NCBI RefSeq assembly: GCF_900102695.1 | Contig: NZ_FMVW01000001.1 | Span: 868,001 to 932,000 of the forward strand | Length of the DNA stretch: 64,000 nt | Source: Afifella marina DSM 2698 | GTDB lineage: Bacteria; Pseudomonadota; Alphaproteobacteria; Rhizobiales; Afifellaceae | Direction: 5' to 3' | Shown: positions 1 to 64,000 of the stretch, piece after piece | Numbering within the stretch: the stretch's first letter is position 1 | Layout of the letters: each line of letters begins with the position of its first letter | Made by a program: the position numbers and the translations under genes | The notes under the pieces: generated by a model | What the model was told of the DNA's origin: nothing | What the model saw: only the letters and a program-made list of their open reading frames with translations | The model's database searches: none

Positions 1-258
1 CGGCCCTGGATTTCCGTCGATGCCGTCGGGAACGACGGGAAGAAGAAATTCGCTGAAGCGCGAGGCGTCGCCATTGGCGTTGATGACGAGTTCGTCGACC
101 TGCGGACGCAGACCGTCCACCACGTAGGAGAGGAGCGGCCGGCCGGCGATTTCCACGAGCGGCTTGTCGTTGCCCATGCGACGGGACAGTCCGCCTGCGA
201 GAATAACCCCCGTGATCGTGCGCGGGGCAGGACGATCTTGGTCGGTCGTCTCGCTCAC
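1..258 (-). CDS. mobA: Molybdenum cofactor guanylyltransferase MobA (partial, N-terminal part)
   Basis: This is the N-terminal 86 codons of a nucleotidyltransferase that attaches GMP to molybdopterin to make the bis-MGD cofactor. The sequence shows the family's nucleotide-binding signature LAGGLSRRMG at about residues 20-29, followed by DKPLVEIAGRPLL and, near the window edge, VVPDGIDGNPGP, which matches the D-x-x-x-x-x-GPL region of MobA. The gene reads off the left edge, so its C-terminal half is not visible. A GTG at 258-256 is the first plausible start. No ATG lies between it and the signature, and the ribosome site is weak. moaA lies about 4 kb away, on the same strand but not adjacent. 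Confidence 0.87.
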   Translation of the reverse strand, partial: MSETTDQDRPAPRTITGVILAGGLSRRMGNDKPLVEIAGRPLLSYVVDGLRPQVDELVINANGDASRFSEFLLPVVPDGIDGNPGP

Positions 259-514
259 GAAACCCCGCAGAAACGCTTCGGCTGCGGGATTTTCCGCGCC
301 GGTATCCCGGTGATGAAGGAGCGTCGTCTCGGCAACGGGCTTTCGGCCATCGGTTCGTTTCCTCTTAACCTATATACCTGTCGTGGCCCGGCAGGTGAAG
401 CCGCCAAACGGCGTCTTCCTCAGCCGATCGCAGCGTGTGGCATTTGAACTTCGGGCGAGGGGGCAATATGTCAACGGCAGGCCCGCCGGACGAAACCGCC
501 GGCTTAAATGCACC

Positions 515-528
515 ACCGCTTAAGCGGT
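515..528. promoter_or_regulatory. 14-bp perfect palindrome just before the apbC ribosome site
   Basis: ACCGCTTAAGCGGT is a perfect palindrome ending two bases before the GAAGG ribosome site of apbC. The arm GCGGTT (524-529) can also pair with an upstream AACCGC at 494-499, so two alternative RNA structures are possible in the leader. It may be an operator or a translation-control hairpin. Which of these it is cannot be told from sequence. Confidence 0.35.
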
Positions 529-540
529 TGAAGGATGGCA

Positions 541-1752
541 ATGCCCGAGACCACTCCCACGATTACGAAAGACGTCGTCTTCGATGCGCTCCGCCGCGTC
601 AAAGGCCCCGACCTCGAAAGCGATATCGTCACTCAGAAACTCGTTTCCGATCCGATCATCTCGAATGGCAAGGTGATCGTGTCGATCACGGTGCCGGCGG
701 AGGCCGCAGCACATCTGGAGCCTTTGCGCCAGGCGGCCGAAAAGGTCATCTCGGACCTGCCCGGGGTGGAGCGCGCCATGGTGGCCCTGACTGCGGAGCG
801 ACGGCCGGGCCAGGGTATGGTGCAGAATGCGATGCCTCAGACGGCAGCTTCACGCAGTGCTCCGCCACGGCCGCAATCCGCCCCGCAGCAACCCGCCCAG
901 CCGCAGCGTGCGCCGGGCCAGGCGCCGCAGCAGCCGCAAAAAGCGGGGGTTCCCGGCGTCAAGGCGATCATCGCCGTGGCGTCGGGCAAGGGCGGCGTCG
1001 GCAAATCCACGACCGCCGTCAATCTCGCTCTCGGCCTCAAGGCGAACGGGCTTCAGGTCGGCATCCTCGATGCCGACATTTACGGGCCCTCATTGCCGCG
1101 CCTTATGGGCATCAAGGGCAAGCCGGAATCAGTGTCGGAGCGCATCCTGAAACCGATGGAAGGCTATGGTCTCAAGGTGATGTCGATGGGCTTCCTCGTG
1201 GAGGAAGAGACCCCGATGATCTGGCGCGGGCCGATGGTCATGTCCGCCTTGACCCAGATGCTGCGTGAGGTCGCCTGGGGCGAACTCGACACGCTCGTCG
1301 TCGATATGCCTCCCGGAACCGGCGACGCGCAGCTCACGATGGCTCAGCAGGTGCCGCTCGCCGGTGCCGTCATCGTATCGACACCGCAGGATCTCGCCCT
1401 CATCGATGCCCGCAAGGGTCTCAACATGTTCAACAAGGTGAACGTGCCGGTGCTCGGCATCGTGGAGAACATGAGCTATTTCCTGTGCCCGCATTGCGGC
1501 GAGCGTTCCGACATTTTCGGACATGGCGGGGCCGAACACGAGGCGGAACGCATCGGCGTGCCCTTCCTCGGAGCCGTGCCCCTTCACATGGATATTCGCG
1601 AAACCTCAGATCAGGGCCGGCCGATCGTTGCCTCCGAACCGCAATCGGAGCATGCGCGCATCTATCGCCATATTGCCGATGCCGTCGTGAAGCGCCTCAA
1701 CGTGGAAAAAGCCGCGGGCGTCCGTCAGGCCCCGAGAGTGGTGGTGGAATAA
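541..1752 (+). CDS. apbC: Mrp/ApbC family iron-sulfur carrier ATPase
   Basis: This is a cytoplasmic P-loop ATPase that carries and transfers [4Fe-4S] clusters to target enzymes. The N-terminal ~90 residues are a MIP18/DUF59 domain. A Pro/Gln/Ala-rich linker follows (about 95-135), then the deviant Walker A GKGGVGKS at residues 149-156 and the Mrp CxxC pair C316-P-H-C319 that binds the cluster between subunits. Length (403 aa) is normal for the DUF59-containing form. I chose ATG 541 over the in-frame ATG 535 because the GAAGG ribosome site (530-534) sits six bases before 541 and abuts 535. A DUF971 gene, a domain fused to Mrp in plant HCF101, lies 3.5 kb downstream. Confidence 0.93.
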   Translation: MPETTPTITKDVVFDALRRVKGPDLESDIVTQKLVSDPIISNGKVIVSITVPAEAAAHLEPLRQAAEKVISDLPGVERAMVALTAERRPGQGMVQNAMPQTAASRSAPPRPQSAPQQPAQPQRAPGQAPQQPQKAGVPGVKAIIAVASGKGGVGKSTTAVNLALGLKANGLQVGILDADIYGPSLPRLMGIKGKPESVSERILKPMEGYGLKVMSMGFLVEEETPMIWRGPMVMSALTQMLREVAWGELDTLVVDMPPGTGDAQLTMAQQVPLAGAVIVSTPQDLALIDARKGLNMFNKVNVPVLGIVENMSYFLCPHCGERSDIFGHGGAEHEAERIGVPFLGAVPLHMDIRETSDQGRPIVASEPQSEHARIYRHIADAVVKRLNVEKAAGVRQAPRVVVE

Positions 1753-1755
1753 AAG

Positions 1756-2973
1756 CTAGCGAACGATCCGAAACAGGATCACGGAGAAGGCGAAAGCCGC
1801 GACCGCGCCCGTCAGCATGACGGCCGAGAGGGGCAGGGCCGACATGCCGCCGGCGAGCACGGCTCCTGCGATCGCCGAAGAGATCGCGCCCGAACCGATC
1901 TGCGTCGCGCCCTGGAGCCCGGCGGCCGTGCCGGCGATTTCCGGGCGCACGCTGATGGCGCCGGCAATCGTGCTCGGCAGGACGAGGCCGTTGGAAATGC
2001 CGCCCACGCACATCGGCAGAAAGAGGGCGGGCGCGCTCAGATGGCCGCTCGCGATGAGAGCGAGAAGCACGAGCTGGGCGATGAGGAGAAGGCTGGACCC
2101 GGCGAGCGTCATCCGCCGGACTCCGACCTTTTCGGCAAAGCGGCCGGAGAGAAAATTGCCGAAGGCATAGCCGATCGAGAGGACCGCAAACCAACTCCCA
2201 TAGGCAATTGGAGACAGTCCGAGGATCGTGCCGGCCACATAGGCGCCGCCGCCCAGAAAGGCGAAGAAGACCGACGTCGCAAGGCTCGATACGGCGGTGT
2301 AGACGAGGAAGGCGGGTTCCTTGAGAAGGTAGCCGAAATCCCGAAACAAGGTGGCAAAGGCGATCCGCTCGGTCCGCGCGTGATGGGTCTCGCTGACGTC
2401 GCGCCAGGCGAGCGCGAGGACCAAGGCTCCGAAAATCGTCAGCATGACGAACTGCGCCCGCCAGCCGAAATTCTGTTGCAGAAGACCGCCGAAGAGCGGC
2501 GCCACCATCGGCGCCATCGCAAGCCCCATCGTGACATAGCCGATGACGCTTGCGGCTTTGCGTCGATCGTAGAGGTCGCGCACGATGGCGCGGGCCAGAA
2601 CGATGCCGGTACAGCCGCCGGCGGCCTGCAGGACGCGGAGTGCGAGGAGGCTTTCAATGTCGTTTGCAAGGCTCGCCAGGGCGCTGGTGGCGGTGAAGAT
2701 GCTGAGCCCGCTGAGAAGGACGGGCCTTCGTCCAAACCGGTCCGATAGCGGCCCGATCACGATCTGCGAAATTGCAACGGATGCCAGAAACAGGGACAGG
2801 ACGAGCTGCACGGTGGCAAAGCTCGCGTGAAAGTCCTTCTCCAGTGCCGGCATGGACGGCACGATGACGTTGATCGCGAACGGGCTGAGCGTCGAGATGA
2901 CGACGAGGCTCAGGAGGCTTGGCCGCCGTCTCTCAGGTGACAGGGCGGGGGCCTCGGATATTGAAGACGGCAT
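1756..2973 (-). CDS. Bcr/CflA-type MFS drug efflux transporter
   Basis: This 405-residue inner-membrane protein has about 12 hydrophobic segments and the major-facilitator loop 2-3 signature, seen as GPLSDRFGRRPVLL near residue 70. The N-terminal STLSPFAINVIVPSMPALEKDF resembles Bcr/CflA multidrug exporters, in which proton influx drives drug efflux. The start is ATG 2973; a longer open frame upstream is compositionally unlike a protein. It lies 74 bases downstream of another exporter gene on the same strand and 3 bases from the convergent apbC stop, so the two exporters may share a transcript. The substrate is unknown. Confidence 0.85.
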   Translation of the reverse strand: MPSSISEAPALSPERRRPSLLSLVVISTLSPFAINVIVPSMPALEKDFHASFATVQLVLSLFLASVAISQIVIGPLSDRFGRRPVLLSGLSIFTATSALASLANDIESLLALRVLQAAGGCTGIVLARAIVRDLYDRRKAASVIGYVTMGLAMAPMVAPLFGGLLQQNFGWRAQFVMLTIFGALVLALAWRDVSETHHARTERIAFATLFRDFGYLLKEPAFLVYTAVSSLATSVFFAFLGGGAYVAGTILGLSPIAYGSWFAVLSIGYAFGNFLSGRFAEKVGVRRMTLAGSSLLLIAQLVLLALIASGHLSAPALFLPMCVGGISNGLVLPSTIAGAISVRPEIAGTAAGLQGATQIGSGAISSAIAGAVLAGGMSALPLSAVMLTGAVAAFAFSVILFRIVR

Positions 2974-3047
2974 AAGATCTCGGCGGAGGCGAGGGGAGGG
3001 GTGGATGACCCGATAGCATCCAACCGCGCCCGGCAGAAGGGGCGCGA

Positions 3048-3968
3048 TCAGCGTGCCGGCGGTGCCGTCAGCGCTTTGCGGGCCTCCGAGGCCCCGACCT
3101 GGCGCTCCCGATAGAAGGTGTAGATGCCGGTCGCAATCAAGATGCCGGTGCCGATGAAAAGGAGCGGCCCCGGCCAATCGCCGAAGACGAGCACCTGCGC
3201 AAGCACCGCCCAGATCATGAAGGAATAGCGAAATGGCGCGACGACCGAGATGTCGCCGGTGCGCATTGCGGCGATGATCAGGGTGTAGCCCGCGACTGTG
3301 CACAGCCCGGAGGCGAAGATGGTGGCAAGCACGGCCGCATCGGGCATCACGGGCTCTTCGAAGAGCATGAGAAAGCCGCCGAAGAGACCGACGGAGATTG
3401 CGGCGGCCGTCGTGACGGCGAGCGTCGGCAGACCTTTAGGGAGTTGCTTGGAAGCGAGATCGCGTAGAACGACCGCGAAGACGCTAAGGAGCGCGACCAG
3501 CGACCAGATGTTGAAGCCGTCGAGGCCGGGCTGAATGACGAGGAGCGCCCCGCTGAAGCCGACCGCGATCGCAGTCCAGCGCCGCCGTCCGACGGTCTCG
3601 CCGAGAAAGAGTGCCGCACCCGCCGTGGTGGCGAGCGGCACGACCTGTAGGATCGCCGAGGCGTTGGCGAGCGGCAGCCGGAACAGGGCGGAGAGGTAGA
3701 GCCCCGCTGCCACGACCTCGCCCAATGTGCGCCAGATGAGCGTCTTGTGAAAAAGCAGGCTGCGGTTGGCGAAGGCGCCGCGGCGCACCGCGAGCACGAT
3801 GACGATCGGCGACACGATCAGACCGCGCAGAAAAATGATCTCCCCGGTCGGCAGGTCGGCGCTCGCAACCTTCACCAGCGTATCGTTGACGATGAACGTC
3901 ACCATCGCTGCGAGCATCAGGAGGATGCCGCGCTGGTTTTCGCTCGGCAGGGCAGGCACAGGCGGCAT
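3048..3968 (-). CDS. EamA/DMT superfamily membrane transporter
   Basis: The 306-residue protein has ten predicted hydrophobic helices in two five-helix EamA repeats (about 14-140 and 155-290), typical of drug/metabolite transporters of the RhaT/SAM-exporter type. The N-terminal region NQRGILLMLAAMVTF and the segment LRGLIVSPIVI fit the first repeat. It sits between moaA (69 bases upstream) and the Bcr/CflA-like gene (74 bases downstream), all leftward, so co-transcription is possible. Substrate cannot be inferred. Confidence 0.85.
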   Translation of the reverse strand: MPPVPALPSENQRGILLMLAAMVTFIVNDTLVKVASADLPTGEIIFLRGLIVSPIVIVLAVRRGAFANRSLLFHKTLIWRTLGEVVAAGLYLSALFRLPLANASAILQVVPLATTAGAALFLGETVGRRRWTAIAVGFSGALLVIQPGLDGFNIWSLVALLSVFAVVLRDLASKQLPKGLPTLAVTTAAAISVGLFGGFLMLFEEPVMPDAAVLATIFASGLCTVAGYTLIIAAMRTGDISVVAPFRYSFMIWAVLAQVLVFGDWPGPLLFIGTGILIATGIYTFYRERQVGASEARKALTAPPAR

Positions 3969-4037
3969 CGGGGGAAGGGCTTCTGGCGGGTTGATCGAAG
4001 CTAATGCTTAGGCGGCTTCTTAGGCCGCGACCAGGGC

Positions 4038-5027
4038 TCAGCCGCCCGTCATGCTCATATGCCTTGTAACCGCGGGACGGCGGTGGCGGCGATCGATGAC
4101 GAAATCGTGCCCCTTCGGCTTGCGGGTGATCGCCTCGTCGATGGCCTGCGCGAGGAGTTCATTGCCTTCAGAGGCGCGCAGCGGTGCCCGCAGATCGGCG
4201 GCATCTTCCTGGCCGAGACACATGAACAGCGTTCCGGTGCAGGTCACCCGCACGCGATTGCAGCTTTCGCAGAAATTATGCGTGAGCGGGGTGATGAAGC
4301 CGAGCCTGCCGCCCGTTTCCTCGACCTCGACATACCGCGCCGGACCGCCGGTCTTGTAGGGGATGTCCGTCATCGTGAAGCGTTCTGAAAGCCGCTCGCG
4401 CACCGTGGAAAGCGGCAGATATTGCTCTGTGCGATCACCTTCGATCTCGCCGAGCGGCATCGTCTCGATGAGCGTCAGATCCATGCCCTGGCCATGGGCA
4501 AAGCGGATCATCTCCGGGATTTCGTGTTCGTTGACGTCTTTCAGCGCGACGACGTTGAGCTTCACCTGCAGCCCTGCGTCCTGCGCCGCCTTGAGGCCGG
4601 CCATGACGCGGCTGAGATCGCCCCAGCGTGTGATGGCTTTGAACTTGTCGTGATCGAGCGTATCGACCGAGACGTTGATGCGGCGCACGCCGAGTGCTGC
4701 GAGATCGTGCGCGTAACGGTCCAGCTGCGAGCCGTTCGTCGTCAGGGTCAGCTCTTCGAGCCGCCCGGTGGTGAGATGGCGCCCGAGTGCCTCGATCAGC
4801 CACATGATGTTGCGGCGGACCAGCGGTTCCCCGCCGGTCAGACGCAGCTTGCGGACGCCTTTGGCGATGAAGGCGGTGCACAGACGCTCCAACTCCTCGA
4901 GCGACAGGAGATCCCGCTTGGGCAGGAAGGTCATGTCCTCGGCCATGCAATAGACGCAGCGGAAATCGCAGCGATCGGTCACCGAAACGCGCAGATACGA
5001 GACCGTGCGCCCGAATGGATCAATCAT
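4038..5027 (-). CDS. moaA: GTP 3',8-cyclase MoaA (radical SAM, molybdenum cofactor step 1)
   Basis: MoaA makes 3',8-cyclo-GTP from GTP, the first step of molybdopterin synthesis. The radical SAM motif is visible as C20-x3-C24-x2-C27 in [12 protein letters not shown]. The C-terminal second cluster motif is [13 protein letters not shown], continuing to a further Cys in TLFMCLG. The protein ends in Gly-Gly, as MoaA does, which is needed for activity. The open frame extends upstream to 5303, but ATG 5027 gives the canonical MIDPFGR start and a normal 329 residues and avoids overlap with the divergent DUF971 gene. Transcription diverges from that gene. No Moco riboswitch structure was recognised in the 228-base gap. 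Confidence 0.95.
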
Positions 5028-5255
5028 CGGCGATGTCTCTGACGTAGGCTCAAGGAGAGCGCTGGTCGCAAGATTGGAGTGTTGCGCGATGGGGTTCACT
5101 AACGCCTCATTGTTCCGTTTGCCTGCCTCGCACTTGCCGATGGTTTCGGCACATGCTGTTGGCAAGCCTTTGTCCCCCCCATATAGACGAGAATGTAACG
5201 GCGCTGGCGGCTGCGTCAAATGCCGTGCGGCTCCGCAACCCATGAAGGAGGCATG

Positions 5256-5612
5256 ATGGCCGAACCCTGGCCGACCGAAATCCGTCTGAAGAAGGACCGG
5301 CACATGCTGGCCGTCAGTTTTGCGAGCGGTGAGACGTTCGAGCTGCCGGCGGAATATCTGCGGGTCTTTTCACCCTCCGCCGAGGTGCAGGGGCATTCGC
5401 CATCCGAACGCAAGCTCGTCTCGGGAAAGGCCGACGTGATGGTGATCGAAGTCGAGCCGATCGGCAATTACGCCGTCCGTCTGCATTTTGACGACCTGCA
5501 CAACAGCGGCATTTTCACGTGGTCCTATCTCTACCGGCTTGGACAGGACTTTGGCTCCCTGTGGGCGGGCTATCTGGAAGAGCTTTCCGAAAACGGTCTC
5601 TCCCGCCGCTGA
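5256..5612 (+). CDS. DUF971 (GBBH-like N-terminal domain) protein
   Basis: This 118-residue protein consists of a single DUF971 domain, the small zinc-ribbon-like fold also found at the N-terminus of gamma-butyrobetaine hydroxylase and the C-terminus of plant HCF101. Recognisable parts are [18 protein letters not shown], the [18 protein letters not shown] segment and the C-terminal [15 protein letters not shown]. Two ATGs overlap at 5253 and 5256. AAGGAGG at 5245-5251 spaces better to 5256. It is divergent from moaA and 3.5 kb from apbC. A role in Fe-S delivery is an inference from the HCF101 fusion, not seen here. Confidence 0.87.
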
Positions 5613-5650
5613 ATGGGCAGGTGGGGTTTTTCTCAGAGCTTGAAACGAAA

Positions 5651-5674
5651 ACGGCCGGCGCAGGCGCCGGCCGT
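5651..5674 (-). terminator. Intrinsic terminator between convergent DUF971 and L,D-transpeptidase genes
   Basis: A 10-bp perfect stem (ACGGCCGGCG with CGCCGGCCGT) encloses a 4-base loop. Read leftward the stem runs into TTTTCGTTT, a proper U-tract, so it terminates the L,D-transpeptidase transcript. Rightward it has no T-run, but it may still slow the DUF971 transcript. Confidence 0.75.
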
Positions 5675-5698
5675 CGATAAATCGTGTCGTGAAGCGCG

Positions 5699-6301
5699 TT
5701 AGCGGCGCACGACCACCTTCGTGCCGACATTGACCCGTTCGTAGAGGTCGGTGACGTCGTCATTGGTCATGCGAATGCAGCCCGAAGAGACCGCGGTGCC
5801 GATCGTCCAGGGCTCGTTCGAGCCGTGGATGCGGTAGTAGGTGTTGCCGATGTAGAGAGCGCGGGCGCCGAGCGGATTGTTGGGGCCGCCCTCCATATGC
5901 GCGGGCAGGCCCGGCTGACGCTTGCGCATGGCCGGCGGCGGCGTCCAGCCCGGCCATTCCGCCTTGCGCGTGACGCGGTGCGTGCCGGCCCACTGGAAGC
6001 CCTCGCGGCCGACGCCGACGCCGTATTTCAGCGCCTTGCCGTTATCCATGACGTAGTAGAGGCGGCGTTCGCCCGTATCCACGATGATCGTATTCGGGCC
6101 GTAAGGACCGGTGTAATCGACGACCTCACGCTGCACCGGGGATTTGCCATGGTGGCGCGCACCCGGGCCGAAGCTCAGCCATTGCTTGGAAACGGGATCA
6201 AAAAATCTTGCCGTCGGCTGCGCCGAGGCGTTGGCAGCAAAAGAAACGGCGCTAACAAGCGCCACAGCGACCGCAGTCGCAAGTAATCCAAACTTTCTCA
6301 T
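5699..6301 (-). CDS. L,D-transpeptidase (YkuD/ErfK-YbiS family), exported
   Basis: This periplasmic enzyme cross-links peptidoglycan stem peptides (3-3 links) or attaches proteins to peptidoglycan. A signal peptide covers residues 1-28 (MRKFGLLATAVAVALV through NASAQ). The YkuD domain starts with TIIVDTGERRLYYV and ends with the catalytic block: H159-G-S, then SSGC175IRM with the nucleophilic Cys. Length (200 aa) matches the short single-domain alphaproteobacterial forms. It stands alone, with its own terminator at 5651-5674 and a divergent purU on the other side. Confidence 0.92.
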   Translation of the reverse strand: MRKFGLLATAVAVALVSAVSFAANASAQPTARFFDPVSKQWLSFGPGARHHGKSPVQREVVDYTGPYGPNTIIVDTGERRLYYVMDNGKALKYGVGVGREGFQWAGTHRVTRKAEWPGWTPPPAMRKRQPGLPAHMEGGPNNPLGARALYIGNTYYRIHGSNEPWTIGTAVSSGCIRMTNDDVTDLYERVNVGTKVVVRR

Positions 6302-6366
6302 TACCGTCCCCGGAAAGGCTGGCGAGTTGATGTGTCACTTTAACCTCTGTGTCGAATCGCTCTCAA

Positions 6367-6402
6367 AAGGCAAGCACCGGGCGGCCCGCGGTGCGGCGCC
6401 TT
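6367..6402 (+). promoter_or_regulatory. Two-tier hairpin in the purU / L,D-transpeptidase intergenic region
   Basis: An outer stem AAGGC/GCCTT (6367-6371 with 6398-6402) flanks an inner stem GCACCG/CGGTGC (6374-6379 with 6389-6394). It lies 145 bases before purU and 65 bases before the divergent L,D-transpeptidase start. I do not recognise it as a known riboswitch. The rest of the 246-base gap shows no clear promoter hexamers. Confidence 0.3.
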
Positions 6403-6547
6403 GACGCTTTTGCGAACGTATGTGGCTCGCCTGCCACGCCCGACCCCGGGCATCGTCGGCAAGCCTTCCCACCGCGCCGCCAGCAGCGCGTCTTGCGCTG
6501 CCGCAATTGATTGCTAAAGCAACCTCAGCTGAGCCAACGGACAGGTC

Positions 6548-7405
6548 ATGGCCGATTTCATCCTCACCTTCTCCTGCCCCAATCGTCCGGGCATCGTCGC
6601 AGCCGTCGCAACGTCGCTCGTCTCCAGCGGTTACAACATTCTGGAGGCGCAGCAATTCGATGACGCCGAAACCGGCCACTTCTTCATGCGGGTTCTCTTC
6701 AACCCGGTGCTGGAGGGGGCCGACATCGAAGAGTTTCGCGAAAAGCTCGCGGAGATCGGCGAACGCTTCGAAATGGAGATGACGCTGCGCGACCGCAGCG
6801 AGAAGCCGAAAGTCATGCTTCTGGTCTCCAAATTCGACCATTGCCTGGCCGACCTTCTCTATCGCTGGCGGATCGGGGAATTGCCGATGGAGATCACCGC
6901 CATCGTCTCCAACCATCCGCGCGAGGCCTTGCAGCTGCCGGAGCTCGACGAGGTGCCGTTTCATCATCTGCCGGTGACGGCCGCGACGAAGCCCGAGCAG
7001 GAGGCGAAACTCTGGAATCGGATCGAAGAGACGGAGACGGAGTTCGTCGTTCTCGCCCGCTACATGCAGGTGCTTTCAGACGAGCTGTCGAGCAAGCTCG
7101 CGGGGCGCTGCATCAACATCCATCATTCGTTTCTGCCGGGCTTCAAGGGCGCCAAACCGTATCATCAGGCGCATGAGCGGGGCGTGAAGCTGATCGGGGC
7201 AACGGCGCATTTCGTTACGCCCGACCTCGACGAGGGGCCGATCATCGAGCAGGACGTGGAGCGCATCTCGCACCGCCACACCCCGGCCGATCTCATCGCC
7301 AAGGGCCGCGACATCGAACGTCGGGTACTCGCACGGGCGCTGCACTATGTGCTTGACGACCGCGTCATCATTTCCGGGCGAAAGACGGTGGTCTTCTACG
7401 ACTAA
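6548..7405 (+). CDS. purU: Formyltetrahydrofolate deformylase
   Basis: PurU hydrolyses 10-formyl-THF to formate and THF, balancing one-carbon pools and supplying formate for purine synthesis. Residues 1-80 form an ACT domain ([18 protein letters not shown], then [11 protein letters not shown]). The rest is a formyltransferase-type domain with the catalytic [12 protein letters not shown] (Asn and His) and the Asp in [10 protein letters not shown]. Length (285 aa) is standard. The start ATG 6548 has a weak ribosome site (ACAGG). It stands alone: the downstream gene is convergent, separated by 32 bases. Confidence 0.95.
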
Positions 7406-7437
7406 GCGGTCTTCTCCGATTAGGCGGTCTTCCAGGT

Positions 7438-8058
7438 TTAGAGGGAATCCTGCAGCAGTTGCTCGATCTTGCGTCGCTCGCGGCGCGAGCGGATTTGCTG
7501 CGATCCGCTGGTCGTCGGGCAGATTTGGATGTCGTCGTCCGTGTGCCTGATCTCGAAGGTCCGGCGGGCCCCTGCGAGAAGATCGTCGGCGCCATAGACG
7601 ATCACAGCCGTCAGCTCGAGAGACCGGACCGAGGCGACCCATTTCTCGTCCGATCCCAACCCCTCGTTGTCGCCGATCGTCAAAATCAGGTCGTGGAACG
7701 TGCCGATGTCGAGATATTCGCCTGGTTTCAGCGGCCCTTGCTTCATGCGCGAGCGAGGATCGGAGTCGAGGCCGTCGCCGAGGTCGCGGAGGTCCGTCAG
7801 CTCCTGCCGGTAGGTCCCATCGTCGGTGGTGACGAAAGCGATGAGGCTCGTCAGGTAGATCGCTTCTGAGCTCATATTGCTGATCAGGCAGCGGGCTTCC
7901 GTGCCGAGACTGCCACCGCGGTTGATCAGCACGGTCGAGCGCCAGCGGCGCCTGTAGGCGACGAGCAAAAGCTGCAGGTAGACGAACCAGACGAGCAGCA
8001 TGAGCAGGCTCGTCAGGGCCGACAAAGCGCCGGAATATTGCTGGACCCATGACCACAT
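7438..8058 (-). CDS. Conserved hypothetical protein with one N-terminal membrane anchor
   Basis: The 206-residue protein has a single hydrophobic helix at about residues 10-33 (ALTSLLMLLVWFVYLQLLLVA) followed by a basic RRRWR stretch, so the remainder should be cytoplasmic. The soluble part carries INRGGSLGTEARCLISNMSSEAIYL, which looks like a small beta-rich domain, and a charged C-terminus (RRERRKIEQLLQ). I know of similar uncharacterised alphaproteobacterial membrane proteins but no assigned function. It faces purU tail to tail; the tRNA-Val gene lies 170 bases upstream. Confidence 0.75.
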   Translation of the reverse strand: MWSWVQQYSGALSALTSLLMLLVWFVYLQLLLVAYRRRWRSTVLINRGGSLGTEARCLISNMSSEAIYLTSLIAFVTTDDGTYRQELTDLRDLGDGLDSDPRSRMKQGPLKPGEYLDIGTFHDLILTIGDNEGLGSDEKWVASVRSLELTAVIVYGADDLLAGARRTFEIRHTDDDIQICPTTSGSQQIRSRRERRKIEQLLQDSL

Positions 8059-8228
8059 GCGCGCCGAAATTAGGCGACACGTGTCGGAGGTCTAGAGCAG
8101 GGACGTCCGTTCTTTGCTGAGACGTCGCATCACTTGCTATTCATCGTCTCTCTGCGAGATCGCGCGCAAAGGCCTGAAGACAGCGCCCTGAAGAGAGCAC
8201 CTGAAAGATAGCGAATGAGCCGGAAAAA

Positions 8229-8303
8229 TGGTGGGCGCGACAGGGATTGAACCTGTGACCCCTGCCGTGTGAAGGCAGTGCTCTCCCGCTGAGCTACGCG
8301 CCC
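8229..8303 (-). tRNA. tRNA-Val (anticodon CAC)
   Basis: Reading leftward, the 75-base gene gives a 7-bp acceptor stem (GGGCGCG/CGCGCCC), D-arm with AGCTCAGCGGGAGAGC, anticodon stem CTGCC/GGCAG with loop TTCACAC (anticodon CAC, decoding GUG), a T-arm with GGTTCAATCC, discriminator A, and an encoded CCA at 8231-8229. All stems pair. A short T-run directly follows the CCA, consistent with termination. Confidence 0.96.
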
Positions 8304-8355
8304 GACTCGAAGCAGCGATTTGGCACGGAGCCGCGCCGCGGTCAAGCCGGCGTGC

Positions 8356-9048
8356 TCATTCCACGGCTGCCGATCCACTGCCCGTTTCAAGAAGCCTTGC
8401 GGCGAGCTCGGGTGTGAGTTGCGCATAGCTGTCGATGATCACGTCGGGACGAAGCTCAGCCATCGGTTTCGTGGTGTAGCCGAAGGGCACGCCGATGACC
8501 GGAACGAAGGCCGCTCGCGCCGCCGCGATGTCGGCCGCCGAATCGCCGACCATCAAGGCCGCATCCGGTTTGCCGCCCGCGGCTTCGATCGTCTCAAGGA
8601 GGTGGGCCGGATGGGGTTTGCGCTTGCTGACCGAATCGGCGCCGAGCACCGCCTGAAAGCGGCCGAGCAGCCCGAGCTGATCGAGAAGCAGCTTCGACAT
8701 GCCGACGCGCTTGTTGGTGCACACGGCAAAGCTCCAGCCGACGGCATCGAGCGCGTCGAGCGCGCTCACAAGTCCTGGAAAGGGCCGGCTGTCGACGCAG
8801 ATATTTTCTTCGTAATGGGCGAGGAAGACCTCCAGCAATCGGTCGAGCTCTTGCGCATCGACCTTGCGCCCCGAGAGCTTCAAACCCTCCTCGATCATGG
8901 CCCGCGCACCGCGCGAGATGCAGGGCATGATGCGTTCGCGCGGGGCTGGTGGCAGGCCGCGCCCGCCCAGCACATGGTCGAGCGTGGCAAGAAGGTCGGG
9001 GGCGGTGTCGACGAGAGTGCCGTCGAGATCGAAGACGATGAGGGCCAT
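8356..9048 (-). CDS. gph: Phosphoglycolate phosphatase (HAD superfamily)
   Basis: This cytoplasmic hydrolase removes phosphate from 2-phosphoglycolate, the by-product of DNA-end repair or Rubisco oxygenation. HAD motif I is FDLDGTLVDT at residues 5-14, motif II is AVCTNKR, the motif III lysine is in KRKPHP, and motif IV is MVGDSAADIAAA. A helical cap domain occupies about residues 15-80. At 230 aa it has Gph length. Related HAD phosphatases (pyrophosphatase PpaX, phosphonoacetaldehyde hydrolase) cannot be fully excluded. It is upstream of tRNA-Val and divergent from the CooA-like gene. Confidence 0.88.
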   Translation of the reverse strand: MALIVFDLDGTLVDTAPDLLATLDHVLGGRGLPPAPRERIMPCISRGARAMIEEGLKLSGRKVDAQELDRLLEVFLAHYEENICVDSRPFPGLVSALDALDAVGWSFAVCTNKRVGMSKLLLDQLGLLGRFQAVLGADSVSKRKPHPAHLLETIEAAGGKPDAALMVGDSAADIAAARAAFVPVIGVPFGYTTKPMAELRPDVIIDSYAQLTPELAARLLETGSGSAAVE

Positions 9049-9269
9049 GGCGTCGGGCTAGCCGAGGCGCGAGGCGGGTGCAAGGAGGAGGGCAAGGCCG
9101 AGCCCTTGTCGGGTGTGGCGAATGGCCGACATTGCGGGGCTTGTTGAGGTGGTGTGATATCTTGCCAAATCCGCCGTTGCTCTCCCGTTGGGAGCGAACG
9201 GAAGGTCTTGGGTCGCCCGAGCCTGGCGCGACGACCGGCATGAGGAAAGACCGGCATGAGGGGGTGTGC

Positions 9270-9893
9270 GTGACCGATCAACCATTGTCCGCGCATTGGC
9301 TCGACCGGCTCGAAAACGGTCACCGGCGCCGTTATGGCGCAGGCACCACGATTTCGTATCCCGACGCGGGGACGGACCAGCTCTTCGTGCTCAAGACGGG
9401 TCTGGCGCGCATCTGCCTCAACGGCGCGACGAAGGCGCTGACGCTCTCCTATCTGCGTCCCGGCGGCATCTATGTGACGCATACGCGCGCCTGGGTGGAG
9501 GCGCTTGAGGATTGCGAGATCGTGAGCTGGCCGGTTCGCGAGATGCTGGCACTTGTCTCCCGCCATCCGGAGCTCGGTGTGGAGGCTCTGCGCGATATCG
9601 GCCAGGTGCTCGCGGGGGCTCTCGACCTGATCGAGGATCTCGCCTTCCGGCCGGTCGAATCGCGGCTTGCCCGTTTTCTGCTTCTGGAAAGCGCCAGGCA
9701 GGCAAGCGCCCGCATCCGCCTCATCGATCATACGGAAGCGCTGGCGAGCGCTCTCGGCACCTCGCGCCAGACGCTGTCGACGCTCGTCAACAAGCTCATC
9801 CGCGACGGCATCGTCATCCGTGACGGGCGCGATCACCTCCTGATCCTCGATCGGCCGCGGCTTGAAGAATTGAGCGCGCTGTCGCCCGGCTGA
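9270..9893 (+). CDS. cooA: CooA-like CRP/FNR-family regulator (probable heme CO sensor)
   Basis: The 207-residue protein has an N-terminal effector domain, a dimerisation helix (IEDLAFRPVESRLARF) and a C-terminal winged helix. Against Rhodospirillum rubrum CooA as I remember it, several stretches align: the recognition helix TSRQTLSTLVNKLIRDG versus SSRQTTSTALNSLIKEG, IEDL-x-F in the dimer helix, and YVTHTRAWVEALE versus FCMHSGCLVEATE. The last keeps the heme-ligating His (H71 here, H77 in CooA), while CooA's redox-switch Cys75 is replaced by Val. The GTG at 9270 follows a GAGGGG ribosome site. ATG 9240 and GTG 9264 are in-frame alternatives. In CooA the N-terminal amine is the other heme ligand, so the exact start matters. 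cowN follows, with a CooA-type operator between. Confidence 0.78.
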   Translation: MTDQPLSAHWLDRLENGHRRRYGAGTTISYPDAGTDQLFVLKTGLARICLNGATKALTLSYLRPGGIYVTHTRAWVEALEDCEIVSWPVREMLALVSRHPELGVEALRDIGQVLAGALDLIEDLAFRPVESRLARFLLLESARQASARIRLIDHTEALASALGTSRQTLSTLVNKLIRDGIVIRDGRDHLLILDRPRLEELSALSPG

Positions 9894-9895
9894 CA
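9880..9895 (+). promoter_or_regulatory. Predicted CooA binding site upstream of cowN
   Basis: TGTCG-N6-TGACA fits the CooA pattern TGTCR-N6-YGACA exactly and sits inside a longer inverted repeat, GCGCTGTC-N8-GACAGCGC (9876-9899). It overlaps the stop codon of the CooA-like gene. Its centre (9887.5) lies about 41.5 bases before the start site predicted from the -10 hexamer at 9917, the spacing of class II CRP-type activation. Confidence 0.75.
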
Positions 9896-9916
9896 GCGCG
9901 GCGCCCGCGCCTGCCC

Positions 9917-9922
9917 TATGAT
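9917..9922 (+). promoter_or_regulatory. Predicted -10 hexamer of the cowN promoter
   Basis: TATGAT differs from the sigma-70 consensus by one base. Transcription would start near 9929. No good -35 box is present; the CooA site covers that position, as expected for an activator-dependent promoter. The resulting leader contains a 6-bp hairpin (GGCCTT/AAGGCC, 9946-9963) before the cowN ribosome site GGGGAGAGGA. Confidence 0.6.
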
Positions 9923-9984
9923 ACGGCGCTCTGACTCGGGGGAACGGCCTTTTTCGGAAGGCCAGGGGAGAGGATCAGCAGACG

Positions 9985-10272
9985 ATGGCCAGTCAAGCCG
10001 CCGATCGCGGCGACCGTTACGTGAGTTTTCTGGGGCTCGATTGCGATGCCAAGGCGGACGCCATGATGGCGATGCTGTCGGACGCGATGCGCACCAGCAG
10101 CTCGCAATGGGTCGGCTATTTCGAGCAAAAACTCGCCGAGAACCACAAAATGGGCCGCGACAACCTCTATTTCGTCGGCAGCCAGGTGAACGCGCTCTCC
10201 GCCTTCTTCGAGGAGGAGGGCGACGAGGAGGCGCTGTCGCTCCTCTCCGAGCTGGAAGACAAATGCTGCTGA
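9985..10272 (+). CDS. cowN: CowN, N2-fixation-sustaining protein under CO
   Basis: CowN allows nitrogenase-dependent growth when carbon monoxide, a nitrogenase inhibitor, is present. The 95-residue protein shows the family's features: N-terminal DRYVSFLGLDCDAKADAMM, a central WVGYFEQKLAENHKMGRDNLYFV, the NALSAFFEEE segment, and the terminal Cys-Cys in LEDKCC. Full length is normal for the family. In R. rubrum cowN is under CooA control; here it directly follows a CooA-like gene, with a matching operator and -10 hexamer. Its presence implies that the genome encodes nitrogenase elsewhere. Confidence 0.9.
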   Translation: MASQAADRGDRYVSFLGLDCDAKADAMMAMLSDAMRTSSSQWVGYFEQKLAENHKMGRDNLYFVGSQVNALSAFFEEEGDEEALSLLSELEDKCC

Positions 10273-10299
10273 ACGGGCGGGGGTGAGTTTTTGGGGCTG

Positions 10300-10407
10300 A
10301 CGCCGTCGGCGCCGCGCATGAGGCTATCCGCAGGGCATGAGGTTGTACGCCGGCGCCGGTCGATGACTGCTCTCGCCTGACCTCTGGAGTCGATCGACCG
10401 ACGGCGT
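10300..10407. repeat. Nested inverted repeats downstream of cowN
   Basis: A 10-bp perfect inverted repeat, ACGCCGTCGG (10300-10309) and CCGACGGCGT (10398-10407), encloses a second one, CGGTCGAT (10357-10364) and ATCGACCG (10393-10400), that extends to about 12 bp with one bulge. The two cannot form fully at once because they share bases 10398-10400. CGGCGCCG and CATGAGG also occur twice inside. It could be a transcript-end structure or an intergenic repeat element. Confidence 0.4.
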
Positions 10408-10427
10408 AGGTCGGCTATGCGCCCAAA

Positions 10428-10452
10428 CGAGACGATTAGATCTCGATTTTTT
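10428..10452 (+). terminator. Possible terminator after cowN
   Basis: CGAGA and TCTCG (10428-10432, 10441-10445) form a 5-bp stem followed by ATTTTTT, in the orientation of cowN. The stem is short, so strength is uncertain. An alternative pairing, ACGAGAC with GTCTCGT (10427-10433, 10453-10459), would hide the T-run in a loop. Confidence 0.45.
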
Positions 10453-10484
10453 GTCTCGTAAGCGGGCGTTATTGTCGGTTCTTT

Positions 10485-11390
10485 CTAGACCTTCGCAGGG
10501 GGGACCACGGATTTATCGCGTCGAGGCCAAATCGCGAAGACGAGGAGATTGCCGATCAGGATCAACACAAGCCCAGCGCCCGCCAGCGGCGTCACGCGGT
10601 AATCTTCGGCAAAGACGGAGATCGTCAGGGCTACCACGGGGAAGAGGACGGTCATATAGGCGGCCCGCTCGGGGCCGAGGCGATGGACGACCATGAGATA
10701 GGCCGTGAAGCCGATCACCGAGCCAGGGATCGCGAGATAGACGAGCGATCCGACATAGACCGGCGAGGGATCGAACTCGAAAGGAACGCCTTGCACGAAG
10801 GCGACCAGGGACACGATCGCGGCACCGTAGAGCATTGCCCAGGCGTTCACCGAAGCGACCTCCAACCCGTTGCCCTGGTTGCGGGCCGAAACGAGATTGC
10901 CCGCCGAAAAGAGCCATGTCCCAAGAAGCGCTAGAGCGAGGCCATAGGCTGTATCCGCGCTGAACTTGGCCCCTGTCACCGTTTCCGAGAACAGGCAGGC
11001 AATGCCCGCGACGCCGAGCATCGCGCCGCCGAGGACGCGACCTTCTGGGCGGCGGCGATAAAGAAGGAACACGTTGGCCATGTTGAAGATCGTAGCCGCC
11101 GAAAATACTACTGAAACAAGTCCGCTCGGCATGAATCTCGTCGCTGTGTAGAAGCACAGGAAATTACATGAGAAAAGAAGCGCGCCCTGAAGAAGGACGA
11201 AAGGCTGCTGGCGCACAGGGATCAGCTGGAGACGGCGCGTGACAGCGAGCACCACGAACAGCACCGATCCAGCCAGCGCGAAGCGATAGGCGATCGAGGC
11301 CTCGACCGGAACGGGTCCGAGCTGGTTTGCGATCGCGATCCAGGTGGTCCCCCAGATGAGGACGGTCAGGGCATAGAGAAAGGCGGTCAC
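10485..11390 (-). CDS. EamA/DMT superfamily membrane transporter
   Basis: This 301-residue protein has ten hydrophobic helices and two EamA repeats. The N-terminal FLYALTVLIWGTTWIAIANQLG and the helix-4/5 FMPSGLVSVVFSAATIFN are typical of YedA/RhaT-like exporters. A GTG at 11390 with AGGA eight bases upstream is the likely start; the longer open frame adds an arginine-rich stretch unlike this family. It is divergent from an AraC-type regulator (170-base gap), which may control it. Substrate unknown. Confidence 0.83.
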   Translation of the reverse strand: MTAFLYALTVLIWGTTWIAIANQLGPVPVEASIAYRFALAGSVLFVVLAVTRRLQLIPVRQQPFVLLQGALLFSCNFLCFYTATRFMPSGLVSVVFSAATIFNMANVFLLYRRRPEGRVLGGAMLGVAGIACLFSETVTGAKFSADTAYGLALALLGTWLFSAGNLVSARNQGNGLEVASVNAWAMLYGAAIVSLVAFVQGVPFEFDPSPVYVGSLVYLAIPGSVIGFTAYLMVVHRLGPERAAYMTVLFPVVALTISVFAEDYRVTPLAGAGLVLILIGNLLVFAIWPRRDKSVVPPAKV

Positions 11391-11559
11391 GGTCCGATCC
11401 TGCAGGTGTCGTCTTGGAGTTCTAAGAGACACCGAGAGGCCGATCTGCGCTTCCACGATCCGGCGGCGCCGTTGCACGATCTTGGGCTTTTCTTGGCGTG
11501 GTGTTGCGTCTGCTTCCAGAGCCCGTCATTAATGAGCGTCATCACCCAGACGGTCACCA

Positions 11560-12429
11560 ATGGAACAACCCTCACCCAGTGTCGCCGACGCCCTTGCCCG
11601 CACCGGGGCGCGGCTTGAGCGAGCGGGCACGGTCGGGCGCGGCATCTCGCTCGCCGAATGGAGTAATCGCGGCAGCGAGACACATTATGACCGCCCTGGA
11701 CATCACACGCTCAGCGTCTATCTGACGGGCGGGGAACGTGTAGTGAGGGAGGACCTCCGTCTGTCCGGCGGCGCGCCGGACAAGCTCTGTCTCCTGCCTG
11801 CGGGGCACGAGAGCCGCTGGCACATCGGCGGCCCGGTGCGCATGTTCCATCTCTACCTCGAACACGAGGCGCTGGCCTACCGTGCGCTCACGGCCTTCGA
11901 TGTCGACCCTCGCCGGATCGACCTTCGCGATACGACCTTCAGCGACGATCCGGCGATGGCGGCAATAGTGCGTGGCGCGGTACTGCCGCTCGACTGGACG
12001 GAGCCAGGCGAGCACTCGGCGCTCGACGCTGCCTGCCACGTCCTGGTCCATCGCCTGTTGCGCCAATACGTGGACCGGGACGGGGCGGTCGGTGGCGGCC
12101 TGTCTCCCGCGACACGGGCACGGATCGGCGATCTGATCGAAGCGCATCTCGGCGAAACATTGACTCTCGATCGAATGGCCGAGGAAGCGCGGCTCAGCAC
12201 GTTCCACTTCGCCAAGATGTTCCGGGTCAGCTTCGGGCTGCCACCTCATCGCTACATCGGCGCCCGCCGGATCGAGCGTGCGAAACTTCTCCTGCGCTTG
12301 AAAGAGTTGCCGCTCGCGAACATTGCCCTTTCCTGTGGCTTCTCCTCGCAAAGCCACTTCACGCGCGCCTTTAAGTCGGCGACAAGCATGACGCCGGGTG
12401 AATGGCAACGAGGTCAACGATTGCAATAA
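11560..12429 (+). CDS. AraC family transcriptional regulator
   Basis: The 289-residue protein has an N-terminal ligand-sensing half (cupin-like, with HYDRPGHHTLSVYLTGGERV) and a C-terminal pair of helix-turn-helix motifs over the last 100 residues: LTLDRMAEEARLSTFHFAKMF, then ALSCGFSSQSHFTRAFKSA. The family signature GFSSQSHFTRAFK is clear. It diverges from an EamA transporter and ends three bases before a convergent LysR gene. The neighbouring exporter is the obvious candidate target. Confidence 0.88.
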   Translation: MEQPSPSVADALARTGARLERAGTVGRGISLAEWSNRGSETHYDRPGHHTLSVYLTGGERVVREDLRLSGGAPDKLCLLPAGHESRWHIGGPVRMFHLYLEHEALAYRALTAFDVDPRRIDLRDTTFSDDPAMAAIVRGAVLPLDWTEPGEHSALDAACHVLVHRLLRQYVDRDGAVGGGLSPATRARIGDLIEAHLGETLTLDRMAEEARLSTFHFAKMFRVSFGLPPHRYIGARRIERAKLLLRLKELPLANIALSCGFSSQSHFTRAFKSATSMTPGEWQRGQRLQ

Positions 12430-12432
12430 TTG

Positions 12433-13359
12433 TCAGTCTCGTCCGGTTACGCCCCACCCCGGATCCGTCCCGAGTTTGATGAAGTCGATGAAGACTCGCA
12501 ACACAGCCGGCATCCGAGTTCGATTTGAATAATAAAGATAAAAGCCTGGCAGCTCCTCGCCGTAATCGGCCAGGACCCGCAGCAGTTCGCCGCGTTTGAG
12601 ATGCGGCGCGACGAAGTCTTCGGGCAGGAAGGCGAGGCCCATTCCCTGCAGGGCTCCTGCGAGCAGGAGATCGGTATCGTTGGTGGTGAAGGCGTTCTCG
12701 ACCGCGATCGTTTCCGAGGCCCTGCCGGCCCCCTCGAAGCGCCACGGTAGAAGGGCGCCGCTTCCCGCAAATCGATAGCTGAGGCAGCGGTGGCGGGAAA
12801 GGTCCCGTGGCGTCTTTGGCGGTGGGTGCGCAGCAAAGTAGTCCGGCGAGCCGACCACGGTCGTCAGGATGTCCGGCGTCAGGCGCACCGCGATCATGTC
12901 CCGGTTCACTTCGCCGCCGATGCGCACGCCGGCGTCGAAGCCTCTTGCCACGATATCGGTGATCTCGTTGTCGATCACGAGGTCGAGCTCGACCCCCGGA
13001 AAGGCCGCAGCGAAAGCACCGAGGCGCGGCATCACCACCAGCTTGGCCGCGATGCTCGGCAGATTGATCCGCACGACGCCCTTGGGTTGCGATTGGTAGG
13101 CGCCTGTCTCGCGAAGGGCGGCGTCCATCTCAGCAAGGGTGGGTTCGATGCGGGCGTAGAGGCCCTGGCCCGCCTCCGTCGGCGCGACACTGCGTGTCGT
13201 ACGGTTGAGGAGCCGGACGCCCAGTCTTTCCTCCAGCGAGCGAACGGCGCGGCTGAGGGCGGAGGGCGATAGCCCGAGCCGCTTGGCGGCGCGGCGAAAA
13301 TTCCGCTCTTCCGCCACCAGTGCGAAGGCACGCAGCTCGGCAAACTCGCTTGGCGTCAT
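12433..13359 (-). CDS. LysR family transcriptional regulator
   Basis: The 308-residue protein begins with a LysR helix-turn-helix (FAELRAFALVAEERNFRRAAKRLGLSPSALSRAVRSLEERLG) and continues with a type-2 periplasmic-binding-like effector domain (from about residue 90). ATG 13359 is the only start that gives the canonical N-terminus. It is divergent from a quinone-oxidoreductase-like gene with a 142-base gap, the usual arrangement of a LysR regulator and its target. The AT-rich stretch at 13371-13391 in that gap is the best place for its binding site. Confidence 0.9.
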   Translation of the reverse strand: MTPSEFAELRAFALVAEERNFRRAAKRLGLSPSALSRAVRSLEERLGVRLLNRTTRSVAPTEAGQGLYARIEPTLAEMDAALRETGAYQSQPKGVVRINLPSIAAKLVVMPRLGAFAAAFPGVELDLVIDNEITDIVARGFDAGVRIGGEVNRDMIAVRLTPDILTTVVGSPDYFAAHPPPKTPRDLSRHRCLSYRFAGSGALLPWRFEGAGRASETIAVENAFTTNDTDLLLAGALQGMGLAFLPEDFVAPHLKRGELLRVLADYGEELPGFYLYYSNRTRMPAVLRVFIDFIKLGTDPGWGVTGRD

Positions 13360-13501
13360 TGTGCATTCCCGCGCAACAAATGATGCCGGATTAACACTAT
13401 TTTTCTGCACGATGCCAGGATGCACATTCCCCTCAACACCGGAGCGCACCGATCGCCGATCGATCGGGCGGCCTCCGGCTCCGACCAACGAGGATATGAG
13501 C

Positions 13502-14521
13502 ATGACGGAAATGCAGCGCTGGGAAATCGATGCGGTCGGGCTTGATCGACTGCAACTGCACGAACGTCCGATGCCGACGCCCGGCATTGGCGAGATACTC
13601 GTGCGGACGGAAGCCGTCGCATTGAACTACCGCGACAAGATGGTGGTCGAAACCGGGCGCGGCCTGCCGCTCCGCTTCCCCTTCACGCCGGGATCGGATC
13701 TCGCCGGCGAAGTCGCAGCTCTCGGCGAGGGAGCCTGTCGGTTCGCTGTCGGGGACCGGGTCGTCTCGACACCGACGCCGGACTGGATCGACGGCCTTCG
13801 TCCCGGCACGGCCCGCACTCCCGCCTACCAGACGCTTGGTGGATATTATCCGGGCGTGCTCGCCGAATATGTCGCAATGCCGGAAGTCTGGTTTGCGAAG
13901 GCACCCAAAAGCCTCGAACCATGGCAAGCGGCGACGCTGCCGGTAGCCGGGCTGACGGCGTGGTCGGCGCTCGCGGAAAGTGTAAGGGTGCGCGCAGGCG
14001 ACACTGTGCTGATCCCCAGCACCGGAGGTGTCGCACTGTTTGGTCTGCAGATCGCCAAGGCAAGCGGCGCGGAGGTCATCGTCTGCGGCCAGCCCAACAA
14101 TGAAGCGCGGGTGCGCGCTCTGGGCGCGGATCACTTCGTGAATGCCGGTGCGGAAGACTGGATGGATGAGGTCTACCGGATCACCAGCGATCGCGGCGCC
14201 GATATCGTCCTGGAGGTGATCGGCGGGGCGCATCTCGGCCAATCGGTCGAGCTTGCCGCCGTGGGCGGCCATGTCTGTCAAATCGGCGCTCTTGATGGCT
14301 TCGAATTCAGCTCCGCCGCAATGCCCCTGATGCTGAAGAACGTCACCATTCACGGCATTGGAACAGGCAGTCGCAGCGCGCTGGAGCGCCTCGTGCGGGC
14401 GGTGGACCGCGCCGGCATCCGCCCGGTGGTGGACGCACGATATCCGCTCGCCGAATTGCCCGCCGCTTTCGCGCATCTCGCTCGCGGTCCCTTCGGCAAG
14501 GTGGTCATCGACATGCGGTAG
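13502..14521 (+). CDS. Medium-chain dehydrogenase/reductase, quinone oxidoreductase-like
   Basis: This NAD(P)-dependent MDR enzyme has a GroES-like N-terminal half (LVRTEAVALNYRDKMVVETG, FTPGSDLAGEVAALGEG) and a Rossmann half (TVLIPSTGGVALFGLQIAKASGAEVIVCG). The cysteines that bind catalytic zinc in alcohol dehydrogenases are not seen, which fits the zinc-free quinone-reductase branch. AGGA at 13491-13494 favours ATG 13502 over ATG 13496. It is transcribed divergently from a LysR gene, its likely regulator. Substrate unknown. Confidence 0.85.
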   Translation: MTEMQRWEIDAVGLDRLQLHERPMPTPGIGEILVRTEAVALNYRDKMVVETGRGLPLRFPFTPGSDLAGEVAALGEGACRFAVGDRVVSTPTPDWIDGLRPGTARTPAYQTLGGYYPGVLAEYVAMPEVWFAKAPKSLEPWQAATLPVAGLTAWSALAESVRVRAGDTVLIPSTGGVALFGLQIAKASGAEVIVCGQPNNEARVRALGADHFVNAGAEDWMDEVYRITSDRGADIVLEVIGGAHLGQSVELAAVGGHVCQIGALDGFEFSSAAMPLMLKNVTIHGIGTGSRSALERLVRAVDRAGIRPVVDARYPLAELPAAFAHLARGPFGKVVIDMR

Positions 14522-14618
14522 CACAGTGACGAATCAGCCGCCGCGCAGGACCTTCACACACGTCCGCTTGGAAATGACCCGTCACGGGCAGAAACGACAG
14601 GGAACCGGTCGGGTGCGA

Positions 14619-14665
14619 TATGGCGGCTTTCCGCCATACCGCCCTGAAAGCCGCCGGTCCTTTTT
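14619..14665 (+). terminator. Terminator with a mutually exclusive upstream hairpin
   Basis: GGCGGCTTTC (14622-14631) pairs perfectly with GAAAGCCGCC (14646-14655), followed by GGTCC and TTTTT (14661-14665): a terminator about 100 bases after the MDR gene. The same bases can instead form TATGGCGG/CCGCCATA (14619-14638). The two hairpins exclude each other, as in an attenuator, and lie 70 bases before the next gene. Confidence 0.55.
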
Positions 14666-14735
14666 CGGCCCGAGTCGGTCATTGCCGCGTAAGTGCGAAG
14701 CGCTGACAGGCATCCGCGAGCTACTTACGAGTACC

Positions 14736-15674
14736 ATGCGCCTTTTCTCTATTTTTTCCCTGCTTTTTCCCGCGATGGCGATGGCCGAACCCGTTCATAT
14801 CCCCGGGCCGCAGGGGCCGCTCGAAGCGGAACGGACCGCCGTCGACGCGGCGACGGACGCCGTCGTCATCATTCCGGGATCTGGGCCCACGGACAGGGAC
14901 GGGAATTCCCCGCGGATGGGCGTTTCAACGGATGCCTACAAGTTGCTGGCCGAAGGGCTGGCCGAGCGTGGGATCGCATCGCTGCGCATCGACAAGAGGG
15001 GTTTTTACGGCAGTGCCGAGGCCATTGCCGATCCGAACGACGTCACCATCGAGGCTTATGCCGACGATGCCCGCAACTGGGTGGATTATGCGTCCAGCCT
15101 GGCTCCTTGCGTGTGGATCGCGGGGCACTCCGAAGGCGGGCTGGTGGCCCTCGTGGCGGCACAGGAGGCGCCCAAAAACCTTTGCGGCCTCATTCTCCTG
15201 GCGAGCTCGGGACGACCGATCGGAGACTTGATGATCGAGCAATTTGCGGCCAACCCGGCCAATGGCCCTCTGATGCCCGAGATCAGGGCGATCGTGACCG
15301 ATCTCAAGGCCGGCCGAAGCCGCGATCCGGCTTCTTTGCCGCCCGTTCTGCAACCGCTCTTTTCCGCAGGCGTGCAGCGCTACATGATCGACCTGTTTTC
15401 CTATGATCCCGTGACTGTCGCCGCAAACTGGCAAGGCCCCGTGCTGATCGTTCAGGGCGACGACGACATGCAGGTTCGCCCGCGCGATGCCGATCTGCTC
15501 GAACGTGCCATGCCGCAGGCGCAGCGCATGGACCTTGCCGGCGGCACGCATATGCTGAAGGCCTCCGTGAAGGGGGATCCGTTTGCCACATACACGGATC
15601 GCACTCTTCCGCTTCACGAAGAGCTTGTGCCTGGCATCGTCCGCTTTCTGGATGAAATGTCGAAGCCGCACTGA
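14736..15674 (+). CDS. Exported alpha/beta hydrolase
   Basis: The 312-residue protein carries a signal peptide (MRLFSIFSLLFPAMAMA, residues 1-17) and an alpha/beta hydrolase fold. The nucleophile elbow is GHSEGG, the acid is probably in VQGDDDMQV, and the His in GGTHML. An oxyanion-loop-like IIPGSGPTDRDGNS near residue 50 resembles the serine aminopeptidase/YqiA-type hydrolases. ATG 14736 starts right before the signal peptide; the longer frame upstream overlaps the MDR gene. It is convergent with hemB. Substrate not predictable. Confidence 0.82.
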   Translation: MRLFSIFSLLFPAMAMAEPVHIPGPQGPLEAERTAVDAATDAVVIIPGSGPTDRDGNSPRMGVSTDAYKLLAEGLAERGIASLRIDKRGFYGSAEAIADPNDVTIEAYADDARNWVDYASSLAPCVWIAGHSEGGLVALVAAQEAPKNLCGLILLASSGRPIGDLMIEQFAANPANGPLMPEIRAIVTDLKAGRSRDPASLPPVLQPLFSAGVQRYMIDLFSYDPVTVAANWQGPVLIVQGDDDMQVRPRDADLLERAMPQAQRMDLAGGTHMLKASVKGDPFATYTDRTLPLHEELVPGIVRFLDEMSKPH

Positions 15675-15786
15675 CGGCTGCGGGCTCATAGCGGCCGGCT
15701 GGCCTGGGCCGGCCTGGCTCCGTGAAGGAAGCGGTCTCTGCCGCTGCCCGTCTGCCGCTACCCGTCTGCCGGAACGCATGCGTCGC

Positions 15787-16773
15787 CTATGAAGCGCTGA
15801 CCCATCCTTCCCGCAAAGCCTGGCGGGCGTAATAGCTGATGATGAGGTCGGCTCCCGCGCGCTTCATCGCCAGCAGGCTCTCATGCACGCTCGCAGCCTC
15901 ATTGAGGGCGTCGGCATCGGCCGCGAAGCGGATCATCGCGTATTCGCCGCCGACCTGGTAGCAGACGAGGGGCAGGAGGGTACGCTCGCGCAGGCGCGTC
16001 AAAACGTCGAGATAGGGCAGACCCGGCTTGACCATGAGCATGTCTGCGGCCTCCGCCTCGTCGATGAGGGATTCCAAGAGCGCCTCGCGCCCATTGGCGG
16101 GGTCCATCTGGTAGGCCCGGCGGTCGCCGACGAGATCGCATCCCGCCGCGGCCCGGAAGGGACCGTAGAAGGCAGAGGCGAATTTCGAGGAATAGGCGAG
16201 GATCGGCGCCTCTGGGTGGCCGCCTTCGTCGAGCCCGCGCCTGATGGCGGCGATCTGTCCGTCCATCATGGCGGAGGGAGCGACCATATCGGCGCCCGCC
16301 TCCACGGCGACGAGCGCCTGGCGGGCGAGATTTTCAAGCGTCGCATCGTTGTCGACGCCGTTGGGGCCATAGACGCCGCAATGGCCGTGGTCTGTGTATT
16401 CGCAGAAGCAATTGTCGGTGATGACCACAAGCTCCGGCACTTCGCGCTTGGCAGAGGCCACCATCCGCGCCATCAGACCGTCGGGGTTCCAGGTGTCGCT
16501 GCCCTCGGCGTCCTTGTGGTGCGAGATGCCGAAGAGGATGACGGCCTTGACGCCGTCTTCGGCAATCGCGTTGATCTCCCGCGCCAGCGATTTTTCCGGC
16601 ACGCGGTGGATGCCTGGCATCGTCGGAATCGCCACCGGCTCGGAAATCCCTTCTTCGACGAGGAGGGGATAAATGAGGTCGTTGGCCGAGATGTGCGTTT
16701 CTTGAACGAGAGAGCGCAGGGGCGCGGAATGACGAAGCCGGCGCTGTCGTCTCAAAGGGAAAATGGCGGACAT
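15787..16773 (-). CDS. hemB: Delta-aminolevulinic acid dehydratase (porphobilinogen synthase)
   Basis: HemB condenses two 5-aminolevulinate molecules to porphobilinogen, a step shared by heme and other tetrapyrroles. The two Schiff-base lysines are visible in YSSKFASAFYGPFR and LMVKPG. The metal region is DNCFCEYTDHGHCG, with the three cysteines of the zinc-binding type. Length (328 aa) and the RLRHSAPLRSLVQE start are standard. It lies 68 bases downstream of an AraC-type gene on the same strand. A good heme supply would also serve the CooA-like sensor at 9270, but no direct link is visible. Confidence 0.96.
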   Translation of the reverse strand: MSAIFPLRRQRRLRHSAPLRSLVQETHISANDLIYPLLVEEGISEPVAIPTMPGIHRVPEKSLAREINAIAEDGVKAVILFGISHHKDAEGSDTWNPDGLMARMVASAKREVPELVVITDNCFCEYTDHGHCGVYGPNGVDNDATLENLARQALVAVEAGADMVAPSAMMDGQIAAIRRGLDEGGHPEAPILAYSSKFASAFYGPFRAAAGCDLVGDRRAYQMDPANGREALLESLIDEAEAADMLMVKPGLPYLDVLTRLRERTLLPLVCYQVGGEYAMIRFAADADALNEAASVHESLLAMKRAGADLIISYYARQALREGWVSAS

Positions 16774-16841
16774 GATCCTCTCCGAAAAGAGCGGAATCTA
16801 TGCTTCGACGCTATGTCGCGCGTCGCGAGTTTTGCCAGATT

Positions 16842-17681
16842 CTACGCCGGATCGGACAGCGCTGGATCGGACAGCGCCGGATGCGATCCGATTGCCGGTG
16901 ATGTGCCATCGTCGAAATAGCGGCTCGGCTTTTCGCCCATGATGTCCCGGAACATCGCCGCGAAGGCGCCGGGGGTCTCATAGCCGAGATCGGCGGCGAC
17001 GACGCCGACGGCTTCACCCGCCGCCAGACGCGGGATGGCGGAGAGCGCGCGCACCTGCCTGCGCCATATGAGGAAGCTGCTGCCGAATTCGCGCTTGAAC
17101 AGGCGGGCAAGCGTTCTGGAGGAGGCGCCGACCTCTGCCGCCCATTCCTGAAGGCTGCGCGTGTCGCCTGGCCGATCGACAAGTGCGCGGCAGATTGCAG
17201 CAAGTCGCCTGTCCCGCGGCATCGGCAGATGGGGAAGCCCGTCATCCACCCAGGCGATTTCGTAGAGCACCAGATCGAGAACCCGTCGGTCGGGCTCGCT
17301 CGGCGTCTCGGCGAGAGGCATCGCCACCACACGCAGGATAAGCTCGCGCAGGAGGGGGGAGACGCGCACCGTCTGCGGCTCCTGCGGGAAGCGGGGCGGG
17401 CAGGCGTCGCGCGCGATAAAGAGCGTGCGCAGCGAGACGGCACCGCGGGCGCGCATCTCATGGACGATGCCGGCCGGCATCCACACCGCCCGCTGCGGCG
17501 GCACCAGCCACAGCCCGTCGGCGGTCGCGACCTCCATGGTCCCTGCGCTCGCATAGATGAGCTGGGCGCGCGCGTGGCTGTGAGAGGCGATGTGCAGACC
17601 CGCCGGATAGTCTTTCGGCATCCCGACGATGGCTTGCGGGGAGACCTGATAATCGGCCGGATCGGTGCTCTTTTGTGTCAT
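16842..17681 (-). CDS. AraC family regulator (cupin N-terminus)
   Basis: The 279-residue protein has an N-terminal cupin (HIASHSHARAQLIYASAGTMEV, then VWMPAGIVHEM) and a C-terminal AraC domain with SLQEWAAEVGASSRTLARLFKREFG and VAADLGYETPGAFAAMFRDIMGEKPSRYF. The last residues repeat as SDPALSDPA because of a 15-bp tandem duplication (16849-16878). It is upstream of hemB on the same strand and divergent from rpiA. No specific inducer can be named. Confidence 0.88.
   Translation of the reverse strand: MTQKSTDPADYQVSPQAIVGMPKDYPAGLHIASHSHARAQLIYASAGTMEVATADGLWLVPPQRAVWMPAGIVHEMRARGAVSLRTLFIARDACPPRFPQEPQTVRVSPLLRELILRVVAMPLAETPSEPDRRVLDLVLYEIAWVDDGLPHLPMPRDRRLAAICRALVDRPGDTRSLQEWAAEVGASSRTLARLFKREFGSSFLIWRRQVRALSAIPRLAAGEAVGVVAADLGYETPGAFAAMFRDIMGEKPSRYFDDGTSPAIGSHPALSDPALSDPA
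16849..16878. repeat. 15-bp tandem duplication at the 3' end of the AraC gene
   Basis: Two copies of GGATCGGACAGCGC plus one base lie head to tail (16849-16863 and 16864-16878). The length is a multiple of three, so the frame is kept and the protein ends in a repeated SDPAL motif. Confidence 0.85.
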
Positions 17682-17880
17682 GCCGCCGGCTTACTAGCAC
17701 AGCTCTTTCGGCCCGGCAGCCGGTGCTGCGGCGCCCCGCAGGCTCCTCGCTTGAGGTTGATCGCTTGAGGCCGTGGGTTGTCATCCGATAGGCTCTGGCG
17801 CAAACGGGTCGCACGACAGGATCCAATAACGGCGCGGCGGACTGAACGCGCTTTGAAGATAAGCGGCAGGCGGGGCAACA

Positions 17881-18573
17881 ATGACGGATGATCTGAAACG
17901 CCAGGCGGCCGAGGCGGCCATTGAGTTTGTCGAGGACGGCATGAAGCTCGGCCTCGGCACGGGGTCGACGGCGAGCTGGTTCGTAAAACTTCTGGGCGAG
18001 AAGGTTCGCGCCGGCGTGAATGTCGTCGGCGTGCCGACATCGGAGGCGACAGCCAAACTGGCGCAGGACGAGGGGATTGCGCTCACCTCCCTCGACGAGA
18101 TCGACCGGCTCGATCTCACCGTCGACGGCGCCGATGAGATCGGCCCGGATCTTGCCCTGATCAAGGGCGGCGGCGGCGCGCTGTTGCGTGAGAAGATCGT
18201 GGCAGCCGCCTCCGCGCGCATGCTCGTCATCGCCGATGCCGGCAAGCATGTCGAAAATCTCGGGGCTTTTCCTCTGCCGATCGAGGTCGTGCGCTTCGGC
18301 AAAAAGGCGAGCGAAAGGGCCGTTGCGGAGCTGATTTCGGAGCTTGGCCTCAGCGCAGAACTCGCCTGGCGCATACGCGGCGGAGAGCTTTTTGCAACCG
18401 ACGAAGGCCATGTCATCATCGATGCATCTTTTGGCCTCATTCCTGATCCAGAGGCGCTCGCGCGCGGCCTGTCGGAGATCCCCGGCGTCGTGGAGCACGG
18501 GCTCTTTCTCGACCTGGCCGAGACGGCGCTGATTGCCACGCCCGAGGGTGTTAAGAGGCTCACCCGCGCGTGA
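17881..18573 (+). CDS. rpiA: Ribose-5-phosphate isomerase A
   Basis: RpiA interconverts ribose-5-phosphate and ribulose-5-phosphate in the pentose phosphate and Calvin pathways. The N-terminal phosphate-binding [13 protein letters not shown] and the catalytic block [26 protein letters not shown], with its Asp and Lys, are present. Length (230 aa) is typical. A GGCGGGG ribosome site precedes ATG 17881. It is followed 73 bases later by a DUF2059 gene and then gor, all rightward. Between the divergent AraC gene and rpiA a CGCTTGAGG direct repeat (about 17742-17768) is seen. Confidence 0.95.
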
Positions 18574-18646
18574 TGCGGGCGTGACGTCGCCCGGCTTTTC
18601 CGTTATCGACGGCATCCAACGCGCCGTCACACATCAGGAGTTCTTC

Positions 18647-19210
18647 ATGTTTCGGCTTTCCGCGCTTTGCCTGCTGCTGCTCGGGGCGGTGGTCCCAGTT
18701 TCTCCCGCTGCAGCCCAGGACGCGAACCCGGCCCCGGCGACCGGCGCGCCGGCCGAACCTTCGGATGCGCAGATGGAGCTTGCCCGCAAGGTCCTGTCGG
18801 CCTCCGATCTGTCGCGCAGCTTCGACGAGATCCTTCCCGAGGTCGCAGACCAGGCGAAGATGACGCTCATCCGCTCCAATCCGCAGATGCAGCTCGGCAT
18901 CATCGAGATCGTCGACCAGGTGGCGCTCGATATGGTCGACCGCCGCGCGGAGCTTGAGAAGCGGCTGGCGCGGATTTGGGCGATCAATTTCACCGAAGGC
19001 GAGCTCAACGATCTTCTCACCTTCTTTGAAACGGATACGGGCGAGAAATTCACCGGCACGCTCGTCGGCCTTTTGAGCGCTCAGGTTTCCGTGAGCCAGG
19101 CCTGGGCCAAGGAGATCGGCGACGAGATGCTGCGCCGTTCGACGCAGAAGCTGCAGGAAATCTCCAAGAACGAGGCGAAGAGCCTGCAGGGCGAGACGAC
19201 TCCGCAATGA
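18647..19210 (+). CDS. Exported DUF2059 protein
   Basis: This 187-residue protein has a signal peptide (MFRLSALCLLLLGAVVPVSPAAAQ, residues 1-23) and a mature helical domain. The stretch from AIWAINFTEGELNDLLTFFETDTGEKF to the C-terminus is the DUF2059 core, which contains the conserved FTxxEL and FYxTxxGxK-like motifs. CAGGAG at 18635-18640 places the start at ATG 18647. Function is unknown for the family. It probably acts in the periplasm. It lies between rpiA and gor on the same strand, an arrangement I recall in other Hyphomicrobiales. Confidence 0.85.
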   Translation: MFRLSALCLLLLGAVVPVSPAAAQDANPAPATGAPAEPSDAQMELARKVLSASDLSRSFDEILPEVADQAKMTLIRSNPQMQLGIIEIVDQVALDMVDRRAELEKRLARIWAINFTEGELNDLLTFFETDTGEKFTGTLVGLLSAQVSVSQAWAKEIGDEMLRRSTQKLQEISKNEAKSLQGETTPQ

Positions 19211-19306
19211 GCGGAGACGCGTGAAGCGACACGCGTGCGCTGGTACGCGTGAGCGGATGCGGCGAGGACGCTCGCCGACCGACCAGGAAAACAAACGGGA
19301 TTTGCG

Positions 19307-20710
19307 ATGACTGAGCGGCGCTACGACTACGACCTTTTCGTGATCGGAGCCGGCTCAGGCGGGGTCCGCGCGGCCCGCCGCGCGTCCGAAGCCGGCGCAC
19401 GCGTGGCCGTCGCGGAGGAAAGCCGCGTCGGTGGCACCTGTGTCATCCGCGGCTGCATCCCGAAGAAGTTTCTGGTCTATGCCTCGCAATTCGGTGAGGC
19501 CTTCGAAGACGCCGTCGGTTACGGCTGGTCTTACGACAAGGCGAGCTTCGACTGGCCCACGCTGATTGCCAACAAGGACCGCGAGATCGCCCGCCTTGAA
19601 GGCGTCTATCGCAGCAATCTCGAAAAATCGGGCGTCGAACTGATAAATGACCGCGCGGTTCTCGCCGGCGGTCATGAGATTGAGCTGAAGCGCACCGGCA
19701 CCACGGTCTCGGCTGAACGGATTTTGATCTCTACCGGCGGCAGGCCCAATCCGCACAGGGCGCTGCACGGGCATGAGCTCTGCATCACCTCCGACGAGGC
19801 TTTTGAACTTGAAAAGCTGCCGGAGAAGGTCGTCATCGCTGGCGGCGGCTACATCGCGGTGGAATTTGCCGGGATCTTTGCCACCTTGGGCGTGGAGACG
19901 ACTATCCTCTATCGCGGCAAGGAGATCCTGCAGCGCTTCGATATGGATCTGAGGCGCCTTCTGCATGCGGAATACGAGAACAAGGGCATCCATATCCGCT
20001 GCCAGGACGTGCTCGGCCGCATCGAGCGAAAGAGCGATGGCTGGCTGCGCGGGACTTTTCTGGGGGGCGATTGTTACGACGCCGAACAGATCATGCTCGC
20101 CGTCGGCCGCCTGCCGAACACCGAGGGGCTTGGGCTTGAAAAGCTCGGTATCCGCCAGGACAAGCGCGGGTCGATTTGCGTCGACGAATATTCGAAGACC
20201 AATGTCGAATATGTCTGGGCGATCGGCGATGTGACCGACCGCATGCAATTGACGCCGGTCGCCATCCACGAGGCGATGTGCTTCGTCGATACGGTCTTCT
20301 GCGGCCGCCCGACAAAACCCGATTACGGCAGCGTAGCCACGGCCGTCTTCTCGCAGCCGGAGCTCGGCACCGTCGGCATGACGGAAGACCAGGCCCGCTG
20401 CGACATCGACAATCTGGCGATTTATAAGTCGGTCTTCCGGCCCCTGAAGAACACGCTGTCGGGACGCTCCGAACGTATGCTGATGAAGCTCGTGGTCGAT
20501 GCCGACACCGACAAGGTCCTGGGCGCGCACGTGCTCGGCCCGGATGCCGGCGAGATGGCACAGCTTTTGGGCGTTTCCGTCAAAATGGGTGTGACGAAAT
20601 CCGATTTCGACCGCACCATGGCCGTGCATCCGACCGCGGCGGAAGAGCTCGTGACGATGTACAAGCCCTCCTACACGGTGCGCAAAGGCGAAGTGGTCGA
20701 GGCCGCGTAA
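19307..20710 (+). CDS. gor: Glutathione-disulfide reductase
   Basis: Gor reduces oxidised glutathione with NADPH. The FAD-binding FVIGAGSGGVRAARRA opens the protein, followed by the redox-active disulfide C45-VIRG-C50 in GGTCVIRGCIPKK. The NADPH Rossmann is IAGGGYIAVEFAGIFATLG with the Arg-containing stretch after it. The C-terminal HPTAAEELV carries the catalytic His-Glu. The 467-residue length matches. Before the gene, three ACGCGTG copies occur in 19218-19252, of no clear meaning. It fits the glutathione theme of the next 9 kb. Confidence 0.94.
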   Translation: MTERRYDYDLFVIGAGSGGVRAARRASEAGARVAVAEESRVGGTCVIRGCIPKKFLVYASQFGEAFEDAVGYGWSYDKASFDWPTLIANKDREIARLEGVYRSNLEKSGVELINDRAVLAGGHEIELKRTGTTVSAERILISTGGRPNPHRALHGHELCITSDEAFELEKLPEKVVIAGGGYIAVEFAGIFATLGVETTILYRGKEILQRFDMDLRRLLHAEYENKGIHIRCQDVLGRIERKSDGWLRGTFLGGDCYDAEQIMLAVGRLPNTEGLGLEKLGIRQDKRGSICVDEYSKTNVEYVWAIGDVTDRMQLTPVAIHEAMCFVDTVFCGRPTKPDYGSVATAVFSQPELGTVGMTEDQARCDIDNLAIYKSVFRPLKNTLSGRSERMLMKLVVDADTDKVLGAHVLGPDAGEMAQLLGVSVKMGVTKSDFDRTMAVHPTAAEELVTMYKPSYTVRKGEVVEAA

Positions 20711-20866
20711 GAGCACGCCGATCCCATCTTCCCGTCTCGTTCGCCGTAAGCTCCGCTTCAGGCAAGTGACATAAGAACGCCATCGACATCGATGGACGGC
20801 AGCATGGAACGGAAGACCGCGCACAAAACTGCGGGGATTGCGACGGCCGGGGAGGGCGAAGGCGGG

Positions 20867-21469
20867 ATGACGAGATTGCCGAAACTTCGCCTGAGGGGCG
20901 CCTGGGGTCGGCGCCTGGGCGTTTTTTGCCTCGGGCTTTCGGTCCTCCTCTTGGGAGGCGCAGGCAGTTACGCCGGCTACACCTATCTCAACGACAATTT
21001 TCATGTGGTGAAGGCCGGGAGCCTTTATCGCTCGGCGCAGCCGACGCCGGAGCTTCTGGCGGAATGGAAGCAGCGCTACGGGCTGACGACGATCGTGAAC
21101 CTGCGCGGCGCCAATCCCGGCGCCCCCTGGTACGAGGCGGAGAAGGCGGCAGCAGCTCGCCTCGGGCTTCGCCTCATCGATTACAGGATCTCGGCAAAAC
21201 GCGTCCTGTCGGGTGAAGAGACCTCGGGGCTCGTGTCGCTCCTCGCCGGGCTGGACGGACCGACGCTCGTCCATTGCATGAGCGGCGCCGACCGCAGCGG
21301 CATCGCCTCCGCCTATTATCTCGCAAGTGTTAACAAGGCGGGAGAAGAGGAAGCCGAAAGCCAGTTGTCGCTCTGGTATGGCCATGTGCCGCTCTGGTTT
21401 TCGCCCTTCTACGCCATGGATATTTCCTTCGAGGCGGCAGAGCCGGGCTTCGGCTATCTCGATTCGTGA
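20867..21469 (+). CDS. Membrane-anchored tyrosine/dual-specificity phosphatase-like protein
   Basis: The 200-residue protein has one N-terminal transmembrane helix (about residues 15-38, LGVFCLGLSVLLLGGAGSYAGY) and a cysteine phosphatase domain facing the periplasm or cytoplasm. The P-loop is HCMSGADRSG, a variant of HCxxGxxR(S/T), and YRSAQPTPELL and TIVNLRGANPG match the N-terminal part of bacterial DSPs. I chose ATG 20867 because GGAGG and GAAGGCGGG precede it; ATG 20792 and 20804 are in frame. Its substrate is not known. It follows gor by about 80-150 bases. Confidence 0.82.
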   Translation: MTRLPKLRLRGAWGRRLGVFCLGLSVLLLGGAGSYAGYTYLNDNFHVVKAGSLYRSAQPTPELLAEWKQRYGLTTIVNLRGANPGAPWYEAEKAAAARLGLRLIDYRISAKRVLSGEETSGLVSLLAGLDGPTLVHCMSGADRSGIASAYYLASVNKAGEEEAESQLSLWYGHVPLWFSPFYAMDISFEAAEPGFGYLDS

Positions 21470-21534
21470 AGCCGGCGTCGGCGTATCGAAGAGGGCGCAA
21501 ACCCACGCAACTTCTTACTTTGTAAGTCTGCGGC

Positions 21535-22164
21535 CTAGCTGTTCCGGGAGAGGGCGAGGCCAACGCCACTCGCCACAAACAGGCCGCCGGTCGTCTTATG
21601 AATGCGGCTCATCACCTTCCTGGAGAGTTCGAGGCCCTGCACCCATGCTCCAACGCAGCCGTAAAACAGCGCAACGGAAAACGCGACGAACGCAACAACC
21701 GCGACCATTCCGCCAAGCTGCGCGAAGCTGTTCCCCTCAAGCGAAAGAAACTGAGGAAACAAGGCTGTGAAGAAGGCGATCGCCTTGGGATTGCTGATGG
21801 CCACGGTAAAGCCGCTCAAGAAGAGTTTCCGACGGGCCGATTTGCACCGATCAGCGTCGGCGTGAACGTGAAGCCGGCGGGATGCGCTGCGCCAGATCTG
21901 AACGCCGACATAGATGAGATAGGCCGCTCCCGCGTATTTGAGAACGAGGAGGAGGCTGCCCGAGCTGGTAATCAGAAGTCCGAGCCCGACGGAGGCGGCG
22001 GTCGCCTGAAGCGTCGACGCCAGGGCGTTACCGAACGCCGTCGATATGGAGCGTAGCCACCCATGCGCCGCCCCGTGGGCAAACGCGACAAGTGTGCTTG
22101 GCCCGGGAACCAGGGAGACGCCCAGGACCGTAGCGGCGAAGATGATCCAGTCGTGCAAATCCAT
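21535..22164 (-). CDS. LysE/RhtB family amino-acid exporter
   Basis: This 209-residue inner-membrane protein has six hydrophobic helices and the LysE family signatures: VSLVPGPSTLVAFAHGAAHG at residues 16-35, and FLSGFTVAISNPKAIAFFTALFPQF in the middle. Proteins of this group export amino acids or related small metabolites. It is monocistronic, convergent with the phosphatase-like gene. Confidence 0.9.
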   Translation of the reverse strand: MDLHDWIIFAATVLGVSLVPGPSTLVAFAHGAAHGWLRSISTAFGNALASTLQATAASVGLGLLITSSGSLLLVLKYAGAAYLIYVGVQIWRSASRRLHVHADADRCKSARRKLFLSGFTVAISNPKAIAFFTALFPQFLSLEGNSFAQLGGMVAVVAFVAFSVALFYGCVGAWVQGLELSRKVMSRIHKTTGGLFVASGVGLALSRNS

Positions 22165-22315
22165 GGGAACCCCACCCCTCAGGGCTGCCGCCGCGGTCGA
22201 TCATGCAGCGGGGCTCGGTTTCCTTCAACTGGCGCGAAATGTCCTGGGTGCTCGAAAAGCATTGATGCGATCGTTGACGGGGGAGCCATGGCGAGTTGGG
22301 CCGCCGGTGATGTCC

Positions 22316-23530
22316 TCAGCTGCGCAGCCTGAGCCGCACCGCGCTCCAGGTAGCCAACAGGCCGCCGAGGCCGAGAAGCGAGAAGGTGAGGCCCCAGGAG
22401 GTCGGCAGGGAGAGCGCCTGGCCGCGCGCCAGATCGAGCACGCTTCCGGCGGCCATCGGCGCAACGGCGCCCGCGCCGAAGCCGAGGAGGGAGCGAACGG
22501 CCAGCACCTTTCCGAGAATGCCGGGCGTCGTCGTCTCCGTGAGCGCGACAGTCAGCACCGGGGAATCGGCGATCGATGTTACTGCCTGCATCATGGCGAG
22601 CGTGATCAGGATTGCGAGCGGCGCGGCGACGAGCCAGCCGATCGAAAAGGAGAGCGCGGTCGAGAGCGCTGCGACGCCGACGAGCACACTCTTGCGGCCG
22701 AGACGGTCGGAGAGGCCGCCCATGGAGAAGGTGGCGCCGGAGGCGAGAAGGTGCATCGCCGCGATCAGCATGGCGCTCTGCCCGCTGGCGAGCCCGATGC
22801 CGTGGCCCGACAGCGCGAAGGCGGCGGCGAGAAGCGCCGGCATCCATGCCCAGCCGCCGAGAAGTTCCCAGCAATGGAAGACGTAACCGGCGGTCAGAAG
22901 CCGGGTTTCGCGCGCCCGCCAGATGGCATCGAAGAGGCCTTCGCCCTTCGGCCGTTTGTGGATGGTGTTCGACGTTTCTCTGAGAAGCAGGAGAATGAGG
23001 ACGGCGCCGATCGCCGGCGTCGCGCCGCAGACGATGAAGGCGACCTGCCAGCCGCCGAGCGAGAGCGCGACCCCCGTCAGAGCGAGTGAGAAGGCATACC
23101 CGACGGACGTCGATCCGATGAGCCAGCCCATCGCCGTGCCGCGACGTCGGTCTGTCGACATCTCCGAAAACACCATGACCAGCGGCGTATAGATGCCGCC
23201 CTGAGCGAGCCCGTTGAGGGCGTAGAGCACGATGGCACTCGACCAGTCGCGGGCAAAGAGGCCGAAGGCGAGCGAGGTGATGCCGGTCGCAACCGCCGAG
23301 ACCTGCACCATGCGTTTGGCGCCGAAATAATCGGAGGCCCAGGCGAAGAGGAAGAGCGAGACGGAATAGGACAGCGTAAAGGCGGAGACCACGGCACCGG
23401 CACGGGTGGCCGAAATGCCCCAGGCGCCCTGCAACACCGGGATCGAGGCGGCGCCGGTCATAAAGCTGGCATAGAGGAAGACGCGCGACAGGCAGACGAA
23501 GATCGTCCACCGTCCGACGGATTGGGCCAT
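22316..23530 (-). CDS. MFS transporter
   Basis: The 404-residue protein has twelve hydrophobic helices. The loop 2-3 region (FLFAWASDYFGAKRMV) and LSDRLGRKSVLVG in the second half are major-facilitator signatures. Domain layout resembles the YbfB/nitrate-sugar group without clear substrate cues. It is divergent from the gamma-glutamylcyclotransferase gene and 151 bases from the next leftward gene. Confidence 0.85.
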   Translation of the reverse strand: MAQSVGRWTIFVCLSRVFLYASFMTGAASIPVLQGAWGISATRAGAVVSAFTLSYSVSLFLFAWASDYFGAKRMVQVSAVATGITSLAFGLFARDWSSAIVLYALNGLAQGGIYTPLVMVFSEMSTDRRRGTAMGWLIGSTSVGYAFSLALTGVALSLGGWQVAFIVCGATPAIGAVLILLLLRETSNTIHKRPKGEGLFDAIWRARETRLLTAGYVFHCWELLGGWAWMPALLAAAFALSGHGIGLASGQSAMLIAAMHLLASGATFSMGGLSDRLGRKSVLVGVAALSTALSFSIGWLVAAPLAILITLAMMQAVTSIADSPVLTVALTETTTPGILGKVLAVRSLLGFGAGAVAPMAAGSVLDLARGQALSLPTSWGLTFSLLGLGGLLATWSAVRLRLRS

Positions 23531-23698
23531 GGGTTGTCCTTGTTGCTGCCTCGGATATGCGGGAAGTCGCCGAGAGCATGCGGTCCGTATCTTTATCGCG
23601 ACCTAAAGGGGAATGGCCGCATCGTCGAGACGGTCGCTTTCTCTTGCCTATATTAATTTCTCCGACTGTTTCTCATTGTTCGACAGAGGAGAGGCGCT

Positions 23699-24283
23699 GT
23701 GTTCACCTGTTTCGGCTACGGCTCACTCGTCAATGCCGCCACGTTGACCGCGGAGGTCGTCGCCGTGCCCGGCAAGCTCCTTGGCTGGCGACGGGCCTGG
23801 CGGCATTCCGGCGCCTCAAGTTATGGCGGCCGTTGCACCCTGACCGTAGTGCCCGACCCGGATTGCGAGATCTGGGGTGCGATCGTGGCTTTGCCGCATC
23901 AGGAGCGCCCGGCGCTCGACCGACGAGAGGCGCAATACGCCGTGGTGGCACCCGCCGAGGCGGCGGTGACCTGGCTTGCCGGCCGACCAGCGGGGTGGCC
24001 CGACCCGCATCTTTATGTCGGCCACGAAGAGTATGGGCGGCCGGGCGACGCCGACAATCCGATCATGCTGTCTTATCTCGACGTGGTGCTGTCGGGCTTT
24101 CATGCCGTCTACGGCGAGGCGGGAATCGCGCATTTCCTGGAGACGACGGCGGATTGGCAGGTGCCGATCCTCGATGACCGCACCGCCCCGCGCTATCCGC
24201 GCGCACTCGCTTTGGATGAGCGCGAACATGCGCTCGTCGACGAAGCCATCGCCGCCGCCGGTGCAACGAAGATCTCGCTTTAG
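23699..24283 (+). CDS. Gamma-glutamylcyclotransferase-like (ChaC/GGCT fold) protein
   Basis: The protein (194 aa) begins FTCFGYGSLVN, the GGCT/ChaC phosphate-clamp-like loop, and carries a candidate catalytic Glu in DRREAQYAVV. Family members convert gamma-glutamyl peptides or glutathione to 5-oxoproline. The start is GTG 23699 with AGAGGAGAGG just upstream; no ATG is available before the motif. It is divergent from an MFS gene. The sequence is shorter and less conserved than E. coli ChaC, so activity on glutathione is inferred. Confidence 0.8.
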   Translation: MFTCFGYGSLVNAATLTAEVVAVPGKLLGWRRAWRHSGASSYGGRCTLTVVPDPDCEIWGAIVALPHQERPALDRREAQYAVVAPAEAAVTWLAGRPAGWPDPHLYVGHEEYGRPGDADNPIMLSYLDVVLSGFHAVYGEAGIAHFLETTADWQVPILDDRTAPRYPRALALDEREHALVDEAIAAAGATKISL

Positions 24284-24291
24284 TGTTATAC

Positions 24292-24334
24292 ACATAGAAG
24301 AACTTCTATGTTTGGAGGATCTTCTGTATAGAAG
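24292..24334. promoter_or_regulatory. AT-rich double hairpin/operator-like region
   Basis: ACATAGAAG-AA-CTTCTATGT (24292-24311) is a near-perfect 20-base palindrome, followed by CTTCT-GTAT-AGAAG (24321-24334). Both share the AGAAG/CTTCT arms and are strikingly AT-rich here. They lie after the GGCT-like gene and 54-96 bases before the next gene. No T-run follows, so an operator is more likely than a terminator. Confidence 0.45.
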
Positions 24335-24387
24335 GTGATGCGGAGAGCTGGCCATAAGAGCCGGCCGAAACCTGGGAGGCATAGCCA

Positions 24388-24735
24388 ATGATGGACGATG
24401 GAAAAGTCTGGTCCGGCGAGAAACGTTTCTGGCTGGAAGGGTCGGAGGCCTTCGACGCTCTTATGGACGACGAATGCCTGATGGTGTTTCCGGGTATGGG
24501 CGTGATGCCCGCGATGGAAACGCGCGATGCCCTGCGCCACGCACCGCGTTGGTCTTCGGTCGACTTCGCCGATTGCAAGATCGCCCGCCCCGACGCCGAT
24601 ACGTTGGTGCTCGCCTACAAGGCGGAGGGCCATCGTGACGGTGACACGCCGTACCGGGCCTATTGCAGCTCCACCTATCGCTGCCACGACCACAGATGGA
24701 AGCTCGTGCAGCACCAGCAGACGCCGTTGCGGTGA
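24388..24735 (+). CDS. DUF4440/NTF2-like small protein
   Basis: A 115-residue cytoplasmic protein that looks like one NTF2/SnoaL-type alpha+beta barrel, with helix KRFWLEGSEAFDALMDDECLMVFPGMG, typical of DUF4440 proteins, then strands ending in YCSSTYRCHDHRWKLVQHQQTPL. The fold is used for small-molecule binding or isomerase activity in many families, but no catalytic residue can be assigned. It sits downstream of the AT-rich palindromes at 24292-24334, which may control it. Confidence 0.75.
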   Translation: MMDDGKVWSGEKRFWLEGSEAFDALMDDECLMVFPGMGVMPAMETRDALRHAPRWSSVDFADCKIARPDADTLVLAYKAEGHRDGDTPYRAYCSSTYRCHDHRWKLVQHQQTPLR

Positions 24736-24902
24736 CGGGCTGACACTCTTCTAGCGGAAAAGATCGCCTCCGGTGCGCACGCCTCTCCGTCATGGAGAGG
24801 ATGAGCCCGGGGGCGAAAGGGTGAGAGGCGAGCGAGACCGGCAATCGCTGCTATCGGCGGCCTGCCGAAGCCGTTCGTGAGGTCTCGGCTTTTCACGATA
24901 AA

Positions 24903-24919
24903 GCCGGCTTGATGCCGGC
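24903..24919 (-). terminator. Terminator-like hairpin after ybdK
   Basis: Read leftward, GCCGGC-ATCAA-GCCGGC forms a 6-bp stem followed by TTTATCG. It lies just past the ybdK stop. The U-tract is poor, so it is a modest terminator candidate. The rest of the 190-base convergent gap back to 24736 shows nothing else. Confidence 0.45.
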
Positions 24920-24925
24920 ACGCGT

Positions 24926-26122
24926 TCAGAGATTTGGTCGCGGCATGACCGACATTTCGGGTTTCTTGTCGCCAGGACGTGCCGGGCGGCAGCCGACCAG
25001 TGTTTCGGCCACGAGATGGTCGACGACGGCCTTCAGCGCCTCGTCTTCGCTGGCCCCGTCTTTCAGAGCCTTTTCGTAGGTGGCGATCTGCTTGTCGGCG
25101 CTGGTGCCGCCCGAGGCGATGGCACGGATGCGCTCCACCTCCGACGTGCAGCCGAAATGGTCGGCATCTTCGGCGATCAGATCGATCAGCTCGCCGACGA
25201 GATCGACGAACGGAACGACGGCGCCTCGGCCGAAATCGATGAGGTCCCCGGCCGCGCCGTGGCGCTGCGCGATCCAGCGGTTTTCCGCAATGAGTGCCAT
25301 CGGATAATGCCGCCAGCGCTGGTTCTTGCGCCTCAAACGCCAGAGCATGCGGGCGAGGCAGCGGAAAGTGGCGGCGATCGCAATGGCATCGTCGAGGCGG
25401 GTGCACACATCGGTGATCCGCATCTCGATCGTCGGAAAGCGCACCGACGGGCGCAGGTCCCACCAGATCTTGGTCGCATCCTCGATGACGCCGGCGCCCG
25501 TCAGAACCGAGACGAAGCGTTCGAACTCGCCGAAAGACGAAAAACGCTCCGGCGGGCCGGACCGTGGCAAAGCATCGAAAACGGTGAGGCGGAAGGATTT
25601 GAGCCCCGCCTTGCGCCCTTGCCAGAAGGGCGAGGAGGTGGAGAGGCACAGAAGATGCGGCAGGAAATAGGCGAGCTGGTTGTGCAGGTCCATGCGCAGC
25701 TCGTCGTCCTCGACGCCCACATGCACATGCATGCCGCAGATGATGAGCCGCCGGCCGACGACCTGCAGACTTTCGGCGATTTCCCGGTAGCGCGGCTTGT
25801 CGGTGGCGCGCTGGTCCCGCCATTGGGCGAAGGGGTGTGTGGAGGCCGCCATCGGGGCGAGGCCGTATTTGTCGGCCTCCTCGGCGATCGTGCCACGAAG
25901 CTCGGCAAGGGCGGCGCGTGCGGCCGGAAGATCGGCGCAGACGGGCGTGCCGACTTCGATCTGGCAACGCAGAAATTCCGGCGCCACCGAATTGCCGTGA
26001 GTTTCCTGGCAAGCGGCAAGAAGTTCCGCCGGCGGATCGACGCACAAATCGCGACTCGTCTTGTCGACGAGGAGGTATTCCTCCTCGATACCGATGGTGA
26101 AGCGTGGTTCGTCGCGATCCAT
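24926..26122 (-). CDS. ybdK: YbdK-type carboxylate-amine ligase (GCS2 family)
   Basis: The 398-residue protein belongs to the glutamate-cysteine ligase type 2 family, members of which show weak gamma-glutamylcysteine synthetase activity. The start FTIGIEEEYLLVD, CGMHVHVGV at about residue 130 and DLRPSVRFPTIEMRITDVCTR are the family's metal and substrate motifs. A TTG at 26167 would lengthen it by 15 residues; ATG 26122 gives the usual MDRDEPRFTIG start. It is divergent from DAHP synthase; the intergenic ATACG-N8-CGTAT (about 26167-26184) may be an operator. Confidence 0.9.
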   Translation of the reverse strand: MDRDEPRFTIGIEEEYLLVDKTSRDLCVDPPAELLAACQETHGNSVAPEFLRCQIEVGTPVCADLPAARAALAELRGTIAEEADKYGLAPMAASTHPFAQWRDQRATDKPRYREIAESLQVVGRRLIICGMHVHVGVEDDELRMDLHNQLAYFLPHLLCLSTSSPFWQGRKAGLKSFRLTVFDALPRSGPPERFSSFGEFERFVSVLTGAGVIEDATKIWWDLRPSVRFPTIEMRITDVCTRLDDAIAIAATFRCLARMLWRLRRKNQRWRHYPMALIAENRWIAQRHGAAGDLIDFGRGAVVPFVDLVGELIDLIAEDADHFGCTSEVERIRAIASGGTSADKQIATYEKALKDGASEDEALKAVVDHLVAETLVGCRPARPGDKKPEMSVMPRPNL

Positions 26123-26314
26123 CCTTGGATTGTGCGGGCTCGCCGGCCGCTGCGCAAGCACAACCAATACGTTATACCGCGTATCGGCGTCGCGGGTCGC
26201 GATCGCTTGGGTTGACGCTCAAGGCCGAAGGGGCGATAGCGTTGCGGCGAACTGCCGCCGGTTACGAGGACCGGGGTTCCGGCCATATGGGCCGTCTTTT
26301 TGAAAGTTGGTGCG

Positions 26315-27697
26315 ATGGAAACGAAGTGGACGCCGTCGAGCTGGAGATCCCGGCCGATCGAGCAGGTGCCGGATTATCCGGATCCTGAGCTTCTCGCCAG
26401 TGTCGAGGGCCGCCTTGCTGCCTATCCGCCGCTCGTTTTTGCAGGCGAAGCCCGCAAGCTGAAGCGGCATCTCGGCGAAGTGGCCGAGGGACGCGCTTTT
26501 CTCTTGCAGGGCGGCGATTGCGCGGAAAGCTTTGCCGAGCACGGCGCCGACAACATTCGCGATTTCTTCCGCGTCTTCCTGCAGATGGCCGTGGTTCTGA
26601 CCTTCGCCGGCCGCTCGCCGGTGGTGAAGGTCGGCCGCATTGCCGGCCAGTTCGCCAAGCCGCGCTCCGCGCCGACGGAGAAGCAGGGAGATGTGGAGCT
26701 GCCGACCTATCGCGGCGACATCATCAACGGCATCGAATTTGAGGATTCCGTGCGCCAGCCGGATCCGATGCGCCTTGAAATGGCGTACCGGCAGTCGGCC
26801 GCGACGCTCAATCTTCTGCGCGCCTTCGCCCAGGGCGGCTTCGCCAATCTGGAGCATGTGCATCAGTGGATGCTGGGCTTCATCCAGGACAGCCCGCAGG
26901 CGTCCCGCTACCAGGCGCTCGCCGATCAGATCAGCGAGACGCTCGGCTTCATGCACGCGATCGGGCTCGACGCGGAATCGACGCCTTCGCTGCGCCAGAC
27001 GGATTTCTTCACCAGCCACGAGGCGCTGCTCTTGGGTTACGAGCAGGCGCTGACGCGTGTCGATTCCACCTCCGGCGACTGGTACGCGACATCAGGCCAT
27101 ATGCTGTGGATCGGCGATCGCACGCGCCAGCCGGATCATGCGCATATGGAATTCTGCCGGGGCGTGAAGAACCCGATCGGTTTGAAATGCGGCCCCTCGC
27201 TCGATGCCGACGGCCTGTTGCGGCTCATCGATATCCTGAACCCGACGAACGAGGCGGGCCGACTCACCCTCATCACCCGCTTCGGGTCGGAAGAGATCGA
27301 CAAGTACCTGCCGAAGCTCATCCGCAAGGTGGAGCGCGAGGGCCGCAAAGTCGTGTGGTCGTGCGACCCGATGCACGGCAACACGGTGAAAGCGGCGAAC
27401 GGCTACAAGACGCGCCCCTTCAGCTCGATCCTGGGCGAGGTGGAGAGCTTCTTTGCCATCCACGCGGCGGAAGGAAGCCATGCCGGCGGCGTGCATATCG
27501 AGATGACCGGCAAGAACGTGACGGAATGCCTTGGTGGTGCGCGCCCGGTGGAGGTGGAACATCTCTCCGACCGCTACCACACGCATTGCGATCCGCGTCT
27601 CAACGCCGATCAGGCGCTGGAGCTCGCTTTCCTGATTGCCGAATTGCTCCGTAAGGATCGGGTGAGCCGCGAAGCGCGTCAGCGCGCTTCGGCCTGA
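26315..27697 (+). CDS. Class II 3-deoxy-7-phosphoheptulonate (DAHP) synthase
   Basis: This enzyme condenses phosphoenolpyruvate and erythrose-4-phosphate, the first step of the shikimate pathway. Class II signatures are [14 protein letters not shown] at the N-terminus, [15 protein letters not shown] with the metal Cys, [11 protein letters not shown], GGxHxEMTGxxVTEC (seen as [18 protein letters not shown]) and [10 protein letters not shown]. Length (460 aa) matches plant-like class II enzymes, which Hyphomicrobiales use. ATG 26315 is preferred to an upstream TTG. The stop TGA is immediately followed by the ATG of a GFA gene, so translation may be coupled. Confidence 0.95.
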
Positions 27698-28090
27698 ATG
27701 ACCGAGCTTTCCGGCAGCTGCCTGTGCGGCGCGGTGCGCTTCTCCGTCTCCGGAGAAGTGCGCCAGGTCGTCTCGTGCCACTGTACTCAGTGCCGCAAGC
27801 AATCGGGACATTTCTGGGCGACGAGTGCGGCCAGGAAGGCCGACATGGACATCGTCGGCACGGAATATGTGCGCTGGTATCAGGCGACGGCGGAGGCGCG
27901 CCGTGGCTTCTGCGAATTGTGCGGCTCGCTTCTCTTCTTTGAAGGAAAGGGCCGTGAAGACGTGGCTTTTTCTGCCGGAGCGCTCGACGGCAAGACGGGT
28001 CTCACCACCGAGGCGCATGTTTTTGTGGCGGAGAAGGGCGACTATTACCAGATAGCTCCCGAGGAACCCCAGTTCGACGGTCGCGATTAA
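27698..28090 (+). CDS. GFA family (CENP-V/GFA zinc domain) protein
   Basis: A 130-residue zinc-binding domain related to glutathione-dependent formaldehyde-activating enzyme. Zinc ligands are visible as C8-L-C in SGSCLCGAVRF, then SCHCTQCRKQSG and RGFCELCGSLL. No other domain is present. The gene starts on the base after the DAHP synthase stop and has no ribosome site of its own, so it is presumably translated by coupling. Its role is unknown; many GFA proteins are not formaldehyde enzymes. Confidence 0.87.
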   Translation: MTELSGSCLCGAVRFSVSGEVRQVVSCHCTQCRKQSGHFWATSAARKADMDIVGTEYVRWYQATAEARRGFCELCGSLLFFEGKGREDVAFSAGALDGKTGLTTEAHVFVAEKGDYYQIAPEEPQFDGRD

Positions 28091-28118
28091 CGCGGGTAGT
28101 CGACATAGCCGAGATGAG

Positions 28119-28562
28119 ATGCCCGTGAACGAGACGCCGAGACAGGCCCGCGATTCCGTCGCCGGAAACCGAAAACGCCAGGCCGCCCTTCCCGGACAGG
28201 GGGGCCTGAAGCGGATCGTGTCGGCATCCTCGAACTCCATGCGCGGCTTGAAGAACGCGATCGGTACCGAGGCGGCCGTGCAGCAGGAGATGGCTGTGCT
28301 CGCGATCGGCGTGCCGCTCTCCTTCTTCATCGCCAGCAACCCTTGGATCTGGCTCGCCATGGTCGGCTCGCTGTTCTTCATCCTGACGGTCGAGCTTCTC
28401 AACACGGCGATCGAACGCCTGTGCAACCACGTGACGCCGGAGCATCACGAAGCGATCCGCGTGACCAAGGACATCGCGTCCGCTGCCGTGTTTTTCGCAC
28501 TCTCCCTTGGCGGGCTCATCTGGGTTGTCGCCATCGTCGAGCGCTTCGGCTGGCTGCGCTGA
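28119..28562 (+). CDS. dgkA: Diacylglycerol kinase (DgkA, membrane type)
   Basis: DgkA phosphorylates diacylglycerol to phosphatidic acid, recycling lipid from envelope glycan synthesis. The 147-residue protein has a basic hydrophilic N-terminus (to about residue 35), then the RGLKNAIGTEAAVQQEMAVLAI segment, TM helices, and the catalytic FILTVELLNTAIERLCN. The C-terminus IVERFGWL is typical. It is 28 bases downstream of the GFA gene and could be co-transcribed. The N-terminal extension is longer than in E. coli DgkA. Confidence 0.93.
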   Translation: MPVNETPRQARDSVAGNRKRQAALPGQGGLKRIVSASSNSMRGLKNAIGTEAAVQQEMAVLAIGVPLSFFIASNPWIWLAMVGSLFFILTVELLNTAIERLCNHVTPEHHEAIRVTKDIASAAVFFALSLGGLIWVVAIVERFGWLR

Positions 28563-28696
28563 TCCTGCCGACCTCCGCCACGCTCCCGGCCGATGCGGGA
28601 TGCGTCCGCTCGGCTCCTGACCATCCCAACCGTTTCAGCCATTGCTGCTGAAGCTCCGCCGGATTAACTGACACGGGTCAGAAGGAGAGGGGCTTC

Positions 28697-30361
28697 ATGA
28701 CCACCGACACCCTGCGCATCGCCCTTGCGCAGCTCAACCCGATCGTGGGCGACGTTTCCGGCAACCTGAAGAAGGCGCTGAAGGCGCGCGCCGAAGCTGC
28801 GAAAGCGGGCGCCGATCTCATCGTCTACAGCGAGCTCTTCCTCTCCGGCTATCCACCGGAGGACCTGGTGCTTCGCCGTGCCTTCCAGGACGCCTGCCTG
28901 GAGGCACTCGACGAACTCGTGGCTGTCACGGCGGACGGCGGTCCCGGACTTCTCATCGGGCTTCCCTACCGCGACAACGGCAAGCTTTATAATTCCGTGG
29001 CACTCGCCGATGGCGGCGAATTGATCGGCCTGCGCCATAAGGCAGACCTGCCCAATTACGCTGTCTTCGACGAAAAGCGGGTCTTCGATGCGGGTCCGCT
29101 GCCCGGTCCGATCGGTTTTCGCGGTGTGCGCCTCGGCGTGCCGATCTGCGAGGACATCTGGACCGACGAGGTGACGGAATGTCTGGCCGAGACCGGCGCT
29201 GAGCTTCTCATCGTGCCGAACGGCTCGCCTTACGAGCGGGTCAAGCCGGATGTGCGCATGCAGGTGGCGCTGGAGCGCGTCGTCGAGACCGGCCTGCCGA
29301 TGATCTATCTGAACCAGATCGGCGGCCAGGACGAGCTCGTCTTCGATGGCGGTTCGTTCGGCTTCGAGCAAGATCGCCGGCTCGCTTTCCAGATGTCGCA
29401 GTTCGAGGAGGCTGTGGCGCTTACCGTCTGGGAGCGCAGCGACGCGGGCTGGACCTGCCGTGAAGGCCCGATGGCGCGGCTGTCGGATCAGATGACGGCC
29501 GATTGGCGCGCCTGCGTTCTGGGCCTCAGGGATTACGTCACCAAGAACCGTTTTCCGGGCGTGGTGCTGGGTCTTTCCGGCGGCATCGATTCCGCGATCT
29601 GTGCCGCGATTGCCGTCGATGCGCTGGGGCCGGAGCGCGTGCATTGCGTGATGATGCCCTACCGCTACACTTCGTCGGAGAGCCTCAAGGACGCCAAGGA
29701 ATGCGCCGAGGCGCTTGGCGTTCGCTACGACATCGTGCCGATCGCCGAGGCGGTCGAGGGCTTTGACCGGATGCTGGAGGAATTGTTCGCCGGCCATCCG
29801 TCCGACGTGACGGAAGAAAATATCCAGTCGCGCGTGCGCGGCACGCTGTTGATGGCGATCTCCAACAAGTTCGGCTCCATGGTCGTGACGACCGGCAACA
29901 AGTCGGAAATGTCCGTCGGCTATGCGACCCTCTATGGCGACATGAACGGCGGCTTCAACCCGATCAAGGATCTCTACAAGACGGAGGTCTATCGCCTGTC
30001 GCGCTGGCGCAATGACAACCGCCCCGACGGTCTGCTCGGGCCGGAGGGCGTCGTCATTCCGGAGAACATCATCGACAAGGCCCCGACGGCGGAGTTGCGC
30101 GAAGGGCAGAAGGATCAGGATTCGCTTCCCCCTTATGAGATCCTCGACGGCATTCTGCAGGGCCTGGTGGAGCGCGAGGAAAGCGCCGCCGAACTCATCG
30201 AAAAGGGCTACGAGGCCGATACGGTGAAGCGTGTGCAGAAGCTTCTCTATGTCGCCGAATACAAAAGGCGGCAGGCGGCTCCGGGCGTCAAAATCTCACC
30301 GAAGAATTTCGGCCGGGACCGGCGCTATCCGATCGTCAATGGCTGGCGCGACGCGGTGTGA
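28697..30361 (+). CDS. nadE: NAD+ synthase, glutamine-hydrolysing
   Basis: NadE amidates deamido-NAD+ to NAD+ using glutamine. Residues 1-250 are a carbon-nitrogen hydrolase (glutaminase) domain with Glu in YSELFLSGYPPEDL, Lys in HKADLPNY and Cys in PICEDIWTD. The C-terminal synthetase domain has the P-loop GLSGGIDSAICAAIA near residue 293 and VVTTGNKSEMSVGYATLYGD. Length (554 aa) fits the fused type. GAAGGAGAGGGG lies upstream of ATG 28697. Confidence 0.96.
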   Translation: MTTDTLRIALAQLNPIVGDVSGNLKKALKARAEAAKAGADLIVYSELFLSGYPPEDLVLRRAFQDACLEALDELVAVTADGGPGLLIGLPYRDNGKLYNSVALADGGELIGLRHKADLPNYAVFDEKRVFDAGPLPGPIGFRGVRLGVPICEDIWTDEVTECLAETGAELLIVPNGSPYERVKPDVRMQVALERVVETGLPMIYLNQIGGQDELVFDGGSFGFEQDRRLAFQMSQFEEAVALTVWERSDAGWTCREGPMARLSDQMTADWRACVLGLRDYVTKNRFPGVVLGLSGGIDSAICAAIAVDALGPERVHCVMMPYRYTSSESLKDAKECAEALGVRYDIVPIAEAVEGFDRMLEELFAGHPSDVTEENIQSRVRGTLLMAISNKFGSMVVTTGNKSEMSVGYATLYGDMNGGFNPIKDLYKTEVYRLSRWRNDNRPDGLLGPEGVVIPENIIDKAPTAELREGQKDQDSLPPYEILDGILQGLVEREESAAELIEKGYEADTVKRVQKLLYVAEYKRRQAAPGVKISPKNFGRDRRYPIVNGWRDAV

Positions 30362-30375
30362 GGGCTCGCCTCGGG

Positions 30376-30825
30376 TCAGCCCGGGGGGTTGATGGTCTTG
30401 ACGAGAATTTTTCCGTCGCTTTTGTCGAACCAGACTTCGCCATTGCCGATCATCGCGCCCTGATCGCGGACGAAGAGCGCGCCGTAGCTGGCATCTTCGA
30501 TCGCCGAACGCACGCCCGCCGTGAAAATGTCGTCGAAGGCGACGAGAAACGCGTCGCGATCGGCATAGGTCTGGGCACCGTCGGGCCCGTAGACATGAAG
30601 CGGGTAGCGCATCATGTCGGCAAGCGCGTCACGATCGTCAGATCGTGTCGCCTCCTGCAAATGGCTCAGGAAGTCGCGCGCCTCGGCGGGATTGTCGATG
30701 CCGGTCATGTCGAGGCTCTCGTCGACCGGGCAGGGCGCCTTCGGGTCGGTGCAATCATCGGCGAAAGAGGCCGAGGACGTGGCGGCGAGGATGCCTGCGG
30801 CAAGACATAGGCTACGGCTCCACAT
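30376..30825 (-). CDS. Exported hypothetical protein
   Basis: A 149-residue protein with a signal peptide (MWSRSLCLAAGILAATSSASFA, residues 1-22) and a small alpha+beta mature domain. The mature part has two early cysteines (DDCTDPKAPCPVDE) and ARDFLSHLQEATRSDDRDALADMMRYPLHVYG, which reads like an NTF2-like fold. I do not recognise a specific family. It is convergent with nadE and divergent from a small basic protein. Confidence 0.75.
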   Translation of the reverse strand: MWSRSLCLAAGILAATSSASFADDCTDPKAPCPVDESLDMTGIDNPAEARDFLSHLQEATRSDDRDALADMMRYPLHVYGPDGAQTYADRDAFLVAFDDIFTAGVRSAIEDASYGALFVRDQGAMIGNGEVWFDKSDGKILVKTINPPG

Positions 30826-30894
30826 CGTCTGATCTCCTCTCGCTCTGCAACTTTGTCGAGATAATGCCCGTGCAGCAGTGACAACTCACCCTAT

Positions 30895-30909
30895 CTTGAA
30901 TTGTTCAAG
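30895..30909. promoter_or_regulatory. Short palindrome in a divergent intergenic region
   Basis: CTTGAA-TTG-TTCAAG is a 6-bp inverted repeat with a 3-base centre, in a relatively AT-rich stretch of the 272-base gap between the exported protein (start 30825) and the small protein (start 31098). It could be an operator. The rest of the gap shows nothing recognisable. Confidence 0.3.
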
Positions 30910-31097
30910 CTCAAAACGGCTGGTGGATAAAGCAAGGTCGCTGTGGTCCCGCAGCGGTTGCTGCAAGCCTCGCACAAGCTTCCACGATTACGGTGCAACG
31001 GCAGGCTCAGATCTATCTTCAGCCTGTATCGTTTGCTTCGTCATCGCCCTTCCGCCCGCAAGCCCGAGGGCCGGGGCGGCGTGACCAGGAGACGAAA

Positions 31098-31277
31098 ATG
31101 TCGGGCGACATGAAGGTGACGGGATCGAGGATCGACCGGGTCGAGCGGATCCGCGCGATGCTGGAAATCCGCGAACGCATGAAAGAGGCGCGTCGTCGTT
31201 CGAAGCATGACGATGAGACGGATAAAGACCGCCTCGCGATCGAAGGGCCGAAGCGCTCCTACGAGGATGCGGAATAG
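31098..31277 (+). CDS. Small charged hypothetical protein (59 aa)
   Basis: A 59-residue protein, very rich in Arg, Lys, Glu and Asp. The stretch from RIDRVERIRAMLEIRERMKEARRRSKHDDE is likely one long amphipathic helix. AGGAGA at 31087-31092 gives a good ribosome site for ATG 31098. The longer open frame upstream is unlike a protein. It lies 78 bases before gltX, on the same strand. No function can be assigned; nucleic-acid or protein binding would fit the composition. Confidence 0.6.
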   Translation: MSGDMKVTGSRIDRVERIRAMLEIRERMKEARRRSKHDDETDKDRLAIEGPKRSYEDAE

Positions 31278-31355
31278 TCTTCGACGCCCTTTGCAGGTCA
31301 GAACAGCTTTCGTCGCGATTGCGCCGTGGCAGACGAAAAGCTAAGTCCCCTCGCC

Positions 31356-32747
31356 ATGGCTTCTCCGATCGTTCGTTTCGCGCCGTCGCCGACGGGCCGC
31401 ATTCATGCCGGCAATGCCCGCACTGCGCTCTACAATTGGTTCTTCGCCCAGAAACAGGGCGGAAGGTTCATCCTGCGCTTCGATGACACCGACGAGGCGC
31501 GCTCGACGCGCGAATTTGCCGATGCGATCGAGGAAGATCTCGCCTGGCTCGGGATTTCGCCGGACCGCATCGAACGCCAGTCGCTGAGGCTGGCATCGTA
31601 TGAAGAGGCGGCCGCAGCCCTGAAGGCCGCCGGACTGCTTTATCCCTGTTACGAGACGCCGGAAGAGCTGGAGCGGCAAAGAAAACGCCGGCTCGGCCGC
31701 GGCCTGCCTCCGGTCTACGACCGCCGAGCCCTGAAGCTGACCGAGGAGGAAAGGGCTGCGCTCGAGGCGGAGGGCAGAGAGCCGCATTGGCGCTTCCTTT
31801 TGCCGAATTTCTCCGATGACCCCTTTGCGACGGTGCGGACCGAGCGGAGCTGGGACGACGTCTTCCGTGGCCCGCAATCCGTCGACCTTGCGTCTTTGTC
31901 CGATCCCGTGCTCGTGCGCGGTGACGGTTCGTTTCTCTATACGCTGCCTTCCGTGGTCGACGATCGCGACATGGGCGTCACCCATGTCCTGCGCGGCGAC
32001 GACCATGTGACGAATACCGGCGTGCAGCTTGCGCTCTTCGAGGCGCTTCAGGCGACGCCGCCGGCCTTCGGTCACCACAATCTGTTGCAGACGGAGGCGG
32101 GCGAGGGCTTTTCCAAACGCTACGAATCTCTGTCGCTGGCCGCTCTCCGTCGCGATGGCATCGAAGCGGCGGCGCTTGCCGCCTATGCGAGCCTCATCGG
32201 CACCGGCCAGTCGGTGCAGCCGGTGAACGGTCTTGCCGAGCTCGTGGAGCTTTTCGATCCGACGAAGGTGAACCGCGCCCCGGCGCGCTTCTCGGTCGGG
32301 GAGTTGAAGAACCTCAATTCGCGCATCCTCGCGCATCTGCCGTACGAGGCCGTCGCCGAACGGCTGGAGGAGGCGGGCGTCAGGGGTGGCGAGACCTTCT
32401 GGCATGCCGTCCAGGGCAATATCGAAAAGCTCGCCGATGCCGCCTTCTGGTGGCGCGTGGTGCGGGATCCGATCGAGCCGGCGATCGAGCCGGAGGATGC
32501 GGACTTCCTGCGGCAAGCGGCCGAACTGCTGCCCGAGGAACCCTTCGACGAGACGACCTGGGGAACCTGGACACAGGCCGTGAAGGAGAAGACCGGCCGC
32601 CGCGGCAAAGGTCTCTTCCTGCCGCTCCGCCGCGCCCTGACGGGCGCTACTTCTGGACCGGAGCTACGAGAACTCCTTCCTTTTTTGGGCCGCCCCAATA
32701 CACTGGCCCGACTATGCGCACCTTGCTCCGGGACTGAGACCCCGTAG
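31356..32747 (+). CDS. gltX: Glutamyl-tRNA synthetase
   Basis: GltX charges tRNA-Glu (and, in genomes that use GatCAB, tRNA-Gln). The class I HIGH-like motif is in [18 protein letters not shown] and the KMSKR-like motif is [24 protein letters not shown] and LRGDDHVTN are also standard. The C-terminal anticodon-binding part ends [20 protein letters not shown], a conserved GltX ending, followed by a short tail. ATG 31356 gives [17 protein letters not shown] 31326 is in frame. The last 101 bases overlap the convergent DUF2865 gene. GltX in this group often comes in two copies, and this may be the one with divergent specificity. Confidence 0.93.
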
Positions 32748-33894
32748 CCTCGTCGCTCTTGCCGGTTGCGGCCTTGCCGGAGCCTGAGCTGGAGAGATCT
32801 TCGTCCGGTGTGGGAGTGGTCTTTGCGGCCGTCTCATTCGTGTCGCCGTTTCCCGGCTCCGAGGCGGTGCTGCCTGCACTTTCCTCGTTTTCGGATGGCG
32901 TCTGCGCCGTCGTGTCCGGTCCTGAGGGCACGGTTTCTTCCGTTGCCGCAGCGGGCGTGTCGTTGCCGTCCTCGGACGGCTCTGCCGCGGTGGGGGCAGA
33001 CGGGCCGCGCAAGGTTGCGATATCGGGGGCGTCCGGACGTGCCTGCGGCAGGCTCTCGGGCCGCGACATCTGCGGTTGCGCGCCAGGCGCCGCGTCGGGG
33101 CGTGGCGTCGCGATGATGGAGAAATTGCTGTCGCCGTTCCGGCACGAACAGGCGGCGCTCACTTCCTTGCGATACTCGAACGCATTGGGCAGGGCCGCGT
33201 AAGGCTCGCCCGACAAGGACATCATATTGGCCGGATTGTCGTCGCCGCTTGGCTGATAATAGAGCTCCGCATCGCCACCCGGACACATGGACTGGCAGGC
33301 GGCCTCGTCCTGCGCGAAACGCTCGGCCGTCGTGGCGAAGCTGATCGGGAAGTAATAGCCGTCGCAGCGGCGCACACACAATGTGCGGTAGCTGCCTCCG
33401 AAAGACGGCGCAAAATTCGGCTCAGGGATGCCGGGCGCGGGCTCGGGATATGCAGGCTCCCGCGCCATGAACGGCTCGATGCCGCAACCACGTCGGACGA
33501 GAAGCTCGCGCACGCGGTCGGCCCGGCGCAGATCCTGCGGTCGGTCATAGCGCATGCTGAGAGCCTCGAGCCTGTCGAGATTGGCACGCATCCGCTGCAT
33601 CTGGCCGATCATATCGGCGCATTGGCGTGATGCCGGGCCCGGCGCGAAGGGAAAGCCGCCACCGAGGCAGCCGGCCGCCGCCGCCCGGTCTTCTGCCCGT
33701 TGCAGAACGGCCGCCTGCTCCTGCCAGGCCTCACGATATTCCTGCGCGCGCGGATCGGGTGTGGCCGCCTGGCTTTCCAGCCGCGCAAGCTCAGCTTCGA
33801 GGCCCTCGCAGGTGAGCGCGGCGGCAGGTTCCGCCGCTGCGACAAGAACCACGGCGGCAAAAGACGCCGCGATCAAACGGGTTGCTTTTCGCAA
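32647..33894 (-). CDS. Exported DUF2865 protein
   Basis: The 415-residue protein has a signal peptide (residues 1-26, [20 protein letters not shown] onward) and a DUF2865 core with [28 protein letters not shown] and paired cysteines. A long low-complexity Pro/Ser/Thr/Glu-rich tail follows (about 270-395). It closes with [12 protein letters not shown], the conserved C-terminal VR-V/I-VGP motif of the family. It probably acts in the periplasm; no function is known. Its 3' end overlaps gltX by 101 bases on the opposite strand, and both overlapping ends look authentic. Confidence 0.87.
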
Positions 33895-34185
33895 TGCCTG
33901 TCTCCGACCTACTTGAGCGTTTTATAATTCTCAAAGATTGGCCAAACTTAGAAGAAGTCACCTGAACTGCGCGTGAATGGCTTAGATGAGGTGCGGGACG
34001 TGCGGGGTCGCGCCGTCTCGCGAGGGACATGACGGAGAGACGGATAGGCCGCGTGGCTGCAGCACCGAGCGAGAGTGCGGGATGAGGAATGTGAGAGGGC
34101 CGAAACGGTTGCGTTGCGAGCATTGACCTCGCACCGTGATGGCCTCGGTATCGGACTTGGCGCAGAGACAAGGGGATAGCGCACG

Positions 34186-35214
34186 ATGAGGCTCGCCACG
34201 CTCAATGACGGCAGCCGTGATGGTAGCCTTGTCGTGGTCTCCGCCGACAACCGTCGCTACACGCCTGCAGGCGGAATCGCCGGGACGCTGCAAGAGGCCT
34301 TCGATCGCTGGCAGGAGGTGGAGCCGCAATTGCGGGCGCTCGCCGTCAGGCTCGATATCGGCCAGATCGAGGGGCGGCCCTTCGTTGAAGCGAACTGCCT
34401 TGCACCTCTGCCGCGCGCCTATCAATGGGCGGAAGCCTCCGTCTATACGCGCCATCTTGAGCTCATGCATGGCGGTCGCGGGCAGGAGATGCCCGCAAGC
34501 TTCTGGGTCGATCCCTTGATCTCGCAGGGCTCGTCCAGCCACTTTCTGGCGCCGCGCGAACCGATTGTGCTTCCGGAAAAGGCGCTGGAACTCGACGGCG
34601 GCTTCGGCCTCGATTTCGAGGCGAGCCTCGCCGTCATCACCGACGATGTGCCGATGGGGGTGAGCGCCTCGGACGCTCTCCGCCACATCAAGCTGGTCGT
34701 CCTTGTCAATGGCATCACCCTACGCCATCTCGTGCCCAGCGAGATCGCCAAGGGCTTTGGCTTCTTCAAATCGAAGCCGGCGGCAAGCTTTGCGCCGATC
34801 GCCGTCACGCCCGATGAATTCGGCCGCCAATGGCAGGGGGGCAAGCTCGCCGGCAGGCTTCTCGTCACCATCAACACGCGCCGTTTCGGCGATCTGAACC
34901 CCGCGCTCGATATGGCCTTCGATTACGGACAGATCATCGCCCATGCCGCCTGCACACGGCGCCTTCCGGCCGGCTCGTTGATCAGCGCAGGGGCGGTTTC
35001 GAACGGCGATCGGGCGCGCGGCGCGGGCAGACCTATCTCCTGGGGTGGCAACGGCTATGCCTGTATCGCCGAGATGCGCATGATGGAAACCGTCGATTAC
35101 GGCCATCCCGATACGCGTTTTTTGACGGACGGGGATGTGCTGCGTATCGAGATGGTGGATCCGCGCGGCCAATCCGCTTTCGGGGCAATCGAACAGGAGG
35201 TGAAGCGGATATGA
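34186..35214 (+). CDS. Fumarylacetoacetate hydrolase (FAH) family protein
   Basis: The 342-residue protein has the FAH-fold C-terminal domain: LDFEASLAVITDDVP with metal ligands, VSASDALRHIKLVVLVNGI, FKSKPAASFAPIAVTPDEFG, and AFDYGQIIAHAACTRRLPAGSLISAGAVSNG. Members hydrolyse or decarboxylate C-C bonds of 2-oxo acids, for example in aromatic or tyrosine breakdown. The N-terminal domain (1-90) also matches the FAH_N type. It overlaps the next gene by ATGA, so the two are one unit. The upstream gap (33895-34185, 291 bases) has a TTGACC and a TGCGAG-N7-CTCGCA repeat near 34112 as the only promoter-like features. Confidence 0.87.
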   Translation: MRLATLNDGSRDGSLVVVSADNRRYTPAGGIAGTLQEAFDRWQEVEPQLRALAVRLDIGQIEGRPFVEANCLAPLPRAYQWAEASVYTRHLELMHGGRGQEMPASFWVDPLISQGSSSHFLAPREPIVLPEKALELDGGFGLDFEASLAVITDDVPMGVSASDALRHIKLVVLVNGITLRHLVPSEIAKGFGFFKSKPAASFAPIAVTPDEFGRQWQGGKLAGRLLVTINTRRFGDLNPALDMAFDYGQIIAHAACTRRLPAGSLISAGAVSNGDRARGAGRPISWGGNGYACIAEMRMMETVDYGHPDTRFLTDGDVLRIEMVDPRGQSAFGAIEQEVKRI

Positions 35215-35564
35215 ACGAAACGGGCGAGCGACCGCCGTTGTTTGCGAATGCCGCCCAGTTGTGGCGCGGCTTTCTGATCCTCAATCTTTTGATCGTACCG
35301 GCGCTTGCGATGCTCGCGACCCTTTACGGCGATTTCGCCGGGCCGGGGCTGCAGCTCTTCTTCGCCTATCTTGTCACGCTCGTCGGCGTGATCGGCAATT
35401 TCACCATCTGGCTGTCGGCGCGCCGTATGAAGCTCACGCAGCACTGGCTGATCCTGGTCTGGATCCTGTTGTGCCTTGCGACGGCGATCGTCATGGGAGC
35501 GGCCTCGCCCATCACCATGATGCTGCATCTGGTGCTGCCGGGTCCGGCTCCTGCAACGCCCTGA
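35211..35564 (+). CDS. Small membrane protein coupled to the FAH-family gene
   Basis: A 117-residue protein with three predicted hydrophobic helices (about 20-42, 47-68, 80-105). ATG 35211 overlaps the FAH gene's stop as ATGA, and AGGAGG at 35196-35201 lies nine bases upstream, so translation is likely coupled. The sequence LQLFFAYLVTLVGVIGNFTIWLSARR is not a family I recognise. A role in transport or regulation of the FAH enzyme cannot be shown. Confidence 0.78.
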   Translation: MNETGERPPLFANAAQLWRGFLILNLLIVPALAMLATLYGDFAGPGLQLFFAYLVTLVGVIGNFTIWLSARRMKLTQHWLILVWILLCLATAIVMGAASPITMMLHLVLPGPAPATP

Positions 35565-35615
35565 TCGCAGGCGAGAGGACGCGGCGCGGCGACATGGCCG
35601 CCGCGCCGGCGCTTG

Positions 35616-37226
35616 TTATTCCGCTGCTGCCTGCATTTCCGGCATTGTCTTCACGAGCTTGAAGACCACGGCGTCGAGAAGCGCTTCGAAAGAGGCGTCG
35701 ATGATGTTGGGCGAGACGCCGACGGTGAACCAGCGATTGCCTTCCCCGTCGCGGCTTTCGATGAGAACGCGGGTCACGGCCTCCGTGCCGCCGTTGAGGA
35801 TACGCACCTTGAAGTCGACGAGTTCGAGATCCTCGATCGCCGAGGAAAGGTCGCCGAGATCCTTTCGTAGCGCCCGGTCGAGCGCGTTCACGGGACCGTT
35901 GCCTTCCTCCACCGACATGCGTCGCTCGCCGTTGACCTTCACCTTGACGACGGCTTCCGACACGGTGACGAGGTCGCCGACGGCGTTGTAGCGGCGCTCC
36001 ACATCGACGCGAAAACCTTCCACTTCGAAGAAGGCCGGCACGTGCCCAAGACGCCGGCGAGCGAGAAGCTCCAGGGAGGCATCGGCCGCCTCATAGGCGT
36101 AGCCCGCAGCCTCGCGCGCCTTGATGTCGGCGAGGAGGCCGTCGAGGCGCGGATCTTTGCGATCGACCTCGAGGCCGAACCGGGCGAGTTCGGCAAGAAG
36201 ATTCGAGCGACCGGCCTGATCGGAGACCAGCATGCGGCGGCGATTGCCGATCTCCTCGGGCTTCACATGCTCGTAGGTTTCCGGCTCCTTGACGATCGCC
36301 GAGGCATGGATGCCCGCCTTGGTGGCGAAGGCCGACGCGCCGACATAAGGCGCCTGCCGGTCGGGCGTGCGGTTCAGGATTTCATCGAAGGCGTGCGATA
36401 CGTCGGTCAGCGTGGCGAGCGCTTCGCGTGTCACCCCGATCTCGAAGCGCTCGTGATAGGCGGGCTTCAGCATCAAGGTCGGGATCAAGGTGGTGAGGCT
36501 CGCATTGCCGCAGCGCTCGCCGACACCGTTCAGCGTGCCCTGGATCTGGCGAACGCCGGCATCGACGGCCGCAAGCGAATTCGCCACCGCATTGCCGGTG
36601 TCGTTGTGGGCATGGATGCCGAGCTTCTCGCCCGGCACCACCGAGGTCACCTCCTTGACGATCTCCGAGATTTCGTCAGGCAGGGTGCCGCCATTGGTGT
36701 CGCACAGGACGATCCAGCGCGCCCCGGCCTCGAGCGCCGTCTTGGCGCAGGCGAGCGCGTAGTCGCGGTTCGCCTTAAAGCCGTCGAAGAAATGCTCGCA
36801 ATCGAGCATCGCCTCGCGTCCGGCGGCTTTCGCCGCAGCGATGCTCTCGCGGATGCCTTGCAGGTTTTCCTCGTTGGTCGCGCCGAGCGCGACACGCACG
36901 TGATAGTCCCAGCTCTTGGCGACGAAGCAGATCGCCGCCGAATCCGCCTGCAGGAGAGCCTGTATGCCGGGATCGTTGTCGACCGAACGGCCGGCGCGCT
37001 TGGTCATGCCGAAGGCTGTGAAGACTGCACGATGTGTGCGTCGGCGCTGGAAGAACTCCGTATCGGCCGGATTGGCGCCCGGATAGCCGCCCTCGACATA
37101 GTCGATGCCGAGCCGGTCAAGCATGGCCGCGACGGCTGCCTTTTCCTCAAGCGAAAAATCGATGCCCGGCGTCTGCTGGCCGTCCCGGAGTGTCGTGTCG
37201 AAGAGGTAGAGCCGTTCTTTGGTCAT
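35616..37226 (-). CDS. cimA: Citramalate synthase
   Basis: The enzyme condenses acetyl-CoA with pyruvate to (R)-citramalate, a threonine-independent route to isoleucine. The 536-residue protein has the HMGL-type catalytic TIM barrel (LFDTTLRDGQQTPGIDFSLEEK at 8-29 and IHAHNDTGNAVANSLAAVDAGVRQIQGTLNGVGERCGNASL) and a C-terminal LeuA-type allosteric domain (about 400-520). The longer, low-similarity C-terminus separates CimA from isopropylmalate synthase. It is the last gene of a leftward cysS-pip-GFA-cimA run. Its ATG overlaps the GFA stop (ATGA). Confidence 0.9.
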   Translation of the reverse strand: MTKERLYLFDTTLRDGQQTPGIDFSLEEKAAVAAMLDRLGIDYVEGGYPGANPADTEFFQRRRTHRAVFTAFGMTKRAGRSVDNDPGIQALLQADSAAICFVAKSWDYHVRVALGATNEENLQGIRESIAAAKAAGREAMLDCEHFFDGFKANRDYALACAKTALEAGARWIVLCDTNGGTLPDEISEIVKEVTSVVPGEKLGIHAHNDTGNAVANSLAAVDAGVRQIQGTLNGVGERCGNASLTTLIPTLMLKPAYHERFEIGVTREALATLTDVSHAFDEILNRTPDRQAPYVGASAFATKAGIHASAIVKEPETYEHVKPEEIGNRRRMLVSDQAGRSNLLAELARFGLEVDRKDPRLDGLLADIKAREAAGYAYEAADASLELLARRRLGHVPAFFEVEGFRVDVERRYNAVGDLVTVSEAVVKVKVNGERRMSVEEGNGPVNALDRALRKDLGDLSSAIEDLELVDFKVRILNGGTEAVTRVLIESRDGEGNRWFTVGVSPNIIDASFEALLDAVVFKLVKTMPEMQAAAE

Positions 37227-37711
37227 TGTTGCGCGCCTCCTTCCGGGGGCCAGCTGGTCGTGTCGTGATCAGGGTGTTGATAGGAAACGATGTCGGCGAG
37301 AAAGACCGGAGCTTCGGGATCGTTTTCGGTGCGATGGCCCGGAAGGCCGGCAAGGTGATCGACGAAAGGAAGCTTCGCCTCGACACCGAACTGCACCTTG
37401 GGCGGAATCTTTGCAGGCTCGTCAAAAGCGCCGATGGCGAGCGCGATGCCGTCCGGCGCCTCGTAGGTGAGGGGCGTCCCGCAATCCTTGCAGAACCCGC
37501 GCCGCACATGGTTGGAGCTCTGGAAATAGGCCGGCATGCCGCGCGTCCATTCAAGCGTGTCGGGCTTTACCGCCACGAGCGGCGCATAAAAGGCGCCAAA
37601 AGCCTTCTGGCACATGCGGCAATGGCAGATGGAGCCGGCCCCGAGCGGTCCCGTCACGCGAAAACGCACCCTGCCGCATTGGCAACCGCCGCTCATCGTG
37701 TCTTCGGGCAT
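37223..37711 (-). CDS. GFA family (CENP-V/GFA zinc domain) protein
   Basis: A 162-residue zinc-fold protein with ligands in SGGCQCGRVRF, SICHCRMCQKAFG and RGFCKDCGTPLTY. It is a paralogue of the GFA protein at 27698, from which it clearly differs. GGGAGG seven bases before ATG 37711 fixes the start; the open frame otherwise extends 17 codons further. Its TGA overlaps the cimA ATG by four bases, and it follows pip by 31 bases. Glutathione-dependent activity is not established. Confidence 0.88.
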   Translation of the reverse strand: MPEDTMSGGCQCGRVRFRVTGPLGAGSICHCRMCQKAFGAFYAPLVAVKPDTLEWTRGMPAYFQSSNHVRRGFCKDCGTPLTYEAPDGIALAIGAFDEPAKIPPKVQFGVEAKLPFVDHLAGLPGHRTENDPEAPVFLADIVSYQHPDHDTTSWPPEGGAQQ

Positions 37712-37742
37712 TCGACTGCCTCCCTTATGGCGAGGTCGCTCA

Positions 37743-40189
<2,447 letters not shown>

Positions 40190-40266
40190 GAGTATCCCGT
40201 CCGGCTGGCCGGGCGTTGCTCGTGGCGGAATTTTTTAGACGAGAACGGCCTGACCAGCGATTGTCG

Positions 40267-40737
40267 CTAGTCGATAATAATCCCGCAGATGCAGATTGCG
40301 CTAAAGAGCGCGCTGTCGCCGTTCATGGCTGCGCTTATCGCTAAGTGGGGCTTTCGGGTCAAGAGCGCAGGTTGAGGCAGAAGGTGCGCCGCTGCCCGAA
40401 TATCTTTATCTTCCGCTTTCCAGCATTTTGACGCGATCGGCGAGGTCGCCAATCTTCGCTTCGATCCGGCTGAGAGACCCTTCGCTTCGATCCGGCTGAG
40501 AGACCCTTCGATTGATGTCTGAAGAGCTGCCGACGTTCCCCCGATCTCCATCTTGATCGACATTTCCAGATCGTCACGCAATTCCGCCTGACGACGCTCG
40601 ACGCGGCGCGTGAATTCGCTTGTTTTGAGCGTCAGTGTACGAATGTCGGCCACTTCGTGCCGCAGATGCCTGGTCTCCTCGATCAGGTGGCCCACTTGGC
40701 TGGCTAGAAATTCGAGGCTGACAACAGTGTCCGGCAT
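40267..40737 (-). CDS. Coiled-coil protein with a frameshift from a tandem duplication
   Basis: The first 86 residues form a long charged helix (SLEFLASQVGHLIEETRHLRHEV, RRVERRQAELRDDLEMSIKMEIG), as in small coiled-coil proteins. After EAK86 the sequence changes to unrelated, low-quality residues. A 26-bp tandem duplication (40455-40506) lies exactly there; 26 is not a multiple of three. Removing one copy restores EAKIGDLADRVKMLESGR and a stop at 40408-40406, a natural helical end for a 101-residue protein. So the visible 156-residue reading is probably a broken version. The family is not recognised. No gene partner is obvious. Confidence 0.6.
   Translation of the reverse strand: MPDTVVSLEFLASQVGHLIEETRHLRHEVADIRTLTLKTSEFTRRVERRQAELRDDLEMSIKMEIGGTSAALQTSIEGSLSRIEAKGLSAGSKRRLATSPIASKCWKAEDKDIRAAAHLLPQPALLTRKPHLAISAAMNGDSALFSAICICGIIID
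40455..40506. repeat. 26-bp perfect tandem duplication
   Basis: Two identical 26-base copies (40455-40480 and 40481-40506) start with TTCGCTTCGATCC and end with GAGAGACCC, followed by TTCG, the first four bases of a third. The perfect identity suggests a recent event or a sequencing/assembly artefact. It shifts the reading frame of the gene at 40267-40737. Confidence 0.95.
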
Positions 40738-40849
40738 TGATCTTATCCGTCATCGCGGTGCCAGGATGATATCTTGACAGGATAGTACTGCAAATGAACG
40801 TCTCGCCAAATCCGTTTCGCGTCTGGCGCGAACCGATTAGCTTCGCGCG

Positions 40850-41533
40850 ATGAACTGGACCGAGCCGATCGACATCTATTGCGAGCGCACCGACCCGAGT
40901 TTTTGGGCGGAGCCGCTCAACGCGGTCTCCAATATCGCGTTTTTGATCGCGGCCCTCTGGGCCTTCCGCCGCTGGCGGCACGCGGGCGGCGAGGACGGTC
41001 CGGCGCTCTTCTTGATTGTGCTCGTTGCGATCATCGGCATCGGCTCCTTCCTCTTCCACACCTTCGCCAATCGCTGGTCGGTGATGGCCGACGTCGTGCC
41101 GATCTCGGTCTTCATCTATGTCTATTTCGGTCTCGCTCTTCGCCGCTTTTTCGGGCTCTCCTGGCCATGGACGGGCGTGGGATTGATCGGCTTTGCCGCT
41201 TTCTCTTTCGGGGTGGAGCCGGTGTTGCGACCGTTATTCGGGAGCTCGGCCGGTTATGCGCCGGCGCTTCTGGCCATGCTCGGCGTCGGTCTTTTACTGA
41301 GGCGCGAAGGCCATCCTGCCGGAGGCGGGATCCTTGCGGCAGCCGGTGTTTTCGCGCTGTCGCTGAGCCTGCGGATGACCGATCTGCCGATTTGCGGCGC
41401 GCTGCCGATCGGAACGCATTATTTCTGGCATGTCTTCAACGCGGTGACGCTCGCCATTCTAGTGGCGGCGGCGATCCGCGCCGGACCGCGCTCGCAGCGC
41501 GCACGGTCAGAAACGCTTCATCGATCTGAATAG
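40850..41533 (+). CDS. Ceramidase-domain (alkaline ceramidase-like) membrane protein
   Basis: The 227-residue protein has seven predicted hydrophobic helices. The alkaline ceramidase/PAQR-like motifs are NAVSNIAFLIAALWAF at the start, IGIGSFLFHTFANRWSVMADVVPISVFIYVY (Ser, His, Asp), and GTHYFWHVFNAVT with two His near the end. These residues form a zinc site in eukaryotic ceramidases. Bacterial members are uncharacterised, and the substrate may be another lipid amide. It stands alone, 112 bases from the divergent coiled-coil gene. Confidence 0.85.
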   Translation: MNWTEPIDIYCERTDPSFWAEPLNAVSNIAFLIAALWAFRRWRHAGGEDGPALFLIVLVAIIGIGSFLFHTFANRWSVMADVVPISVFIYVYFGLALRRFFGLSWPWTGVGLIGFAAFSFGVEPVLRPLFGSSAGYAPALLAMLGVGLLLRREGHPAGGGILAAAGVFALSLSLRMTDLPICGALPIGTHYFWHVFNAVTLAILVAAAIRAGPRSQRARSETLHRSE

Positions 41534-41604
41534 CAGCTGAACGGCCGGATCAGGCCGGGTTCAAAGCCGTCTTGGTACCTCTGGCTTCAACGCTGGAGGC
41601 AACG

Positions 41605-41742
41605 ATGACGCGCATTCTTTTCTCACTCGCCTGTGTCGGCCTGATCTCGGCATCCGTGGTGACGGCGCAGGATATGCCATCGAAGCCCGACCGCTTCGGC
41701 GGTGCCGTCGGCTTCGTCCTGATCAGCTCGCTGCAACGTTGA
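41605..41742 (+). CDS. Small secreted peptide (45 aa), hypothetical
   Basis: A 45-residue open frame below the usual length cut-off. It starts at ATG 41605 six bases after a strong GGAGG (41594-41598). The first 21 residues (MTRILFSLACVGLISASVVTA) look like a signal peptide, leaving QDMPSKPDRFGGAVGFVLISSLQR as the mature part. It sits between the ceramidase-like gene and the toxin-antitoxin pair. No family is recognised. It could be a degraded remnant, but the ribosome site and signal peptide argue for a real gene. Confidence 0.5.
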   Translation: MTRILFSLACVGLISASVVTAQDMPSKPDRFGGAVGFVLISSLQR

Positions 41743-41749
41743 GTGTGTA

Positions 41750-41767
41750 TTGACATTGTAATGACAT
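41750..41767 (+). promoter_or_regulatory. Probable promoter/operator of the toxin-antitoxin pair
   Basis: TTGACA at 41750-41755 fits a -35 box. TGACAT occurs twice with an 11-base period (41751-41756 and 41762-41767), framing CATTGTAATG, an inverted half-site arrangement. RHH antitoxins usually repress their own promoters by binding such repeats. No good -10 box was seen at the expected spacing, so the promoter call is tentative. Confidence 0.4.
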
Positions 41768-41814
41768 GAGCGCCAGGTAAGGCGACATGCGAGGCAAGCC
41801 GCGAGGGGCGATCG

Positions 41815-42120
41815 ATGGCCGGTTCAAACGCAAAGGAAGGCGGGGATCGCAAGGCGCCCAGCAGCACGACGATCAACCTGCGCCTGCCCGTATCAGACAA
41901 GAGCCTGATCGACCGAGCGGCGGCAGCGAGCGGCAAGACACGCACGGAATTTCTTCTTGAGACGGCGCGGGCGCGGGCGATCGACGTCATTCTCGACAAG
42001 ACCGTTTTTTCGCTCGATGCGGAAGCCTTCGACGCCTTTCGCGACGTCCTCGACAACCCGCCGCCAGCGAATGCCAGGCTGAAGGAACTGATGGCGCGCG
42101 CTGCGCCGTGGGATAAGTGA
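41815..42120 (+). CDS. DUF1778 ribbon-helix-helix antitoxin (TacA-like)
   Basis: A 101-residue protein whose N-terminal part (STTINLRLPVSDKSLIDRAAAASGKTRTEFLLETARARA) is a ribbon-helix-helix DNA-binding domain of the DUF1778/TacA type. The C-terminal KTVFSLDAEAFDAFRDVLDNPPPANARLKELM is the toxin-binding tail with the conserved F-x-L-x2-E-x-F motif. Family members neutralise GNAT toxins and repress the operon. It is followed nine bases later by the GNAT gene. Confidence 0.93.
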   Translation: MAGSNAKEGGDRKAPSSTTINLRLPVSDKSLIDRAAAASGKTRTEFLLETARARAIDVILDKTVFSLDAEAFDAFRDVLDNPPPANARLKELMARAAPWDK

Positions 42121-42129
42121 GAGGCCCCG

Positions 42130-42624
42130 ATGGCGGAGAGGCCGTGCGCCCCCCGGCCGATCGCGGCAGACGATGAGGCGAACGACTTCGAGTGCGGCCG
42201 CTCCGAACTCGATTCCTGGCTGAAGAATGTCGCCCACCGCGCCGAAGGGCGCACCGCGCGGACTTATGTCGTCTGCCTCGAAAGCCGGACCATCGCCTAT
42301 TACTGCCTCGCGGCCGGCGCGGTGACGCGGCAGGATCTGCCCTCCAAGCTCAGGCGCAACGCTCCGGAGCCGGTGCCGATGATGGTGCTCGGCCGGCTTG
42401 CCGTCGATCGGGGCTTCGCCGGCCGCGGCCTCGGCGGCGGCCTTTTGCGCGATGCCCTGCAGCGCACGCTGAGAGCGTCGTCGATCATCGGCTGCCGCGG
42501 CCTCGTGGTGCACGCTATCGACGTTGCGGCGGCGAGCTTCTACGCCCAGTACGGTTTCGTGGAATTTCCCGCCGCCTCTTTATCTCTCTACCTGCCGACC
42601 GAAACGATCCGAGCCGCTCTCTAG
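42130..42624 (+). CDS. GNAT acetyltransferase toxin (TacT/AtaT-like)
   Basis: A 164-residue GCN5-type acetyltransferase. Acetyl-CoA binding motif: VLGRLAVDRGFAGRGLGGGLLRDAL. The N-terminal FECGRSELDSWLKNVA and C-terminal AASFYAQYGFVEFP are typical of TacT/AtaT toxins that acetylate the amino group of charged tRNA and block translation. The GAGAGG ribosome site lies before ATG 42130. Paired with the DUF1778 antitoxin, it forms a type II system. The Tyr in AQYGF, a candidate catalytic residue, is present. Confidence 0.92.
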   Translation: MAERPCAPRPIAADDEANDFECGRSELDSWLKNVAHRAEGRTARTYVVCLESRTIAYYCLAAGAVTRQDLPSKLRRNAPEPVPMMVLGRLAVDRGFAGRGLGGGLLRDALQRTLRASSIIGCRGLVVHAIDVAAASFYAQYGFVEFPAASLSLYLPTETIRAAL

Positions 42625-42643
42625 GTCTGCGGCCAAGAGGGGC

Positions 42644-43156
42644 TCAATCCTCCAGCCAGTCGCCGCATTTCGGGGCCGGGGAATTGCCCCAAGGCATGAT
42701 CGGCACGGTGGAGGTGGAGTTCTTCGGCGAGCCTTCGACGATCTTGTCGGAATAGACGAGATAGACGAGCACGTTGCGTTTGGCGTCGCAGCCGCGGACG
42801 ATGCGCATCTTCTTGAAGATCAGCGAGCGGCGCTGGCGAAACACCTCATCACCCTGCTCGAACTTCTCTTTGAACGTGATCGGTCCGACCTGTCGGCAGG
42901 CCAAAGACACGTCGGAGAGCTCTTCCACGACATTGAAGAGGCCGCCGATGCCGCCCTTTTCCGGGACGGTGTAGTGGCAGGCCACGCCCTCCACGGCCGG
43001 ATCGTCGAGGCCGTAGGTTGCAAGCGTATGATCGGGCGTCAAAAGCTTGAAGACGGTCGACTTCCTGAAAATGAGGTCCGGTTCTTCAGCATTGGCGGCA
43101 CTGAAGGTCGGGGCCGTCAGAGCGAGAGCGAAAAGGAAGACGAAAAGGGCGCGCAT
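42644..43156 (-). CDS. creA: CreA family exported protein
   Basis: The 170-residue protein has a signal peptide (MRALFVFLFALALTAPTFSAANA, residues 1-23) and the CreA domain: TVFKLLTPDHTL, VEGVACHYTVPEKGGIGG, DVSLACRQVGPI and IFKKMRIVRGCDAKRNVLVYLVYSDKIVEGSPKNSTSTVPI. Cysteines suggest a disulfide. CreA is widespread and of unknown periplasmic function. GGAGG before ATG 43156 makes that the start; the open frame upstream is not protein-like. It is convergent with the GNAT toxin. Confidence 0.92.
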   Translation of the reverse strand: MRALFVFLFALALTAPTFSAANAEEPDLIFRKSTVFKLLTPDHTLATYGLDDPAVEGVACHYTVPEKGGIGGLFNVVEELSDVSLACRQVGPITFKEKFEQGDEVFRQRRSLIFKKMRIVRGCDAKRNVLVYLVYSDKIVEGSPKNSTSTVPIMPWGNSPAPKCGDWLED

Positions 43157-43301
43157 CAAAACCTCCGAAACGTGGCGGCGATTACATAGGAGCGGCACAG
43201 GCGGTTTACGAGGCGGTTTTGCGCGCACTAGGTAATGCGCTGTGGCGGCTAATGAAAACCCCCTTCCATGACGGAACCGGAAGCGTGTCGGCCGACGTTT
43301 T

Positions 43302-43321
43302 CAAAGACATGAAAGTCTTTG
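43302..43321 (+). promoter_or_regulatory. Leader hairpin next to a ribosome site
   Basis: CAAAGAC-ATGAAA-GTCTTTG forms a 7-bp stem that ends at the start of the GGGAGAGG ribosome site of the next gene (ATG 43335). A palindrome GTCGGCCGAC lies just upstream (43287-43296). Together they could modulate translation of the small membrane protein. Confidence 0.35.
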
Positions 43322-43334
43322 GGAGAGGCCGACA

Positions 43335-43595
43335 ATGGCGGAAATACGCAGCCGTGATCTCCGTGGGCGCTGGCGTAGGGCTCTTTTCTGGCTCTTCATC
43401 GGCGGTCTCGTCGTTCTTGGCGCGGTGATGATGCTGCTCGATCCGCTGCTCGTCTTTGGCGATACGAGCACCAATCTCGGCATCAGCATCGTCGTCTTCG
43501 AGATCGCCCTGCTGGTCGCCGGGCTGAGCTGGCTGGCGCTTCTCGTCACCACAAGGCCGCGCCGCCCGCCGGAGGAATTCAGCCGGGATGACTGA
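43335..43595 (+). CDS. Small membrane protein, hypothetical
   Basis: An 86-residue protein with a basic N-terminus (RSRDLRGRWRR) and two hydrophobic helices (about 16-37 and 47-69). The strong ribosome site GGGAGAGG and a leader hairpin (43302-43321) precede ATG 43335. No family recognised. It is convergent with the LOG gene, from which it is separated by 33 bases. Confidence 0.7.
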   Translation: MAEIRSRDLRGRWRRALFWLFIGGLVVLGAVMMLLDPLLVFGDTSTNLGISIVVFEIALLVAGLSWLALLVTTRPRRPPEEFSRDD

Positions 43596-43628
43596 CCGGG
43601 GGACGAGACGCGGCGGGACAGTGCGCGG

Positions 43629-44240
43629 TTACATTCGGCGCACGGTCTCCGCGTGGGCCGCCTTGCGGTCGCCGTTTTCTGCCTCGCCGGCAAGCGCCGT
43701 GCGCAGGCTCGGCAGAATGTCTTCCACGCTCTCCGCCTCCAGGAAGCGGATGTCGGAGGTTTCCCGAATAAAGCCTTCGCCGCGCATGTGGTCGAGGAGG
43801 TTGATGAGGGGCTGCCAGAAGCCGCCGAGATTGGCCACGAGAACCGGCTTGTGGTGCTGGCCGAGCTGCGCCCAGGTCATCATCTCGACGACCTCTTCGA
43901 GCGTCCCGATGCCGCCGGGCAGGGCGACGAAGGCGTCGGCGCGCTCGAACATGGTGCGCTTGCGCTCGTGCATGTCCGTCGTGAGGATGAGTTCGGTCAC
44001 GTCGGCGAAAAGCTGCTCCCGCTCCTCCAGAAACTGCGGAATGATGCCCGTGACGGCGCCTCCGCAATCGAGGACCGAGCGGGCCAGTGTGCCCATTAGT
44101 CCGACCGAGCCGCCCCCGTAGATGAGGCGGATGTTCTCTTCCGCCAGGATGCGCCCGAAGGTGCGTGCGGCCTCCGCATGGGAAGGGTCGCGGCCGGGGG
44201 CCGAGCCGCAATAAACGCAGACATTTTCAAGTTTGCTCAT
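43629..44240 (-). CDS. LOG family protein (cytokinin riboside 5'-monophosphate phosphoribohydrolase-like)
   Basis: The 203-residue protein has the LOG (Lonely Guy) Rossmann fold, once annotated as lysine decarboxylase. Motifs are VCVYCGSAPGRDP, LIYGGGSVGLMG, MHERKRTMFERADAFVALPGGIGTLEE (the PGGxGTxxE motif) and WAQLGQHHKPVLV. Members hydrolyse nucleotide monophosphates to base plus ribose-5-phosphate. A plant-interaction role is not implied, as most bacteria have one. It is divergent from the LysM gene. Confidence 0.92.
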   Translation of the reverse strand: MSKLENVCVYCGSAPGRDPSHAEAARTFGRILAEENIRLIYGGGSVGLMGTLARSVLDCGGAVTGIIPQFLEEREQLFADVTELILTTDMHERKRTMFERADAFVALPGGIGTLEEVVEMMTWAQLGQHHKPVLVANLGGFWQPLINLLDHMRGEGFIRETSDIRFLEAESVEDILPSLRTALAGEAENGDRKAAHAETVRRM

Positions 44241-44495
44241 ATGTCCCGCTTTGCACCGCCGGAGGAAACCGTCAAGCGCATCGCACGGCGGTTTGCGTTT
44301 CTGGCAAAACCATTAGCTTGGCAACTGGATTTAAGGATGCACGTGATCACGCGTCAGACACGTATGTGACCGGCTTCTTCTCGGAGAAGGAGCGGCAACG
44401 TCTTGTTGACCATAGCTTTCCTCCGTAAGGATAAGCTTCGCCAAAGTGCGCCGCGGGGGGCGGCTGTGCTTTTGTACGAAGCCGGGAACGCCGCC

Positions 44496-45863
44496 ATGCC
44501 GTCACCGCATATCGTTCTTGCTGCCGTGCTTGCAGGGCTCATCGCGCTCGGCGCAGGGGCTTTGTTCGTGCATCAATCGCTCGAAGGCTCGCTCCCACGC
44601 GAGGCGGGGCAGGCGACAGACGTGGCCCGGCAGGACACCAACGAAGGTGCAGAGCGCCAAAATCCTCCGGGCGACAAGGCGGACAAAGAAAGCGCCGCGG
44701 CGCTGGCCGGGGAAGAGGAGGCGACGTCTCCCTCAGCGGTTTCGCCGCTTGGTCTGACCGGAAGCCTCTCGGGCAAAGCCTCCGAGACAGAAAACGGCAT
44801 CGGCTTCGACGTGGTGCGTGTGGAGCCGACGGGCGAGGCGGTGATCGCCGGCCGCGCGCGTCCGAATGCACGCGTTGAAATCCTCTCAAACGGTAAGGTC
44901 GTTGCCTCTGCGAAAGCCAATGCAACGGGTTCCTTCGTCGCCATTCCGGAACAACCGCTCGCACCCGGCAGCCACGATCTCAGCCTTCGGGTGACGCAGG
45001 AAGGGGGCGCGTCCTCTGAAGAGGCGGACGAGCGCGTTGCGATCGTCGTGCCTGAGACATCGGATGGGGATGTGCTGGTCGTCGCCGAAGCGCCCGGCCG
45101 GGCGAGTGAAATTCTGGTCGCACCTCGCGCGGCGGGGGGCGAGGCGCCCGATGGAGACAGGCACATCGCATCCGGGTCTTCGGGTGGCGCCGACAACCCT
45201 GCGGCGCTTAGGCCTTCCGAGAGCGGAGATGCGGGCGCCCCAAAAGAGCACGGGCGTGACGGCACGGATGCACCCGCGGATGCGGAGCGCACGGCGCAGG
45301 ATGCTGCCGGTGCGGTCGGCACGGATGCGCAGGAGCTTACGGTCGAGGCGGTCGAAACCGATTCCGGAACGATGTATGTGGCCGGCGCCGGCGAGCCCGG
45401 CACCACGGTGCGTGTCTATGTCGACAATGCGCCGCTCGCCGAGACGCAGGTGAACGAAGGCGGCCGCTGGGTGGTGCAGTCGCCGAAAGACCTGGCCGAA
45501 GGCGAGGTGGCTGTGCGCGCCGATCAGCTGGCCCCGTCCGGCTCAGATGTGACTGCGCGCTCCGAAGTGGCGTTCACGCGGACGCTCGAAGATGGCGCTT
45601 TGGTTCCGGCGGCCGGAACCGCGAGCGATGGATCTGTTGCCGTGGATGGCGAACTTGCTGCGCCGCGCTCCATCATCATCCGACGCGGCGACAATCTGTG
45701 GACGTTGTCGCGCCGCAATTACGGGCAGGGCATTCGCTACACGACGATCTATGCGGCGAACCAGGATCAGATCCGCAATCCCGATCTCATCTATCCAGGC
45801 CAGGTTTTCACCCTGCCGACGCGTGACAAGAGCTGGGACAAAGAGGCAGACGAGGCGGGCTAG
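44496..45863 (+). CDS. LysM peptidoglycan-binding protein with Ig-like domains
   Basis: The 455-residue protein has an N-terminal signal-anchor helix (residues 5-27, VLAAVLAGLIALGAGALFV), a long disordered acidic region, two Ig-like domains (VRVEPTGEAVIAGRARPNARVEIL and TMYVAGAGEPGTTVRVYVDNAPL) and a C-terminal LysM (IIIRRGDNLWTLSRRNYGQGIRYTTIYAANQDQIRNPDLIYPGQVFTLP). It probably spans the periplasm and binds peptidoglycan. The start is ATG 44496; an upstream TTG at 44403 is less likely. It precedes the Atm1 gene by 159 bases. The 255-base gap upstream holds nothing I can name. Confidence 0.82.
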   Translation: MPSPHIVLAAVLAGLIALGAGALFVHQSLEGSLPREAGQATDVARQDTNEGAERQNPPGDKADKESAAALAGEEEATSPSAVSPLGLTGSLSGKASETENGIGFDVVRVEPTGEAVIAGRARPNARVEILSNGKVVASAKANATGSFVAIPEQPLAPGSHDLSLRVTQEGGASSEEADERVAIVVPETSDGDVLVVAEAPGRASEILVAPRAAGGEAPDGDRHIASGSSGGADNPAALRPSESGDAGAPKEHGRDGTDAPADAERTAQDAAGAVGTDAQELTVEAVETDSGTMYVAGAGEPGTTVRVYVDNAPLAETQVNEGGRWVVQSPKDLAEGEVAVRADQLAPSGSDVTARSEVAFTRTLEDGALVPAAGTASDGSVAVDGELAAPRSIIIRRGDNLWTLSRRNYGQGIRYTTIYAANQDQIRNPDLIYPGQVFTLPTRDKSWDKEADEAG

Positions 45864-46022
45864 TCCTCGGTCAAGACAAGATCGGAGCGCCGTTCGTTCC
45901 CGCCGTAGGACCGCTCGCAAACGCGCGGACACTTGTTGGACCTCGGCATGTTCCGGCCTATATGAGCCGTCCTCAGAACGAACGCCGCCCGCCGAACAGC
46001 AGCGGCCCAACCCGATCACACG

Positions 46023-47936
46023 ATGTCAGACGCCAATACGCCAGCCGGCCAGCCGCGCATTTCGGCTGCTCGCGGCCATACCTTTCACACCCTGCGCAAT
46101 CTCTGGCCCTATATGTGGCCGGCCGACCGGCCCGATCTGAAGAAGCGGGTGCTGTGGGCCGTGCTGGCGCTGCTTGCGGCCAAGATCATCACCGTCCTCG
46201 TGCCCTATACCTTCAAATGGGTGACGGATGCGCTGGCGGGCGAAGGCGGTGGCCCCGCTTATCTGCCCGCCTTCTTAGCGGCGCCGGTGATGCTCGTCGT
46301 CGCCTACAATTTCGGCCGCGTCCTGACGGTCGCCTTCAACCAGATGCGGGACGCCCTGTTTGCGCGCGTCGGGCAGCATGCGGTGCGCCAGCTCGCCTGG
46401 AAGACCTTTCGGCATCTGCATCAGCTCTCGCTGCGCTTTCATCTGGCGCGTCGCACCGGCGGCCTGTCGCGGGTGATCGAACGCGGCACCAAGGGGATCG
46501 AGACGATCGTGCGCTTCACGATCCTCAATTCTGTCCCGACGGTGATCGAGTTCGCGCTGACGGCCGCCGTGATCTGGTACAATTTCTCCTGGGTCTATGT
46601 GGCAATCATCGCCGTGACACTGTGGGCCTATGTGTTTTTCACGGTGCGGGCGAGCGACTGGCGCATCTCCATTCGCCGCGAGATGAACGATTCCGATACG
46701 GACGCCAATTCCAAGGCGATCGATTCGCTCCTCAACTTCGAGACCGTCAAATATTTCGGCAACGAGGCGATGGAGACGGAGCGTTTCGACGGCGCCATGA
46801 GCCGCTACGAAATGGCTGCGACCAAGACCTGGACGTCGCTCGCCTGGCTCAATTTCGGCCAGACGGTGATCTTTTCGATCGGGATGGCGGTCTCCATGAT
46901 CCTGTCGGCGCGCGCCGTCATGGCGGGCACGCAGACGGTCGGCGACTTCGTCATGATCAACGCGTTGTTGATGCAGCTCTCCGTGCCGCTCAACTTTATC
47001 GGTTTTGTCTACCGTGAGATCAAGCAGGGGCTCGTCGACATCGAAGCGATGTTCCAGCTTCTCAATGTCGATCCGGAAATCCGCGACAAGAAGGACGCGC
47101 CGCCCCTTCGTGTGGAGGAGGGCGCGATCGCCTTCGAACACGTGTCTTTCGCCTACGACCCGGAACGCCCGATCCTCAAGAATGTCAGCTTCGAAGTGCC
47201 GGCCGGAGGCACACTTGCGATCGTTGGGCCGTCAGGCGCCGGCAAATCGACGATCTCTCGGCTCCTCTTCCGTTTCTACGACGTCACCGGCGGGCGCATC
47301 ATGATCGACGGCCAGGATCTGCGCGATGTCGAGCAGGACAGCGTGCGCTCCGCGATCGGCATGGTCCCGCAGGACACGGTCCTCTTCAACGACACGATCG
47401 GCTACAACATCCGCTACGGGCGTTACGACGCTAGCCGCGACGAGGTGAAGGACGCCGCGCGCATGGCGCAGATTGCGGGCTTCATCGAGAGCCTACCGGA
47501 AGGATACGACACCCCCGTCGGTGAGCGCGGGCTGAAGCTCTCGGGCGGTGAGAAACAGCGCGTGGCGATCGCCCGCACCATCCTGAAAGGGCCGCCGATC
47601 CTCATTCTCGACGAGGCGACTTCGGCGCTCGATACGGCAACCGAGCAGGATATCCAGACGGCGCTCGACCGTGTCTCGCAGAACCGCACGACCCTGGTCA
47701 TCGCGCATCGCCTGTCGACCGTCGTTTCCGCCGATCAGATTCTGGTGCTGCAGGCGGGCGAAGTGGTGGAGCGCGGCACCCATATCGAGCTCATGGAGCG
47801 CGGCGGCGTCTACGCCGATATGTGGGCGCGTCAACGCGAGGCCGACGAGGCGGCGGAGCGCCTGCGCGAGAGCGGCGTTGCGGAAGAGGACTATCTTCCC
47901 AGCCTGCGCACCGATCCGGAGGCCGACAGCCTGTGA
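46023..47936 (+). CDS. Atm1-type ABC exporter (half transporter)
   Basis: A 637-residue type I exporter half: a six-helix membrane domain (about 40-330) and an ATP-binding domain. Walker A GPSGAGKST, Q-loop MVPQDT, signature LSGGEKQR, Walker B ILILDEATSALD and the H-loop IAHRL are intact. SLLNFETVKYFGNEAMETERFD and the size are distinctive of the Atm1/HMT1 group that exports glutathione conjugates or metals and supports Fe-S assembly in eukaryotes. It works as a homodimer. It heads the rightward run towards psd and pssA. Confidence 0.93.
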   Translation: MSDANTPAGQPRISAARGHTFHTLRNLWPYMWPADRPDLKKRVLWAVLALLAAKIITVLVPYTFKWVTDALAGEGGGPAYLPAFLAAPVMLVVAYNFGRVLTVAFNQMRDALFARVGQHAVRQLAWKTFRHLHQLSLRFHLARRTGGLSRVIERGTKGIETIVRFTILNSVPTVIEFALTAAVIWYNFSWVYVAIIAVTLWAYVFFTVRASDWRISIRREMNDSDTDANSKAIDSLLNFETVKYFGNEAMETERFDGAMSRYEMAATKTWTSLAWLNFGQTVIFSIGMAVSMILSARAVMAGTQTVGDFVMINALLMQLSVPLNFIGFVYREIKQGLVDIEAMFQLLNVDPEIRDKKDAPPLRVEEGAIAFEHVSFAYDPERPILKNVSFEVPAGGTLAIVGPSGAGKSTISRLLFRFYDVTGGRIMIDGQDLRDVEQDSVRSAIGMVPQDTVLFNDTIGYNIRYGRYDASRDEVKDAARMAQIAGFIESLPEGYDTPVGERGLKLSGGEKQRVAIARTILKGPPILILDEATSALDTATEQDIQTALDRVSQNRTTLVIAHRLSTVVSADQILVLQAGEVVERGTHIELMERGGVYADMWARQREADEAAERLRESGVAEEDYLPSLRTDPEADSL

Positions 47937-48029
47937 GGTGTGGACAATCGGTCACCGCTACACACGACCGCATGGACAGCTTGCAGTGCGGGCTTAACCA
48001 TCCGGCCCGAATGACGTAAGGGGGTGGCC

Positions 48030-48755
48030 ATGGAAATTTGGCGGACTATCAAGAAGTCGATCCCGGCCGTGAATTCGGCGGGCTATCCGTTTATTGGCAG
48101 CGCGCTTGTCATCGCGATCGTTGCCGGCCTGATCTCGAGCTTCCTGTTCTGGGCCCTTCTCGGCCTGACGATCTGGCTGGTGATCTTCTTCCGCGATCCT
48201 GAGCGTGTGCCGCCCGACGGGGAGGGCCTCGTCCTGTCCCCCGCCGATGGTCGTATCGAACCAGTCACGCAGGCGGTCCCGCCGGCCGAGCTCGAAATGG
48301 GCACGGTTCCGATGACGCGGGTATCGGTGTTTCTCTCGATCTTCGATTGCCACGTGAACCGCACGCCGGTTTCCGGCAAGGTCACCCGCATCGCCTACAA
48401 GCCCGGCAAATTCGTCAACGCCGACCTCAACAAGTCGAGCGAAGAGAACGAGCGCAACTCGCTTCTCGTCGATGCCGGCGGCCAGGATGTCGGTGTGGTG
48501 CAGATCGCGGGCCTCATCGCCCGGCGCATCGTCTGCTGGACGAACGAAGGCGTGGTGCTCAAGGCGGGCGACCGCATCGGCATGATCCGCTTCGGCTCGC
48601 GCCTCGATGTGTACCTGCCGGCCGGTGCAGAAGTCGTCTGCAAGCCGGGTCAGCGGGCCATCGCCGGTGAGACGGTGATTGCGCGCCTCGGCACAGCGAT
48701 TGCCCGCGCTCCGGTCGAGCCGGGTGTCGGCACAACGACGCCGCCGGCAGTATGA
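48030..48755 (+). CDS. psd: Phosphatidylserine decarboxylase
   Basis: Psd makes phosphatidylethanolamine from phosphatidylserine. This is the short 241-residue form with one N-terminal hydrophobic segment (about 25-52) and the self-cleavage site in IRFGSRLDVYLPAG, where the Ser becomes pyruvoyl. DPERVPPDGEGLVLSPADGRI and FLSIFDCHVNRTPVSG are conserved. ATG 48030 is spaced five bases after AAGGGGG; GTG 48024 is in frame. Its stop overlaps pssA by ATGA. Confidence 0.95.
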   Translation: MEIWRTIKKSIPAVNSAGYPFIGSALVIAIVAGLISSFLFWALLGLTIWLVIFFRDPERVPPDGEGLVLSPADGRIEPVTQAVPPAELEMGTVPMTRVSVFLSIFDCHVNRTPVSGKVTRIAYKPGKFVNADLNKSSEENERNSLLVDAGGQDVGVVQIAGLIARRIVCWTNEGVVLKAGDRIGMIRFGSRLDVYLPAGAEVVCKPGQRAIAGETVIARLGTAIARAPVEPGVGTTTPPAV

Positions 48756-49624
48756 GGTTATTCCTGCCGGTCGACCCCGCCCGCCGCAGAAGGCGAAGGC
48801 GCCGGCTCAGGGCGCGCCCGGTCCCGTTCCGGGTCATGTTGCCCAGCATTGTCACGCTCCTCGCGCTTTGCGCGGGGTTGACGGCGATCAGGATGGGCGT
48901 CGAGGGCCGCTTTGAGCTGGCCATCGGCGCCATCATCCTGGCCGCCATTCTCGATGGGGTGGACGGTCGCGTGGCGCGGCTTTTGCGCTCGCAATCCGAT
49001 TTCGGCTCGCAGCTCGATTCGCTCGCCGATTTCGTCAACTTCGGCGTCGCCCCGGCCATCATTCTCTATTCGTGGCGTATGGACGAGCTCGGTTCGCTCG
49101 GTTGGATCGCCGCACTGATCTTCGCCATTTGCGGGGCGCTGCGGTTGGCGCGCTTCAATGCGGCGCTCGTTGGAGAGCCGCCGCCCGCCTGGCATTCGGA
49201 GTTTTTTGTGGGCGTTCCGGCGCCCGCCGGCGCCGTCACGGTGCTCCTGCCTCTCACCTTGTGGAAGATTGGGATGCCGGTTCCGGACGGCGCGGCCATT
49301 CTGGTGGCCATCTATACGGTGGCGATCGGGCTTTTGATGGTGAGCCGCCTGCCGACGCTGTCCGGCAAAAAGATCGGCACGGCGATCCCGCGCGAATCCG
49401 TCCTGCCGGTTCTTGTCGTCAGCGTCTTCGTGATCGCCCTTCTGGTGAGCTACACGTGGTCCGTTCTGGCGATCGGCGCGATCCTCTATCTCGTGCATCT
49501 GCCCTTCGCCTGGGAGCGCTTCGAGCAGCGCCGCCGCGCCTTCAGCGGCCATCAGGGCCAAAACGGGTCTGCCGGGGGCGCTGAACGGCCGGCAGCGGGC
49601 GAGGGACAAAGCCCGAAAGACTAA
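48752..49624 (+). CDS. pssA: CDP-diacylglycerol-serine O-phosphatidyltransferase
   Basis: PssA attaches serine to CDP-diacylglycerol, making the substrate of Psd. The CDP-alcohol motif D-G-x2-D/A-R-x8-G-x3-D-x3-D is seen as DGVDGRVARLLRSQSDFGSQ followed by LDSLAD. The 290-residue protein has about eight hydrophobic helices and an Arg-rich N-terminus. Its ATG lies in the psd stop (ATGA overlap), so the two steps of PE synthesis are translationally coupled. Confidence 0.95.
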   Translation: MRLFLPVDPARRRRRRRRLRARPVPFRVMLPSIVTLLALCAGLTAIRMGVEGRFELAIGAIILAAILDGVDGRVARLLRSQSDFGSQLDSLADFVNFGVAPAIILYSWRMDELGSLGWIAALIFAICGALRLARFNAALVGEPPPAWHSEFFVGVPAPAGAVTVLLPLTLWKIGMPVPDGAAILVAIYTVAIGLLMVSRLPTLSGKKIGTAIPRESVLPVLVVSVFVIALLVSYTWSVLAIGAILYLVHLPFAWERFEQRRRAFSGHQGQNGSAGGAERPAAGEGQSPKD

Positions 49625-49636
49625 GAAGTCGCCCGT

Positions 49637-49658
49637 GAGATCGCCGGCGAGCGATCTC
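49637..49658. terminator. Stem-loop at the end of pssA
   Basis: GAGATCGC-CGGCGA-GCGATCTC is an 8-bp perfect hairpin 12 bases after the pssA stop. No T-run follows in either direction, so it would act as a barrier or a Rho-dependent end rather than a true intrinsic terminator. Confidence 0.45.
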
Positions 49659-49759
49659 CTGCGAGGCGGTCTGTTCGCAGCCCGTCTCTCTTGCGTCTTT
49701 GCGGACCGTCGCCTGGGTCCCTCGTAAAATCCTCGCCGTCTCTATCCGTTGTTCATTTC

Positions 49760-52700
49760 TCACTCTGCCGCGTCGGGAAGAGAATAGCTGCCCGTGTCGC
49801 CGGGTTTGCGCTTGCGCCTTGGCCGCGCCGGGGCGAGGGGAAGCTCTTCCTGCGCCGCCGGTGATCCCGTCTCATTCGCTTGATCCGTCTTGAACAAGCG
49901 GGCGAGATTGAGCGGCAGCGCAAGCAGCACCGGCACCAGGATCAAGGTCAGGACGGTTGAGAAGGCGAGGCCGGAGATGACGGCCGTCGACAATTGCACC
50001 CACCACACCGAGGTGATCGAGCCGACCGCAACGACGCGGTTGAAGAAGTCGAAATTCACCTGAGTCGCCATCGGAATGAGACCGGCGATGGTGGTGATGG
50101 TGGTGAGCAGGATCGGCCTCAGGCGCTGCGCCGCCGTCTTCAGGATGGCTTCTTGCGGTTCGACGCCGTCCGCTCGCATGCGGTTGTAGGTGTCGATCAA
50201 GACGATGGCGTTGTTCACCACGATGCCGGCGAGCGCCATGATGCCTGTGCCCGTCATGATGACGGAGAGTTTCTGCCCGGTGATGACCATGCCGATGAGG
50301 GCGCCCGCCGCCGCCAGAATGATGGTGAGAAGCGTGATCCCCGTCTGCCAGAACGAATTGAACTGGGTAATCAGGATGAGTGCCATCAGAAACAGCGAGG
50401 CGGCGAACGCCTTGCCGAGAAAGGCCTCGGCTTCCGCCTGATCCTCGTCGGCGCCGCGGAAGCGGAAATGCACGCCCTCCGGCCAGGATTGCCGGTCGAG
50501 CCAGGCCTGAATCTCTGCGACCTTGCCGTCGACCGTGGCCCCGCCCGTTTTGTCGACCGAGGCTTTTACGCTCATGGCGTAGAGCCCGTCCTTGCGGGTG
50601 ATGGAAGAGACTTTCGGTTTCGCTTCCCGGGTGACGAAATTGGCGATCGGCACCTGGCCGTTTGTCGTTCTGAGGCGCAGCTGATCGAGCTGGTCGAGAG
50701 AGCGTTGTTCTTCCGGCAGCCGCACGCGGATATCGAGCTCGTCGTCGGCGTCATCTGGGCGATATTTGCCGATCAGGACGCCGTTGGTGACGAGCTGGAT
50801 CATCGATCCGACGGAAGCGATGCCGGCGTTGAAGCGGCCGGCCTCTTCGCGGTCGATCGACAATTCCCATTCGATGCCTGGCAGGGGTGTGTCGTCCTCC
50901 ACATCGAGGAGGCCGGGAAACCGATCGAACTCGGCACGCAGCTGCCGGGTCGCCGCCAGCACCTGATCATAGCTGTGGGCGGTGACTTCCAGTTTGATGT
51001 CCTTGCCGGTCGGCGGGCCGCCCTCAATGAGCCGCGGTTCGACCTTGATGCCCGGGATCGACGCGGTGCGCCGGCGCAGCTCCGCCTCCATTTCCTGCCA
51101 GGGGCGGCGCTTTGAGAAATCGAGAAGTTCGAGGTTGAGCTCCCCGATGAGGTCCTCCGGCTTGTCGCTCACCCCGTCGAGGCTCTCGCCGCCGCCGCCG
51201 CCGTTCGGATAGGCGTTGGTGACGACGCTTTCCACACCCGGCAGATCGAGCACGACGGCCTCGACTTGCGAGACGAGTGCCAGCGCCTCTTTGGCAGAGA
51301 GATTGCCGCGCCCGGAGACGAGAACTGTCGTGACGTCCGGCTCCTCGTCGACGAAGAATTCCACGCCCTGATTGTGGCGGGCAAAGCCGATGAAGATCGA
51401 AACGATCAGCCCGGCCATGACGAGGATGACGGCGACATTGCCGACGAGCGAGCCCGTCAGCCCGTGCAGGAAGCGCACATAGGCGCCGGTGAAGCCCGGG
51501 ACTTTTTCCGGATCGAGGTCGGCTTCCGTCGAAAGATGGGCGGCTGTGCTCGGATGGGCATGTGAACGGCGAAAACGCACGATGCGGCGGGCAAGGCCGC
51601 GCGAGCTCCAGAAAACGAAACCACCGAGGAGGAGGGCGAACAGAGGGCCAAGTGCCGTCACGGCGATCTGCGGCATGCCGGAAAGAGCGGCTGCAAGCGG
51701 CTCCGATACGAGGAGAAGGGTGATGACGGCGGTGGCAAGAGCTGCGGTGAGGGCGAGCAGACCCGCAGCGCGCGGCGCCACCCAATCGGCGACGCCCGCC
51801 ACAAAGCCGCCGGTCACCGGCAGGTAGATCATCGCCGTCACGAGCGAGGCGGACAGAACGATGATCACCATGATCGGCAGATAGCTCATGAACTCGCCGG
51901 AGACGCCGGGCCACAGAAGCATCGGCAGGAAGGCGGCGAGCGTCGTCGCGGTCGACGAGACGATCGGCCAGAACATGAGCTTGGCGGCCCGGATATAGGC
52001 CTCCTGCTTGTCCATGCCCTCCTCGATCTTCCGGTCGGCGTATTCGACGATGATGATCGCCCCGTCGACGAGCATGCCAACCGTGAGGACGAGGCCGAAC
52101 ATCACCATCATGTTCACCGTCATGCCGACGAGGCCGACGATGAGAAAGCCGATCATGAAGGAGGTCGGGATGGCGAGCCCGACAAGGAGCGCAGAGCGCA
52201 GGCCGAGCGTGGCGAGCACCACGATCATGACGAGCAGGATCGCCGTCATGATGGACGATTCCAGCGAGCCCAGCACTTCGTAGATGAAGCCCGATTGATC
52301 GAGCAGATAGTGGACCTGGACGCTCTTGGGCCAGTCTTTGGTCGCTTCGGCGACGACCTCTCGCACACTCTCGTTGTTCTCGATGACGTTGGTGCCGAGA
52401 CGTTTGACGACGTTGATGGCGATCGCCGGCTCACCGTCGACACGCGTGAAATTGGTGGCGTCCTTGAAGGTGCGCTTGATCGTGGCGACGTCGCCCAGCG
52501 TGACGACGCCCTCGTCCTTCTGCTTGATCGGCAGCGAATAGACGTCGGCCGCCGTTTCGATCAATCCCGGCACTTTGACGGAGAAGCGCCCGCGGCCCGT
52601 GTCGAGGAAGCCCGCCGGGATCAGCTGGTTGTTGGCGCTGAGCGCGTTGAGAAGCTCTTCCTGGGTGATGTCGTAGGATTGCAGCTTCGCCATGTCGATG

Positions 52701-53257
52701 ACGACTTCGAGCACTTCCTCGCGGTTGCCGTTGATGTCGGCGCGCAGAACCGTCGAAATGCTCTCGATCTCGTCTTGCAGATTTTCGGCGAGCTTGACGA
52801 GGGTTCGCTCGGGCACGTTGCCGGAGATCGCCACGGTGATCGTGGGAACGAGCGCGAAATTGGTCTCGACGATGAAAGGCTCTTCGGCTTCGGAAGGCAG
52901 GTCCGCCTGGGCCTGATCGACCTTGGCACGAATATCGGCGAGCGCTTCGTCCTTGTCGAAATCGACATTGAATTCCAGAATGACGGCGGCATGGCCTTCC
53001 GAGGCGATGGCCGTCAGCTCCTTGAGCCCGTCGAGGCCGCGCAATTGCTTTTCGAGCGGGCGCACCAGAAGTCGCTCGGCATCTTCCGGCGAGACGCCTT
53101 GCTGCACGACGGATACGTAGAAGACCGGAATGTCGATGTCGGGATTGGCATCCTTCGGCACCGCCTGATAGGCGGCGATGCCGGCAAGAAGCGACACGAG
53201 CATCAAGGTGAGGACGGTGCGCGGCCGCCTCAGGATGCCCTCCAGAAGCGAGATCAT
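49760..53257 (-). CDS. RND family efflux permease (AcrB/MdtB-like)
   Basis: An 1165-residue inner-membrane proton-driven pump: a 12-helix trimer with two large periplasmic loops. Helix-4 Asp residues are in VLTVGMLVDGAIIIVEYADRK. Porter loops include PVFYVSVVQQGVSPEDAERLLVRPLEKQLRGLDG and the C-terminal half repeats the plan (GTGIMALAGIVVNNAIVLIDTYN). A charged C-terminal tail (residues 1115-1165) is long and Lys/Arg/Pro-rich. ATG 53257 gives MISLLEGILRRP. The ATG overlaps the MFP stop (ATGA). Together with the MFP and PadR genes it forms a leftward operon. No outer-membrane factor is adjacent. Confidence 0.93.
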   Translation of the reverse strand: MISLLEGILRRPRTVLTLMLVSLLAGIAAYQAVPKDANPDIDIPVFYVSVVQQGVSPEDAERLLVRPLEKQLRGLDGLKELTAIASEGHAAVILEFNVDFDKDEALADIRAKVDQAQADLPSEAEEPFIVETNFALVPTITVAISGNVPERTLVKLAENLQDEIESISTVLRADINGNREEVLEVVIDMAKLQSYDITQEELLNALSANNQLIPAGFLDTGRGRFSVKVPGLIETAADVYSLPIKQKDEGVVTLGDVATIKRTFKDATNFTRVDGEPAIAINVVKRLGTNVIENNESVREVVAEATKDWPKSVQVHYLLDQSGFIYEVLGSLESSIMTAILLVMIVVLATLGLRSALLVGLAIPTSFMIGFLIVGLVGMTVNMMVMFGLVLTVGMLVDGAIIIVEYADRKIEEGMDKQEAYIRAAKLMFWPIVSSTATTLAAFLPMLLWPGVSGEFMSYLPIMVIIVLSASLVTAMIYLPVTGGFVAGVADWVAPRAAGLLALTAALATAVITLLLVSEPLAAALSGMPQIAVTALGPLFALLLGGFVFWSSRGLARRIVRFRRSHAHPSTAAHLSTEADLDPEKVPGFTGAYVRFLHGLTGSLVGNVAVILVMAGLIVSIFIGFARHNQGVEFFVDEEPDVTTVLVSGRGNLSAKEALALVSQVEAVVLDLPGVESVVTNAYPNGGGGGESLDGVSDKPEDLIGELNLELLDFSKRRPWQEMEAELRRRTASIPGIKVEPRLIEGGPPTGKDIKLEVTAHSYDQVLAATRQLRAEFDRFPGLLDVEDDTPLPGIEWELSIDREEAGRFNAGIASVGSMIQLVTNGVLIGKYRPDDADDELDIRVRLPEEQRSLDQLDQLRLRTTNGQVPIANFVTREAKPKVSSITRKDGLYAMSVKASVDKTGGATVDGKVAEIQAWLDRQSWPEGVHFRFRGADEDQAEAEAFLGKAFAASLFLMALILITQFNSFWQTGITLLTIILAAAGALIGMVITGQKLSVIMTGTGIMALAGIVVNNAIVLIDTYNRMRADGVEPQEAILKTAAQRLRPILLTTITTIAGLIPMATQVNFDFFNRVVAVGSITSVWWVQLSTAVISGLAFSTVLTLILVPVLLALPLNLARLFKTDQANETGSPAAQEELPLAPARPRRKRKPGDTGSYSLPDAAE

Positions 53258-54393
53258 CGAATGGCCCCCGCGGCGCTGGCCGTGTCGGACGCTGCGGGCT
53301 TCATGGCCGCACTCTTCGGCCCCATCGCCTCCACCTTCTGCCCGCCGACGACATATTCCTGGCCGACCGTGATGATGTCGACTTCGTCGGGAAGGCCGCT
53401 CACCCACACGCCTTCATCTGCCGGAGCGATGATTTCGACAGGCAGGAAATGCACGACATTGTCGGCATCGACGGTTCGGACGCCGACTTCGCCGGCATCG
53501 TTCAAGGTGAGATAAGAAGGCGACAGGAGCTGTGCCCGGCCTTCGCCGAGCGGGATCGATGCGCGCGCCGTCAGCCCGTCGCGCACCGAACGATCGGCAT
53601 TGGCCATCGTCATCTCGATGCGGAAGGTGCGCGTTTCCTCATCGGCGGACGGCGCGATGTAGCTGACTTTGCCCTGGCGGGTTTCGCCGGAGATAAGCGT
53701 GATGTCGGCCGTCTGCCCGACCTTCACATGGCCGATCTCCTGCTCGGCGACCTGGCCGATGACCTTCATCGGGTCGGCATCGATGATGGTGGCGCAGGTG
53801 CCGCCGAGGGCCACGACATCGCCGACATTGGCAATCGGGTCCTGGATGACACCGCCGATCGGCGCGCGCACTTCGGTGCGTTGCAGCTCCAGTTCGGCCT
53901 CTTCGACGCGTGCCTGGGCGGCGTCGACGGAGGCCTTGAGGGCCGGAATCTGGTTCTTCGCCGCATAGCCTTTGCCGGCCAGAGCCTGCTGCGCCTCGAG
54001 ATCGACTTTCGCCTGTTCCAGTTGCGCGCGCGCCTGAGCGAGCTGGGCGCGTCGTGCTCCTCGTTCGATGACGCAAAGAAGATCGCCCGGCTTGACGCTC
54101 TTGCCCTTCTCGATGGGGCGCTCTTCGACGATGCCGCCGGTCTGGGCTTTCACCTCGACGAGGTGGTCGGCGGATGTGCGTCCGCGAATTTCAAGGCGCG
54201 ACGTGCGCTCCTGGGCGACGTGCCGTTCCACCTGGACTTTGACGAGCTCGGATGCGCCCGCCTTTTCCCTCTCGGCGACGCTGTCGGGCGGATCTTTGGG
54301 TTCACCGCCGATGATGATCGTGCCGCTCAGCATGTAGGCCGAGATACCGACGGCGAGCGCGGTGGCGAGGACGTAGGAGAAGCGGATGTGCAT
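53254..54393 (-). CDS. RND membrane fusion protein (periplasmic adaptor)
   Basis: A 379-residue HlyD/AcrA-type adaptor. It has an N-terminal hydrophobic anchor (SYVLATALAVGISAYMLSG, about 5-23), a lipoyl-like half motif (VKAQTGGIVEERPIEKGKSVKPGDLLCVIE), a helical hairpin (QLAQARAQLEQAKVDLEAQ), and the second half LQRTEVRAPIGGVIQDPIANVGDVV. It links the RND pump to an outer-membrane channel. It lies four bases after padR and overlaps the permease start by ATGA. Confidence 0.92.
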   Translation of the reverse strand: MHIRFSYVLATALAVGISAYMLSGTIIIGGEPKDPPDSVAEREKAGASELVKVQVERHVAQERTSRLEIRGRTSADHLVEVKAQTGGIVEERPIEKGKSVKPGDLLCVIERGARRAQLAQARAQLEQAKVDLEAQQALAGKGYAAKNQIPALKASVDAAQARVEEAELELQRTEVRAPIGGVIQDPIANVGDVVALGGTCATIIDADPMKVIGQVAEQEIGHVKVGQTADITLISGETRQGKVSYIAPSADEETRTFRIEMTMANADRSVRDGLTARASIPLGEGRAQLLSPSYLTLNDAGEVGVRTVDADNVVHFLPVEIIAPADEGVWVSGLPDEVDIITVGQEYVVGGQKVEAMGPKSAAMKPAASDTASAAGAIR

Positions 54394-54397
54394 TTAT

Positions 54398-54982
54398 CTA
54401 CTCCGCCGCAATGCGCGCGGCATGCCGCGAGGTGCCAGGTTGCGAGGGATCTGACGCGGTGCCGAGATCGGAACAGTTTTCAAGCTCGTCGCGATGGGCG
54501 TGCAGATAGCCGAGGGCGTGTTCCATGCAGTCGAGGCCGTAATCGATCGCCCATTGCGGGCCGCCTTTGTGATTGCCTTGCGCGATCTGGCGCAATTTCG
54601 CGATGTCGGCCTCGATCTGCTCGATGCGATGGTCGATTGCGCGGCGCATGACAGGCTTTGGGAGAATATCGGCGTGCATGACGACGAGAAGGAACTCCGA
54701 ACGAAACACGTCGGGCGCAGGAAGGTCGAACAGGCTGTCGACGAAGTGGGCCCGTCCTGCATCCGTAATGGCATAGACCTTTCGTGACGGTTTCCCCGGC
54801 TCGTCCTCTTTGCGGCAGGTGACGAAGCCTTCGCGTTCCAGCCGGTCTAGCGCGGGATAGATCGAGCCGAAGCTCGCATCGACGAAATAGGCGTATTCCC
54901 CTTCCGTGGAGAGCTTCTTGATCTCGTAGCCTGTGGCTTCCCCAGCGAAGAGAATTGCCAGGCACAAAGTTCTCACGTTCAC
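54398..54982 (-). CDS. PadR family transcriptional repressor
   Basis: The 194-residue protein has the PadR winged helix (RTLCLAILFAGEATGYEIKKLS, FGSIYPALDRLEREGFVTCRKED) and a C-terminal helical dimerisation region (residues 110-175). Translation starts at a GTG (54982, reading VNVRTLCLA); an open frame extends to 55312 but is not protein-like. It is the first gene of a padR-MFP-RND operon, and so probably represses its own pump until an inducer binds. An inverted repeat at 54997-55032 is a candidate operator. Confidence 0.9.
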   Translation of the reverse strand: MNVRTLCLAILFAGEATGYEIKKLSTEGEYAYFVDASFGSIYPALDRLEREGFVTCRKEDEPGKPSRKVYAITDAGRAHFVDSLFDLPAPDVFRSEFLLVVMHADILPKPVMRRAIDHRIEQIEADIAKLRQIAQGNHKGGPQWAIDYGLDCMEHALGYLHAHRDELENCSDLGTASDPSQPGTSRHAARIAAE

Positions 54983-54996
54983 GGGCGACCTATTCT

Positions 54997-55032
54997 CGTT
55001 CGATACATGCTGGAGTGCGATATAATCGAACG
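54997..55032. promoter_or_regulatory. Candidate PadR operator
   Basis: CGTTCGAT (54997-55004) and ATCGAACG (55025-55032) form an 8-bp inverted repeat with a 20-base centre, 15-50 bases before the padR start. PadR proteins usually bind dyad sites overlapping their own promoter. The centre (ACATGC, GCGATAT) is AT-rich relative to flanks. Confidence 0.5.
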
Positions 55033-55141
55033 GAAGACGGATACAAGCGCCATTTGATGGCGGCCAAGACCGGCAAGCCGATGGCGCTGGCGCGGCGGGA
55101 TTCCACCAGGCGTTGCCTTGCCCCCAAAGACCTTCGGATGT

Positions 55142-55176
55142 CTGAGCGACGGTGTGGGCCTGAGCGACCGTGTGGG
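55142..55176. repeat. Two-copy direct repeat, 18-base period
   Basis: CTGAGCGAC-G/C-GTGTGGG occurs at 55142-55158 and 55160-55176, one mismatch. It lies between the candidate small-RNA terminator and padR. No further copy is seen. Confidence 0.7.
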
Positions 55177-55226
55177 GAGGCCGGATGCGCCGCGACCACC
55201 TCTCCAGGAGGAGCCGGACATCCGCC

Positions 55227-55258
55227 AAAAAAATGCCGCCAGGGGGGATCTGGCGGCA
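55227..55258 (-). terminator. Strong intrinsic terminator without an upstream protein gene
   Basis: Leftward, TGCCGCCAG-N7-CTGGCGGCA makes a 9-bp perfect stem followed by seven T (55233-55227). On the plus strand the T-run is absent. No leftward protein gene ends here, which suggests it ends a small transcript. Confidence 0.8.
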
Positions 55259-55321
55259 AGGGGCTCGGAACAGATCGACGGGAGGAGGGATCGAATAGAT
55301 CGAAGCTACCAACCAAAGATC
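55227..55321 (-). ncRNA. Candidate small RNA with CCUCCUCCC motif
   Basis: Reading leftward, TTGAAA (55356-55351), a 17-base spacer and CATAAG (55333-55328) form a plausible sigma-70 promoter, with start near 55321. The transcript carries CCTCCTCCC (55288-55280), an anti-Shine-Dalgarno-like motif known from alphaproteobacterial small RNAs (CcsR/cuckoo and alpha-r14 families), and ends at a strong intrinsic terminator (55258-55227). It would be about 95 bases. There is no reading frame on this strand. Existence is an inference from promoter, motif and terminator only. Confidence 0.4.
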
Positions 55322-55529
55322 GATTCCCTTATGCCAAAAAATGGCCGGAATTTCAACAAGGAGTTGTGTCTGGCTTTATTCCTCCCGAACTGCCGAGCCG
55401 CGTTTTAATTCAGTTTTTCGGCGGTACCCGCTCCTCAGCCGCCAAATCCGGTTGCCATTCAGGGCGCGATGCGATCCTTTCGGCCCCGTCCGGCGTCGCT
55501 GGAAGGAAAGAAGAAAACGGGAGGACGAC

Positions 55530-56558
55530 ATGCTTCGCGCTGTGTGTTTGGGGCTTGCTGTGGCGCTGGGGTTTTGCGCATCCGCCGCGGCCCAGGAGGT
55601 GACCCTCAAGATCCACCAATTCCTGCCGGCGCAGGCGGCGATCCCGGCCGACTTCATCAAGCCGTGGGCGGACAAAGTGACGAAGGAGTCGGGCGGCCGG
55701 ATCGCCTTCGAGCTCTATCCGTCGATGCAGCTCGGCGGCAAACCTCCCGCCTTGATCGACCAGGCGCGCGATGGTGTCGTCGACATCATCTGGACCCTGT
55801 CCGGCTACACGCCCGGGCGCTTTCCGAAGACGGAGGCCTTCGAGCTCCCCTTCCTTCCGGTCGATGGTGAGACGACGTCCCGCGCCTTCTACGATTTCTA
55901 CGAAAACCACCTTCAGGATGAGTACAAGGACTTCAAGGTCATCACCGTGCACGTGCACAGCCCCGGCCTCCTGCATCTCAAGGGGAAGGGCGTCCACAAG
56001 CTCGAGGACATGCAGGGGCTGAAACTGCGTGGGTCGACGCGCATGGTCACCAAGCTTTTGGAAACGTTGGGGTCCGTTCCTGTCGGCATGCCCGTCCCGG
56101 TGGTGCCGGAGGCGCTGGCGCGTGGCGTTTTGGACGGTGCGGCGCTTCCCTGGGAGGTGACGGGCCCGCTCAAGATCGCCGAGCTCGTCGACAGTCACAC
56201 GACCTTTGCGGGCGACCGCGCGCTCTATACTGCGACCTGCGTCTTCCTCATGAACAAGGCGGCCTATGAGGCCCTGCCGGACGATCTGAAGAAGGTGATC
56301 GACGACAATTCGGGCCGTGAGACGGCTGCCTGGGCCGGGCGCGTCATGGACGAGGCCGACGGTCCCGGCCGCAAGGCGGCGGAGGAGGCGGGCAACGAAA
56401 TCGTCGTCCTCGACGAGGCCGAAACCGAACGTTGGAAGACCAAAGCGAAGGACGTGGAGACGGCCTGGATTGCCGACATGACGCAGAAGGGTTTTGACGG
56501 CGAGTTGCTCGTGCAGGACGCGAAAGCGCTCGTTGAAAAATACGCCGACAAACAATGA
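55530..56558 (+). CDS. TRAP transporter solute-binding protein (DctP)
   Basis: A 342-residue periplasmic binding protein with a signal peptide (MLRAVCLGLAVALGFCASAAA, residues 1-21). Family features: FELYPSMQLGGKPPALIDQARDGVVDIIW and DMQGLKLRGSTRMVTKLLETLGSVPVGMPVPVVPEALARGVLDG, with the Arg that binds a ligand carboxylate (KLRGST). Likely ligands are small organic acids. CGGGAGG lies five bases before ATG 55530. No DctQ or DctM membrane gene is adjacent, so it is an orphan here. A bulged terminator follows. Confidence 0.9.
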   Translation: MLRAVCLGLAVALGFCASAAAQEVTLKIHQFLPAQAAIPADFIKPWADKVTKESGGRIAFELYPSMQLGGKPPALIDQARDGVVDIIWTLSGYTPGRFPKTEAFELPFLPVDGETTSRAFYDFYENHLQDEYKDFKVITVHVHSPGLLHLKGKGVHKLEDMQGLKLRGSTRMVTKLLETLGSVPVGMPVPVVPEALARGVLDGAALPWEVTGPLKIAELVDSHTTFAGDRALYTATCVFLMNKAAYEALPDDLKKVIDDNSGRETAAWAGRVMDEADGPGRKAAEEAGNEIVVLDEAETERWKTKAKDVETAWIADMTQKGFDGELLVQDAKALVEKYADKQ

Positions 56559-56560
56559 CG

Positions 56561-56606
56561 GCCGGTCTCTAGACCGCTCGCGGTCGAGGTCCGGCAACCG
56601 TGTTTT
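56561..56606 (+). terminator. Bulged terminator after the TRAP gene
   Basis: GCCGG (56561-56565) pairs with CCGGC (56591-56595), enclosing GACCG-CTCG-CGGTC (56572-56585). TTTT follows at 56603-56606. The internal loops weaken it. A second AATGCAG/CTGCATT hairpin lies at 56702-56721 before TT. Confidence 0.5.
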
Positions 56607-56832
56607 AGAGAGTTCTGCCGCAGCGAGACGATTTCTGCCGTGGCGTTTTCCAGCCTCCGGCGGTGCTTCACTTTGGTGTGATTATAAATTGGCGGCAGGC
56701 CAATGCAGCGATTACTGCATTTTCCTGCCGTCTCGAAAATATTGTCGTGAATGCCCTTGTTCGAGTAGCATGCGCTCAAGCACCGGTTGTCCCGCAGGAG
56801 GATCGCCGAATAATCGATGAGGGAGGCCCAGG

Positions 56833-57231
56833 ATGCTGGGCATGGAGGCAGGTGCGCGCAAGCTGCGCGTTCTCGTGCTCGACGATGAGGCGATGATCGC
56901 CGGCACGATGAAACTCTTGTTGGAAGATGCGGGCCACGAAGTCGTCGGTCCCGCCGCCTCGCTCGACGATGCCATGCGCCTCGCCGATACCGAGACGATC
57001 GATGTCGCCATTCTCGATGCGAATGTTGAGCACAGGCTGAGCACCTCGGTCGCCGAGCGGTTGAGCGCCCGCCGCATCCCCTATTGCATCTGCTCTGGTG
57101 ACGAATTGGACGATGTGCGCAGCGATTTCGGCGATGTCGACCATCTGTCCAAACCGTTTGGCGAGAACGACCTGTTGACGATCGTCGAGCAGCTGACGTC
57201 GACGACACGCCGATCCGCCATGTCGGCCTGA
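56833..57231 (+). CDS. Single-domain response regulator (receiver only)
   Basis: The 132-residue protein consists of a CheY-type receiver: acidic pair in LVLDDEAMIAG, phospho-acceptor Asp in VAILDANVEH, Thr/Ser position in ICSGDEL, and Lys in HLSKPFGEND. No output domain follows. The GGGAGG ribosome site is seven bases before ATG 56833. No histidine kinase lies nearby. Receiver-only proteins of this type often act in two-component phosphorelays; the partner is unknown. Confidence 0.9.
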   Translation: MLGMEAGARKLRVLVLDDEAMIAGTMKLLLEDAGHEVVGPAASLDDAMRLADTETIDVAILDANVEHRLSTSVAERLSARRIPYCICSGDELDDVRSDFGDVDHLSKPFGENDLLTIVEQLTSTTRRSAMSA

Positions 57232-57449
57232 GCGGCGGTCTGAGCGGGCAGTCGCAGCATCGGTTCTGCAAGCGGAAGCGAGCGAGCCCGTTCCCCGCTG
57301 CGCGGCGCCTTCGCGGTCGGTGCCTTTAAGCGTACCCCTTAAAACGTGCGCATGCGGGACAAGAGCTGCTTCCTCCCGGCACCTTGAACCGGCGCCTGGG
57401 GGCTGTCATAGCCGGCGAGGGAGAAACGCCAGCAGAAAGAAGACGTGCC

Positions 57450-58484
57450 ATGGAAGCCGCCGGGACGAGACGGGTTTTCGGGACGACGCCAGAGGGGCAG
57501 ACCATCGAGGCGGTGACGATCGCCGCAGGCGAATTGTCGGCAGACATCATCACTTATGGCGCGATCCTGCGCGACCTCAGATTGCTGCACATGCCGCATC
57601 CCCTGGTCCTCGGCTTTTGCGATCTCGACGGCTATCTCGCCACGAATGCTTTCCTGGGCGCGACGGCGGGGCGCGTTGGCAACCGCATTGCAGGCGGACG
57701 TTTCATGCTCGACGGGCGCGAGATCGAACTCGACGTCAACGATCCGCCCAATCACCTGCATGGCGGCAAGGCGAGTTTCGGGCGTCGGCCCTGGCGCATC
57801 ATGAGCCATGACGAGACGAGCGTCATTCTGGGCCTCGTCTCGCGCGCGGGGGAATCCGGTTATCCGGGAACGGTGGAGGTGACCTGCCGCTTTGAGCTTC
57901 TGCCGCCGGCGACGCTGCGCATCACCTATCTCGGCCGCACCGACGAGCCGACGCTTCTCAACCTTCTGCACCACTCCTATTTCAACCTCTCCGGCGCAGA
58001 CGACATCCTCAATCACTCCCTGATGATCCCGGCTCAGGCCTATCTGCCGGCGAACGAAAACGAGATCCCGACGGGCGAGGTGCGAGGCGTCGAAGGCACG
58101 CCCTACGATTTCAGAAAGCGCGCGAAGATCGCCGACCGCCGCGGCCCGGAAAAGACGGTCTACGACGCCAATTTCTGCCTGGCCGAGTACCGCCACGAGG
58201 ACCCGCGCCATGCCGCCAGCGTCTGGAACGACAATGGCGAGCTGGAAATGCAGGTGTGGACGACGGAGCCGGGCGTCCAGCTCTATGACGGCTACAAGCT
58301 CGATCTGCCGGTGAAGGGCCTCGAGGGCCGTCGTTACGCCGCGCATGCCGGGCTATGCCTGGAGCCGCAGCTCTGGCCGGACGCGCCGAACCATGAGGGT
58401 TTTCCGAGCGCCGTTTTGCGGCCGGGCGAGACCTATCGCCAGGTCACGGAATTCCACTTCCGCCACGACCCCGTTGCCGAATGA
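57450..58484 (+). CDS. galM: Aldose 1-epimerase family protein (galactose mutarotase-like)
   Basis: The 344-residue protein has the GalM fold: ITYGAILRDLRL, ATAGRVGNRIAGGRF, NHLHGGKASFGRRPW (with the catalytic His), HHSYFNLSG, and the C-terminal GLCLEPQLWPDAPNHEGFPSAVLRPGETY (catalytic Glu). These mutarotases interconvert alpha and beta sugars. ATG 57450 is preferred to an upstream in-frame ATG (57384) because the mutarotase domain starts soon after it. The sugar is not predictable. It is convergent with the FAD oxidoreductase gene. Confidence 0.88.
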   Translation: MEAAGTRRVFGTTPEGQTIEAVTIAAGELSADIITYGAILRDLRLLHMPHPLVLGFCDLDGYLATNAFLGATAGRVGNRIAGGRFMLDGREIELDVNDPPNHLHGGKASFGRRPWRIMSHDETSVILGLVSRAGESGYPGTVEVTCRFELLPPATLRITYLGRTDEPTLLNLLHHSYFNLSGADDILNHSLMIPAQAYLPANENEIPTGEVRGVEGTPYDFRKRAKIADRRGPEKTVYDANFCLAEYRHEDPRHAASVWNDNGELEMQVWTTEPGVQLYDGYKLDLPVKGLEGRRYAAHAGLCLEPQLWPDAPNHEGFPSAVLRPGETYRQVTEFHFRHDPVAE

Positions 58485-58491
58485 GCGCGCC

Positions 58492-59754
58492 TCAGGTCCG
58501 GTCGGGCCGATAAGGCGTGAGATCGATATTGGGGGTGTGGCCGGCGATGAGATCGGCGACGAGCCGTCCGGTCTTCGCCGAGCCCGTCAGTCCGAGATGG
58601 TGGTGGCCGAAGGCGGCATAGACGCCGCGCGCGGCCGGAAACTCGCCGATCAAGGGGATGGAATCGGCCGGCGCCGGGCGGTGGCCCATCCACTGCCCGC
58701 TCTCACGCCAGGGGAGATGCGGCAAAGCCGCCTTTCCAACCCGGCGGATGAAATCGAAAATCTTCTCGTCTGGCGGTGCCTCAAGTCCGCCGAATTCGAC
58801 GACGCCTGCAAGCCGGATGCGCCCCGTCATCGGGGTCGCGACGAACTGGCCGGCGGCGATCATCACCGGGCCTTTAAGCGTCTCTTCTGGCGCTTCAATC
58901 TCGATGTGATAACCGCGTTCGCTTTCCATCGGCACGCGCATGCCGAGGGATTTGGCAAGCGGCCCGGACCAGATACCGGCCGCCAGCACGCAGGCATCGC
59001 AGGCGAGAGTTTCCCCTCCGGCACGCACGCCCGTGACGCGGCCGTTCTCGCGCACGATATCGGTGACCTCGGCCGTCACGATGCGGCCGCCCGATGCCGT
59101 GAAATGGGCCGCGAGTACCTCCACGTAACGGCCGGGATCGCGGATATAGCCATGGTCGGGAAAGGTGACGCCGAAAGTCATGTCGGCGGCGAGCATTGCC
59201 TCAAGGCGGTGAAGTTCGGCGTCGTTCAGCTCGCGCCAGGTAAAGCCGTGTTTGCGGCGCAGCCCGAAGCCGAACGAGGAGGCTTCGAAATCGCGCCGGT
59301 TCTTGTAAGCGTAGAGGTACTCGCACGGCACGACGAAACTCTCAGCCCCGGTTCCCTCGGCGAGCGCCTGATGCTGCTCCAGGCTGTCGGAGATGATCCC
59401 GGCAAGGGCTGCTGCGATCTCTTCGGTCTTCTGCCGCGTGCACATCCGAAGCGTATGGAGAAAGAAGGGCATGGCCTTCGGCAGATGTGGCCAGCGCAGA
59501 AAGACGGGCTCGTCCGGGCTCAAGATCATCCCGGGCATCTTCAGGGGCAGGCCCGGTTCCGTGACGGGCACGACGGCCGACGAGGCGAGGAGGCCCGCAT
59601 TGCCGAAAGAGGCGCCGGCCCCGGGGCCTTCGCGGTCGATCAGGAGGACGTCGAGGCCGCGGCGTTGCAGCCAGATCGCGGCGGCGACACCCACCACGCC
59701 GGCTCCGACGACGATCGCACTCTTCTTTTCAGCCTGCATGTTTCCGTCTCGCAT
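58492..59754 (-). CDS. FAD-dependent oxidoreductase (D-amino acid dehydrogenase-like)
   Basis: The 420-residue protein has the DAO fold: FAD-binding VVGAGVVGVAAAIWLQRRG near residue 17, SFGNAGLLASSAVVPVTEPG typical of DadA-like enzymes, and the C-terminal GHRPAPADSIPLIGEFPAARGVYAAFGHHHLGLTGSAKTG. These enzymes oxidise D-amino acids (or related amines such as hydroxyproline). GAAGGAAGCGAGG supports ATG 59754; ATG 59739 is a close alternative. It is divergent from the PHA-system gene. Physiological substrate unknown. Confidence 0.88.
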   Translation of the reverse strand: MRDGNMQAEKKSAIVVGAGVVGVAAAIWLQRRGLDVLLIDREGPGAGASFGNAGLLASSAVVPVTEPGLPLKMPGMILSPDEPVFLRWPHLPKAMPFFLHTLRMCTRQKTEEIAAALAGIISDSLEQHQALAEGTGAESFVVPCEYLYAYKNRRDFEASSFGFGLRRKHGFTWRELNDAELHRLEAMLAADMTFGVTFPDHGYIRDPGRYVEVLAAHFTASGGRIVTAEVTDIVRENGRVTGVRAGGETLACDACVLAAGIWSGPLAKSLGMRVPMESERGYHIEIEAPEETLKGPVMIAAGQFVATPMTGRIRLAGVVEFGGLEAPPDEKIFDFIRRVGKAALPHLPWRESGQWMGHRPAPADSIPLIGEFPAARGVYAAFGHHHLGLTGSAKTGRLVADLIAGHTPNIDLTPYRPDRT

Positions 59755-59882
59755 CCTCGCTTCCTTCTCCAGGCTCGCCTGATAGGGCTGGGCTGTGACG
59801 ATTTCGGCGGTCATCCGCAAGCCAAGTTGTCTTCCATCCCGCGAGCCACCACATCCAGACGAAATTCCTTCGAGGAGAGAAG

Positions 59883-60197
59883 ATGTCCACGCCCGTTACC
59901 GTCAATATTCCGCATAAGCTCGGCCGCGAAGAGGCCAAACGTCGCTTGGAAAAGGGCTTCGATCGCGTGCGCGACGATATGGGGATCGGCCGCGTCTTGC
60001 AGTTTGAGGAACGCTGGGAGGGCGAGAGGCTCTATTTCGATGCGGCGACGATGGGCCAGAAGATTTCCGGCCGCGTCGATGTCTTCGAAGAGGTGGTGCG
60101 CATCGAGGTCGATCTGCCCTGGTTCCTGGCGGCGATCGCCGACAAGGTGCAGGGCCGACTGAAGAAGACGGGCACGCTGCTTCTGGAAAAGAAATAG
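59883..60197 (+). CDS. Polyhydroxyalkanoic acid system family protein
   Basis: This 104-residue protein matches the PHA_gran_rgn family: TVNIPHKLGREEAKRRLEKGFDRVR near the N-terminus, RLYFDAATMGQKISGRVDVFEEVVRIEVDLPWFLAAIADKVQGRLKKTG in the rest. Such proteins are associated with PHA granule or storage genes but their function is unclear. It is a lone rightward gene with GAGGAGAGAAG before ATG 59883, convergent with a LysR gene. Confidence 0.87.
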   Translation: MSTPVTVNIPHKLGREEAKRRLEKGFDRVRDDMGIGRVLQFEERWEGERLYFDAATMGQKISGRVDVFEEVVRIEVDLPWFLAAIADKVQGRLKKTGTLLLEKK

Positions 60198-60249
60198 GCT
60201 CGCCTTTCCCGCGCGCTTGTCAGCTGGGTGCAGGATCCCTGCTGTCGTC

Positions 60250-61143
60250 TCAGACTTTAGTGTTGGCGAAGGCCTCGCTCACCCAATCGAGAAAGACGCG
60301 CAGGCGCGGTGCCATTTGACGGTTGTGCGGATAGAGGGCGGAGATCGGCGTTGACGAGGGCGGTGTCTCCGCCAGCACCTCGACGAGCCGTCCGGCGGCG
60401 AGATCCTCGGCGAAGCGATAGCGAGGCGCTTGAACCAGACCGAGGCCGAGGCGTGCAAGCTCCGCCATCGTATCGGAATTGTTGCAGGTCACGCGGGCGG
60501 GTAGCGCCTTGTGAACCAGCCTGCCGTCGACCATGAATTCGAGCGGCAGAATCTCACGCGTGCGGGACGAGACGAAGCCGATCATGAGATGGCCATCGAG
60601 CTGAGAGGGGGAGGGCGGTACGCCATGCCGCTCAAGATATCCGGGGCTCGCGACGGTGATCTCGTCGATCGTGGCGAGGCGTCGTGCGATCAGACCGCTG
60701 TCGGGCAGTTCGCCGGCCCGGATGGCGCAATCGACCCCCTCACGCACGAGATCGACAAGTCGGTCGCTTTGTCCAAGATGAATGTCGATCAGCGGATAGC
60801 GCGCAAGAAAGTCCGGAAGGCCTGGCAGGATGAAGGTCCGCGTGAGCCTTGGATGGGAATCGATGCGGAGCACACCGCGCGGCTTGGCATCGCGTAGGAG
60901 CCCCTCGGCCTCTTCGATGTCCGCCAGAATGGCAAGACAGCGGCGGTAGTAATCCTCTCCATCGAGCGTCGGCGCGACATGGCGTGTGCTGCGTTCAAGA
61001 AGACGCGTGCCAAGCGCAGCCTCAAGCTGCTTGATGGCGGAGGTCGCGGTTGAGCGCGGGAGTTCCAGATCGGCCGCTGCCGCGGTGAAGCTCCCGCGCT
61101 CCACCACGCGAACGAAGAGGCGCATGCTGTCGAGGCGGTCCAT
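60250..61143 (-). CDS. LysR family transcriptional regulator
   Basis: The 297-residue protein has the LysR helix-turn-helix (LDSMRLFVRVVERGSFTAAAADLELPRSTATSAIKQLEAALGTRLL) and an effector domain starting around residue 88. ATG 61143 gives the canonical MDRLDSMRLF start. It is divergent from an SDR gene (107-base gap), the expected target. No co-inducer can be named. Confidence 0.9.
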   Translation of the reverse strand: MDRLDSMRLFVRVVERGSFTAAAADLELPRSTATSAIKQLEAALGTRLLERSTRHVAPTLDGEDYYRRCLAILADIEEAEGLLRDAKPRGVLRIDSHPRLTRTFILPGLPDFLARYPLIDIHLGQSDRLVDLVREGVDCAIRAGELPDSGLIARRLATIDEITVASPGYLERHGVPPSPSQLDGHLMIGFVSSRTREILPLEFMVDGRLVHKALPARVTCNNSDTMAELARLGLGLVQAPRYRFAEDLAAGRLVEVLAETPPSSTPISALYPHNRQMAPRLRVFLDWVSEAFANTKV

Positions 61144-61250
61144 GCCTATTGTTCGCCACAGGTGAATTCTGATGGCAAGATAGAAGCGATTATTCCTGTC
61201 TTTGGGACGCTTATCTCCTTCCTGAGCAATGAGACGCGAAGGAGACAGCA

Positions 61251-61991
61251 ATGACCGACGAAAAGCAGCGCGTTGCGATCGTGACCGGGGCCTCGAGAGG
61301 AATCGGCGCCGCGATCGTAGAGAGGCTTGCCTCCGACGGCATGGCCGTGATCGTGAACTACGCCCATAGCCGCGAGCCGGCGGAAAGGCTTGCCGCCGAG
61401 ATCGAAAGAGCCGGAGGGAAGGCCCTTGCCGTCGAGGCGAATGTCGCATCCACCGATGGCGTTCCGCTGCTCTTCGATGCCGCTGAACGAACCTTCGGTG
61501 GGGTCGATATTCTCGTCAACAACGCCGGCATCATGGAGTTTGCGCCTCTTGCCGACGTCAGCGACGAAGCATTGGAACGCCAGATTGCAATCAATCTCGG
61601 CGGTGTCGTCAGAGGTATGCGGGAAGGCGCCCGGCGGCTCAGCGATGGCGGCCGGATCATCAGCTTCTCGTCGAGTGTCGTCGGCCTCTATCAGCCGAGC
61701 TACGGCATCTACGCGGCGACCAAGGCGGCGACGGAAGCGCTGACCCATATTCTCGCCAAGGAGCTCGGACAGCGGGCGATCACCGTGAATGCGGTGGCTC
61801 CGGGCCCCGTCGAGACGGAGCTTTTCACCAAGGGTAAGAGCAACGAGCAGATCGCGGTGATCTCGCGGATGAACCCGCTCGGCCGGCTCGGTCGGCCTCG
61901 GGATATCGCCGATGTCGTCGCCTTCCTCGCCGGGCCTGACAGCGGCTGGGTGAACGGCCAGGTGATCCGCGCCAATGGCGGTGTGATCTAG
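61251..61991 (+). CDS. Short-chain dehydrogenase/reductase (SDR)
   Basis: The 246-residue NAD(P)H enzyme has the Rossmann TGASRGIGAAI at residues 12-22, NNAG, the catalytic Ser in IISFSSSVVG and the YxxxK pair in YGIYAATKAATEAL. The classical SDR layout and the C-terminal WVNGQVIRANGG are intact. 3-Oxoacyl-ACP-reductase-like or alcohol-oxidising roles are both possible. It is divergent from a LysR gene that is probably its regulator. It is followed by a tautomerase gene 67 bases on. Confidence 0.9.
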   Translation: MTDEKQRVAIVTGASRGIGAAIVERLASDGMAVIVNYAHSREPAERLAAEIERAGGKALAVEANVASTDGVPLLFDAAERTFGGVDILVNNAGIMEFAPLADVSDEALERQIAINLGGVVRGMREGARRLSDGGRIISFSSSVVGLYQPSYGIYAATKAATEALTHILAKELGQRAITVNAVAPGPVETELFTKGKSNEQIAVISRMNPLGRLGRPRDIADVVAFLAGPDSGWVNGQVIRANGGVI

Positions 61992-62057
61992 GTGGCGATT
62001 TTTCCGCCGCGATACCGCAGTCCCTTTCCCCGAAATCCAAACGCAACGGTGAAAACC

Positions 62058-62273
62058 ATGCCTTTTGCCAATTACAAAGTCCCTCAAGCGGCTCTGACGC
62101 GCGCTCAGAAGGAAGAGCTCATCCACCGCACGACGGACCTTCTGGTCGAGTATTTTAGCGAGGCCGCCCGGCCCCATACGATGGTGTTGATCGAGGAAGT
62201 ACCGGACGGTGGCTACGGCCGCGCCGACGTCGTCTTCACGGTCCCGGAGGAATACCGGGCAAGCGATGACTGA
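62058..62273 (+). CDS. 4-Oxalocrotonate tautomerase-family protein
   Basis: A 71-residue protein that begins MPFANYKVPQAALTRAQKEELI. In the tautomerase family the Pro after the initiator Met becomes the catalytic N-terminal residue. The following helix and VLIEEVPDGGYGRADVVFT fit the beta-alpha-beta fold. It is a small hexamer-forming enzyme acting on enol/keto pairs. It lies close after the SDR gene and may share its transcript. The frame extends upstream to 61992, but Pro-1 must directly follow Met, so ATG 62058 is the start. Confidence 0.87.
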   Translation: MPFANYKVPQAALTRAQKEELIHRTTDLLVEYFSEAARPHTMVLIEEVPDGGYGRADVVFTVPEEYRASDD

Positions 62274-62409
62274 TGCGAAGGCCGGGCCTCTACCTGTCAG
62301 GCATGCCCGGCCCTTCATTCGCGCAGACCAGCCATCGGTTGGAATTCCGGTCGATCGTTCCCAATTGCAGCCCGACACCGACAGGACGAACCCGAGGAGG
62401 TGAAGGGCC

Positions 62410-63414
62410 ATGAAAGTCGCCGTCTTCAGCACGAAGAACTATGATCGAGACTTCTTCGAGAAAGCCGCCGAGGGGTCCGGCCACGAACTCCACTTCTTCG
62501 AGCCGCATCTGACGCGCGAGACGGCGCCTTTGGCGCGCGGGGCCGACGCCGTCTGCATCTTCGTCAACGACAGCGCCGATGCGGAGACGCTCGCCGCGGT
62601 GAAGGAGGAGGGCGTGCGCTTTGTCGCCCTGCGCTGCGCGGGTTTCAACAATGTCGATCTTGCCGCCGCGCACCGGCTCGGCATGTCGGTGGCGCGTGTG
62701 CCCGCCTATTCGCCGCATGCGGTCGCCGAATATACGATCGGCCTCATCCTGGCGCTCAATCGCAAGCTCTGCCGCGCCCATAATCGCGTGCGCGAGGGGA
62801 ACTTCTCGCTCGAAGGCCTGCTCGGCTTCGATCTGAAAGGTAAGACGGCGGGCGTCGTCGGCACCGGCGCCATCGGTGCTGCCGTGGTCAAGATCCTCAA
62901 GGGTTTTGGCATGCACGTCCTGACCTACGATCTGAGGCAGAACCCCGACTGCGTGGCCGATGGCGCCCAATATGTCTCCGTGGACGAGCTCTTTGCGGCA
63001 AGCGATATCATCACCTTGCATTGTCCGCTGACGCCGGACACGCGCCATCTCGTCGATGCCGATCGCATCGCGTCCCTCAAGCCCGGGTGCATGCTGATCA
63101 ATACCAGCCGTGGCGCGCTGGTCGATGCGCGCGCCGTGATCGACGGCTTGAAGAGCGGTCAGATCGGATCCCTCGGTCTCGATGTCTATGAAGAAGAGGC
63201 CGATCTGTTCTTTGAGGATCTCTCAAACTACATGCTGCAGGACGATGTCTTCGCAAGGCTTCTCACCTTCCCGAATGTCCTCATCACCGGCCACCAGGCG
63301 TTCTTCACCGAGGAGGCCTTGAGCGCCATCGCCGAGACGACGATCGCCAATCTCACTGGCTTCGAGAAGCAGGGGCGGCCTGAATTTGAGGTGTCCGTCG
63401 AGGCAATCCGGTAA
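62410..63414 (+). CDS. D-2-hydroxyacid dehydrogenase (D-lactate dehydrogenase type)
   Basis: The 334-residue enzyme reduces a 2-oxo acid such as pyruvate to the D-hydroxy acid with NADH. NAD-binding [16 protein letters not shown], catalytic Arg in [14 protein letters not shown], Glu in [10 protein letters not shown] and His in [13 protein letters not shown] are all present. The N-terminal [15 protein letters not shown] matches the E. coli LdhA branch. GAGGAGGTGAAGG precedes ATG 62410. Ldh-type and general hydroxyacid activity cannot be separated by sequence alone. Confidence 0.9.
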
Positions 63415-63639
63415 GGCAGTTGTCGGCGGTCCGGTCCAGGCATGGACGATGGTCGCCTCTTGCAAAGTGCAATTGACTGGAGCATAGAGCGGCGAGGGTC
63501 CGCAGTTCACCCAGGCGTCACCGTCCCGCGAGGGAAGCTAAACCTGTCAGAGAATAAAGCTCGACACCAAGCCTCGTGCCGCGTCGCAAGCCGGTGACCC
63601 TCGACCTCCATTCTGGAACGGCACGCTTGAGGGTTGGTC

Positions 63640-64000
63640 ATGTCCAGAACTCCCATTCCACTCGCCACACGCGATATGTCGACGTTTGCGAAGTCGCTTC
63701 GTCGACAGCTTGCCGATCATGAGGCTCCACCGAGCCATCTTGAGCTGCTCAATATGCTTGCCCGTTCGGCCGGGCATCGCAACTTTCAACACTTGCGGGC
63801 GAATATGCTCGGCCCGGAGGTGTCCGGCGATCAGTCGGCGCCTGGAGATCCGTCGGCAGATGATCTTGAGATAGATCGTGCGGCGGACAATCCGCCCGCT
63901 GACGAACGGCGATTGAAGCGCGTGCTGCGCCAGTTCGACCAGAATGCCGTGCTCGTGCGCTGGCCGAAGCGGCAAAGCGACCGCAACCTCTGCCTCTGGC
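63640..64000 (+). CDS. DUF2087 domain protein (partial, N-terminal part)
   Basis: The open frame starts at ATG 63640 and runs off the right edge. The first 120 residues read MSRTPIPLATRDMSTFAKSL, then HLELLNMLARSAGHRNFQHLRAN, then a linker, then RLKRVLRQFDQNAVLVRWPKRQ and SDRNLCLW. This matches the N-terminal helical domain and the start of the DUF2087 domain found in alphaproteobacterial proteins. No function is known. The rest lies outside the window. Confidence 0.75.
   Translation, partial: MSRTPIPLATRDMSTFAKSLRRQLADHEAPPSHLELLNMLARSAGHRNFQHLRANMLGPEVSGDQSAPGDPSADDLEIDRAADNPPADERRLKRVLRQFDQNAVLVRWPKRQSDRNLCLW

Follow-up and report, generated by a model that had tools for sequence, protein, structure and literature searches.

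A putative CO-responsive cooA–cowN gene pair with a candidate operator over the cooA stop codon and a conserved promoter geometry

The cooA-like gene and the cowN gene that follow one another in the window (the whole stretch of 64,000 nucleotides that was analysed) very probably constitute a two-gene CO-response module for Mo-nitrogenase, in which cowN would be transcribed from a CooA-activated class II promoter of the sigma-70 type. In the mechanism proposed, CO would bind to the heme of the CooA-type protein and convert it into its DNA-binding form; this would bind a palindrome that lies over its own stop codon, at the -35 position, and would recruit sigma-70 RNA polymerase as a class II activator, such that cowN would be made under CO. 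CowN would then be expected to keep nitrogenase active under CO, as has been described in other species (PMC8047169). At the level of sequence, the reading is carried by the identity of both proteins, the operator, the promoter geometry, the nif genes and the joint presence or absence of cooA and cowN within the genus, and it is by analogy with published work on relatives that heme binding, the response to CO, the direction of control and the protection of nitrogenase are considered probable. The locus is a further example of the known cooA–cowN module, ordinary but well supported, and is not a new system. Its elements, in window coordinates, are the following.

8356–9048, minus strand: gph-like gene upstream of cooA
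9270–9893, plus strand: cooA-like gene of the CRP family, encoding a putative heme-type CO-sensing activator of 207 aa (PDB, Pfam, tree)
9876–9899, no strand assigned: candidate operator, a 24-bp palindrome GCGCTGTC-N8-GACAGCGC, containing TGTCG-N6-TGACA at 9880–9895 (the conserved 16-bp site)
9917–9922, plus strand: -10 hexamer TATGAT of the predicted cowN promoter, the best -10 match, 21 bp past the operator
about 9964–9974, plus strand: purine-rich ribosome-binding stretch before cowN, as read from the sequence
9985–10272, plus strand: cowN, N2-fixation-sustaining protein of 95 aa ending CC (PF20543, NF033689)
10428–10445, plus strand: terminator-like site after cowN (2 such sites in the scanned region, 0.9 expected)
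10485–11477, minus strand: EamA transporter gene downstream of cowN

An earlier, sequence-only reading had described the CooA-type gene, the operator, the TATGAT hexamer and cowN, and when coordinates were checked on the sequence each of these was present where it had been placed. The cooA frame opens with GTG at 9270 and closes with TGA at 9891–9893, and cooA, operator, -10 box and cowN are arranged head to tail on the plus strand. GTG at 9270 is the preferred start of cooA, though not a certain one; GTG at 9264 is also a possible start, because the congener G488 has GTA at the position equivalent to 9270. The arms of the palindrome are perfect over 8 bp each (9876–9883 and 9892–9899), and the 9880–9895 site, with the sequence TGTCGCCCGGCTGACA, overlaps the cooA stop codon.

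The regulator is of the CooA type, as had been proposed from its heme-pocket and recognition-helix segments: both segments are present and can be aligned with CooA, and structure matches and a tree agree. Its closest matches in the PDB are ChCooA-1 of Carboxydothermus hydrogenoformans (2fmy, 3.3e-24) and RrCooA of R. rubrum (1ft9, 2.3e-19), with the top non-CooA structure at 1.1e-10 in the same search. The CRP/FNR-family helix-turn-helix domain PF13545 is passed at 48 bits (cut-off 27) and the effector domain PF00027 barely, at 27.6 bits (cut-off 27.5), whilst no NCBIfam model names the protein, the seven that matched all being far under cut-off (best 46.2 bits against 274). In a tree of 20 rows, including E. 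coli CRP and FNR together with paralogues from its own and related genomes, the regulator and five other cowN-linked proteins were placed on the side of the two known (crystallised) CooAs with a split of 100/98, and these six cowN-linked regulators form a group of their own (100/99) beside the known CooAs. Clustering with non-heme members of the CRP family had been named as an outcome that would speak against CooA; in this tree, which was drawn without CprK and RcoM, the regulator stays apart from the CRP/FNR rows.

The alignment adds detail on the heme pocket. All six cowN-linked regulators have the equivalent of His77, the heme histidine of RrCooA, and all six have Val at the position equivalent to Cys75, the R. 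rubrum-type redox ligand. An 8-residue gap in the heme pocket relative to E. coli CRP is common to the regulator, RrCooA and ChCooA; for CooA, loss of a CRP segment that would block heme has been described (excerpt of PMC12937710). Residue 2 of the regulator is Thr if translation begins at GTG 9270 or Cys if it begins at GTG 9264, as against the Pro2 or Ala2 ligand of studied CooAs, and the N-terminus falls several residues short of that of L079. The latter, encoded in G414, is an RrCooA-like protein that begins MPPRF, keeps the pocket Cys and His, and does not lie beside the cowN of that genome.

Given the Val in place of Cys75 and an unclear N-terminal ligand, ligation in this protein differs from that in RrCooA, which lends something to the alternative that the regulator is a heme protein answering another signal (NO or redox) and driving cowN for that, as does the existence of CooA-side proteins without the heme histidine. 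This alternative is nevertheless judged highly improbable, as the regulator retains both the His77 equivalent and the CooA-type gap, its partner gene cowN serves in CO protection, and ChCooA reportedly uses His82 and Ala2 without a ligand switch, the activation mode of RrCooA being called unique (excerpt of PMC6955866). For the same reason the missing Cys75 equivalent does not exclude CooA, and Cys75 is not taken as defining the CooA family. L080 (G560) and L081 (G646), which likewise fall on the CooA side, share the 8-residue gap but have no heme histidine; tree position alone is therefore no proof of CO sensing.

The identification of the downstream gene as cowN, with 95 residues ending in Cys-Cys, is upheld by two curated models, the protein scoring 111.6 bits against PF20543 (cut-off 27) and 108.5 bits against NF033689 (cut-off 48), and it is 91.6 and 92.6% identical in two congeners. 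The module had been taken to imply that the genome carries nitrogenase, and nif genes including nifD, nifA and nifB were indeed found. NifD reaches 865.8 bits with TIGR01282 (cut-off 653.55) and is over cut-off in four congeners too, so that all five genus members have nifD; in this genome there are four consecutive PF00148 frames at 585–591 kb of contig C12, and nifA and nifB score 755.6 bits (cut-off 528.85) and 687.7 bits (cut-off 343.65), respectively. CooS (TIGR01702), the anaerobic CO dehydrogenase, was found in none of the six genomes searched (this one, the four congeners and G442), and therefore CooA here is probably not for anaerobic CO oxidation; a role linked to the anaerobic enzyme was rejected on this count. 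The suggestion that the strain meets CO was dropped, since it is not deducible from sequence.

The operator alone says less about its regulator than its appearance suggests. The site TGTCGCCCGGCTGACA is the sole match to TGTCR-N6-YGACA in the window, where shuffled sequence gave a mean of 0.20 matches and at least one match in 17 of 100 shuffles. The exact fit to consensus claimed by the sequence-only reading thus stands as a sole match at 9880–9895, but the fit does not separate CooA from NifA, TGTCR-N6-YGACA being contained within the NifA box TGT-N10-ACA, and the genome has no more matches than chance would give: 11 places, against 11.1 expected from base composition. A reversed-pattern control gave one place, but about 11–12 would be predicted from base composition and from the shuffled window (0.20 per 64 kb). 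The whole-genome search for further sites, which had been recommended, yields no CooA regulon by itself, and the count was discarded as support for such a regulon, no enrichment being claimed. As the number of places equals the expectation from composition, the match at cowN is informative only via its position and its conservation.

One of these 11 places is the cowN site, and four are NifA-type boxes of the nif cluster, distributed over three promoters. Two of the boxes precede nifB, and an IscA-like gene and an ETF-domain (fixA-like) gene have one each; at all three promoters a sigma-54 match with a score of 15–16 follows downstream, the box beginning 72–102 bp before it. Five places are inside reading frames, of which two are named by Pfam (an AI-2E transporter and an NAD-binding dehydrogenase) and three are known as frames alone, one of them having been scanned without a Pfam match. 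The remaining place precedes bchE (L018:5227; G000 C12:14226), where TGTC-N8-GACA overlaps TTGAT-N4-ATCAA, presumably an FNR-type box.

It is the conserved arrangement of the site relative to the promoter that points to CooA. Six cooA–cowN pairs were found: in this genome, in the congeners G412 and G488, in G442 (same order as this genome), on a plasmid of Rhodobacter sp. CZR27, and in G784 (labelled as the same phylum only); since three of these are congeners, they represent four independent lineages at most. Searches for further pairs at E 1e-15 or better returned one of 48 genomes in the order of G784 and one of three in the family of G442, these being G784 and G442 themselves, and none beyond those known. 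A CooA-type promoter had been proposed for cowN here, with the centre of the site some 41.5 bp ahead of the predicted start, and this geometry is conserved in all six pairs. In every pair the cooA stop codon falls within the site (LSxG-stop, followed by CAG), and two congeners have the same 16 bp as this genome. Of the hexamers at offsets of 10–39, the best -10 match starts exactly 21 bp after the site in six of six. The spacers of different lineages share just 4–9 of 20 bases and so are not simply unmutated, and a common best offset at a score of at least 4 across the four lineages was met in 0 of 20000 base shuffles, in a test devised with the spacing already known. Some of the site may be maintained through protein conservation, since it is partly coding (LSxG); its non-coding part is the CAG that follows the stop. 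A promoter scan of 9040–10500 found no TTGACA/TATAAT promoter, i.e. no -35 consensus, which would be as expected for an activator-dependent promoter and is no proof of one; the operator appears to occupy the place of the -35 region, its centre at about -41.5 from the predicted start.

Sigma-54 signals were looked for with a home-made consensus score and weighting, for which a threshold of 13 was used and the background is 0.12 matches per 300 bp. A match of at least 13 within 300 bp upstream of cowN was found in none of the six cooA-linked loci; at the cowN of this genome the box would fit a NifA/sigma-54 promoter, but the top sigma-54 score in the window is 11. Within 300 bp upstream of cooA there is likewise no match of at least 13, the best score being 12 in three of the six loci and lower in the others. 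Amongst 32 other cowN loci, obtained by genome searches and with no adjacent cooA found (tblastn over flanks of at most 1.5 kb gave none; for L059 the contig ends about 0.4 kb upstream), 24 have a sigma-54 match of at least 13 upstream; 21 of the 24 come from two families (f215, 10; f184, 11), which makes for far fewer independent events. L041, below the CowN cut-off, was left out of the counts, and G414 and G519 gave cowN matches but no locus and stand outside the promoter count. A separate contig collection contained CowN at 12 loci, also outside the 32. For eight of these cowN loci, L024–L031, from purple sulfur bacteria to judge by their names, tblastn revealed no CooA over about 4 kb; five of the eight have a sigma-54-like match of at least 13, and TGTCR-N6-YGACA is present upstream of cowN in three. 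L032–L035, actinobacterial with weak partial CowN matches, were left out.

Two side observations concern loci of this kind. In ten f184 loci (L052–L055, L057–L060, L062 and L066), where no adjacent cooA was found, the sigma-54 match TGGCAAGGTGATTGCA (TGGCAAGCTGATTGCA in L055) is located about 55 bp upstream of cowN, and eight of the ten also carry TGT-N10-ACA, about 149 bp before cowN, reading TGTCACAAACGCGACA in five. In G478, of the same genus as G442, the locus L061 has cowN with no CooA found upstream and with neither TGT-N10-ACA nor a sigma-54 match of at least 13 within 300 bp upstream; the cooA–cowN pair is therefore separable.

These data bear on the alternative that the palindrome is a NifA box, that NifA and sigma-54 drive cowN together with the nif genes, and that cooA is a neighbour of other function. 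The site does fit TGT-N10-ACA, NifA-type boxes followed by good sigma-54 promoters account for four of the 11 places in the genome, the pattern is also found before some cowN genes where no adjacent cooA was found (e.g. L024, L025, L028 and most f184 loci), and a NifA-dependent cowN with overlapping boxes is described for Gluconacetobacter diazotrophicus (excerpt of PMC8047169). Such a promoter is nonetheless very unlikely here: the cooA-linked loci have no sigma-54 match of at least 13 within 300 bp upstream of cowN (0/6), the element conserved instead is a -10 box at 21 bp, and the site lies about 41.5 bp before the predicted start, unlike the nif boxes with their 72–102 bp to the sigma-54 match. 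Dual control, in which CooA would activate in response to CO and the same box would be bound by NifA too, as help or as roadblock, so that nitrogen and CO are both answered, has been proposed for G. diazotrophicus and is a lesser, though real, possibility for the present locus. It would accord with a box that satisfies both consensus sequences, with the box overlap and nitrogen dependence published for G. diazotrophicus (excerpt of PMC8047169), and with the single TGT-N10-ACA match of CZR27, 169 bp before cooA; against it, no sigma-54 match of at least 13 is found near cowN or within 300 bp before cooA, compared with scores of 15–16 at the nif promoters. Activation of cowN by CooA from a sigma-70-type promoter is thus the reading retained. 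On the side of dual control there is also R. capsulatus, for which nitrogen-linked control of cowN is reportedly the subject of Hoffmann 2014.

Comparison with other systems places the locus amongst relatives. In R. rubrum, which likewise has a CRP-type CO sensor, cowN is reportedly CooA-dependent (Kerby 2011). There cooA is linked to the coo genes (excerpt of PMC4257681); the Cys75 of RrCooA has no equivalent here, and the two proteins are but distantly similar, with 30.6% when the congener protein L064 is aligned to an RrCooA segment. The head-to-tail cooA–cowN arrangement with the operator over the stop codon, which had been put forward as worth recording, is confirmed as an arrangement, but the adjacency of the two genes was already published (excerpts of PMC8047169 and PMC4257681). 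G. diazotrophicus has algH-cooA-cowN, with overlapping CooA and NifA boxes, the tGTCg-N6-tGACa box, some 60 bp before cowN, overlapping TGT-N10-ACA, and cowN is NifA-dependent there with expression up under nitrogen-fixing conditions (excerpt of PMC8047169). The two loci share cooA beside cowN, and differ in having algH upstream there and gph here, in the distance to cowN (a site-to-cowN gap of 89 bp here), and in the upstream region of cooA, which has no sigma-54 match of at least 12 here whereas in G. diazotrophicus cooA is likely RpoN-dependent (same excerpt). In Rubrivivax gelatinosus, a phototrophic purple bacterium, cooA also adjoins cowN; strain CBS differs in possessing coo genes and RcoM as well, with no CooS found here, and two relatives of Rubrivivax gelatinosus have cowN without anaerobic CO oxidation genes (excerpt of PMC4257681). 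The cooA-like gene of Rhodobacter sp. CZR27 (L090) matches at 63.5% over query residues 3–207, lies directly before cowN, and has the site over its stop codon with 21 bp to TATCCT; it differs in a gap to cowN of 53 bp, in its location on an 860-kb plasmid, and in an annotated start that begins MP. Amongst the titles found in the literature, none deals chiefly with the overlap of the stop codon or with the constant distance of 21 bp, neither of which is claimed as unpublished, and the excerpts of PMC10590331, PMC12903952 and PMC5371261 leave the reading of the locus unaltered.

The history of the pair can be followed within the genus. Five members were searched: cooA and cowN occur together in this genome, G412 and G488, and are both absent from G518 and G546. 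G412 and G488 share the order gph-cooA-cowN-hemB-araC-rpiA, and gph adjoins rpiA in G518, G546 and two genomes of another genus, G453 and G591; because these four related genomes without cooA and cowN have the two flanking genes side by side, parsimony points to a gain of the block in the lineage of this genome, G412 and G488. The block, with hemB and an araC-type gene in addition to cooA–cowN, lies between gph and rpiA at 9048–17881 of the window (compare L071, L072, L102, L103, L096 and L097). This genome has about 5.3 kb extra between cowN and hemB (10485–15786), missing in G412 and G488, which holds the EamA transporter gene and frames that on inspection resemble AraC, LysR, oxidoreductase and hydrolase genes. 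The hemB of the block (15787–16773) scores 546.3 bits with NF009923 (cut-off 507), above its 437 bits with NF006762 (cut-off 297).

Taken more widely, and tentatively, with a chance somewhat short of even, cowN may have two exchangeable promoter designs that share one motif and cannot be distinguished by it: NifA with sigma-54, under nitrogen control, where there is no adjacent cooA, and CooA with sigma-70, under CO control, where there is, a Cys75-less CooA subclade carrying the operator in its own 3' end as a self-contained CO switch that needs no NifA. In the loci examined, a -10 box at 21 bp as against a sigma-54 element separates the CooA from the NifA design, and TGTCR-N6-YGACA, a pattern that NifA boxes satisfy as well, cannot by itself serve to predict CooA regulons in nitrogen fixers. 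With this locus a bchE-bearing, probably alphaproteobacterial genus joins the carriers of the cooA–cowN module, and CooA is seen to accompany cowN in genomes whose search for CooS found none. An operator within the 3' end of cooA would explain the joint movement of the gene pair and its control element.
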